Positions 1-33,246 of a DNA stretch of 33,246 bases are shown one piece after another (positions within the stretch are counted from its first letter, which is position 1; every line of letters starts with the position of its first letter). Origin of the DNA: a virus; the IMG/VR virus record IMGVR_UViG_3300037322_000061, positions 1 to 33,246 of that record. One strand, given 5' to 3'. The position numbers and the translations under genes are program-made. The notes under the pieces were generated by a model. It was not told the origin of the DNA, made no database searches, and saw nothing but the letters and a program-made list of their open reading frames with translations.

Positions 1-16
1 CCTCTCCGGCGAAAGC

Positions 17-47
17 AAGGCCCGCTAGATCACTCTGGCGGGCCTTT
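17..47 (-). terminator. Hairpin terminator of the left operon
   Basis: A perfect 9-bp inverted repeat, AAGGCCCGC at 17-25 and GCGGGCCTT at 38-46, encloses a 12-nt loop directly behind the stop codon of the last leftward gene. The T tract is short on both strands (TTT on plus, CTTTC on minus), so it may work in either direction. Its position between the operon end and the window edge suits an intrinsic terminator. Confidence 0.7.
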
Positions 48-48
48 G

Positions 49-318
49 TTATGCGGTGCCGTCTCTGACAGCCTTGGCAAACGCAACAGCTTCGTCGTCG
101 TCGCGGATCACAATGGCCTGCCCCGGCCAGTCCCGCAAGAATTCCACCTGTTTAGGCCGCATAGGTGCCTTGGGTCCGTCCTTGACTTCGAGAAGGTATG
201 TCCTGCCGCCGTATCCGACAACAGCGTCCAGCGGCAGGTCTAGGGGGTATACAAACAGGCCATGCGCCCGCAGTATTGCAAACACGCTTGCTTCGTTAGC
301 ATCGCGCTTGGCCTTCAT
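49..318 (-). CDS. Small PD-(D/E)XK-like (VRR-NUC-type) nuclease-fold protein
   Basis: The 89-residue product has the core signature of a minimal PD-(D/E)XK / VRR-NUC fold: an Asp in DAVVGYGG, then a strand ending in LLEVKDG (the E-x-K), then a basic helix with PKQVEFLRDW. Stand-alone proteins of this size occur in phages and are annotated as VRR-NUC or Holliday-resolvase-like. The ATG at 318 was chosen because GAGG lies 9 nt upstream. A GTG at 333, overlapping the upstream stop as GTGA, would add five residues. It is the last gene of the leftward operon. DNA-processing activity is inferred from the fold only. Confidence 0.65.
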   Translation of the reverse strand: MKAKRDANEASVFAILRAHGLFVYPLDLPLDAVVGYGGRTYLLEVKDGPKAPMRPKQVEFLRDWPGQAIVIRDDDEAVAFAKAVRDGTA

Positions 319-329
319 AGGCGGTCGCC

Positions 330-536
330 TCACAATTCAGCCCCGATCACGTCGAACACGTCTGCTGCGGTATCCGCCGGCGGGACTTGGTACGTTGTCA
401 TCTGATCCGAGCGCCAGGCAATGCCGTCCAGCGTGCGGTCGTAACTTCTGACAACCGAAACAGTGGCCGCGCGGCTGCGGGCAACTGGCGCAGGCGGGAT
501 TGCAAACGGGGCGGGGCGTAGAGTTGCGGGGGTCAT
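330..536 (-). CDS. Hypothetical protein (68 aa)
   Basis: The start codon overlaps the stop of the upstream gene as ATGA (533-536), so the longer open frame to 647 is not needed. The product is Pro/Ala-rich at the N terminus (TLRPAPFAIPPAPVARS) and acidic at the C terminus (PADTAADVFDVIGAEL). No domain is recognised. It is translationally coupled inside the small leftward operon with the RHH protein and the nuclease-like protein. Confidence 0.55.
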   Translation of the reverse strand: MTPATLRPAPFAIPPAPVARSRAATVSVVRSYDRTLDGIAWRSDQMTTYQVPPADTAADVFDVIGAEL

Positions 537-793
537 AGCGTTGCTTCCTTGTGTCGGCCTTGCGCGCTGCGAAGTAGTTCGCCGTCCACGCGCCCCGCAA
601 GAAACGAATCGCGGACGAAATCCGGGTCCATGCCCGCCAGATTGCAAACGGTGTGAAAGTCTTTCCCGGCTTTAGTTATCCAATTGATAGACGCTTTTTT
701 GGCTCGACAGTTTTCCAGTGTGGTGCCTGTAAACGTGGCGTCGATCATTGCCTGCATTAAAACGTGCTGCCATAGTTTGTTTTCCGGTGTCAT
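533..793 (-). CDS. Conserved hypothetical phage protein (86 aa)
   Basis: It starts with ATG overlapping the stop of the RHH gene (ATGA, 790-793) and ends overlapping the next start. The product contains the stretch KASINWITKAGKDFHTVC followed by NLAGMDPDFVRDSF, a mixed-charge helical protein. It resembles small hypothetical proteins of phages from alphaproteobacteria, but no function is known to me. Co-transcription with the RHH protein suggests a regulatory or early role. Confidence 0.6.
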   Translation of the reverse strand: MTPENKLWQHVLMQAMIDATFTGTTLENCRAKKASINWITKAGKDFHTVCNLAGMDPDFVRDSFLAGRVDGELLRSAQGRHKEATL

Positions 794-945
794 TGCGGCT
801 CCTTCAGCGCATAGCGCTTTGCTAGTTTGTCAATGGCTTCCCGCACGATTGCGGAAATGTCCTTATTTGTAGCCTCGGCAAGGCGGCGAGCTTGCTCGTG
901 CTGTTCGGGTGTGACCCGCACTTGAATGTATGATGTTTTTCTCAT
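790..945 (-). CDS. Ribbon-helix-helix (CopG/Arc-type) DNA-binding protein, 51 aa
   Basis: This short gene reads MRKTSYIQVRVTPEQHEQAR, then RLAEATNKDISAIVREAIDK and a basic tail. The N-terminal strand SYIQVRVTPEQ, the first helix and the turn before SAIVREAIDKL match the ribbon-helix-helix fold of CopG/Arc/ParD-like repressors, which bind DNA as dimers through the beta ribbon. It is the first gene of the leftward operon and faces the rightward operon across an 86-bp gap that carries inverted repeats. Autoregulation or control of the divergent promoters is therefore likely. The fold assignment is strong; the target is inferred. Confidence 0.75.
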   Translation of the reverse strand: MRKTSYIQVRVTPEQHEQARRLAEATNKDISAIVREAIDKLAKRYALKEPQ

Positions 946-1031
946 GTCGTCACATTGTCATAACATTTGTATTGACGCAAGCGCTTTGACGTGCAAATGT
1001 CGGGACAGAACAAATCAACCGGAGAGAACCA
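946..1031. promoter_or_regulatory. Divergent intergenic control region with inverted repeat
   Basis: This gap separates the leftward RHH operon from the rightward small-protein operon and must hold both promoters. ACATTTG (963-969) and CAAATGT (994-1000) form a 7-bp inverted repeat with a 24-bp centre. Two direct TTGACG copies lie at 972-977 and 986-991. No pair of consensus -35/-10 hexamers stands out on either strand. The repeats are candidate operators for the RHH protein. A good Shine-Dalgarno, GGAGAG, precedes the ATG at 1032. Confidence 0.5.
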
Positions 1032-1694
1032 ATGAATACTATCCTAACCCGCAACTACGACACCCTTCTCGCTGAAGTAAAAGCGCATATCGCTGCCGAT
1101 GCTATTGTTCGCGGATCATACTGGAAGCCGTCTGACAATGAAGTAGGCGGAACGGGCTGCTTTATTTCTTGCTTGACTCACTCCGACGACCCGGCCCCAG
1201 CCTTTGAGCGTTTTGGCCTGACCGAGCCGCTGCTGCGGATTGCAGAAAGCATTTTTGAGGCCCTTCCCATTGCAGAGGCAACGGCCTTTTTCGCCGCACT
1301 ACCAGCTGCTGTGGCTTGCGATGGGAAAGACCTTTCGCGCGTTCATTGGCATTTTCTAGCCGCTGAATTGCGGGCATTGCCTGCCCAGACAGACGACGTA
1401 AAAGCGGCAATTGACCGCGTGACTGTTGGCATGGATTTGCTTGCGAAAGGCCAAGAGTGTCCAGACGCCGCCGATGCCGCCGATGCCGCCTATGCCGCCT
1501 ATGCCGCCGCCAATGTCGCCGCCAATGTCGCCGCCGATGCCGCCTATGCCGCCTATGCCGCCGCCAATGTCGCCTATGCCGCCTATGCCGCCGCCTTTGC
1601 CGTCCATGCCTCCAGTGCATTCCCCATCCAACGTCAGCGCGACACCCTGTTGCAACTCATTGCCGACGCGCCAGTCGTGGAGGTGGCAGCATGA
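1032..1694 (+). CDS. Hypothetical protein with Ala/Tyr/Asn repeat region (220 aa)
   Basis: This is the first gene of the rightward operon, with GGAGAG 7 nt upstream. Residues 1-145 look like a globular domain with Trp/Cys/His residues (GSYWKPSDNEVGGTGCF, SRVHWHFLAAELRAL). Residues about 146-195 are a low-complexity run built from AAY, AAD and AANV units, encoded by 9-12-nt DNA repeats. The C terminus (about 25 aa) is ordinary again. The repeat probably forms an Ala-rich helix or short coiled coil and can change length by slippage. The function is unknown. It ends overlapping the next gene (ATGA). Confidence 0.7.
   Translation: MNTILTRNYDTLLAEVKAHIAADAIVRGSYWKPSDNEVGGTGCFISCLTHSDDPAPAFERFGLTEPLLRIAESIFEALPIAEATAFFAALPAAVACDGKDLSRVHWHFLAAELRALPAQTDDVKAAIDRVTVGMDLLAKGQECPDAADAADAAYAAYAAANVAANVAADAAYAAYAAANVAYAAYAAAFAVHASSAFPIQRQRDTLLQLIADAPVVEVAA
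1464..1612 (+). repeat. Short-period GCC-rich tandem repeat inside a gene
   Basis: Repeats of 9 nt (GATGCCGCC, TATGCCGCC) alternate with 12-nt variants containing GCCAATGTC. Because the period is a multiple of three, all three plus-strand frames stay open: Ala/Tyr in the gene, Pro/Met and Arg/Cys in the others. This explains several long spurious open frames here. It looks like a slippage-prone minisatellite. Confidence 0.8.
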
Positions 1695-2023
1695 ACTGGC
1701 ATGACAGCGGTGGGGCCGCGTTCCAGATCCCTCACTCTAACGAGCCGCACGCCCCTTGTGCAGAGCACGGCATGACGCTGCGCGACTGGTTTGCTGGTAA
1801 GGCGCTGGTTGGCGTCATTGATGCCTGCAAGGCCGACACGCGCGAGCCGGGAGAAACCGCCGGCGAGATGTTCGCGCGAAAGTCTTTCGCCGTTGCCGAC
1901 GCGATGCTTGCCGCCCGTGCCGCATATGCCTCCGCCGCCCGTGCCTCCGCCTCCAGTGCCGCCCGTGCCGCCGCCAATGCCGCGTTGCGCCAAAACCTGA
2001 TCGCCGCGCTGAATGCGGCTTAA
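1691..2023 (+). CDS. Conserved phage hypothetical protein with Ala-rich C terminus (110 aa)
   Basis: The ATG at 1691 overlaps the previous stop (ATGA). The N-terminal half has a pattern seen in many phage hypotheticals: GGAAFQIP, then HGMTLRDWFAGKAL, then an Ala-rich helix with KSFAVADAMLAAR. The C-terminal 35 residues are Ala/Arg/Ser repeats (AARAAYASAARAS) that resemble in style, but not in sequence, the repeat of the preceding protein. No enzymatic motif is visible. It belongs to the early rightward operon. Confidence 0.65.
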   Translation: MNWHDSGGAAFQIPHSNEPHAPCAEHGMTLRDWFAGKALVGVIDACKADTREPGETAGEMFARKSFAVADAMLAARAAYASAARASASSAARAAANAALRQNLIAALNAA

Positions 2024-2043
2024 TTAACAAAGGAGCAAAGACA

Positions 2044-2145
2044 ATGAAAATCAAAGACCTTCTTACCGACCTTATCGGTGCCATCGCAATCTTCGGGGGC
2101 GGCTACGCTTTTCTAATCTTCGGATATGCGATGGGCTGGTCATGA
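2044..2145 (+). CDS. Small membrane protein (33 aa)
   Basis: This short gene has a strong ribosome-binding site (AAAGGAG, 7-8 nt before the ATG). It encodes MKIKDLLTDLIGAIAIFGGG followed by YAFLIFGYAMGW, an almost entirely hydrophobic single transmembrane segment with a charged N terminus. It ends overlapping the next start (ATGA, 2142-2145). Function is unknown. Single-pass microproteins in early phage operons sometimes act on host membrane targets, but nothing here proves that. Confidence 0.6.
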   Translation: MKIKDLLTDLIGAIAIFGGGYAFLIFGYAMGWS

Positions 2146-2354
2146 CATACCAGGAAGCAATGGAAGATCTCAACCGCGCAGCCTACGCCGCCGTCCGCGC
2201 TGCGAGGGACGAGGACGGGGCGCCGGCGGACGCCCTGTGTGATATTGCAGCCGAGGTCGACAGCTTGATCGATCACGGCGTCACGCGCGCGGAGATGCGG
2301 CGCATGCTGGCCCTGTACAAGGGCGCGAAGCAGGCGGGGTTGGTCGGAGGATGA
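2142..2354 (+). CDS. Hypothetical protein (70 aa)
   Basis: The product is predicted all-helical and acidic: an N-terminal helix MTYQEAMEDLNRAAYAAVRA, an acidic centre, and a basic C-terminal helix (RAEMRRMLALYKGAKQAG). No domain is recognised. It overlaps both neighbours by 4 nt (ATGA), so it is translated as part of the coupled rightward operon. Confidence 0.55.
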   Translation: MTYQEAMEDLNRAAYAAVRAARDEDGAPADALCDIAAEVDSLIDHGVTRAEMRRMLALYKGAKQAGLVGG

Positions 2355-2662
2355 AACAGGAAACGATACAGGTTCTGGAGAGCGTTGATCCTGCGGATCA
2401 TCCTGATCTGGCGGTGCTGTACGACGCCGAGGGCTGGCTGGACATCTGGTGCTGGGCCTCGGTCAGCTTTGCCTCCAGCGACTACGGCGTCAAAGGATCG
2501 CCCGTCTGGGACGAGGTGGATGACATCAGCATCGACGAGGTCGCGATCAACGGGCCTGGCTACACATGGTCCGAGGTCCGAGAAATGTGGGGCAAGGCTG
2601 TCGCTCTGCGGCTCGAGGATCTGTGCGTAGAGAAGGCGGAAGCGTATGACTGGTATGGATGA
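2351..2662 (+). CDS. Hypothetical acidic protein (103 aa)
   Basis: The start overlaps the upstream stop (ATGA). The protein is strongly acidic and Trp-rich (DAEGWLDIWCWASVSFASSD, then PVWDEVDDISIDEVAINGPG), with an apparent beta-rich core and a helical C terminus. I do not recognise a family. Its size, acidity and position in an early operon would fit a host-takeover or DNA-mimic protein, but that is speculation. Confidence 0.55.
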   Translation: MKQETIQVLESVDPADHPDLAVLYDAEGWLDIWCWASVSFASSDYGVKGSPVWDEVDDISIDEVAINGPGYTWSEVREMWGKAVALRLEDLCVEKAEAYDWYG

Positions 2663-2915
2663 CAACGTAACCCGTCTCGATGATCACCGGCCGCACGACG
2701 TCAGCTACGTGACGTGCATGGAGTGCGCGCACGACTGGGTCGCCGTGCAGCTGACAGCTGCCAGTGGTCCGCTGGAGTGCAGCAGCTGCGGCGCAATGGC
2801 CGGAGAGCGCGTACAGTCTGGCGACCCTGAGTGGTTCATCCGCTACATGTCTGGTCCCGATCCGGCCAAGCGCACAATGGTGCTGCTCAACGAAAAAAGG
2901 ATGGCAGATGTCTGA
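2646..2915 (+). CDS. Zinc-ribbon protein (89 aa)
   Basis: Two cysteine pairs, CMEC near residue 24 and CSSC near residue 46, are spaced by about 20 residues with HDW between them, the arrangement of a small zinc ribbon. The rest is hydrophilic. The first ATG at 2646 gives a 17-nt overlap with the upstream gene; an ATG at 2655 is a possible alternative. Nucleic-acid or protein binding is the usual role of such ribbons, and no specific partner can be named. Confidence 0.6.
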   Translation: MTGMDDNVTRLDDHRPHDVSYVTCMECAHDWVAVQLTAASGPLECSSCGAMAGERVQSGDPEWFIRYMSGPDPAKRTMVLLNEKRMADV

Positions 2916-3102
2916 TGACCCGCAAGAACGTGTTGGCCGTGGGCAATGGTTCAGCCACGACGGGCCGATCTGGATTGACACGCTGGGCGATGAATACATT
3001 TTGAATTGCTACAAGACCTGCCTGCGCCACGACAACCCGAAGGCAGATGAACTGCTTGAAGAAATCCGAAACAGAAACATAGAATGGAGATTGGACACAT
3101 GA
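2908..3102 (+). CDS. Hypothetical protein (64 aa)
   Basis: The ATG at 2908 overlaps the end of the zinc-ribbon gene by 8 nt. The product begins MSDDPQERVGRGQWFSHDGP and ends with a charged helix (KADELLEEIRNRNIEWRL). It has no recognisable domain. The next gene starts at its stop codon as ATGA (3099-3102), so the coupling pattern supports it as real. Confidence 0.5.
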   Translation: MSDDPQERVGRGQWFSHDGPIWIDTLGDEYILNCYKTCLRHDNPKADELLEEIRNRNIEWRLDT

Positions 3103-3338
3103 CTGGATACCAACAAACATTTGGCCCTGTGGTCATTGAGTGGGACGACGAGCCGGGAAAGCTGGTGGCCAAGTGCCAAAGCGGACGGTTCGACTGCAAG
3201 GGGCGCATCAACAACGTCTGCGTTTGGAACAAAGGCGAGGACGGCAAAGGGCGTCAGCTGCCTGCCGACATGATGACGCCGGACTGGTGCCAGTACAAGG
3301 CTGGCGCGCTGGACGATGCAGAGGGGATGAGGGGATGA
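3099..3338 (+). CDS. Hypothetical protein with four cysteines (79 aa)
   Basis: The ATG at 3099 forms an ATGA overlap and has GGAG about 10 nt upstream, so it is preferred over the ATG at 3084. The sequence has Trp-rich beta strands (GPVVIEWDDEPGKLVAKC) and four cysteines, which might bind a metal but do not make a canonical ribbon. The function is unknown. It overlaps the next gene by ATGA. Confidence 0.5.
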   Translation: MTGYQQTFGPVVIEWDDEPGKLVAKCQSGRFDCKGRINNVCVWNKGEDGKGRQLPADMMTPDWCQYKAGALDDAEGMRG

Positions 3339-3811
3339 CCAGCATTGACCGAATGAGCGTTGAGCGTCTGGCTGAATACATATCGCCCGACGTGCGGAGA
3401 GTGATGCTAGCACAAGCCGACCGCATTGAGGAACTGGAGGCGAAGGCGGTGGAGGCTTTGATGCTTGCCGACGGCGAGTTGGACCCGGACTCAACTGTCA
3501 AGGAATACTTGACAGTTCAAACCGAGGGCCCCCGCCAGGTGAACCTGCACCCCTGCCTTGAGCGTCAGGTAAAGCTGGTGGTCAAGGCAGGGTGTCTATG
3601 GGCCGTTTGTTGTCTGCAAGAAGCTAAACGGTCGTGTGTATGTTTATCTAAGCAAAGAAAACATCACACCAAACGATTTTGCCCAAGCTGCTGCGTTGTT
3701 CGCGGCGCTGGCAATGACTTTGCCGCCCAAGTGGCTATGGTTTGCGATTATGCCGAAGAGCGCGGCGACTGGCTGCTTGAACAACATCGCGACCGGGAGG
3801 CGACAACATGA
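3335..3811 (+). CDS. Hypothetical protein, probably frame-disrupted in its middle
   Basis: The open frame begins MTSIDRMSVERLAEYISPD with a heptad-like helix (ADRIEELEAKAVEALMLAD) and ends CDYAEERGDWLLEQHRDREA, both convincing. Between about 3592 and 3705 the frame reads an unlikely Cys-rich stretch (CLWAVCCLQEAKRSCVC). The adjacent frame there gives a natural-looking sequence (YGPFVVCKKLNGRVYVYLSK, then ENITPNDFAQAAALFAALA). This suggests a +1 insertion near the GGG at 3590-3592 and a compensating loss near 3705, either a mutation in the phage or assembly errors. No family is recognised. Confidence 0.45.
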   Translation: MTSIDRMSVERLAEYISPDVRRVMLAQADRIEELEAKAVEALMLADGELDPDSTVKEYLTVQTEGPRQVNLHPCLERQVKLVVKAGCLWAVCCLQEAKRSCVCLSKQRKHHTKRFCPSCCVVRGAGNDFAAQVAMVCDYAEERGDWLLEQHRDREATT

Positions 3812-4011
3812 ACTTGTTTCCGCCAGGATACGAAAATCACCAGCGCGCCGCACCAGACGAACCAGCCCGCTTTGCAGAATTGCGCACGGGCAAAATGGCA
3901 GATCCTACCCCGCCGCATGTGTCGCTAGGCGTGAGGGTTCTGACATACGCCTGCGCCGCCGCTATTGTTCTGGTAATCATCGCGTTTATTGACCTTGCCG
4001 CACGCCACTAG
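3808..4011 (+). CDS. Small single-pass membrane protein (67 aa)
   Basis: The start overlaps the previous stop (ATGA). About 42 hydrophilic residues are followed by one transmembrane segment near the C terminus (VLTYACAAAIVLVIIAFIDL) and a short charged tail, a C-tail-anchored topology. It is the last gene of the rightward operon, just before the bidirectional terminator. The function is not known. Confidence 0.55.
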   Translation: MNLFPPGYENHQRAAPDEPARFAELRTGKMADPTPPHVSLGVRVLTYACAAAIVLVIIAFIDLAARH

Positions 4012-4030
4012 CAAAATAGGCGGCTGAAAC

Positions 4031-4072
4031 AAAAAACCCCGCCGCCCATTTAAGGACGACGGGGCATTTTTT
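4031..4072. terminator. Bidirectional intrinsic terminator
   Basis: CCCCGCCGCCC (4037-4047) pairs with GGACGACGGGG (4054-4064). Six A residues lie on the left and six T residues on the right, so both strands carry a hairpin followed by a U tract. On the minus-strand RNA the two imperfect positions are G-U pairs; on the plus-strand RNA they are C-A mismatches. It ends the rightward small-gene operon and can also stop leftward late transcription. Confidence 0.75.
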
Positions 4073-4084
4073 GGCCTGCGTGAG

Positions 4085-4113
4085 TTGCAATTTCATGGGT
4101 GATTCGGTATAAA
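4085..4113 (+). promoter_or_regulatory. Predicted sigma70-type promoter for the HNH/AP2 gene
   Basis: TTGCAA (4085-4090) and TATAAA (4108-4113) are separated by exactly 17 bp. The gene starts at 4172. The predicted transcription start falls at about 4120, at the base of a long hairpin, so the mRNA would begin with that hairpin. The same TTGCAA -35 hexamer with a 17-bp spacer occurs before the late operon (28846-28874), which supports both predictions. Confidence 0.55.
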
Positions 4114-4149
4114 AACGGGGCGGAGAGGTTACAGCCTCTGATCCGCCCC
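4109..4149 (-). terminator. Strong minus-strand terminator / 5'-UTR hairpin
   Basis: GGGGCGGA (4117-4124) plus GAGG (4125-4128) pair with CCTC (4135-4138) and TCCGCCCC (4142-4149), a 12-bp stem with a TGA bulge and a six-base loop. On the minus strand it is followed by GTTTTTAT, a standard intrinsic terminator for leftward transcription of the lysis end of the late operon. On the plus strand it lies in the 5' leader of the HNH/AP2 gene, about 10 nt before its Shine-Dalgarno. Confidence 0.7.
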
Positions 4150-4171
4150 TACAGCGAAATGGAGTTCGCCG

Positions 4172-4687
4172 ATGCCCAAGAAAATACGCCCAATCCGTGT
4201 AGATGGCAATGTTGCTTACGTGACTCTGACGAAGGGTCTTGAGGCTATAATTGACGCCAGTGACGTGCCAAAGATCGGAAAATTCAACTGGTGCGCGAGA
4301 ACCGCCTCCAACACGATGTATGTTGCTAGAGGCGGCTGGGACCCAGACACAAAAACGACAAAGCAGGTTAGCCTTCATCGCCAGTTAATGAGAGCGCCGG
4401 ACAACATGGACGTTGACCATATTAACGGCAACGGGCTGGATAATCGGATGTCAAACTTGCGCTTGGCAACAAAGTCTCAAAATAGGTTCAACCAACGGCC
4501 TTTGATTACAAATACGACCGGGTTTCGGGGCGTAACCAAAGATAATAAAAGAGTCATGTGGCGGGCGAAGATTGGTCTAGACGGAAAGACTATTAATCTC
4601 GGCAGGTTCGACAACCCAGAAGATGCTTACGCGGCCTATTGCGAAGCCAACGCTAAATTTCACGGCGAGTTCGGTAGGGTAGATTAG
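4172..4687 (+). CDS. HNH homing endonuclease with C-terminal AP2 DNA-binding domain
   Basis: The 171-residue protein has the layout of phage free-standing homing endonucleases. Its HNH core is around residues 67-105 (SLHRQLM, VDHINGNGLDNR, NLRLATKSQN), and an AP2/ERF-type domain follows at about 117-168 (GFRGVTKDNKRVMWRAKIGL, then INLGRF, DAYAAYCEANAKFHG). It cleaves cognate DNA lacking the gene so that repair copies it in. GGAG lies 7 nt upstream of the ATG. It runs against the surrounding late operon and has its own promoter and a leader hairpin, as expected for an inserted mobile gene. Confidence 0.9.
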   Translation: MPKKIRPIRVDGNVAYVTLTKGLEAIIDASDVPKIGKFNWCARTASNTMYVARGGWDPDTKTTKQVSLHRQLMRAPDNMDVDHINGNGLDNRMSNLRLATKSQNRFNQRPLITNTTGFRGVTKDNKRVMWRAKIGLDGKTINLGRFDNPEDAYAAYCEANAKFHGEFGRVD

Positions 4688-4742
4688 CGGCCCGGCCGCC
4701 TATCGGTGACGGGGCCATATTAAGCCGGCAGTGGGGCAAGGT

Positions 4743-4943
4743 TTATTGTCGGAGTGCGGCGGCGTCAAAAGTGGCGATAAGTATTCGACCCGTGCGGCGC
4801 ATCTCTGACACGTCGTCACTGCCAAGGCTGGCCGCGTGGTTTGTCATCAGCGGTTCAAGAACCGTTGTCATCGCGCTGTCGTTTGCCACGACGCCGCAAG
4901 AACTCAAGATCGCCGCTGCCGTCAGGATTGCCAGTGTCCGCAT
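4743..4943 (-). CDS. Short outer-membrane lipoprotein, candidate o-spanin
   Basis: The ATG at 4943 follows AAAGG at a normal distance; the TTG further upstream is not needed. The 66-aa product has a lipoprotein signal, MRTLAILTAAAILSSCG, with a lipobox LSSC and lipidation expected at Cys16. The mature peptide is only about 50 residues. It sits last in the lysis cassette and overlaps the previous membrane-protein gene by 89 nt in another frame, the architecture of Rz/Rz1 spanin pairs that fuse inner and outer membranes at lysis. There is no proline-rich stretch, so spanin function is an inference from context. Confidence 0.6.
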   Translation of the reverse strand: MRTLAILTAAAILSSCGVVANDSAMTTVLEPLMTNHAASLGSDDVSEMRRTGRILIATFDAAALRQ

Positions 4944-5070
4944 TGGTCGCCCTTTCAATAGTATCTGCGCGGGATTGCGCCTCTTTGGCTGTCTTGCTGG
5001 ATCTGCCAGTCATATACGCCGCAAAGATGCCCAGCAAAGACACAACGCAGCCGACAATAAAGGCGGTCAC
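4855..5070 (-). CDS. Small membrane-anchored protein, candidate i-spanin
   Basis: It starts with GTG overlapping the holin stop as GTGA (5067-5070). The 71-aa product has one N-terminal transmembrane segment (TAFIVGCVVSLLGIFAAYM) followed by a charged helical tail (KTAKEAQSRADTIERATNAD, then DLEFLRRRGKRQR). Topology and position between holin and lipoprotein match an Rz-like inner-membrane spanin, although at 71 aa it is short for the family. Similar short proteins accompany endolysins in other alphaproteobacterial phages, by memory rather than search. Confidence 0.6.
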   Translation of the reverse strand: MTAFIVGCVVSLLGIFAAYMTGRSSKTAKEAQSRADTIERATNADTGNPDGSGDLEFLRRRGKRQRDDNGS

Positions 5071-5264
5071 GTTGCGCCGCCGCGCAGCTTCGCATAGCGG
5101 GACGTTGCGAACGCAATGCCAGCGGCAGCCAGGCCGCCGATCACGTCGATCAATGTATCAACATTGAGGGTTATAACGTGGGACGCGGGGTCATAGGTGC
5201 CGCCAAGCCATGCCGCGACAGGTACGGCGAAGATATAGACGGACATTCGGATTGCTAGAAACAT
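5067..5264 (-). CDS. Holin-like membrane protein (65 aa)
   Basis: There are two hydrophobic segments, residues about 5-20 (IRMSVYIFAVPVAAWLGG) and about 38-55 (LIDVIGGLAAAGIAFATS), joined by a polar turn, with a basic C terminus (YAKLRGGAT). Size, the two-TM topology and the position directly after the endolysin in the transcript fit a class II holin, which perforates the inner membrane to release or activate the endolysin. AAAGGA precedes the ATG at a 6-nt distance. Confidence 0.65.
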   Translation of the reverse strand: MFLAIRMSVYIFAVPVAAWLGGTYDPASHVITLNVDTLIDVIGGLAAAGIAFATSRYAKLRGGAT

Positions 5265-5275
5265 GGACTATCCTT

Positions 5276-5911
5276 TCAGGTTGCGGGATCGTATTCGTTC
5301 GCCAGCAGGCGCAACGCGGCATGGGCGGCGGCAAGTCTTTCCTCAGCCGCTAGTTCCGCCGCTTCAACGGGATGCACGTCAGGGCCGCGCGTCACCGCCG
5401 CTGTGGCGTCCATTAGCGCAGCGGCGCGCACGTCAGAAACGCGGCGGGTCCAGCCCTTGCTAAATGTTGACCACGTGGACAAGCGGCGAAGAAATGTCAT
5501 GCGGTCATTGCACAGTTGATTGACGATCCAAGCCGGATCCATCGCGCGAACCTTGGCTAGTGTAATTGGCCCGATCTTGCCGTCGGGGGCGGCCCCGACA
5601 ATTTCTTGCAGATAAGTTGCCGATCTGAACGGCCCGCTGTTGACTGCAAAGTCAAACGTGGCGTGGTCAACCCCGTCCGGCAGGTCGTCAGCTCTCACGG
5701 CGTCCCAATACTGAGCTTTGTAAACCGCAACCGCTTGGGCTTCGGTCAGCGCCTTGAGGTCTGCGACTGTGCCTTTGGCATTTGTGAAATTCCGGTAGGT
5801 GCCGATTGTAATGCCGCGATTAGTTGCCCCGCCTGGGTCGCGCGGATCATTTACATAACCGCCTTCATGGTGTAAGGTGCGGGGGATACATATTTCATGG
5901 CGTGAGGGCAT
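5276..5911 (-). CDS. Endolysin, glycoside hydrolase 108 (N-acetylmuramidase)
   Basis: The N terminus carries the GH108 signature HHEGGYVNDPRDPGGATNRG with the catalytic Glu at residue 16. The second half (about 95-170: GAAPDGKIGPITLAKVRAMD, then FLRRLSTWSTFSKGWTRRV) matches the PG_binding_3 module that usually accompanies it. The enzyme cuts peptidoglycan glycan strands at lysis. At 211 aa it is full length, with an Ala-rich helical tail after residue 165. There is no signal peptide, so it relies on the holin. AAAGG lies 10 nt upstream of the ATG, inside the start of the opposing homing-endonuclease gene. Confidence 0.92.
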   Translation of the reverse strand: MPSRHEICIPRTLHHEGGYVNDPRDPGGATNRGITIGTYRNFTNAKGTVADLKALTEAQAVAVYKAQYWDAVRADDLPDGVDHATFDFAVNSGPFRSATYLQEIVGAAPDGKIGPITLAKVRAMDPAWIVNQLCNDRMTFLRRLSTWSTFSKGWTRRVSDVRAAALMDATAAVTRGPDVHPVEAAELAAEERLAAAHAALRLLANEYDPAT

Positions 5912-5914
5912 AGA

Positions 5915-6541
5915 TTGGGAACCTTTCTTGATAGGACTGGATGCAAATTCGGTCGCTTAACCGTGATCAGTCGGGATGATAGCTTTGAGCCAAAGCGGGG
6001 GGTCAGGGTTAAGTGGATTTGCCGCTGCGATTGCGGGTCTCAGATATCTGCAACGGGTCACGCGCTTCAGCGGGGGGACACGAGTTCCTGCGGATGCTTT
6101 CGGGCCGAATTAACTAGAGCAAGGATGCGCACACACGGGCAGAGCAAATCGCCCACATACAATACATGGCGGGCTATGCGGGAAAGGTGCGGATTAACAG
6201 GCGACCTTGGGTCTGCTGCATATGCTAAACAGGGTGTGATAGTTTGCGACGATTGGTCAAACAGCTTTGAAACATTTAAGTTGGACATGGGTGATCGTCC
6301 TAAGGGGAAAACGTTAGATAGAATTGACCCATTCAAAGGCTATTATCCGGAAAATTGCCGTTGGGCAAGCGCTTCAGTCCAAAGCGGCAATAAACGGAGC
6401 AACGTTTTATACCAAGGGCGACGGGCTTCGATTGCAGAAATTGCTAGATGCGAGGGTCTAAAACGCTCATCCCTTCAAAAGCGCATAAAGGTATATGGGG
6501 ACACACCGGAACAGGCTGTTGCCCACCTTAAGGCGCTGTAA
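5915..6541 (+). CDS. Homing-endonuclease-like protein with zinc finger and NUMOD-type helix
   Basis: The 208-residue product has an N-terminal Cys cluster (C36, C38, C40, C59, C61). A central block at about 81-162 has the pattern seen in many phage-borne intron/HEG proteins: YNTWRAMRERC, VCDDWSNSFETFKLDMGDRP, LDRIDPFKGYYPENCRWA, QSGNKRSN. A C-terminal HTH-like repeat follows (ASIAEIARCEGLKRSSLQKR). The only start in the frame after the last stop is TTG at 5915, preceded by GAGGG at 6 nt. It opposes the late operon, 3 nt from the endolysin start, and separates two late genes. Endonuclease activity is inferred from family resemblance. Confidence 0.75.
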   Translation: MGTFLDRTGCKFGRLTVISRDDSFEPKRGVRVKWICRCDCGSQISATGHALQRGDTSSCGCFRAELTRARMRTHGQSKSPTYNTWRAMRERCGLTGDLGSAAYAKQGVIVCDDWSNSFETFKLDMGDRPKGKTLDRIDPFKGYYPENCRWASASVQSGNKRSNVLYQGRRASIAEIARCEGLKRSSLQKRIKVYGDTPEQAVAHLKAL

Positions 6542-6556
6542 CCGGAGGTGCTACGT

Positions 6557-6739
6557 TCATTTTTCTTGCCCATAATAAAATCGCCATGAGCGTTCACAAT
6601 GCGCAGGACCAAACAGCGAAACCCACGCGGACCAGAACAGCGATGAATGGCGGCGTGAGTAGGCGCGGGCGCATAGTGATTGGTCTGCGTCACGAAAGCA
6701 AAGGCGATGTATCCTGCGAGATACAGTTGGGCGTGTCAT
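6557..6739 (-). CDS. Small conserved hypothetical protein (60 aa)
   Basis: The ATG overlaps the stop of the phosphoesterase gene (ATGA, 6736-6739). The product is basic and aromatic, with an amphipathic segment SSLFWSAWVSLFGPAHCERS near the C terminus. Small proteins with a similar GxxHCxRS ending precede lysis genes in other phages in my recollection. The function is unknown. It is now separated from the endolysin by the plus-strand HEG-like gene. Confidence 0.5.
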   Translation of the reverse strand: MTRPTVSRRIHRLCFRDADQSLCARAYSRRHSSLFWSAWVSLFGPAHCERSWRFYYGQEK

Positions 6740-7851
6740 ACCCCGATACGGGCACGGCTTACCTCCCCTGCATCATGGTCCAGCACGATGCTAACCAGGC
6801 CGCGCCGCGCAGTGTAGGCGTTGGTGTAGGCGTGAACGTCTTTTGGTATAATTGTGCCGCAGGACTCAAATGCCATGCCGCCAACGTCCTTTCGAGTCTC
6901 ATTATGCACATGCCCGGACAGCGCCAGCCTATGACGTGTGCGGCCCCATAGCTCCGGCCACTCAGATGCGGCGAATGTCACCAGCCGTTCAGGTTTGGCT
7001 CGGTCGCCGTGGTGCAACAGCACCATGTTCCGGCCAAACTCGTAGCAATAGAACTCGCCCGCGCTTGTGACGATTTCCACCCCCGGCGTGTCGCGGTAGT
7101 GTTCGGCCAGTGCTAGGGTCACGGCGTGGTGGGCTGTGATGTCGTGATTGCCCCTGCACCCGCGATAGATTACTAGCGGATACTTGGCCCGCAGCGCGTC
7201 GATCGCCCATCGCATAGCGGCAACGGCGCGGCGCAGGATCATGAAATAGCGCGTGTCTGCGTCAAGCTGGTGGCCTGACTGTGGCGTGACGTTGCGCTGG
7301 TCGTCAGTGTGCGTAAGATCCCCTAGCTGCGCCAGCACGGCGACACCAGCGGCGGGCGTAACGCTGACCAGCCGACCGAACGTTGCAGAAAACACGGCCC
7401 CGGCTTTCTTGCTGTCCCAATCAACGCCCGTTTCCTCTTCATCCGCCAGCATCCCCATATGTAAGTCTGCAACCGGGAATATTGCGCACAACTCTTTAGC
7501 CGCCGCAGGGGCAATGATTGTTGCAGCAGGGGCGCAATCTTCCAGCCCTTCCTTGAGCGCCGACACCATGTCGCCAGGGTCGTGCGCATCATCGGGCGCG
7601 CGCCAATATACGCTATCGCTTGTGCCGTCTGCGTTCTTGACCTTTCGCCAGCCAGCCTTGGCAATGCCGATATCTAGGCCGCTGTGCAAGATCGCCTCAC
7701 GCTGCCCTTTCGGCGCTTCCTGCCACCTTGCCGCGCGCTCTAGGCGACTGCGCAGGCTCTTGCTGTCAATCCCCAGCGCCCTTGCCGCTGCCCGCTGCGA
7801 TCCATGTTCTGCCACGGCGTCTATGGCCGCTTGCTGTTCTGCGGTGATCAT
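6736..7851 (-). CDS. Calcineurin-like metallophosphoesterase with N-terminal HTH
   Basis: All metal-binding blocks of the metallophosphoesterase fold are present in order: D129-x-H131 (VADLHMG), GD (LAQLGDLTHTDD, near 178), GNHD (234-237), HHGD (280-283) and GHVH (313-316). Residues 1-45 form a helix-turn-helix (GSQRAAARALGIDSKSLRSR), a combination common in phage genomes. It should hydrolyse a phosphoester, perhaps in nucleic acid, but the substrate is unknown. It lies between tail-fibre-associated genes and lysis, and overlaps both neighbours by ATGA. Confidence 0.88.
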   Translation of the reverse strand: MITAEQQAAIDAVAEHGSQRAAARALGIDSKSLRSRLERAARWQEAPKGQREAILHSGLDIGIAKAGWRKVKNADGTSDSVYWRAPDDAHDPGDMVSALKEGLEDCAPAATIIAPAAAKELCAIFPVADLHMGMLADEEETGVDWDSKKAGAVFSATFGRLVSVTPAAGVAVLAQLGDLTHTDDQRNVTPQSGHQLDADTRYFMILRRAVAAMRWAIDALRAKYPLVIYRGCRGNHDITAHHAVTLALAEHYRDTPGVEIVTSAGEFYCYEFGRNMVLLHHGDRAKPERLVTFAASEWPELWGRTRHRLALSGHVHNETRKDVGGMAFESCGTIIPKDVHAYTNAYTARRGLVSIVLDHDAGEVSRARIGV

Positions 7852-8066
7852 GCAAGCTCCCCCGCCTTGAGCCGGGACACTGCCGCGCCGATCACGCCGT
7901 ATAGCGTAATCAAGTCAGGGATGCGAACTCCAGAAATCTGCGTCTGCCCCATCAAAAGCGCAAGGCATAGGCTGTGCAGTTGCAACGGGTCGTCTGTCTC
8001 AAGAATGCAAATGCCGTCATTGTAAACCGCAAGCCCGCGCGTGTCCGTGGCTTCGTAGTGAATCAT
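7848..8066 (-). CDS. Hypothetical protein (72 aa)
   Basis: The product begins MIHYEATDTRGLAVYNDGIC and continues with helical segments (LQLHSLCLALLMGQ, IPDLITLYGVIGAAVSRL). It is moderately hydrophobic, without a clear transmembrane helix. It is coupled by ATGA to both neighbours. No function can be assigned. Confidence 0.55.
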   Translation of the reverse strand: MIHYEATDTRGLAVYNDGICILETDDPLQLHSLCLALLMGQTQISGVRIPDLITLYGVIGAAVSRLKAGELA

Positions 8067-8347
8067 CCGTCAACCCCCGGCTTTTCCGCTGCAATGATGT
8101 TGCCAGCGTTGCCAGCAGAAACGACGCACGTCTGGCCGCCTGGTGCCGTTATCAGCGCCGTAAATGTGCCGCCGGGGCTGAACCAAAGCTCTAGCATGTT
8201 GCCGCCCTGATCTAGCCCGACAAACCGCTGTTGCTCTCGGAATTGATCGGCCAGAAACTTTGCCATTTCATCATGGGGCAAGCATGGCGCAATGGCAAAT
8301 GCCGGGAACCCAAACGCAATAAACGCAACGGAAAGGAATAGTCGCAT
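8063..8347 (-). CDS. Exported small protein (94 aa)
   Basis: The internal ATG at 8347 is the true start because it gives a clean signal peptide (MRLFLSVAFIAFGFPAFA), with cleavage expected after AFA. The mature part (CLPHDEMAKFLADQFREQQR, then GNMLELWFSPGGTFTALITA, then GGQTCVVSAGNAGN) has two cysteines and a pattern common to periplasmic proteins of alphaproteobacterial genomes and their phages. A periplasmic location is likely. The role at infection or lysis is unknown. Confidence 0.65.
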   Translation of the reverse strand: MRLFLSVAFIAFGFPAFAIAPCLPHDEMAKFLADQFREQQRFVGLDQGGNMLELWFSPGGTFTALITAPGGQTCVVSAGNAGNIIAAEKPGVDG

Positions 8348-8349
8348 AT

Positions 8350-8625
8350 CTAAGCACCTTTCATCTTTGCAAACGCGAACGCAATGCCAGCAGAAACAAC
8401 TATCCAAAACACCCGTTCAACAAATCGTAGAGTCTGCCCGTTGCTACCCGCCTGCGTTTCTATTGCCAGCAGCCGCGCGCCCTGTGCCGATCGGTCCTTG
8501 TCGATTGCGTCCAGCCGGTTAAACAAAGTAACCATTCGTTCCTCAACCCGCGCCAGTGCGACAATGGCTTCGCCCATCTGGTCTAGTTTGGCTTCTATGC
8601 GCGCGAGTCTAGGATCTTCAGACAT
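8350..8625 (-). CDS. Coiled-coil protein with C-terminal membrane anchor (91 aa)
   Basis: The ATG at 8625 overlaps the upstream stop (TAATG). Residues 1-60 are heptad-rich (DPRLARIEAKLDQMGEAIVA, then VTLFNRLDAIDKD), followed by a transmembrane segment FWIVVSAGIAFAFAKM at the end. Similar proteins sit between tail fibre and lysis genes in other phages and are sometimes labelled holin-like. Here a distinct two-TM holin candidate exists, so I leave the role open. Confidence 0.6.
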   Translation of the reverse strand: MSEDPRLARIEAKLDQMGEAIVALARVEERMVTLFNRLDAIDKDRSAQGARLLAIETQAGSNGQTLRFVERVFWIVVSAGIAFAFAKMKGA

Positions 8626-8887
8626 TAAAACAGCCTTCCGGTGTAAAGTCTCAATGCAATGACGCGTTTGCATTCATCAAAGGTTTTGCCCGTAGAATAC
8701 AAAGACGATGACAAGGCGTTTGCGTATTTGTCCAGCTCGTTTGGTTCGTCGGTGAAGCCCGCTGCGTATGCTGAAGCCTCTGCCTTGAATCTAAACCATG
8801 CCGAGAAACGGTACAACGCCCCCGCCCCGCCATAAAGCCAATGTGGAAGGTCCTTCAAAAGACCGCGCTGTGATTTAGTTTATTCAT
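8625..8887 (-). CDS. Hypothetical protein, apparently shifted after 10 codons
   Basis: A well-placed ATG at 8887 (AAAGGA 7 nt upstream) reads MNKLNHSAVF and then hits TGA at 8857-8855. The long open frame (8625-8858) continues as KDLPHWLYGGAGALYRFSAW and ends RVIALRLYTGRLF, but its only start codon is TTG, overlapping that TGA as TTGA. One extra T in the CTTTTG run at 8856-8861 would fuse both parts into one 87-aa protein. So this is either a frameshifted gene, a sequencing error, or a short leader coupled to a TTG start. No domain is recognised. Confidence 0.5.
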
Positions 8888-8909
8888 GGGGTTTCCTTTC
8901 TAGTTATCA

Positions 8910-10826
8910 TTACGCGGGGCTAAAAAATGACCCGCCGTCGAGCTTCAAGATACTCCACTTAATCGCCTGCGTTGATGCGTTTGTATTTGTGATTCTCAAG
9001 ACACCGGACCCGTTGTCTGTGAACGTCATGTTTGTAGACCCCAAATCAATTATTTCTAAGGCCGTCCCATTTGACCAAACAATAGCAGCGGACCGCCACG
9101 CTGTTCCGCCCGTCGATTGCCGGGCTGTAGCGAGCCAGACGCCACCAGCCTCTAGGTCAGCCACGCCCTCCGTCCCGCCGTTTGCCAGCGTGCCGGTAGT
9201 GCCCGCGTCGGAGTAAAACACCTGCGCTCGAACACGATTTAGAGTTGAAGGAACAGTGTCATCATTCGTTATAGAGACTGCCTGCGTGGCGGGCGATTGC
9301 TGATTGAGATCGTTTAACTTTGTGCCTGTCCACGCAATATAGTTCGGGGCCATAATGTACACACGCTTTAGTCCAGCCTTTTTTTGGATCGCAATACCGC
9401 TTCCACCCTCGAAACGTGGGCCTAGAAGAACTGTATCATCAGCAGCACCATCAAGGTGACACGCAATAGCGCCGCCAAGGTCAGCGCCGATAACTCGCCA
9501 GCTTTCTGACTCTGAATAAAATCCTGATTGCGTCCCAAAGTAGAACCCGCCGTCAATCGTGCCGTGAGTGCTTTGAGCGCCGCCCGCAACATCATTCCGC
9601 ACGCCAAATTTGCACGTTGAAACCCCGCAATTTATGAGGTGATTTGATGATCCAAATGCGTCCGAGCCAGTGCCTGAACTAGTAAAGTAGAACGCACCCT
9701 TATCAGACGTTGAAAAGTTGTAGACCAGCACATTGTTATATTCGCAATAACGACCGCCCAAGTTCCTAATTCCTGATGTATTAGCAGAAGCAATAGCGCT
9801 TCCATATGCGATGATCTCTAGGTCTTTAACTTGACAACCGAAAATCGGAACGCTGCCACCCTCGCCGCCTTTGACAATTGTAATTGCAGCGGTTGAACTG
9901 GTGCCGTTATATTTTATTCGCGTCGTGCTGTTATTTTCGTTTCGACGCCCAGACCCTAAGATCATGACCCCGCTTTCCGCGCAAATGATCCTGTTGTCCG
10001 CCAAATCAATTTCATACGCGCCCAAAAGCACCTTGCAGCGAATTGTCAAATCAAGGTCCGCAGTAAATACCTGATCCCCTTGGACGCCTAGCGCGTTAAT
10101 TATACCACCGTCTGGGTCTGGCATTGCGTCATGTGCAGCCTGAATCTTCAGCCCCAAGTTCGCGCCGGGAAACGCCCTCACGTCATACCCGTTCTGCCCA
10201 AGGATATACTTTAGCTTTACACTGCCCGCCGTTGTAACCGTTTGGTCAGAAGCATCAGACGCAAGAACAATAAAACGAAAACCGCCCGCAGCGACGTATT
10301 GCCCCGCCGCGACGACCAGCTTTCCAGCGCCTGCGGAGTACGCAAGAACGTTATCCGCAAAAAGCAGGTCGGCTGTTCCATATGTTTTTAAGGGTCCAAG
10401 GTCTTCAAGCGCGGTTATGTCGTCTTCTAACGTCGCAAGGGCTGCAACTTTCGCGTCAAGATACCAGTTTGCAGCGTAGGTTGTTGTTGACGCACCATCC
10501 ACAAGCGCGTCAATTCTTACGCCCTCCGCAAAAACTACGCTGTCAACGGTCCCTGCGTCCCCGTCTGAAACTTTAAAATAATCACCGTTTTGCACAGCGC
10601 CGCCCTGAACGCGGGCAGACGGAAACGATCCGCTTGACGCGTCCCACGGTCCTGCGAAGAATGCGCCTTCGCTGTGGGCAGAGTCTCCGGCAACTCGATT
10701 GGCTGCTTCGGCTGCAATTGCCGCGGTTGAGGCGTCAGACAATGGCAAGTCCGCAGGCAAAGTGATTGCAGAGTCCGTTAGGCTGAGAGCCGCCCGAGCC
10801 TCTGTGGGTGTTTTAAAGTCGGTCAT
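8910..10826 (-). CDS. Tail fibre / receptor-binding protein with beta-helix domain
   Basis: The ATG at 10826 has a strong AAGGAG and starts MTDFKTPTEARAALSL, like phage fibre N termini. The 638 residues are Gly/Ser/Thr/Asn-rich. The middle (about 250-480) has the short-strand repeats of a right-handed parallel beta-helix (pectate-lyase-like), for example IRNLGGRYCEYNNVLVYN and STHGTIDGGFYFGTQSGF. The end (about 530-638) looks like a receptor-binding tip (VWLATARQSTGGTAWRSAAI). It follows the tail hub gene, as fibres do. No catalytic residues can be picked out, so depolymerase activity is open. Confidence 0.8.
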   Translation of the reverse strand: MTDFKTPTEARAALSLTDSAITLPADLPLSDASTAAIAAEAANRVAGDSAHSEGAFFAGPWDASSGSFPSARVQGGAVQNGDYFKVSDGDAGTVDSVVFAEGVRIDALVDGASTTTYAANWYLDAKVAALATLEDDITALEDLGPLKTYGTADLLFADNVLAYSAGAGKLVVAAGQYVAAGGFRFIVLASDASDQTVTTAGSVKLKYILGQNGYDVRAFPGANLGLKIQAAHDAMPDPDGGIINALGVQGDQVFTADLDLTIRCKVLLGAYEIDLADNRIICAESGVMILGSGRRNENNSTTRIKYNGTSSTAAITIVKGGEGGSVPIFGCQVKDLEIIAYGSAIASANTSGIRNLGGRYCEYNNVLVYNFSTSDKGAFYFTSSGTGSDAFGSSNHLINCGVSTCKFGVRNDVAGGAQSTHGTIDGGFYFGTQSGFYSESESWRVIGADLGGAIACHLDGAADDTVLLGPRFEGGSGIAIQKKAGLKRVYIMAPNYIAWTGTKLNDLNQQSPATQAVSITNDDTVPSTLNRVRAQVFYSDAGTTGTLANGGTEGVADLEAGGVWLATARQSTGGTAWRSAAIVWSNGTALEIIDLGSTNMTFTDNGSGVLRITNTNASTQAIKWSILKLDGGSFFSPA

Positions 10827-10839
10827 TCCGAACTCCTTT

Positions 10840-12873
10840 TTATGTGATGACGCGCGTGACTGTGACGTCTGCGCTTGGTGTGCCGGACACGTTGATGGAT
10901 CTGGCGACATACGCGTATGTTCCCGCGCCCGGCGCGTCTGTGAATGAAACCGCTGTGTTGCGCGGCTGGTAATATGTTTTAATTAGCACGCTGTCCCTAA
11001 GCACCTCAGTTTTCCAAAGGTTATCGCTGTCTGCCGTTGTGAGCGCAACAGCCGCCTGCCCCCCGGTTTGGTCGGTAACGGTAAAGTTAGTTGGGACGCC
11101 GGGCGTGTCCGTGTTTGCTGTGGCCGTAACGTCGTCAAACTTAACATAGGCAGACCGCCTGTTCCCGCTTGCCTCGTAATAAAGCCGCACGTCATAGTCA
11201 GACCCATCAGCGAGAGGTGCAATAGTTGCCTGCCTGCTGGTGGCGTCCATTTTCCATTCTGTAAAGTTGTCCGTTCCAGCAAGCGCGTACTCAAGTCGGG
11301 GGGCAAGCGCCACCGAAGGCCTTGCGTCCCAAGCCACGCCAATTCCTGCGGCATATGAACTTTGCGAAATACGCAGGCCAGCCCCAGACGCCGTTGCGTT
11401 TGTCGGGACTGGTATAACGTCACCCACATCAGGCGTAGGCAATGCCTGAGCAGTCCCGTCATTTGCGCTGTCACGCTCAACCGAAACAAAAGACGCAAGG
11501 TTTAAGGTCACGCCGCCGCCAGCGAAATCAAGGTCGAAACTCATCACCCGCCAGTAGACATCCGGCAACTCTGAAACGTCCGCGTCAAATTCAACATAAC
11601 GCTCAAACATCGCCAGCCTGCCCGATGGTTTTAGCTTGACTTTTAGAGTGTAAGCAGGGTTGTCAATCTCGATTTGCCGCGATGCCAGATAGCGCCCCTG
11701 TGCGTGCGAAGGGCACATGTCATAGTTCATTTCTGGACCAATTGCGATTTGGCCGTTCGCCGTTTCGCGCGTCGCATCAATCCAAGGATCGCCGCCAGTT
11801 GTCTGGAAGCCTAAATCTGGGTCCGTGTATGTAAACGGCAGTTCCGTGTAACGGTTTACAGCTGTTGGCCCGCCGTCGAAGTCCTCAAGTGAAACGATCT
11901 GACTGCGCGATATTGAAACCGTTGGGGCTGTAAATTTTGGCGAGTAAATACCGATCTGGCCGTTTGGGAGTAGACCAATCTCTGCGCCGCTTGACGCTCG
12001 CATACGCTTGAGGCTGTTGCTTGCGTCTTCAGCTAAAGACACAACGCCGCTCAATCGGCACCTCGCCTCTGTGCCACCAGCTGCAAGCGTAAACGTTTCG
12101 TCAAACTCATTTGCCGCCGCCGAAAGAACTGTTGCGTCCACCGTCCCCGCTTGGTTCATACCGTCTGCGCGTTGAATGTAGTCCGCCATGATCAGCGCGG
12201 GGTTTTCCGTCCAGACCGTTGTGTCTGTGCGGGGGTCGTAAATTTTCAGCCCACGGCACACAACTTCAAGCGACGGTTCATTGCGCGGGTAAACGTCGCG
12301 GAATGTATCAGGGCCAACGCTTTCCGCAACCATCAGCGTTGAAAAGACGCCCCTTAGATCGTGCGTGTCGTCATAGTCCGGCCAAACTGTCGTAATCTCT
12401 GAATAGTGCGCTGAGTCCGTCGCGCCCAATCGGTTCTGTATGTTGAGTAGGTTTGTTGTGTCCACAACATATTGCTCCGTTGTAACCGCGCCTGTTCCTG
12501 CGTCGCGCGTAACGTCTTTGCTATCCACAATGTAAGTCTCAATCGCATCAATTGGACCTTCTGAGTGCGCAATGACGCGGTAGAATTTGCCGCCTCTGGA
12601 ACGGAAGAACGTAACAGTGCCCCCCAGTCTGTTGCGCCCGTATGGCAGTAAGCGTGGTCCAGTTGATTGTTTTAAAACTAGCTTAATGTTTTGCGGTGTT
12701 GCCGATGCCGGTGTGGTTGCAAACAGCGCGTTTGACGCTGTTGAGAGCAACAGTGAACCGCCGATGCTTGTGGCGATGCCCAGACCAGTCAATCCGCCCG
12801 CGCCGGTAATTAAAGCCGCAGATCCGCCCGCAGCAAACAGGGTAGGCGCGACGAATGCAAGCAACTGTGGCAT
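10840..12873 (-). CDS. Tail tip / hub protein (lambda gpJ-like) with fibronectin-like end
   Basis: The 677-aa protein opens with a hydrophobic Gly/Ala segment (about 5-50, typical of gpJ-like and GTA gp15-like proteins). A hub region follows (SEGPIDAIETYIVDSKDV, then VCRGLKIYDPRTDTTVWTEN, then PALIMADYI). The C-terminal third has fibronectin-III-like strands (YALAGTDNFTEWKMD, then DGSDYDVRLYYEASG). The protein caps the tail and links it to fibres. It follows the NlpC/P60-like gene and precedes the fibre, the standard siphovirus order. Confidence 0.85.
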   Translation of the reverse strand: MPQLLAFVAPTLFAAGGSAALITGAGGLTGLGIATSIGGSLLLSTASNALFATTPASATPQNIKLVLKQSTGPRLLPYGRNRLGGTVTFFRSRGGKFYRVIAHSEGPIDAIETYIVDSKDVTRDAGTGAVTTEQYVVDTTNLLNIQNRLGATDSAHYSEITTVWPDYDDTHDLRGVFSTLMVAESVGPDTFRDVYPRNEPSLEVVCRGLKIYDPRTDTTVWTENPALIMADYIQRADGMNQAGTVDATVLSAAANEFDETFTLAAGGTEARCRLSGVVSLAEDASNSLKRMRASSGAEIGLLPNGQIGIYSPKFTAPTVSISRSQIVSLEDFDGGPTAVNRYTELPFTYTDPDLGFQTTGGDPWIDATRETANGQIAIGPEMNYDMCPSHAQGRYLASRQIEIDNPAYTLKVKLKPSGRLAMFERYVEFDADVSELPDVYWRVMSFDLDFAGGGVTLNLASFVSVERDSANDGTAQALPTPDVGDVIPVPTNATASGAGLRISQSSYAAGIGVAWDARPSVALAPRLEYALAGTDNFTEWKMDATSRQATIAPLADGSDYDVRLYYEASGNRRSAYVKFDDVTATANTDTPGVPTNFTVTDQTGGQAAVALTTADSDNLWKTEVLRDSVLIKTYYQPRNTAVSFTDAPGAGTYAYVARSINVSGTPSADVTVTRVIT

Positions 12874-13251
12874 TTACAAAACCCACCTATCTAAAATGTA
12901 ATACTGTGCAGGCGAAAGGTTTTTACCATCGCCCTTTACCCATAGTCTACCGCCAGACATCAGCCCGCAAATCACGCGCCCGTCGATTTTGGTAATCGCT
13001 ACCCCGTCGCCATCGCCGCGCTCAAACGTGGCCATAACAGCCCGCGTAAGCGTCAGCATTCCGCCGTTACGTTGTACCAGCCGCCGACACCCGAAAGGCG
13101 TGTCATACGTCCCGCGATAAGCCGCGCAAGGGTCAACGCCGGTGACGGACGCCACCCATCCCGCAGCCCATAGGCCGCAATCGGTTTCCCCCCACTGCCA
13201 CGGATCGTTGTAGGTGTCGCGGATGTAATCGGCAATCACCATTCCGTCCAC
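12874..13251 (-). CDS. Tail-associated NlpC/P60-like (DUF6950-type) protein
   Basis: The motif DPWQWGETDCGLWAAGWVAS, with the Cys in the position of the NlpC/P60 nucleophile, followed by YRGTYDT, is characteristic of small tail-tip proteins in this slot. They are thought to clip peptidoglycan during genome entry or act in tail assembly. A His/polar partner is not obvious, so catalysis is uncertain. The start is GTG at 13251 (GAGG 5 nt upstream) or ATG at 13242; both overlap the upstream gene. Confidence 0.75.
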   Translation of the reverse strand: MDGMVIADYIRDTYNDPWQWGETDCGLWAAGWVASVTGVDPCAAYRGTYDTPFGCRRLVQRNGGMLTLTRAVMATFERGDGDGVAITKIDGRVICGLMSGGRLWVKGDGKNLSPAQYYILDRWVL

Positions 13252-13880
13252 TCAACCTCAGTATCGACAACCTCTGGCACAAACCGCAAACCATTGTCAC
13301 CCGGATAACGACGCAACTGATCGCGATGGGTAAGGCGTCCAAAATTAGCCGCCCCGGCCCGGATTAGAACGCTTTCCACTGTCATGGATATAGATGCACC
13401 CGCCGCGCTAAACGATGCCGTTGGGCTGTCCATTGTTCCTGTGTGCAATGCCGTTGGGATGCCGACCGGAGTTGGCCTGCCCTGACTGTCCAACACGCTG
13501 TCAGACATAACCTGTTCCCACAATTTAGCAGACCGTCCGCGATATTCGGATTGGTTGCCTATCAATTGCGGGATGCGAAAAACCCCGGATGAACGCTCAT
13601 CGCTGTCCAGAACTTCCCATGGGATGCCCAGCACGTATTCCATAGCAGGCGCAAGCGAGTTAGTGCCGCCGCTTACCGATCCAACCGAAACCAGATCGCC
13701 CATGCCCTGCCAAGTGTAGCCCCATTCGGGATCTGTAAACGGTATGTTTTCGTTGCTGGTGTAGATCGTGCCTGTCAGGAATTGAAACTCTGCAAGCAAA
13801 ATAATGTGAACCGACTCTGATTTTAGCCGCGCCTCAACATCCGCCGCCGCTGCGCCCTGCCCCGCAAGATAGACGCTCAT
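13236..13880 (-). CDS. Tail protein (hub/baseplate type, analogous to GTA gp13)
   Basis: The 214-aa protein lies between the distal-tail-like protein and the NlpC/P60-like protein, the slot of lambda gpL or GTA gp13. It is beta-rich with conserved-looking segments (LAEFQFLTGTIYTSNENIPF, then MEYVLGIP, then IGNQSEYRGRSAKLWEQVMS). It overlaps neighbours at both ends (ATGA at 13877-13880). Tail-tip assignment rests on synteny and composition. Confidence 0.7.
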   Translation of the reverse strand: MSVYLAGQGAAAADVEARLKSESVHIILLAEFQFLTGTIYTSNENIPFTDPEWGYTWQGMGDLVSVGSVSGGTNSLAPAMEYVLGIPWEVLDSDERSSGVFRIPQLIGNQSEYRGRSAKLWEQVMSDSVLDSQGRPTPVGIPTALHTGTMDSPTASFSAAGASISMTVESVLIRAGAANFGRLTHRDQLRRYPGDNGLRFVPEVVDTEVEWTEW

Positions 13881-14554
13881 CGCTCAAACGCCTCGACAAG
13901 CGTGAGAATATAAGGTTCGCCCCATGCGCTGAATTGATGCGCCTGTGACGCCGCGCTATCGTCTGGCAGCCTAACGCGAATCGCTGGCGTAAGAACCTGC
14001 AGCGTCTGGCCTGACGCAATGGCCGTTCGCAATGGTGGGTTAAAACTCAGCGCCCCGTCGTTGTTGGCATGGACCCGGTAAAGAAAGTCATTGTGCGAGA
14101 AGTGGCAGCCAATCTCTATAGCCTTGCCGTCTGTGTCTGTGGTCTGCACTATCTTAGCGCCCGCCGCCGCGTCTGCGCTTGTTTCTGGATTTGGGTCACC
14201 GTCGAAAACGACCGCGTTGTCTGTGCCAGATTGAAACCCCATGTTGCCATTACCGTCAAAGAAAAACAGGTTTTCCGTCGCAGTCGGCAGCAATTGGTTA
14301 ATGTTTGGAACCGTAACATTAAACGTATTGGCCGCGCCTTGAAGCTGATCAAGGAACGCCATATAAGCACCCCAACCTGCCCTTGCGCCCCATGCGTCAA
14401 GCACTTGATAACTGCACATCCAAGTGCGGTTTTCACGGCTGATGCGTTGCGTGCGACCGTCCAGACCCATGCTTCCCGATGTCGTGGTTGTCTTGAGTTC
14501 CCACTGGCCTAGTTGTCTAAGTGTAATGCTGCTCGGGACGGTAACTGTGGTCAT
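13877..14554 (-). CDS. Distal tail-type minor tail protein
   Basis: The 225-aa product lies directly after the tape measure gene, the position of the distal tail (Dit/gpM-like) protein. It is beta-rich and starts MTTVTVPSSITLRQLGQWEL. An internal segment FLDQLQGAANTFNVTVPNI resembles other siphovirus minor tail proteins. Overlaps of 4 nt (ATGA) with both neighbours support a coupled tail-tip block. The exact fold cannot be assigned by eye. Confidence 0.7.
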   Translation of the reverse strand: MTTVTVPSSITLRQLGQWELKTTTTSGSMGLDGRTQRISRENRTWMCSYQVLDAWGARAGWGAYMAFLDQLQGAANTFNVTVPNINQLLPTATENLFFFDGNGNMGFQSGTDNAVVFDGDPNPETSADAAAGAKIVQTTDTDGKAIEIGCHFSHNDFLYRVHANNDGALSFNPPLRTAIASGQTLQVLTPAIRVRLPDDSAASQAHQFSAWGEPYILTLVEAFER

Positions 14555-17073
14555 GTTGGACGCCCCTGTGCGGTTGCAATTCGCTTATTGTTTTGTTGTA
14601 TGCCAGCCGAGACGCCAATGCCAACCATTTCTACAATTTCCGCATTGCCCCGCGCACCGTTTACCGTGATGTTTATGACAGGGGCTTGTGAGGGCGACTG
14701 GCTGCGCGTGTGGTCTATGATCGTCTCTTTCGGGTGATTGAGCGCCAAGAAACCGCCTTGCCCATCTAGGCCGCCAGATCGAGCGCCATTGCCAGTGAAC
14801 CCGCCGCCACTGAATGACGGAATGCTCCCAATCAGGCCCGACAGAACACCGCCAGATTGACCGCCTCCAATGCCCATAAACGACTGCCCCAATGACGTCA
14901 GCCCGGACGATAGCCACGACTGCGCCATGCGTGCGATTGCGTTCTGGAATACGTCGGCTAGGCTTTTCATACTTAAACCGGCTTGCGATAAATCCTCAAT
15001 AAAAGGCTTTAACCCGCTGTCCGCCCATTCCGCGTCAGTTAGCTCCTGCCGTAGTTGCGCGACTTGTTTCGCTGCTTTCTCTGCGTCTGTCAGTGCTGGG
15101 GTCAACTTCTCAACTGAGCTTGCTGCGCCATACGCACCGACGTCTAAATCGTCAAGTTTTTTGGCAAATTCTGCTGCAGCAGCTTTAGCCGCAACGCTTG
15201 CGTCTGTAATTGCGTTTGTGCCAGACACAAGCACGGGAACAGTCATCGCAATTTCTTCAGAGGCGTTGTTTCTTTCAGACATTGCTTTAGCCAAAGCAGT
15301 TTCCGTCGCAATTAAATTCTGGTTTGCATTGCTTAGAAGCCGTTCTGACCCTAAAATTTCGCCGCGCCGTGACCTGCCGCCGCCGACAACAGCGTTAGCG
15401 TCATTTAGCATGGCCCGGCGCTTTTCAACTTCAGCTTTCGCAGCCTCATAGGCGCTGTCAGCCAACTTGACGTTATTATTTGCTAGCGCAATTACTGCGG
15501 CACTTGATTTTGGTTCTGCCACCGTTACTTCGTTCAGTGCCTTAGCAAGAGCCAGCGACCCCGCCTCTGCATCATATGAAGCTATTTCCATCTCACCCGC
15601 ATTGTCGCGAAACAAAAAGAAAGCACTAGCTGCCGCGCCAAGCAGTCCAAACACAATTCCAATTGGGCCACCCAACGCAATCAACGCCAAGCGCGCGGCT
15701 TTAGTTGCAAGCGTAAATGCAGCGGTGGCTATGCTTGCCCCTGACAATGTTGCGCTAAAAATAACTAGCCGTGCAATCAAAGCGGGGATTTGACCAACGG
15801 CCAATCCTGCCAAAACAACCGCAAGTATTTTGCTGACGGCTACCAATGCTTCTCCGCTTCCCGCTACAAAAGATATTGAGCTAGCAAGAACTTCCGCAGC
15901 GGCGGCGGCCATTGGCAAAGAGTTTTCCGCAAGCCTTGTGAATGTGTTTGAGATAGATTGAAACGCATCGCCAAGCCTGTCAGCAGCCGAAGCGTCGATT
16001 GCGTCCATTGCAAGGGCTGCCGATCCTGCTTTGTCTTCCATGTCTACAAGAATATCGGCAAATTTGTCCCCTGCACCGGCAGAAAAAGCTAGAACTGCGC
16101 CAAGAGCTTCCACAGAGCCAAATAATTCAGCAATAACAGTTTCGCTGCCCCCAGTTTTGTCAATAACATCGTCAAGAAATCCAGAAAATCCTTTGGCTTT
16201 AATTGCCTGGGTGCTAAATTCAAGACCCAGAGCGCTTGCAGCTTTTGCAGCTCCGTCTGTTGGGGCAATAATTGACGACAAAATTGCGCGAAGTCCGGTT
16301 GTAGCTGAAGACGTAGAAAGGCCCTGAGTCGTTAGTGCCGCAATAGCAGCAGCCGTTTCATCAAACGACACACCAGACGCAGCAGCCATAGGAACAATTT
16401 GCCCAAGACTGGCAGAAAGTTCTCCAATAGTGGTTTTGCCAGCCTTCATAGCAACAAACAAAGAATCAGATGCTTCAGCTGCGGTAATTACATCCGATCC
16501 AAAGGCGTTTACAACAGTGCTTAGAGCGTCAACGCCGGTAGTCACATCGGTTACGCCGCCAATCGCAAGCATGTTGGCAGCTTGTAAAAGTTGGGTTGCC
16601 TCTGCCGCGTCTTTAGAACCCGCGCTAAATGCCTGATAAAATGCCCTGACTTGTTCCTCGTCTGAAGTTCCGTAAGCGTCGGCCAAATTTCTAGCTGAAG
16701 TTGCGACAAGATCAATTTCACCAGGAAGGCCAGAAAGAAGAGTATTGGTTTCAGCAAGAGCTAAGTTTAAAGAGTTGGCATCTCCAAAAGCTTGAAGCGC
16801 TGTTTGGATAGAGAAAAAACCAATAGCAAGCGCTGCAACCGCTTTTCCCGCTTCTAAGGCCAGATTACGAACTTGGCCTGTTGTGCTGCCGAAACCATCA
16901 AGGGACCTTGATGCTGTATCTGCGCTTTCACCCGCCTTTAAAAACTGACCGCTGGCGTTTTTCAATTTGCCTTCGGCTGCACCTGCAGCTTTTGTTGTGT
17001 CTGCTAGAGCCTTCTCGCCTTTTTTAAGGCCCGAGGTGTCAAGACCAATCACAAGGTTTGCAAAGTCTGCCAT
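14551..17073 (-). CDS. Tape measure protein
   Basis: This is the longest gene in the window (840 aa). The N terminus MADFANLVIGLDTSGLKKGE is a common tape measure start. A helical region with the TP901-type core at about 150-380 follows (FYQAFSAGSKDAAEATQLLQ, then DALSTVVNAFGSDVITAAEA). Hydrophobic segments lie at about 70-95, 415-450 and 470-498. The C terminus is Gly/Ser-rich (GIGGGQSGGVLSGLIG). By the usual 1.5 angstrom per residue rule the tail would be about 125 nm. AAGGA lies 7 nt upstream of the ATG. A diverged N-terminal copy lies just upstream at 17281-17517. Confidence 0.93.
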   Translation of the reverse strand: MADFANLVIGLDTSGLKKGEKALADTTKAAGAAEGKLKNASGQFLKAGESADTASRSLDGFGSTTGQVRNLALEAGKAVAALAIGFFSIQTALQAFGDANSLNLALAETNTLLSGLPGEIDLVATSARNLADAYGTSDEEQVRAFYQAFSAGSKDAAEATQLLQAANMLAIGGVTDVTTGVDALSTVVNAFGSDVITAAEASDSLFVAMKAGKTTIGELSASLGQIVPMAAASGVSFDETAAAIAALTTQGLSTSSATTGLRAILSSIIAPTDGAAKAASALGLEFSTQAIKAKGFSGFLDDVIDKTGGSETVIAELFGSVEALGAVLAFSAGAGDKFADILVDMEDKAGSAALAMDAIDASAADRLGDAFQSISNTFTRLAENSLPMAAAAAEVLASSISFVAGSGEALVAVSKILAVVLAGLAVGQIPALIARLVIFSATLSGASIATAAFTLATKAARLALIALGGPIGIVFGLLGAAASAFFLFRDNAGEMEIASYDAEAGSLALAKALNEVTVAEPKSSAAVIALANNNVKLADSAYEAAKAEVEKRRAMLNDANAVVGGGRSRRGEILGSERLLSNANQNLIATETALAKAMSERNNASEEIAMTVPVLVSGTNAITDASVAAKAAAAEFAKKLDDLDVGAYGAASSVEKLTPALTDAEKAAKQVAQLRQELTDAEWADSGLKPFIEDLSQAGLSMKSLADVFQNAIARMAQSWLSSGLTSLGQSFMGIGGGQSGGVLSGLIGSIPSFSGGGFTGNGARSGGLDGQGGFLALNHPKETIIDHTRSQSPSQAPVINITVNGARGNAEIVEMVGIGVSAGIQQNNKRIATAQGRPT

Positions 17074-17120
17074 GTTTTAATCCTTGAAATGTTTGCGGCC
17101 CACCGGTCAGGGCGGTCCGT

Positions 17121-17447
17121 TTATTGTGCAGACTTGCGGTCGGCTGGCGGTATTGAAAACGGGCTTGTGCCTTCGTTCATGCCAGAGACAAACGCCTCTG
17201 ACATTTTGCGCAAGAGCTTGGCCTCCCAAGGCTCAATGTCCGCCATTGTTAGCGATGCGTAGGCGGCAATATCCACCCAATCAAGCGCCAGAAAGCCGCC
17301 CATCGCCGCAGCCAATGCCCCGCAAACTCCGCCCAGCGGTGTCAAACTTGCCTCTTGCGGTTTCGGCATTTTTTCCGCTGACGTCAAAACACCTGCCAAG
17401 CGCGTCAATTGCTCTTTCAGCCTCGCCGCCAGCCCTAGTGACGCCAT
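17121..17447 (-). CDS. Second tail-chaperone T-like protein
   Basis: The C-terminal 60 residues (LDWVDIAAYASL, DIEPWEAKLLRKMSEAFVSG, SPFSIPPADR) align with the end of the frameshifted chaperone T region upstream (SWSEVWAYAQAT, DPWEFRAIMQMSKAFVKARR, VFAIPP). The N-terminal half overlaps, in another frame, a truncated copy of the tape measure start and looks non-native. An ATG at 17447 with AAAGG 7 nt upstream could express it. It is probably the outcome of an old duplication of the T/tape-measure junction. Whether it functions is uncertain. Confidence 0.5.
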   Translation of the reverse strand: MASLGLAARLKEQLTRLAGVLTSAEKMPKPQEASLTPLGGVCGALAAAMGGFLALDWVDIAAYASLTMADIEPWEAKLLRKMSEAFVSGMNEGTSPFSIPPADRKSAQ

Positions 17448-17517
17448 CAATGGCCTTTTCGGCCTGCTTCATCTGGCGTGTGTCTGCTGCTATAAAAAGC
17501 GTTGCAAAGTCAGTCAT
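17281..17517 (-). pseudogene. Truncated tape-measure N-terminus (duplication remnant)
   Basis: The ATG overlaps the end of the chaperone T frame (ATGACTGA). The 78-aa product begins MTDFATLFIAADTRQMKQAE and continues KAIDGVTRAGGEAERAID, which aligns with the real tape measure start (MADFANLVIGLDTSGLKKGE, KALADTTKAAGAAEGK). Similarity fades after about residue 67, and the frame stops. It lies exactly where the tape measure normally begins, so it is read as a relic left by duplication or recombination. It may still be translated as a small protein. Confidence 0.55.
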
Positions 17518-18315
17518 TGATCACTTGCTCAATTGGCGGAATTGCAAACACGCTTTCACCATCTCGCCGGGCTTTTACAAAGGCTTTCGACATTTGCATA
17601 ATAGCACGAAATTCCCACGGGTCCGACAGGTTTTGCGTAGCCTGGGCATATGCCCAAACTTCAGACCATGATACAGGAATTTCCGCGCCCATGCCAGCCG
17701 TTGCGCTGGGTCCAACTTCAAAAAGCGCATCAAGCAAATACTGGCCTTCATTGACAGGCACCATAGGCACCTGCCGCTTTTGCGCGATCAGCTTTTCAAC
17801 GCGGGTTTCGGTCCAGTGATCGGGCTTGCTATTAAGATGCCCGATCTGTGCCGCCGCAAGTTCAAGCTGACTTAGGCGTTTCCCAAAAAATTGGAACGCT
17901 TCGTGGCGTGATTAACGACCTGCTCAACAAACGAACGCTCGCCCTCAACGCCGTTGATTAGCTGCAAGTTTAGGAACCATTCTACGTCCGCTGGTGCCTT
18001 TGCAGGCTTGTCGCCGCGATTGATATTCTTAAACCCGATCACAAGCGGGATTGCTGTCTCAACAAGGCGCTGGTGCATATCCTCTAGGGATGCTTCGTCA
18101 TCGCCGCTGTCTTTGCCGTCTTTTTTATCCTGCGCCATTTTCATTTTGCGGATTTTGGCAAGCGCTGCCTGCGCCTCACGGCTTTCAGTTCCACGAACAA
18201 CCACGATGCAAGGCTTGTCGCCGTCAAAGATTGGCTCTGCCGTTGCTGGGTTTTGCAGGTGAAGGTCGCGGCCCTGTTCTGCGGCTGCGCGGCTGTCAAA
18301 TTTGGTGAAGTCCAT
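17510..18315 (-). CDS. Tail assembly chaperone GT, -1 frameshift fusion
   Basis: The upstream frame (17872-18315) ends with codons TTG GGA AAC GCC TAA. The heptamer G GGA AAC (17884-17878) is a classic -1 slippery site in the correct phase. Slipping there continues as RLSQLELAAAQIGHLNSKPD, then HWTETRVEKLIAQKR, then LLDALFEVGPS, and stops at 17510, giving a fusion of about 268 aa. This frame is open and protein-like well before its first possible start codon, which argues for expression by frameshift. GT binds the tape measure during tail assembly in lambda-like phages. No clear downstream pseudoknot was found by eye. Confidence 0.82.
17872..18315 (-). CDS. Tail assembly chaperone G (unshifted product)
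   Basis: This 147-aa protein is the normal termination product. It starts MDFTKFDSRAAAEQGRDLHL and has an acidic/lysine-rich centre (KMKMAQDKKDGKDSGDDEAS) and a helical end (FVEQVVNHATKRSNFLGNA). Size and position between tail tube and tape measure fit the G protein of the G/GT pair. AGGATAG precedes the ATG. The ratio of G to GT would be set by the slippery heptamer at its last sense codons. Confidence 0.8.
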   Translation of the reverse strand: MDFTKFDSRAAAEQGRDLHLQNPATAEPIFDGDKPCIVVVRGTESREAQAALAKIRKMKMAQDKKDGKDSGDDEASLEDMHQRLVETAIPLVIGFKNINRGDKPAKAPADVEWFLNLQLINGVEGERSFVEQVVNHATKRSNFLGNA

Positions 18316-18347
18316 TTGTCTATCCTATGTGGCTTGTGTGGCTTAAT

Positions 18348-18398
18348 GGGCAGGGACGACAAGCCACAAGCCGCCCCTGCCCTACTGTCGCTCGACAG
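18348..18398 (-). terminator. Tandem hairpins behind the tail tube gene
   Basis: Immediately after the tail tube stop on the minus strand come CTGTCG-AG-CGACAG (18385-18398) and an 8-bp stem GGGCAGGG / CCCTGCCC (arms 18348-18355 and 18375-18382). Neither has a T tract, so they are more likely partial terminators or 3'-end stabilisers that separate the abundant tail tube message from the chaperone genes. Confidence 0.5.
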
Positions 18399-18399
18399 A

Positions 18400-18843
18400 T
18401 TACGCTGTGACGCTTCCGCGAACAACTGCGCTGTTGCCACGAATCACAAAGGTTTCGCCCTTGTATTCAGAAGACGAACGCGCCCGGTCGCGGACGTTTG
18501 CGACAACGCCCATAAAGAACGCCAACTTGCCGTCAGCGTCTTCGATCTTGAACGACTGCGCGGTGTTGGTGCCAGCGGATGCACGGACTAGAATCTGGCC
18601 CGCGTCATCACTGATAAAGCCGTAGCTGACAGCAATTTCGCCCAGATCAGACGAACCGTTCACATGCTCAACGCGCCCGATCAACGTATCAATTGTGATG
18701 TCGTTTTGCGTGTCACCGACTTCGCCAACATCGACGATGCCTTTGATTTCGACGTGAGTCTGTGCTTTGTATCCGGTCTCATCAAAAGTTGCAGGAGAAC
18801 CCGCGACCATTGAGACCTTCGAGCCAATATACGACGTGCTCAT
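18400..18843 (-). CDS. Major tail tube protein
   Basis: The 147-aa product, MSTSYIGSKVSMVAGSPATF, has the alternating beta-strand content of siphovirus tail tube proteins (GIVDVGEVGDTQNDITIDTL, then IGRVEHVNGSSDLGEIAVSY, then FKIEDADGKLAFFMGVVANV). Its position between tail terminator and chaperone genes is the canonical one. GAAAGGG lies upstream of the ATG, and hairpins follow the stop, as expected of a highly expressed structural gene. Confidence 0.85.
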   Translation of the reverse strand: MSTSYIGSKVSMVAGSPATFDETGYKAQTHVEIKGIVDVGEVGDTQNDITIDTLIGRVEHVNGSSDLGEIAVSYGFISDDAGQILVRASAGTNTAQSFKIEDADGKLAFFMGVVANVRDRARSSSEYKGETFVIRGNSAVVRGSVTA

Positions 18844-18934
18844 TTCTTTGCCCTTTCGGCTGTGTGGCCTTGGCCACGGTTAAGTTTTGCGCCTGCTTTC
18901 GGCCATCGGCCAGCCCAGCAAGCAAGGCACTCAT
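18782..18934 (-). CDS. Possible small overlapping protein (50 aa)
   Basis: An ATG overlapping the upstream stop (ATGA, 18931-18934) opens a frame MSALLAGLADGRKQAQNLTV that runs across the start of the tail tube gene and stops 62 nt inside it. Only its first 30 residues come from sequence not otherwise coding. The coupling signal is the sole support. It could equally be a leader that keeps ribosomes on the message up to the tail tube start. Confidence 0.3.
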   Translation of the reverse strand: MSALLAGLADGRKQAQNLTVAKATQPKGQRNEHVVYWLEGLNGRGFSCNF

Positions 18935-19095
18935 GCAGAGGCTTCGTATTCCGCGCGCACCGGAACGCGCCAATCTGACCCGTCTTTAAAGCCCTGCAAA
19001 ACTGAAGGCGGATGGATGATAACAACCACCCCACCGCCAGAAACATTTAGGCGCAAGCCCATTGGATAGCGTGCCGCCTGCGGTTTGTCCGTCAC
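18931..19095 (-). CDS. Small hypothetical tail-module protein (54 aa)
   Basis: A GTG start at 19095 reads TDKPQAARYPMGLRLNVSGG, then GVVVIIHPPSVLQGFKDGSD, then WRVPVRAEYEASA. The sequence has beta-strand character and natural amino-acid use. It fills an otherwise unexplained 290-nt gap between tail terminator and tail tube genes. The start is uncertain: no good Shine-Dalgarno is seen, and a rare ATT lies further upstream. No family is recognised. Confidence 0.5.
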   Translation of the reverse strand: MTDKPQAARYPMGLRLNVSGGGVVVIIHPPSVLQGFKDGSDWRVPVRAEYEASA

Positions 19096-19130
19096 TGCGT
19101 CATTTGTAATTCTTGGTGTGTATTACTTTT

Positions 19131-19538
19131 TCACGATAGGCTCCGATACTCTATGTAAATGGGTGTTTCCCAACGCTGCTCCTGTTCGCGACCGCTGCGA
19201 ATGTTGGTGCCAACGATTGTGACCTTTGTCCCGTTGGCTTCCAGAATTTGCGCACGCGTGAAATAATCAGAAATTGCACCGGCCTGCTTGCGGGTGACAA
19301 TGTCGTAACCGTCCAGCGTAGAAACCAAGTTAACAATCAAAAAGCCTTGGCGCGTGTAAACTTGATCCGACAAGCCCAGCGGCACGTTATCGTTTCGCAA
19401 GTGCTGTATGGTCAGGTGTTCGCCTGCGGGCGTTTTTCCGCCCTTGCGTGGCCATATCGCCGTGTAACCAAGCCCGGCAATCATAACCTCGGCCTGCACA
19501 TTTAGCGCCTGCGTGATATTGCTGTCGATGTCACTCAT
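19131..19538 (-). CDS. Tail terminator protein (DUF4128-like)
   Basis: The 135-aa product follows the neck-protein gene and precedes the tail tube, the slot of tail terminators. Segments such as LNVQAEVMIAGLGYTAIWPR, then FLIVNLVSTLDGYDIVTRKQ, then IYIEYRSL fit the DUF4128/gpU-like alpha/beta pattern. These rings cap the tail tube and join it to the head. It starts with ATG overlapping the upstream stop (19535-19538). Confidence 0.75.
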   Translation of the reverse strand: MSDIDSNITQALNVQAEVMIAGLGYTAIWPRKGGKTPAGEHLTIQHLRNDNVPLGLSDQVYTRQGFLIVNLVSTLDGYDIVTRKQAGAISDYFTRAQILEANGTKVTIVGTNIRSGREQEQRWETPIYIEYRSLS

Positions 19539-19972
19539 TGCCTGCGAATCTCCAAACCAATTTGCTTAACAACCGCCGAAAACTCTTGAACAGTTAGCGT
19601 AACCATGCCTTGTGGGGCTTGCCGGGAAAATCCGCCAACAGTTTTTGGCCCTTCGCCATAACCGCCCTCTTCAAGCCTGCGGATGTACGGCAGATTGTTG
19701 GCAAGATAAATTGTGTCACCCGCCTTAAAACCTGCGCTTTTTGCCGTTGCTTGGGATACTGTGGCTTTGCCGCTTTTGTCGTCAATTTCGACCGTACCAG
19801 CCGCAGGCGTTCCGATGGAAACTTGCCAATTTGAACGCGCCCGCCCGGTGTCAACCGGCGTTTTGTAAATTATGCGCGCGAATAGCTCCAAAGCAACTTT
19901 GCGGACAATCTGGTCCATCTTGTCAGCCGTCTTGCGCTGAAACTTGTTTATGTCGTCCTCAAAACTACCCAC
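19535..19972 (-). CDS. Neck / tail-completion protein (HK97 gp10-like)
   Basis: It starts with GTG at 19972 (AGGA 9 nt upstream). The hallmark KTPVDTGRARSNWQVSIG of HK97 gp10-like minor structural proteins is at about residues 37-54. A basic helical N terminus and a C-terminal segment with ANNLPYIRRLEEGGYGEGPK, another family feature, flank it. The 145-aa length is typical. It acts at the head-tail junction. Confidence 0.85.
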   Translation of the reverse strand: MGSFEDDINKFQRKTADKMDQIVRKVALELFARIIYKTPVDTGRARSNWQVSIGTPAAGTVEIDDKSGKATVSQATAKSAGFKAGDTIYLANNLPYIRRLEEGGYGEGPKTVGGFSRQAPQGMVTLTVQEFSAVVKQIGLEIRRQ

Positions 19973-19978
19973 TTAAAT

Positions 19979-20359
19979 TTATCCTCTGCACACCATGTCA
20001 TAAAGCGCGGTCTGCCCACCCGATGCCACGCGGCCAAGAATTTTGATTGTCAGTGTGCCACGGTCGCAAATTACTTTGTCGTTAAGCGTGACCTCGATTG
20101 ATGCAGGCTCTACAATTACTTGGAAGTCACCGGCTCGGATGTTGGTGCCGTCTATGCGCCGCTCGGCAATCTCAAAGACCGCCATGCGCACAGACACCGG
20201 CGCAGGTGTAACGCCCGCAGTGCCGCCTGTTGGGTCTGAAGGCCCGCCGCCAGATGCCTGTGGCGTCGGCTGCTGAATGGTCCCTGTCTGGATTGCGTCA
20301 GGTTGTTTAGCTGCCAGCTTGGCAAACGCCGCTGTGACTTGGCTTGCAATGGTAGCCAT
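19979..20359 (-). CDS. Head-closure protein (head-tail joining)
   Basis: The start overlaps the upstream stop (TAATG, 20357-20361). A proline/glycine-rich linker (TGTIQQPTPQASGGGPSDPT) precedes a beta-rich C-terminal domain (VFEIAERRIDGTNIRAGDFQ, then EVTLNDKVICDRGTLTIKIL). This matches the SPP1 gp16-type head-completion fold, in which strands end in a turn with ALYDMVCRG. Position between adaptor and neck protein agrees. Confidence 0.7.
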   Translation of the reverse strand: MATIASQVTAAFAKLAAKQPDAIQTGTIQQPTPQASGGGPSDPTGGTAGVTPAPVSVRMAVFEIAERRIDGTNIRAGDFQVIVEPASIEVTLNDKVICDRGTLTIKILGRVASGGQTALYDMVCRG

Positions 20360-20850
20360 TAGCCGCGCCTCATGCTGACCATGCCGGGACCGCCCCGGAT
20401 GTACCCAAGCAGCAAGCCATCAACTGCAACAATGCGGGGCTTGCCAGTCGGCAATGTCTCGCTGTCAATTGTGATTGGACCGACCTTGATGCTTTCGCTT
20501 GTGCTGCTGTTTACAATCGTTGCAAACGGCTCGATGCCGCCCTGCAAAATGTATGCCACTTCAAACTGCGCATAAATAATCTTTTGGGGAATTGAGTCAG
20601 GGTTTACCGGCCAGTCGTTTACAAGGTCATTAACCAAGCGCGGCCATGCTAGTTGCTGAAACTGGTATTGCTGCGAGCCGATAAACATATACTTGCGATC
20701 AAGAAATTTTGCCGCCTTGCGCAAGTTTATTTCGTTCGACGCTTCTGTCGCTTCTAAAGTAAAGCCCTGATCAATTGCATAGGAATCATAACCCGCAAGC
20801 GTGCCGTAGCTGTCAGCGGTCACGCCGCCGATGGTGGTATCAAGTGCCAT
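20359..20850 (-). CDS. Head-tail adaptor (DnaT-like phage protein)
   Basis: The 163-aa protein has the features of the family annotated as putative DnaT-like ssDNA-binding, which structurally is the connector adaptor. It has an N-terminal helix with SYGTLAGYDSYAID, the motif LRKAAKFLDRKYMFIGSQQY, WPR, and a helical KIIYAQFEVAYILQGG segment. It follows the coat gene and precedes head closure, as expected. The DNA-binding label is historical. Confidence 0.8.
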   Translation of the reverse strand: MALDTTIGGVTADSYGTLAGYDSYAIDQGFTLEATEASNEINLRKAAKFLDRKYMFIGSQQYQFQQLAWPRLVNDLVNDWPVNPDSIPQKIIYAQFEVAYILQGGIEPFATIVNSSTSESIKVGPITIDSETLPTGKPRIVAVDGLLLGYIRGGPGMVSMRRG

Positions 20851-20886
20851 TGCAGCGCCCCTTGTTTGTCAGAATAACCTTTGTGA

Positions 20887-20910
20887 AGGGGCGAACCGAA
20901 GCCCGCCCCT
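20887..20910 (-). terminator. UUCG-capped hairpin behind the coat gene
   Basis: AGGGGCG (20887-20893) pairs with CGCCCCT (20904-20910). On the minus strand two inner G-U pairs and a C-UUCG-G tetraloop complete a 10-bp stem just after the coat stop. There is no T tract behind it, so it is probably a partial terminator or a 3'-end stabiliser that uncouples coat from connector expression. Confidence 0.6.
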
Positions 20911-20919
20911 CTGCAAAAA

Positions 20920-22077
20920 TTAGCCTTGCAGCGTGGCGACAAAATCGCCTTTCCAGACCTTCGCACCGTAGAAAGTGGTGATGTCCAGCATCGACTTGCC
21001 GTAGCCTTTGTACATCGCCATTTCATAGACCAGACCAGAAAACGGGTCTTGCACGGTCAGCCGGTCAGCAGCCATGTCGCCGCCTTGTGGCATGGCAGGC
21101 GGACGCACAACAAGCTCAGCCGCAGCGCGGTGAAACGCGAAGTTGCCGACGTAGCTGCTGCCGACTGTGATTGCGTTGTTGTCGGGAATCGCAACGCGAA
21201 TGCCGGGGCCTTGAATCGTCAAGTTGCCAGCCGAGCCGACTAAGCCAATGGCAACGACATACTTGTTTGCAGAGTCAGCTGCAAAAGTAATAACATCGCC
21301 AGCTTTGTAGCCGGTTGCGCCTGCGGTCACGGTGTCAACCGCAATAGTGGTATCGCCAACTGCCAACGCGCCGTTGGTTAGACCATTTGTGGCTGTGCCT
21401 TTGACGTGCGACACGATGCCGTTGCTTTCCTTCAGCATCAGGCCCTGCAAGTTCAGCAATTCGCCGCGACGTAGCAGGTCTTCACCGCCAGCCTCGTTTA
21501 CCTTCTGCAGCTGGGCCAGGTTGCGCAGCTTGGTGCCGGCGGCTGTGTTGATCGCCAGAGTCGCTTGGCCGTCCAGCGGCATTCCGTTGTCCACAAGAAT
21601 CTGGCGCGCCTCGGCAATCACGTCAAAGTTAGTGCCAAATGGAGTCGTGCCAGCGGTGCCAACTGCGCGCGATGCGCCTTGATACAGTGTTAGCGCAGCG
21701 TAGTTTTCGATCTTGTTAGTGATACCGCGCATTGCCTGCGCGATCTGGTCGCCGTAGATGGTCTCGTACCCTGCGCCGTTGTTCAGTTTCAAAATGTCTT
21801 CGCCGGTGTACGGGATCTTGACGTTGGCCACCTTGTCGATTGTTGCGGTCTTGTTATCAATGGTCTGGTCGTCGCCTTCTGGAATGGTCATCGACGGGGT
21901 GTAAGATTCGTTGACCAGCGAAGCCCGCGTAAACGCAGACCGCACAACGCCGCCGAACGCAACGCGCTCAGTGCCAGCGTTTACGGTCATGGAGGGAATC
22001 ACGCCGACCAGTTCGCGACCGACGATGTCGGCGGCCTTGTAGATGTCTGCTGCGAGGTTGTCAAAAACGTTTGCCAT
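20920..22077 (-). CDS. Major capsid protein, P22 coat-like
   Basis: The 385-aa product starts MANVFDNLAADIYKAADIVG and continues through VGVIPSMTVNAGTERVAFGG, IPYTGEDILKLNNGAGYETI and ENYAALTLYQGASRAVG, the pattern of P22 coat-like HK97-fold proteins. A beta-rich insert lies at about 225-305 (GDTTIAVDTVTAGATGYKAG), as in relatives. It assembles with the scaffold encoded next door rather than by proteolytic maturation. Finding a P22-type head with a siphovirus tail shows modular exchange. Confidence 0.9.
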   Translation of the reverse strand: MANVFDNLAADIYKAADIVGRELVGVIPSMTVNAGTERVAFGGVVRSAFTRASLVNESYTPSMTIPEGDDQTIDNKTATIDKVANVKIPYTGEDILKLNNGAGYETIYGDQIAQAMRGITNKIENYAALTLYQGASRAVGTAGTTPFGTNFDVIAEARQILVDNGMPLDGQATLAINTAAGTKLRNLAQLQKVNEAGGEDLLRRGELLNLQGLMLKESNGIVSHVKGTATNGLTNGALAVGDTTIAVDTVTAGATGYKAGDVITFAADSANKYVVAIGLVGSAGNLTIQGPGIRVAIPDNNAITVGSSYVGNFAFHRAAAELVVRPPAMPQGGDMAADRLTVQDPFSGLVYEMAMYKGYGKSMLDITTFYGAKVWKGDFVATLQG

Positions 22078-22101
22078 GTTCAGTTAGTCCTTTTGTGGGG
22101 G

Positions 22102-22812
22102 TCAGCCTTGAATGCCGCCGCCTGATTTTGAGTGATTAGCACGCTCGCTTTGCGACATTGCGTCGAACTGCGCTCGCGTTACCGTTGGCTTGTCAGGCGT
22201 CCCGCCAGTCGATGCCGGTGGCTTCCCGCCGCCGCCTTTGAATGCGGCCAAGACAAAATCAGAATTGTCATCGTCCGCCGCAAGTTCCTTTGCCAGATCG
22301 GCCAAGGTCGCACCATGATCGGCACCGCTGCCAATCATGGGCTTTCCGTCCGAGGTCATGATCTTTGCAGAACCGTCCTCGTGAAACTGTATGCGGTCCA
22401 TGTTGAATTGAGCCATTTTGTCAATCACGCTAGGCTTAAACCCGGCTTTCGCGAGTTCCGCTTTGAGGTCAGACGACGCGCCGCGCTGCATCATCTTGCT
22501 AATGCGGTCATTTGCGCCGGTCAGCTTGCCTTCGTAGTCAGCCGCCATGGCGTCGAGCTTGGCTTGCGCGTCATCCGCGCCCTTGCCGCTGCCCTTCGCC
22601 TTGTCGGTTAGCTCGGCGATCTTGGCGTCAATCTCCGCAGGGGTGCCGTACTTGCTGTAGGCCGCTGCGTTGCCGCGCTCCTTAGATAGAGCCGTCTTGA
22701 GGCCCGCAACGTCTTCCGGTGCGGCCAGTGCGCCTAGATCAAGGTGGCCGTCTGCTACGTGGCCCTGCAGCCACTCAGGCAATGTGGTGGCGTCTGATAC
22801 TTCAATTTTCAT
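22102..22812 (-). CDS. Scaffolding protein
   Basis: Directly upstream of the coat gene is this 236-aa, highly charged, Ala/Lys/Asp-rich helical protein. It has central coiled-coil stretches (KAKGSGKGADDAQAKLDAMA, then YEGKLTGANDRISKMMQRGA) and a basic/Ser-rich C terminus, the design of internal scaffolds that leave the prohead. The N terminus carries ATTLPEWLQG, a motif also found in the unrelated protein encoded at 29836-30201. GGGAAG lies upstream of the ATG. Confidence 0.82.
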   Translation of the reverse strand: MKIEVSDATTLPEWLQGHVADGHLDLGALAAPEDVAGLKTALSKERGNAAAYSKYGTPAEIDAKIAELTDKAKGSGKGADDAQAKLDAMAADYEGKLTGANDRISKMMQRGASSDLKAELAKAGFKPSVIDKMAQFNMDRIQFHEDGSAKIMTSDGKPMIGSGADHGATLADLAKELAADDDNSDFVLAAFKGGGGKPPASTGGTPDKPTVTRAQFDAMSQSERANHSKSGGGIQG

Positions 22813-22853
22813 GGTCTCAGCTTCCCGCTGTTGTGGTTCGCATCCCGCGAACG

Positions 22854-22880
22854 TAGGAAAACCCCGCCGAAGCAGGGTTT
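22854..22880 (-). terminator. UUCG-capped intrinsic terminator before the scaffold gene
   Basis: On the minus strand AAACCCTGC-TTCG-GCGGGGTTTTCC forms a 9-bp stem with one G-U pair, a UUCG tetraloop and four trailing T residues. It lies between the MuF-like gene and the scaffold gene, inside the late operon. It would cut transcription before scaffold and coat unless read through, so it may be partial or overcome by antitermination. Confidence 0.7.
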
Positions 22881-22913
22881 AAGGTCGTGTGGTTAGTTGG
22901 GTGGGTTAGGCGC

Positions 22914-23996
22914 TCATAGCCTTGCCCTCAATTCTTCAAGCGTCAATTCCCGGCCATTGCCGTCTACCAAGTCGCGAAACTTGATCTTGCCATCGCGCCA
23001 GAGTTGCGCGCGTCCTACGCCCAACTTGTCGTTTTGCTCTGCTACGTCGCGCCGTGATAGCCAGCCCTCAAACGTCGTGTCGGCTGCTACCTGCCCATCC
23101 ATGCCTGCCCGCGTGGATGCTGGCACTTCGTCAATGTCGAACCCTAGCTCTCGGAAAGACTTGAGCACCGGGACCGACGTGCTTCGACATCCCCAGTGCA
23201 GATTTCCAGGACCGCCGCCCCATGGGATATCATGCTCAATCGGCTTGTGCGTATCAACTGTGTATGTCAGCCCGTCGCGGACGGCGCAAAGCACTGTGGT
23301 TCGTAAATCAATTGTTGATACCCACTGCAACGATTTGATGATGTCTTCGTTGCCCTCGTAAAGCGATTGCCGCGACTTCTGCGACACGGCCTGCGTTGCC
23401 GACCTCACAAGGCTTTCGGCATTGCGCCGGGAAATCTCCATAAACCCCTGAACGGGTGATCCGTTCTGCGTCCCGCCGCGAACAGCGCGGATTAATGAGG
23501 CGTTTGTCTGCCCCTCAGCAATGCCCAGCCGCATAGCGTCCGTAAAGCGTTGCAGCGTGTCGCCAGCCTGCCGGGATAGCCAGTCCGATACCGGCGCACC
23601 CTCGATCAGCACGCCGTCAACAATCGCCGCAAGTTGCCCGCGCGTGATTGACGTTGTGATAAAGTCAACTCCCAGCGCCTTGTTGATTGACGATCCCGCA
23701 AACGTGGTTTCAACGTCTGCCAGTTCACGCAGTTCACCGATCAGTCGTGTGCTTTCCCCGCGATAAGCTGCGCGAATAGTTTCCTTGACCTGGCTCAACA
23801 GCTTTTCCAGCCGCGCCGCTTGCCGAGATGGGGCCGCAATGCCCGTTGGGTCAATCTTGGCAAGCTGCGCCACGATGTCGCCCTCAAGTTCTTTGAGAAA
23901 CCGCGCTGCATCCCGCAACTGACTAGCAGTCAGCCGTTGCAGGTCCAGCGCGCGGCCCGTGATAGAGTCAAGGATTTCATCGTTTACGCTGGCCAT
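22914..23996 (-). CDS. Minor head protein (MuF / SPP1 gp7-like)
   Basis: The ATG at 23996 (MASVNDEILDSITGRALDLQ) is chosen because a separate small gene occupies the bases before it. The 360-aa protein contains the head-morphogenesis core at about 190-290 (RNAESLVRSATQAVSQKSRQ, then QWVSTIDLRTTVLCAVRDG, then NLHWGCRSTSVPV), with the conserved D-x-R-T-C-A-H/R and W-x-C-R-C/S pattern of the Mu gpF family. Such proteins bind portal and are packaged in small numbers. The long N terminus is helical. Confidence 0.88.
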   Translation of the reverse strand: MASVNDEILDSITGRALDLQRLTASQLRDAARFLKELEGDIVAQLAKIDPTGIAAPSRQAARLEKLLSQVKETIRAAYRGESTRLIGELRELADVETTFAGSSINKALGVDFITTSITRGQLAAIVDGVLIEGAPVSDWLSRQAGDTLQRFTDAMRLGIAEGQTNASLIRAVRGGTQNGSPVQGFMEISRRNAESLVRSATQAVSQKSRQSLYEGNEDIIKSLQWVSTIDLRTTVLCAVRDGLTYTVDTHKPIEHDIPWGGGPGNLHWGCRSTSVPVLKSFRELGFDIDEVPASTRAGMDGQVAADTTFEGWLSRRDVAEQNDKLGVGRAQLWRDGKIKFRDLVDGNGRELTLEELRARL

Positions 23997-24000
23997 TGGG

Positions 24001-24054
24001 TCACTTCTTTGGCTTGGGTTTACGCTTTGTCGGTGTCTTTGTGCCGTATGCCAT
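24001..24054 (-). CDS. 17-residue lysine/proline-rich peptide
   Basis: Between the portal stop and the MuF-like start a tiny frame reads MAYGTKTPTKRKPKPKK, with 8 of 17 residues basic. GGAG in the last portal codons lies about 7 nt upstream of its ATG. The ATG abuts the portal stop (TAAATG), and its TGA is 5 nt before the next gene start. Spacing this tight would be lost if the interval were not translated. It may bind DNA or an acidic head protein. It is too short for automatic gene callers. Confidence 0.6.
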   Translation of the reverse strand: MAYGTKTPTKRKPKPKK

Positions 24055-25464
24055 TTATGCCTCCAATCCAAGTGGGTTGCCTACAATCATCGGGGACGCC
24101 GACGCAATGCGGTCAGCCTCGTCTTGCGGGTTCAGGTCGCTGGCAACCATGCCGCGTCGTGCAAGCTCGCGCAGGAACGTTTCGCGGCTCATGTTGCCCG
24201 ACTGAACAGCCTGCAACAGAACCGCCATCTCTTGCGCAGACATCATGCCGGATGCGAATTCCTTGTTGACTGTCACGGTCGGCGTTACGTCATCGCGGCC
24301 AGCGTATTGCAGCATATAGATCATCGCCTGTTCTAGCGCGTCTTGCAGGGAATCAGCCGTCATAGATAGCTGCGACGTCTCTTTTTCGGCATCAAGCGCG
24401 GCCCCAGTGGCGCTTTCGGACGACACGCGAGCGACAGTCAGTTGCAGGCCCAGCGTTTCCATTTGAAATTCAAGGTCTTTAAGATCTTGCCGGCCGGCGT
24501 CAATCGCGCGACCCGAATGTTCAACCCACTTTAGGTCAGCCGCCGGGTCATTTGCCGTGGTCATCTGTCCAACGCTGATCGTGATTGGCTCGTCGTCTTG
24601 GCGGCCCGAACCGAACAGGATCGGCACCCGCGCGAAGTGCAGCACGTTGCGCTGGTCAGATTGAGACTGCCAATGCGCGATGTTGCAATCGGCCAAGTCG
24701 TCGAGCATAGGTTCGCCCGTGAAGAACCCGGTGCGGTTGGCATAAAACGGCACGAGCGTAATGTCATCCATGTCGCTGATAGTCGGCTCTGCGAAAAGCA
24801 CATATTCGCCATGGCCGCCTTCGCGCTTGCGATAAAGCCGGGTCATAACGCCGCCAGCTTCCATCCGGTCCAGCACGCGAACCTGGTCTATTTCGACGCT
24901 TTTGAATTCGTCCTTGGGATCTTGCTCAGTGACGGACTCAATCAGCCGCAGCTGCGCCAGAACTGTGACGTTGCTGACAAGCTCTGTGCGCCAGCCTAGC
25001 ACGTCCTCAACGCGAATGTGCGACAGGTACGGGCGCAGGCCCATAGACGCCACAGCGGCCCGCGTTACCTGCTCAGGCCGCGCCGGTGCGTCAACTAGGA
25101 TATAAGCAATGCCAGCAGACAAGCCGTCCTGAAACACGTCGCGCGCAAACGTGGATAAATCCCGTCCGGCAAGGTCAATATTCTTGGCCCATTCTGCAAT
25201 GTCGTCTGGCGTTTCCTCGGCAAGCTCAACTGGCTTGCGAAAGACCCGGCCAGTCATGTCGCGGATTGCTTTTTTGTAGCCGTTAAACAGCCACGACATA
25301 GCCAAGCGCTCGTCGTATGTCTCTTGCGATTCAGCCGTGAACTTTGGCAGGTAAGTTGTGCTTTTGCGGCGCATGCCCTGCGTGCCGCCCATCAAAGCGC
25401 GACCACGGGCGGAAGCTTCCACCATCTGTGCGACAGCTTTTGATCTTGCGGCGACTGCGGTCAT
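24055..25464 (-). CDS. Portal protein (DUF4055 family)
   Basis: The 469-aa product shows DUF4055 portal features: an N-terminal RGRALMGGTQGMRRKSTTYL segment, YDERLAMSWLFNGYKKAIRD, TGRVFRKPVEL, then ISDMDDITLVPFYANRTGF and a helical ESATGAALDAEKETSQL region before the C terminus. It forms the dodecameric DNA gate at the head vertex. The start overlaps the terL stop (ATGA, 25461-25464). The last codons supply the ribosome-binding site of the 17-aa peptide gene. Confidence 0.9.
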   Translation of the reverse strand: MTAVAARSKAVAQMVEASARGRALMGGTQGMRRKSTTYLPKFTAESQETYDERLAMSWLFNGYKKAIRDMTGRVFRKPVELAEETPDDIAEWAKNIDLAGRDLSTFARDVFQDGLSAGIAYILVDAPARPEQVTRAAVASMGLRPYLSHIRVEDVLGWRTELVSNVTVLAQLRLIESVTEQDPKDEFKSVEIDQVRVLDRMEAGGVMTRLYRKREGGHGEYVLFAEPTISDMDDITLVPFYANRTGFFTGEPMLDDLADCNIAHWQSQSDQRNVLHFARVPILFGSGRQDDEPITISVGQMTTANDPAADLKWVEHSGRAIDAGRQDLKDLEFQMETLGLQLTVARVSSESATGAALDAEKETSQLSMTADSLQDALEQAMIYMLQYAGRDDVTPTVTVNKEFASGMMSAQEMAVLLQAVQSGNMSRETFLRELARRGMVASDLNPQDEADRIASASPMIVGNPLGLEA

Positions 25465-27620
25465 AAACGTAAACTCCGAGATTCAAATGTGGGCTTCACG
25501 ACGGGCATTTCATACGCTAGCGGATATCCTGCTGCGTCACAGTTTGAAACAATGACGCCTCCCAGATCAAAGCACCCGTGTTCGGGAACCGTGATGCAGT
25601 AGACATCACACAGGTCTGATTCGGCTACTTGAGCAACTGCGACCGCAGTATTGATTGGGCTTGTACTTGTTGACGCTGAAGCCCGCCCCGCAATTCGCGC
25701 AATGCCTGATTTCATCATCAACACCAGAGCGCCTGCGGGCTGCAGAACTGCAATTGCGACTGCAGAAAACTGCAGTTTTGGTCTTGTTGCTTTTGAACCT
25801 ATCGCCGCAATTTGCACAAGTATGGTCTTTAGTTTTAGCATGCAGCGCTTCAGATGTCCGCTGATAGTGGGCCTTGTGCCAGTCAGCCCCAGCATCGCTT
25901 CCATGCCACCGTTTTGCCCCCTCAAGGGCTTCCAGTGGCATTGGCCGACCATGCCCAAGGTGGTGGAGCGACATATGCTCTGACGCAGATATAAGCTGAA
26001 GGTTCCCAGATGCATTGTTTGCCCTATCGTGGTCAACATGGTGAATATGCCACCCTTTGCCAACTGGGATAGGCCCGTTATGGTATTCCCAAACATCCCT
26101 GTGAAGCCGGTCTCCGTCCAATTGGAAATACCTGCCGCAAAGGTAGTATTTTCTTTGATTGAATTCCTGCTGGGTTTTGCTAATAATGACGGGCTGCATA
26201 GGTTATCTCCAACGATTAATGCGTCGGCTCTAACCCATCCATGTGTAGAAAGGATTTTGTGATCCGGCGTCACTCGGAAACTGTACCCGTTTGATAGCGT
26301 AACCGCAAGAGTCCTTTGCTGAATGCCCTTAACGCCGCCCAGTTTATACTGGACCGGCATTCCGTGCGACCCTGCGACAATACCGCTTTCAGGCAGGCAA
26401 TCAAACCTTGTCCAACGGCCATTTGCGAAAACCTTTGTGTCGCCAGAAAAACATTGATGGTCAAGGCCCGTCTTCTTATCAGGCTCGCCGTTATCGTCGT
26501 ATGCCTGCTGCTCAAGGCAACGGGCAGTTTCGGGGCAGGTATCGGGATTGACAAACACGCGCTTGTTTTGGAACGCCATGTTCACGGCTAGGATCCGGTC
26601 CTTAACGCGGGGGTTTGACGGCTTGGCGCGGATTGTAAAGCCTGCGCCGCGTAACAACCCGATGTCAGAGATTGATGCGCCCTTGCTGCTGGCGTTAGCG
26701 CCGCTGGCGTCGGGATAGATCGTAACGTGGTGCCCTGCCCAGCGGTCCTTGATCGTGTCAATCATCGCCGGGGTGTCTTGCCCGCCCTTGATTTCGTCAA
26801 CGCAGTGCCAATCGTTTTCGCGCAGGACGTAAGCGCAAGCGGCCATGTTGCCGACGTTAAAATCCATCCCCAGCTTGATAGGCTCGCCAGGTCGTAGCGT
26901 TTCGCGGCTGCGGTTTACTTCGCGGTCGTATGACGTGTAAACGCTGCCCGATGTTAAGTTGACAAATTCGCCATCCAAGTATGCGCTAATTAGTTCGTCG
27001 GGGTAGGTGTCCAAAAGCGATTGGATAAAATCAGGCGGCAAGTGCTTGTTGTCTTGGGTTCTAGCCCTTAGCAAACGCCTGCCTTCGCCTGCGTCTTTTA
27101 CAAAAATTCGGTGCATCGCTTTAAAGCCTTCCGGCGTTGATACGATGACCATTTGCCGAACATTGCCAGCCCGCAAGCGGCCCATTAGCTTTTCGAATGC
27201 TGAATATGCAAGGGCTGCCTTGGCCGTGTCAAATTCGTCCAAGATCACCCACGCGGCGTTTACGCCGATTAAGCGGTCGTAACGCTCCATGCTCTTGCAG
27301 ATGATGCGTGTCTGCTTGCCGGAAACGGTGCAGTAGAAAATAACCTCTGACTTATTAAAGTGAAACGGGATACCAAATTCTTTGAGCGCGGCTTCAACTT
27401 CCGGAATCAGGATTTGCGTCAATAACGGAAAGTTGGGCTCAGTTATAATCCCGTCAGACCCAGGGTTCAACAACGCCAAGGTGCACGCCTTGCGAGCAAC
27501 TGCGTATGTCTTTCCGCCTCCGTAGCCGCTCACAAGCCCAAGGATGCGCGTTGTGGTGTCCTCGATCAGGTCAAACTGGTGTGGCAGCAGGGCTATTGTT
27601 CTGGTGCTTGCAGTTGTCAA
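25461..27620 (-). CDS. terL: Terminase large subunit interrupted by an intein
   Basis: The 719-aa precursor holds a 415-aa terminase and a 304-aa intein. The ATPase motifs are Walker A GYGGGKT (residues 32-38), Walker B WVILDEFD (124-131) and the coupling motif STPEG (161-165). The RNase H-like nuclease uses GMDFNVG (Asp252), YPDASG (Asp304) and the last motif GLDHQ/CDAAGY, which the intein splits between Gln389 and Cys694. Only after splicing is the nuclease site whole. TerL packages and cuts the concatemeric DNA at the portal. It starts at ATG 27620 downstream of terS and is coupled to portal. Confidence 0.93.
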   Translation of the reverse strand: MTTASTRTIALLPHQFDLIEDTTTRILGLVSGYGGGKTYAVARKACTLALLNPGSDGIITEPNFPLLTQILIPEVEAALKEFGIPFHFNKSEVIFYCTVSGKQTRIICKSMERYDRLIGVNAAWVILDEFDTAKAALAYSAFEKLMGRLRAGNVRQMVIVSTPEGFKAMHRIFVKDAGEGRRLLRARTQDNKHLPPDFIQSLLDTYPDELISAYLDGEFVNLTSGSVYTSYDREVNRSRETLRPGEPIKLGMDFNVGNMAACAYVLRENDWHCVDEIKGGQDTPAMIDTIKDRWAGHHVTIYPDASGANASSKGASISDIGLLRGAGFTIRAKPSNPRVKDRILAVNMAFQNKRVFVNPDTCPETARCLEQQAYDDNGEPDKKTGLDHQCFSGDTKVFANGRWTRFDCLPESGIVAGSHGMPVQYKLGGVKGIQQRTLAVTLSNGYSFRVTPDHKILSTHGWVRADALIVGDNLCSPSLLAKPSRNSIKENTTFAAGISNWTETGFTGMFGNTITGLSQLAKGGIFTMLTTIGQTMHLGTFSLYLRQSICRSTTLGMVGQCHWKPLRGQNGGMEAMLGLTGTRPTISGHLKRCMLKLKTILVQIAAIGSKATRPKLQFSAVAIAVLQPAGALVLMMKSGIARIAGRASASTSTSPINTAVAVAQVAESDLCDVYCITVPEHGCFDLGGVIVSNCDAAGYPLAYEMPVVKPTFESRSLRL
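25542..26453 (-). mobile_element. Intein in terL (304 residues)
   Basis: It starts at Cys390 (CFSGDTKVFANGRW, block A). Block B is TPDHKILSTHGW with the T-x-x-H at 451-454. The N-terminal Hint half ends at VRADALIVGD (about 472). Block F is VYCITVPEHGCF and block G is GVIVSN, followed by the +1 Cys of the C-extein. The penultimate residue is Ser instead of the usual His. The canonical endonuclease slot (residues 474-671) contains no recognisable domain in this frame; instead an HNH gene is encoded there in another frame. Splicing competence is inferred from motifs. Confidence 0.9.
25606..26199 (-). CDS. HNH endonuclease nested out of frame inside the intein
   Basis: The 197-aa protein is read in a different frame from terL. 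Its own GGAG lies 7 nt before ATG 26199, and a TAA two codons upstream rules out read-in. The HNH core spans about residues 30-80 (DRLHRDVWEYHNGPIPVGKG, WHIHHVDHDRANN, GNLQLIS, EHMSLHH). Two C-x2-C...C-x3-C zinc knuckles follow (C128/C131/C146/C150 and C167/C170/C185/C189). It ends exactly where intein block F begins. It should cut intein-less terL to drive intein homing; target specificity is inferred. Confidence 0.88.
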   Translation of the reverse strand: MQPVIISKTQQEFNQRKYYLCGRYFQLDGDRLHRDVWEYHNGPIPVGKGWHIHHVDHDRANNASGNLQLISASEHMSLHHLGHGRPMPLEALEGAKRWHGSDAGADWHKAHYQRTSEALHAKTKDHTCANCGDRFKSNKTKTAVFCSRNCSSAARRRSGVDDEIRHCANCGAGFSVNKYKPNQYCGRSCSSSRIRPV

Positions 27621-27665
27621 AATGCCACCGTTTCATGTGTGAGACACTACCTAATTTTGCCGCTA

Positions 27666-28082
27666 TTAATCGCGCTTGATCACAACTGTTATGTGTCCAG
27701 CGTCCGGTGCGGTGTCTCCGTTAAACATGCCAAGGTGCTTGCCAAGTAGCTCAGCGCCCTTGTAAAAGCCCATCACATTGTCAGTCGATCGCGAAAGGCC
27801 AATCGCCTCTGTGATAATGCCCAAGACATAATCTTGCGTTATCTCAGTGCGTAACGATCTTTCCGACTGCGCAGCGGCTATTGCTTCGGCTATGTAGGGT
27901 TTTGATAGGTTTTCGCACCCAACGAATCTTGCGGTCTTTGCGCTGTATCCAGCACGAATTGCGGCCTGTGTCGCGTTCAGGTCAACTAGGTATTCTTCAA
28001 CAAACCTTGCTTGCTTTGGCGTCATGGCCATCAGGCGTCCCGCCTTTGCTATCGTTAAGGCATCCCGCCTGTCGGTTGGCAT
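27666..28082 (-). CDS. terS: Terminase small subunit
   Basis: The sequence MTPKQARFVEEYLVDLNATQ, then AAIRAGYSAKTARFVGCENL, then SKPYIAEAIAAA is the DNA-binding helix-turn-helix domain of the terminase_2 family. An oligomerisation helix (DYVLGIITEAIGLSRSTDN) and a C-terminal tail that would contact TerL follow. It recognises the packaging site. ATG at 28082 gives 138 aa; ATG at 28031 (MAMTPKQ) is a credible alternative because the extra 17 residues are not family-like. It precedes terL as usual. Confidence 0.88.
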   Translation of the reverse strand: MPTDRRDALTIAKAGRLMAMTPKQARFVEEYLVDLNATQAAIRAGYSAKTARFVGCENLSKPYIAEAIAAAQSERSLRTEITQDYVLGIITEAIGLSRSTDNVMGFYKGAELLGKHLGMFNGDTAPDAGHITVVIKRD

Positions 28083-28093
28083 AATAGCTTACG

Positions 28094-28128
28094 CACGGTG
28101 CCTGCCTGCGAATTAACGCGACACCGTG
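28094..28128 (-). promoter_or_regulatory. Inverted repeat in the terS leader
   Basis: CACGGTG (28094-28100) and CACCGTG (28122-28128) are a perfect 7-bp inverted repeat separated by 21 bp, with an inner GCG-TTAATT-CGC stem. It lies 12 bp before the terS ATG at 28082, downstream of a predicted promoter. It could be an RNA hairpin in the leader, an operator, or a packaging recognition site. The sequence alone does not decide. Confidence 0.4.
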
Positions 28129-28167
28129 ACAATTGCGGCTGGGTAATCCCTGCCCGCGAATGCGGCG

Positions 28168-28196
28168 ATAATACCACAAGCGGACAGGGCGCGCAA
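28168..28196 (-). promoter_or_regulatory. Possible extended -10 promoter before terS
   Basis: On the minus strand TGGTATTAT (extended -10, hexamer 28173-28168) follows a weak -35 TTGCGC (28196-28191) at 17 bp. Transcription would start about 80 nt before the terS ATG. The 128-bp gap between this gene and 28211 has no convincing open frame except a 30-codon frame, so a regulatory function is likelier. Confidence 0.4.
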
Positions 28197-28210
28197 GCGG
28201 GTCATAACGT

Positions 28211-28405
28211 TCAAGTAATCTCCACCCGAACGATGTCGCAGCGAAAGCAAAGGATTGGTGTGTAACTAAGGGTTGATGCTGCAATCTGGCCAACCTGCTC
28301 GGCGGAAACCGACACGCCAAGCCCATTTTGGGAAGCCCCTCGTATTGCTTTGTTCAGATCGTCAACCGCTTGATTGATTTTGTCTGCGTGCTCTTGGTCT
28401 GTCAT
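28211..28405 (-). CDS. Hypothetical protein (64 aa)
   Basis: The ATG overlaps the upstream stop (ATGA). The product has an N-terminal acidic helix (MTDQEHADKINQAVDDLNKA), a Gly/Ser turn and a short beta-like C terminus (TPILCFRCDIVRVEI) with a CFRC motif. The function is unknown. It belongs to a trio of small genes between the late promoter and terS. Confidence 0.55.
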   Translation of the reverse strand: MTDQEHADKINQAVDDLNKAIRGASQNGLGVSVSAEQVGQIAASTLSYTPILCFRCDIVRVEIT

Positions 28406-28602
28406 TCTGTGATTCCTTGTTTTGCCTTCGGTCGCCCCAGTGGCAAGGCCTTGGCGGCTGCGGCGTCTACGTCAGCGGCGTATGCCTCGACCTGGGCGGC
28501 TACCTTTGCAGCGTATGCCACTGGCACCCACCCCGTAGGTAGCGCTTTAAACCCTGCGGCCTCTAGGCGGCGCTTGCGGCGGTTGCGCTCTGCTGCGGTC
28601 AT
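28402..28602 (-). CDS. Hypothetical basic protein (66 aa)
   Basis: The product starts MTAAERNRRKRRLEAAGFKA, a strongly basic helix, followed by GWVPVAYAAKVAAQVEAYAA and a Lys-rich end. It may bind nucleic acid. ATGA overlaps exist on both sides. It could be a small terminase-associated factor, but this is only a guess from position. Confidence 0.55.
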   Translation of the reverse strand: MTAAERNRRKRRLEAAGFKALPTGWVPVAYAAKVAAQVEAYAADVDAAAAKALPLGRPKAKQGITE

Positions 28603-28814
28603 GCTGCCTCCTTTTCTGCGCGCGCCTTGCGGATGCGGTTCATCATGCGCTTGTATTCCATGATGCGCTTTGCAGACTCAATAACAGTCAACGTGTAGTC
28701 CGTCGCTCCTGGAGTTTTGTCCTTGATTATGACCATGTTTACTGCGTTGTCAGTGTAGAATGTTGAGCCTGAGTGAAAAGATGCGATAAGATTTTGCGCT
28801 GCGGTCATTGTCAT
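28599..28814 (-). CDS. Hypothetical protein (71 aa), first gene of the late operon
   Basis: The product reads MTMTAAQNLIASFHSGSTFY, then a beta-strand segment (VNMVIIKDKTPGATDYTLTV) and a basic C-terminal helix (KRIMEYKRMMNRIRKARAEK). No family is recognised. Its ATG at 28814 (or 28808) follows the predicted promoter at 28846-28874 by about 30 nt, making it the first gene of the leftward late transcript. Confidence 0.55.
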   Translation of the reverse strand: MTMTAAQNLIASFHSGSTFYTDNAVNMVIIKDKTPGATDYTLTVIESAKRIMEYKRMMNRIRKARAEKEAA

Positions 28815-28845
28815 TCTCCGGTGTGTGCTTCGTTGCTATGCACTA

Positions 28846-28896
28846 TTCATAGCGTGACGCGAAACGCCTTGCAAGCGTTAAATCACACGCGAAACG
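28846..28896 (-). promoter_or_regulatory. Predicted late-operon promoter with direct-repeat operators
   Basis: On the minus strand -35 TTGCAA (28874-28869) and -10 TATGAA (28851-28846) are 17 bp apart. A 10-bp direct repeat, CGTTTCGCGT on the minus strand, occurs at 28857-28866 inside the spacer and at 28887-28896 upstream of the -35, 30 bp or about three helical turns apart. This arrangement suggests a regulator binding both sites on one DNA face. The -35 matches that of the promoter at 4085. Confidence 0.5.
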
Positions 28897-28898
28897 AA

Positions 28899-29489
28899 TT
28901 AATCTGCACCCTCTACGTCAAACGCGTCAAACACGACCGGCATTCCCCGATCCGTCCTTGCCGCAACCCGGTTAGCATTAACCATCCGCTCGAACGTCAC
29001 CAGCATATCCTTGAGCGGCCCGCCAATCGCCCGCAGGCGCTGCCCCTCGTTGTATTGCGTGACCTCATCGCGGCTGGCGCTGTTAATGCGCTGAGCGGCC
29101 TTATACGCGCTGTCAGCGTCATCCATGAACCCTTGCAGGCCAAGAACGCCATCGCCGCCGATCAGATCGCGCTTAGGCACGGCCATGAGCGTGCTGGACA
29201 GGTGATCAATCTGCGTGGCCGCAAAGTAGTTGTGATCGTCTAGGTCCATTACGATGTAATTCGGCAGGGCTGGCACGTCAAACGCGGTCCAATCCCGATC
29301 GCCCGAAAGTCGCTTAAACTCCATCCGCTTGCCGCACCATGCGGTTACACCTATTCGGCGCAGTTCCTCGACAACCCAGAACTGCTTGCGGATCCAGTTG
29401 ACCCGCACGGGCTTGCCTTCTTCCTTCGCGACGGGTGCATGCGTGTCGCGGCATTGCCCGCCTGCAACGTAGCCTAAATATTTGGTCAT
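28899..29489 (-). CDS. NusG-like transcription factor (putative antiterminator)
   Basis: The 196-aa protein has a region resembling the NusG N-terminal domain (QFWVVEELRRIGVTAWCGKR, then VPALPNYIVMDLDDHNYFAA, comparable with the FPGYVFV strand). Its C terminus looks KOW-like (YNEGQRLRAIGGPLKDMLVT). NusG paralogues in phages bind RNA polymerase and promote read-through. It is the last early gene and stops just before the predicted late promoter, and the late operon contains several terminator-like hairpins, which fits antitermination. The assignment is moderate, from motif resemblance. Confidence 0.6.
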   Translation of the reverse strand: MTKYLGYVAGGQCRDTHAPVAKEEGKPVRVNWIRKQFWVVEELRRIGVTAWCGKRMEFKRLSGDRDWTAFDVPALPNYIVMDLDDHNYFAATQIDHLSSTLMAVPKRDLIGGDGVLGLQGFMDDADSAYKAAQRINSASRDEVTQYNEGQRLRAIGGPLKDMLVTFERMVNANRVAARTDRGMPVVFDAFDVEGAD

Positions 29490-29839
29490 GCGTCGTCTCC
29501 TTGGCTGCTGTGCGCCTTGCTGGGGATAATGCGGCGAATTTCAACAGGCACCCCGGCTGCTGTTGCCGCGTCTATTCCATATTGCATCCCGCGAGATATT
29601 CCTTGATCTGCATAAACCACAGAACCTTCGGCGACAGATAGCCATGCTAGGCCCGCGTCTATTCCCAATGCGCGTTCGGTTGGGATGTCGTCGTTTAGAA
29701 TTGCAGGCTGCGTGTAAAGTAGGTGTGATGCAATCGGCGCTTCCCCGCGCAACAGGCTGTCGCGGACGCAAAGTCTAGCATAGTCAACATTCGCCTCAAC
29801 ATTGCCCGCATAGGGGCTTTCTAAAATTACCAGCCTCAT
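29486..29839 (-). CDS. DUF7768 / nucleoside 2-deoxyribosyltransferase-like protein
   Basis: The 117-aa sequence opens with a Rossmann-like strand MRLVILESPYAGNVEANVDY, followed by CVRDSLLRGEAPIASHLLYT, TERALGIDAGLAWLSVAEGS and VVYADQGISRGMQYGIDAA. This pattern is common in phage DUF7768 proteins related to nucleoside deoxyribosyltransferases. A role in nucleotide metabolism or signalling is possible but unproven. ATGA overlaps link it to both neighbours. Confidence 0.75.
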   Translation of the reverse strand: MRLVILESPYAGNVEANVDYARLCVRDSLLRGEAPIASHLLYTQPAILNDDIPTERALGIDAGLAWLSVAEGSVVYADQGISRGMQYGIDAATAAGVPVEIRRIIPSKAHSSQGDDA

Positions 29840-30201
29840 GCTCTGTCTCCGTTATTCCAAGGCGTCCAAGCGACGTCTATCGCGTCCAGCACCCCAAGCG
29901 CTATGGCAGCTTGTCGCAATGCTAGCGGCGTATGTTCACGGCACAGTGCGGCGTTGGCGATCAACAGCGGGATGTCGGCGGGCTGGCCTTGCAGCCATTC
30001 CGGCAAGGTGGTGGCGCGGCGTGTGTCAGTCACCCCAAATCCTCCATTGCGATCAGCGCGGACAGGATCGCCAGTAGCCACGCGCGCCTTCGCGGCGTCT
30101 ACGTCGTCCGGCATGCACCACCCTGCGACGTGTACGTATCCCGCCTTGACCATCTTGCGTTGATGCTGGCGCTTCTGCGCGCGGGTTGTCTTGTCAGTCA
30201 T
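29836..30201 (-). CDS. Hypothetical protein carrying an ATTLPEWLQG motif (121 aa)
   Basis: The ATG at 30201 overlaps the upstream stop (ATGA), so the longer frame is not used. The N terminus is very basic (KTTRAQKRQHQRKMVKAGYV). The centre contains RRATTLPEWLQGQPADIPLL, which shares ten identical residues with the scaffold N terminus. The C terminus is helical. No domain is recognised. It sits in the recombination/early block. Confidence 0.55.
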   Translation of the reverse strand: MTDKTTRAQKRQHQRKMVKAGYVHVAGWCMPDDVDAAKARVATGDPVRADRNGGFGVTDTRRATTLPEWLQGQPADIPLLIANAALCREHTPLALRQAAIALGVLDAIDVAWTPWNNGDRA

Positions 30202-30590
30202 TGCTGTCCCCTTGTCATATAGGCGACCATGCGCCGTGTTGCTTCGATGTGGCCGTGATCCGGCCCGTATGCTGCGCGCCATGCTTTAGGCTCTCGATGG
30301 ATCGCAATCTTGCTGGTGTCAAAGTTGCCTTGGTGGCATCCATCGCAGAGTGGAATGCAATCCGAGTCTGGCGTTTTTCGGTTGCCACCACGATCCATGA
30401 TGCAGTGGTGCGCCGTGGTCGTGGATAGCTGCGTTAGCCCGTAGGTATCGCAGATGATGCATGGCAGTGACCGGACTTGGCCCATGTATGCCAGATCCGC
30501 CTGCCCCTGCGCGCTTGCCCGCTTTGCCGTGCGCTTTGCGGACACCTGGCGCATCGCCTTTGGCTTGCTGGTGAACCCGGTGCGGTTCAT
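30198..30590 (-). CDS. HNH / DUF968-like nuclease
   Basis: The ATG at 30590 overlaps the ninB-like stop (ATGA). After a basic N terminus (MNRTGFTSKPKAMRQVSAKR) come CIICDTYG, TTAHHCIMDRGGNRKTPDSD and CIPLCDGCHQGNFD. This is a zinc-binding HNH arrangement seen in DUF968/Ref-like and NinG-neighbourhood proteins of lambdoid phages. It likely acts on recombination intermediates together with NinB, ERF and SSB. The family label is by motif, not search. Confidence 0.7.
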   Translation of the reverse strand: MNRTGFTSKPKAMRQVSAKRTAKRASAQGQADLAYMGQVRSLPCIICDTYGLTQLSTTTAHHCIMDRGGNRKTPDSDCIPLCDGCHQGNFDTSKIAIHREPKAWRAAYGPDHGHIEATRRMVAYMTRGQQ

Positions 30591-30985
30591 CGCGCCTCTC
30601 TTTCCTTTTGCTCTGACCATGCAATGCTGTGCCGGTCGCCGTACTCCTGTATGACCGTTATCAGATCAGCCATATGTTTGACCGATAGTCTGCTTGATTT
30701 AAACCCGACAGGAAAAGGCCCGCTGCCGTCCAGACCTTCTGCAAACTGGCACTGGTGGCCCAGCGATTGCATGAAGGCACATTTCCAAGTTTCAGGCACC
30801 CACTTGCGGCCTTCGGGCTTGGCGCGTGACACATCGGACAGCAGCACCCACATCAGCGCGTTTTGGTCTGCGTTGCGCGTTTCAGGCTTGATCGTTATAA
30901 TTGCCCTATCCGGTGCCTTGCCGATCATGTCGCAAGCTAGACGGCGCTGGGCGTCACCAATAAGTCGTATTGTATGGCCGCTCAT
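30587..30985 (-). CDS. ninB: NinB-type recombination mediator
   Basis: The 132-aa protein has the NinB/Orf layout: DAQRRLACDMIGKAPDRAII, then IKPETRNADQNALMWVLLSD, WVPETWKCAFMQSL, and a C-terminal HMADLITVIQEYGDRHSIAW. Lambda NinB (Orf) binds single-stranded DNA and SSB and helps annealing proteins load, so its company with ERF and SSB here makes sense. ATGA overlaps occur on both sides. Confidence 0.85.
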   Translation of the reverse strand: MSGHTIRLIGDAQRRLACDMIGKAPDRAIITIKPETRNADQNALMWVLLSDVSRAKPEGRKWVPETWKCAFMQSLGHQCQFAEGLDGSGPFPVGFKSSRLSVKHMADLITVIQEYGDRHSIAWSEQKEREAR

Positions 30986-31143
30986 TTTAGCGTTTCCTTG
31001 CGCCGGTCCTTGGCTGCGATAACCTCCGGCAGGTGCTTGTATGTCACGCCGATATTAGTTTCCCAATATCGGCGCAGTTCTTCTGATGTGTCGCAGGCAT
31101 AAATGCGACTTAATACGCGGGTTATCCCTGTTTGCGTGGTCAT
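30982..31143 (-). CDS. Hypothetical protein (53 aa)
   Basis: This short gene starts with ATG overlapping the upstream stop (TAATG, 31141-31145) and ends overlapping the ninB-like start (ATGA, 30982-30985). The product begins MTTQTGITRVLSRIYACDTS and continues EELRRYWETNIGVTYKHLPE, a charged helical protein. Perfect coupling at both ends supports translation. No function is known. Confidence 0.6.
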   Translation of the reverse strand: MTTQTGITRVLSRIYACDTSEELRRYWETNIGVTYKHLPEVIAAKDRRKETLK

Positions 31144-31841
31144 TAAAACGCTTCCTTAGCCGTCCACGAACGCACAACCGCGTCAGGAATATCCTTGTGA
31201 TTGCGCGCAGCATAGGCCTCTGCAAACGCGGCCATAGCAGGCTTGTCGTTTGTCGCAATCCAGTTCACCAACGCCCGCATGTCTGCGATGTCGTGATAAT
31301 GGACAGTTCGCATCCCCTTCACGGTGTCCTTTTGCGCGGCGCTGGCCGTCTTGCGGGCCTCCATTGCCGCCGCTTGCGCTTGTGCCGCCTCGCGCTGGGC
31401 TTCGATGTTCGCCGTGTCCGCTGCTGCAGCCTTTGCGTTGGCTTCGCGTTCAGCATCTTGCGCCGCCTGCCATGCCGCCTTGCGTTCCGCTTCCTTTTCC
31501 GCCGCCAGTTTGGCCTTAAATGGCGCAACCGCAGCGACAAGCGTTCCTTGCAGCAGGTCAGCGTCGTCTGTGTAAACCTTGACTGCGGCAACCTCAGATT
31601 TCCACGCCTTGTGAAGCGGGTCGGTTCGCTCTTTTGCCGCCTTAGTCAGATCGGCGCGGTATGTTTTGAACCCCTTGATAAGTTCATCAACCGCGTTCAT
31701 CTGCGCTTCGTCCGTAACGCTTTCGCCGTCGGACCAGTTCTGCGCCTCGCTGATTATGTCATCATATTGCGCTGTCACAATTTCGATTGGATCGGGCGGG
31801 CTGTTTCCGCCAATCACTGCGCGGGTGTTTGTATCGGTCAT
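31143..31841 (-). CDS. Long coiled-coil protein in the recombination block (232 aa)
   Basis: Residues about 55-175 form a continuous charged, Ala-rich helix (KTYRADLTKAAKERTDPLHK, then KAKLAAEKEAERKAAWQAAQ, then EANAKAAAADTANIEAQREA). A compact C-terminal domain follows (VHYHDIADMRALVNWIATND, AFAEAYAARNHKDIPDAVV). Proteins of this shape often sit next to ERF/RecT annealing proteins in phages, but their role is not established. The opposite strand is open over 286 codons only because of the Ala-rich composition. Confidence 0.65.
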   Translation of the reverse strand: MTDTNTRAVIGGNSPPDPIEIVTAQYDDIISEAQNWSDGESVTDEAQMNAVDELIKGFKTYRADLTKAAKERTDPLHKAWKSEVAAVKVYTDDADLLQGTLVAAVAPFKAKLAAEKEAERKAAWQAAQDAEREANAKAAAADTANIEAQREAAQAQAAAMEARKTASAAQKDTVKGMRTVHYHDIADMRALVNWIATNDKPAMAAFAEAYAARNHKDIPDAVVRSWTAKEAF

Positions 31842-32029
31842 TTTGCCGCCTTCGTTTCAAGTCTCTTAATATCTTCTTTCAATGCTAAGATTAGTTTGCG
31901 CTGTTCAATTACCTTTTTGTTCATTGATATGTTGTGCAGTTGGTAACTTTCCTTAAACGCCTGCGCGCTTTTTAATTTCAAGTTTAAATTTGCAAGGGCT
32001 GCGTTAAGACTTTCTACTGTGTCGGTCAC
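31838..32029 (-). CDS. Small coiled-coil protein (63 aa)
   Basis: It starts with GTG overlapping the ERF stop (GTGA, 32026-32029). The product is a helix with heptads (ESLNAALANLNLKLKSAQAF, then KVIEQRKLILALKEDIKRLE), ideal for a dimeric coiled coil. It is probably a partner of a neighbouring recombination protein, as inferred from coupling only. Confidence 0.6.
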   Translation of the reverse strand: MTDTVESLNAALANLNLKLKSAQAFKESYQLHNISMNKKVIEQRKLILALKEDIKRLETKAAK

Positions 32030-32670
32030 TGATTTTCCCCTACGCCAGTCGCATCAATCTTTGCAAGAAGCGCAATCTCAGCCTTGCGAGCGTCCTTGGC
32101 GTTCATAACCGCCTGCGATGCCTGCACGTCCTTTGGAACGTTTGTCCATATCCGCTTGAGGTCGTCGAGGTCGTCAGCGCCAAACAACATGGCCGTCGCC
32201 TCTGCCACTGCGCCTGCATCCGGCTCTTTATGGGCTTGCTGGCGAGGCGGTGACTTTGCAGCTGCATTGCCGTCGTCATCCTCTGGCGCAATGCCTGACA
32301 TGCTCATAAGCCCATATCGGCGCGCGTATGTAACTGCCGAGCCATAACCCTGCATGTCGTTTTTTTGCACGATCAGCGGAACACGGCATTTCAGGACTTC
32401 GCCGCTAGGGCCGTGAATTAGCATGGTCTCAACGTATCGGCCCGTTTCATCTTCGCCCGTTGGCTGAATCACAGCTATGCCGGCTTCATTCAAAGCGGGC
32501 ATGCATGCCTCAGTAACGCTGGCGAGGTCTGCATACTTTGATTTGAAATGCGGATTGTTTGCAGACTTCAAAGCCTTTCCCATCTTTGCCTGCGCAGATG
32601 CTAGGGCGGTGGCGATGTTGCCAAACACTTGCGCCTTCGCGTTCTTGTCTGTTATGTTGTTGTCAGTCAT
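32026..32670 (-). CDS. erf: ERF-family single-strand annealing protein
   Basis: The 214-aa product contains the ERF hallmarks: a helix with ALASAQAKMGKALKSANNPH and FKSKYADLASVTEACMPALN, then GYGSAVTYARRYGLMSMSGI followed by PEDDDGNAA. ERF proteins (P22 Erf type) anneal complementary single strands for recombination and genome circularisation. SSB upstream and NinB downstream complete a recombination module. The C-terminal 60 residues are a variable linker and helix. Confidence 0.9.
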   Translation of the reverse strand: MTDNNITDKNAKAQVFGNIATALASAQAKMGKALKSANNPHFKSKYADLASVTEACMPALNEAGIAVIQPTGEDETGRYVETMLIHGPSGEVLKCRVPLIVQKNDMQGYGSAVTYARRYGLMSMSGIAPEDDDGNAAAKSPPRQQAHKEPDAGAVAEATAMLFGADDLDDLKRIWTNVPKDVQASQAVMNAKDARKAEIALLAKIDATGVGENQ

Positions 32671-32696
32671 TGCGGTTCTCCTACCGTTTATGATTA

Positions 32697-32733
32697 GGGC
32701 CGGGACTGTGGATTTGACGATCCTGCCCGGCCC
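32697..32733. other. 8-bp inverted repeat between ssb and erf genes
   Basis: GGGCCGGG (32697-32704) pairs with CCCGGCCC (32726-32733) around a 21-nt loop. It lies in the only sizeable gap (100 nt) of the early block. The minus-strand side has no T tract, so it may be an RNA-processing hairpin or weak attenuator rather than a full terminator. No open frame or promoter is apparent in the rest of the gap. Confidence 0.45.
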
Positions 32734-32770
32734 CTTCTTTGTCGCATACGTCAGCTAGATATGCAATAGA

Positions 32771-33178
32771 TTAAAATGGCAAATCGTCGAGGTCCGCGCT
32801 ATCTTGGCGTGTGCTGCTGTTGCCACTAGACGATTGCCCGCCGCCAGTCCCTTGATCGTATCTGCCGCCATATCCGCCGCCGTTGTCAGGCTTACCGCCC
32901 ATAAGGGTAACGTCCTGCACGTTCATCTCTAGATACGTCTTGCCGTCGTGTTCCCGGGTCTGCAATTCGCCAGACACGCAAACCTTGCTGCCCTTTGTCA
33001 GATATTGCGCCAGCGTCTCGCCGCGCTTGCCCCACATCGAACATCCGATCCACTGCGTCTTTTTCCCATCCTTGCCGCGCTGTTCAACTGCGACGTTAAA
33101 GCCGGTCACGGTTGTCTGTCCTGCGTTGCGCACCACGGCGTCTGCGCCGATGTTGCCTGCAATTACGGCGTTAAGCAT
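32771..33178 (-). CDS. ssb: Single-stranded DNA-binding protein
   Basis: The 135-aa protein has an OB-fold N-terminal domain (MLNAVIAGNIGADAVVRNAG, then NVAVEQRGKDGKKTQWIGCS, then GSKVCVSGELQTREHDGKTY). A Gly/Ser-rich linker and the acidic SSB tip SADLDDLPF, which docks partner proteins, follow. It coats single strands during replication and recombination. GGGGGAAA precedes the ATG, and the gene follows an incomplete gene at the window edge by 2 nt. Confidence 0.93.
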   Translation of the reverse strand: MLNAVIAGNIGADAVVRNAGQTTVTGFNVAVEQRGKDGKKTQWIGCSMWGKRGETLAQYLTKGSKVCVSGELQTREHDGKTYLEMNVQDVTLMGGKPDNGGGYGGRYDQGTGGGQSSSGNSSTRQDSADLDDLPF

Positions 33179-33180
33179 GT

Positions 33181-33246
33181 TTAGTTTCCCCCTGCAATTG
33201 CGGTTTCATACATGTCCAGCAACGCATCAGCCTCTGCCACAGCGTC
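33181..33246 (-). CDS. C-terminal fragment of an unidentified protein (cut by window edge)
   Basis: The minus strand from the edge reads DAVAEADALLDMYETAIAGG and Asn, then TAA, immediately upstream of ssb. Only 21 residues are visible, a helix by composition. It is probably co-transcribed with ssb and supplies its ribosome-binding site. Identity cannot be determined from this window. Confidence 0.45.
   Translation of the reverse strand, partial: DAVAEADALLDMYETAIAGGN

Follow-up and report, generated by a model that had tools for sequence, protein, structure and literature searches.

The microvirus phiX174 J protein and the adenovirus core peptide mu are very small, strongly basic proteins that act on packaged nucleic acid, and both are proven virion components. 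Among phages, a catalogue of unannotated small genes was reportedly assembled by Fremin, Bhatt and Kyrpides in 2022, and the gene described here resembles its entries in being short and missed by standard annotation. That catalogue (Fremin, Bhatt and Kyrpides 2022) is cited among the references of PMC11323111. A literature search at the level of listings returned no paper on a comparable peptide from between the portal and MuF genes. Here we describe a 17-codon micro-gene, very probably real, at this junction of a virus record of 33,246 bases, which is referred to as a whole as the window.

The head genes of the window lie on the minus strand in the order terminase, portal, micro-gene, MuF-like gene, scaffold-like gene and capsid, terminase, portal and MuF being named by profile matches, capsid and scaffold from gene order and by inference. 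The features of the portal-MuF junction are as follows.

22914..23996, minus strand: MuF-like head morphogenesis gene, 360 aa (phrog_241 head morphogenesis, E = 8e-116).
24001..24054, minus strand: micro-gene of 17 codons plus TGA, predicted product MAYGTKTPTKRKPKPKK; identified by translation, conserved in relatives, with synonymous-only change in codons 10-17.
24055..25464, minus strand: portal gene, 469 aa (phrog_145 portal, E = 7.5e-116; Pfam DUF4055, E = 5.4e-40).
24060..24064, minus strand: Shine-Dalgarno GGAGG of the micro-gene, inside the last portal codons, spacing 5, -9.3 kcal/mol.

The match of the MuF-like gene to Pfam Phage_Mu_F (E = 1.6e-5, 26.1 bits) is below the 29.6 cut-off. 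The terminase large subunit gene (719 aa, 25461-27620, minus strand), which matches Terminase_6N and 6C, appears to hold an intein, the Intein_splicing match over residues 436-693 scoring 30.7 bits, below its 35.8 cut-off; within the intein region a second frame (25606-26199, minus strand), overlapping that of the terminase, has an HNH_3 endonuclease domain (197 aa, E = 1.3e-13). The ORF list of the window also holds frames with Ala/Tyr-rich repeats (AAYAAYAAANVAAD...) at 1032-2023 on the plus strand.

On the minus strand, 24001-24090 translates to ...NPLGLEA, a stop, MAYGTKTPTKRKPKPKK and a second stop, the micro-gene ATG (24054-24052) following immediately on the portal TAA (24057-24055). 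The first-pass annotation had described a 54-nt frame abutting the portal stop and preceded by a strong Shine-Dalgarno, which is exact, GGAGG lying five bases before the ATG; it had put the next gene 5 nt away, whereas the gap measured from the micro-gene TGA (24003-24001) to the MuF-like ATG (23996-23994) is 4 nt. It had also called the product extremely basic, and MAYGTKTPTKRKPKPKK indeed has K or R at 7 of its 17 residues and no acidic residue (no D or E). The Shine-Dalgarno pairing of -9.3 kcal/mol is matched by 4 of the 528 ATGs on that strand, while the Shine-Dalgarno of the MuF-like gene itself is weak (-2.1, about average). Exceptional as it is, the micro-gene signal is one site and cannot by itself settle the choice between a micro-gene and chance.

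A chance frame without a product would be expected at some frequency. In 40 dinucleotide shuffles of the window, basic frames (ATG start, 10-30 aa, K/R content of 40% or more) with a moderate Shine-Dalgarno occurred 0.7 times on average (maximum 3), compared with 2 in the window, an excess of composition and Shine-Dalgarno that is not significant in the window alone; the evidence from one genome is thus only suggestive, and support comes from relatives. Off-frame basic decoys also exist. The frames MPKGKGYGKKGGKKR (L028), MPKKKGYPSSKGGKKR (L037) and MPKPYKKKGGKKR (L044), between the capsid and the next head gene, resembled relocated copies and were rejected: those of L037 and L044 overlap a conserved short protein in another frame (MR[IL]PT.EIVV.GRRKIVNADDP..., by eye from ORF lists) and were for this reason treated as off-frame artefacts, as was that of L028 by inference. 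In the window, the gap between capsid and next head gene contained no frame resembling these decoys. When 97 loci (586 kb) were scanned openly for short basic frames (9-25 aa, ATG start, no acidic residue, strong Shine-Dalgarno), 30 of the 46 matches belonged to the micro-gene family. What makes a chance frame very improbable is that position, residues, Shine-Dalgarno and synonymous-only drift are all kept in relatives whose portals are only 52-60% identical.

A portal search of viral contigs yielded 48 loci, with the frame present in near-identical ones; in relatives at 56-75% portal identity, MuF mostly overlaps or abuts the portal and leaves no space for a micro-gene. A MuF-based search yielded 62 loci and revealed that free-standing copies are common among more distant relatives. 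The census took in 109 loci, of which 83 rows showed both the portal end and the MuF start, and dropping 11 duplicates by contig name left 72 distinct contigs. The micro-gene occupies the portal-MuF slot in 33 of these 72: it is found in 33 of the 44 contigs with a MuF at least 67% identical to that of the window, and in none of the 28 with a MuF less than 65% identical. Thirty carriers have a free-standing copy with ATG, one has a free-standing copy with ATA (L083), and two have a fused form (L007 and L014). The eight annotated phages with portals 35-40% identical have no micro-gene, and a search of genome_contigs with the MuF alignment returned 170 pattern stretches and no confirmed relative.

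The first-pass annotation had proposed, as a check, to look in the same slot of related genomes for a similar frame free of stops and indels. Such a frame is present in 33 of the 44 contigs at or above 67% MuF identity, with the qualifications that L083 has ATA for ATG and that in two contigs the frame forms the end of a longer ORF of 73 aa; the remaining 11 lack it (L032, L078, L088, L089, L090, L093, L097, L102, L106, L120 and L121). L078 and L102 have no micro-gene although their sister contigs retain it. Loss in 11 of 44 near relatives indicates that the micro-gene is dispensable or replaceable, and is the strongest evidence against an essential role. In a MuF tree of 53 rows (quick method, SH-aLRT only), the window falls in a clade of 46 rows; the deepest split of this clade has carriers on each side, and absences are nested among carriers. 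The simplest reading of this history is old presence followed by several losses; gain by exchange is possible.

Variation among the copies is unevenly distributed. The 17-aa versions follow the pattern M[ANRK]Y[GP][TK]K[TP][PT][TVK]KRKPKPKK, and an 11-aa version, MAYMKKRKPKK, occurs in the clade whose MuF is about 80% identical. Residues vary in the N-terminal half, while Tyr3 and the C-terminal block are constant, Tyr3 being present in all classes though the detection motif covered the C-terminus only. Across six distinct sequences recovered by the portal and MuF searches, the last eight codons (10-17) show 8 synonymous and 0 amino-acid changes, for copies that were detected through the C-terminal motif, so that amino-acid variants or diverged copies there could be missed. 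Ignoring phylogeny, the neutral probability of 8 out of 8 synonymous changes is about 2e-6 to 5e-5 at a transition bias of 1 to 8. Changes are likewise synonymous-only in the 11-aa class (2 changes) and in a 13-aa class (5 changes), both collected by peptide-specific patterns. In motif-negative MuF loci, a scan of the portal-MuF interval for small basic frames of any kind gave none that was convincing, and together with the open 97-locus scan this suggests that few copies were missed. The pattern of substitution points to purifying selection on the C-terminal residues of the predicted peptide. The claim that standard annotation misses a gene here is thereby well supported, both by its presence in 33 of 44 contigs at a MuF identity of at least 67% and by the synonymous drift.

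We then considered whether the frame stands apart from its neighbours. Every one of the 31 free-standing copies has its own Shine-Dalgarno of -5.6 kcal/mol or stronger, in varied surrounding sequence, a strength reached by 66 of the 528 ATGs on the window strand. Inserted genes separate the micro-gene from the portal in 6 of the 31 (L081, L084, L085, L099, L104 and L117), and in 11 of the 31 further genes intervene before MuF, which is then 188-2177 nt away; L099 and L104 have insertions on both sides and keep the Shine-Dalgarno. Retention despite insertions argues against a pure spacer, a portal tail or a ribosome site for MuF. The junction itself is an insertion hotspot, with DNA methylases, collagen-like GxDGxDG repeat proteins and a moron family of 57-73 aa (L060, L065, L066, L095 and L103). 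An N-terminal extension of MuF was also considered, as the window has an open, TTG-started MuF frame running through the micro-gene, and was rejected: this extension is not conserved, since in L094 the micro-gene stop lies in the MuF frame and spacing varies elsewhere.

The same arrangements bear on the possibility that the frame matters mainly as a route by which ribosomes reach the MuF start, 4 nt downstream, with the peptide itself incidental. Coupling of this kind would fit the window and the majority of the 82% group, where a strong micro-gene Shine-Dalgarno is combined with a weak one for MuF (-1.5 to -2.5) and gaps of 3-4 nt, and it would also fit L078, where MuF directly follows the portal and has a strong Shine-Dalgarno (-8.4). 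It requires no fixed residues, yet codons 10-17 change only synonymously; the peptide is kept in the 11 copies with intervening genes before MuF; and L094 has a strong Shine-Dalgarno at both starts. We therefore consider it improbable that coupling explains the frame. A regulatory leader, in which the nascent KPKPKK chain would retard ribosomes close to the stop and thereby adjust expression of the following gene, appears decidedly improbable. Cationic or Pro-rich nascent chains can slow ribosomes, the Lys/Pro-rich C-terminus adjoins the stop, and the frame sits between genes of a polycistron; the genes downstream nonetheless differ (MuF, a collagen-like gene, a small membrane-like gene and others), and the distance to MuF ranges upward from -4 nt (L117).

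In L007 and L014 the slot holds a single 73-aa ORF ending in the micro-frame, with 17 of 17 and 15 of 17 identical residues, respectively, and L014 has no free start for the micro-frame. In L060, where the portal end is not visible, the frame comes after a gene for a DNA methylase (PF01555), and the moron gene's 3' end is still attached. These forms suggested that the micro-frame could be the 3' end that a 168-bp deletion between AATGGC repeats left of a 73-aa gene, a reading that arose from the portal search, where only near-identical relatives had the frame, and that was favoured both by the shared 15-17 residues and by the methyltransferase gene joined to the micro-frame's 3' end in L060. 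It was reversed by the free-standing copies of the MuF search. Both the sister clade and the MuF-68% clade contain such copies, and in L065 and L066, which hold the closest homologues of the 57-aa front part, the protein stops without a micro-frame tail; together these findings indicate that the free form is older overall. As an account of the whole family the remnant reading is largely refuted, and we rate it as extremely unlikely. Fusion followed by deletion inside the window's own clade is possible, and, as fused and free forms are mixed there, both fusion and re-separation may have happened.

The small protein family to which the front part relates (YADEVHVTEHxTHSxLLGPDGxxLxY) was observed at L007:4602-4823, L014:1018-1239, L065:2501-2680, L066:2501-2704 and L067:2483-2698, four of these five copies lying in the portal-MuF slot and that of L067 being one remote copy; where scanned, there was no confident Pfam or PHROGs match. 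The 73-aa fused forms P0001 and P0002 had no Pfam or PHROGs match at E up to 1, the L065 copy gave only phrog_32247 (E = 0.37) in PHROGs, and P0001 and P0003 had no match in phages. Against plasmids the 57-73 aa family gave two matches at E 6-7, judged to be chance, and in genome_contigs no relative.

Taken together, what can be read from the genomes is a free-standing frame with its own Shine-Dalgarno that persists while its neighbours change and is occasionally lost. We give an even chance to the fuller reading, in which the late head operon contains a genuine micro-gene and its cationic peptide would serve the head or its assembly as a small factor, most likely by binding nucleic acid. The strong Shine-Dalgarno, here overlapping the portal end, would drive translation of a free cationic peptide of 11-17 residues that begins M-x-Y and ends in a KRKPK(PK)K block. 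This peptide may neutralise or condense packaged DNA, or may help portal, MuF and scaffold to assemble around DNA; that it acts in head assembly or on DNA is plausible, at even chances or slightly below. The first-pass suggestion of an internal DNA-binding or head peptide likewise remains plausible, charge and place among head genes being its only basis. A second, compatible role in this genome is proposed from the weak MuF Shine-Dalgarno (-2.1) and the 4-nt gap: ribosomes finishing at the TGA could re-initiate 4 nt further on, at MuF, as they might in other genomes whose micro-gene abuts MuF.

Similar peptides were found beyond the family. A DNA pattern for KRKPKPKK followed by a stop matched 52 stretches, and outside the micro-gene family 15 contigs carry MGYGTKRKPKPKK, a 13-aa frame of T7-like phage contigs with the Shine-Dalgarno AAAGGAG or similar. 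In L144 this frame lies between the holin/scaffold and major capsid genes, in the order connector (phrog_449), head assembly (phrog_1052), holin (phrog_3427), micro-gene, small gene and major head protein (phrog_267). It shares with the window family the M-x-Y-G-T-K start, the KRKPKPKK end, a strong Shine-Dalgarno and a head gene cluster, and the likeness exceeds what the search imposed, since the start was absent from the search pattern; it differs in its 13-aa length, in occupying a holin-capsid rather than a portal-MuF slot, and in an unrelated genome backbone. The likeness of MGYGTKRKPKPKK to the window family may reflect homology or convergence, which 13 residues are too few to separate. 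In the cultured HTVC041P and in MedDCM-OCT-S30-C28 the 13-aa frame is absent, with other small basic genes in its place.

A second pattern, combining a Shine-Dalgarno, M-x-Y-G-x-K and a KK end, matched 96 stretches; the best 80 of these 96 gave 69 new loci, 28 of which have a frame of at most 25 aa. Among the matches listed are other Lys-rich M-x-Y-G-x-K micro-frames in viral contigs, for example MAYGPKKKTKKVKKPVKKGMKY and MGYGKKGKGGKKK. These are basic and share the start motif and Shine-Dalgarno with the window family, as imposed by the search, but have no KRKPKPKK block and range from 8 to 22 aa, so that the resemblance is one of motif only. Of 20 neighbour proteins scanned, some were scaffold-like, capsid, terminase, connector or virion proteins and others were tail, lysis or unknown proteins. 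We regard this set as a lead and not as a family. By eye, an unannotated Lys-rich frame was seen between the capsid and tail tubular genes of the cultured phage P-SCSP2 (L258, around 5030-5115), which begins MYHSTK and thus does not match the start motif; CRP-113 (L261), also a cultured phage, has an unannotated small Lys-rich frame, MPKGKGTYGKKVGRPPKKK, among its head genes (3625-3684).

If the peptide is made, phage head operons hold genes of 11-17 codons that are routinely discarded in gene calling and in virion proteomics. A basic peptide that is conserved, free-standing and encoded beside the portal would be a minimal candidate organiser of DNA or assembly at the portal vertex, and recurrence of the motif in other phages would help to locate further genes of this kind. 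We hold as tentative, and on balance rather unlikely, the broader idea that unrelated tailed phages share ultra-short, Lys/Pro-rich head-cluster peptides of M-x-Y-(G)-x-K type as a dsDNA-phage counterpart of phiX174 J and adenovirus mu, a family that would have escaped notice because the length cut-offs of annotation and proteomics lie above the size of its members. Although J and mu come from other virus groups, and the micro-gene product, a predicted peptide of 11-17 aa, is likened to them by description only, all are alike in their tiny size and strong basic charge.
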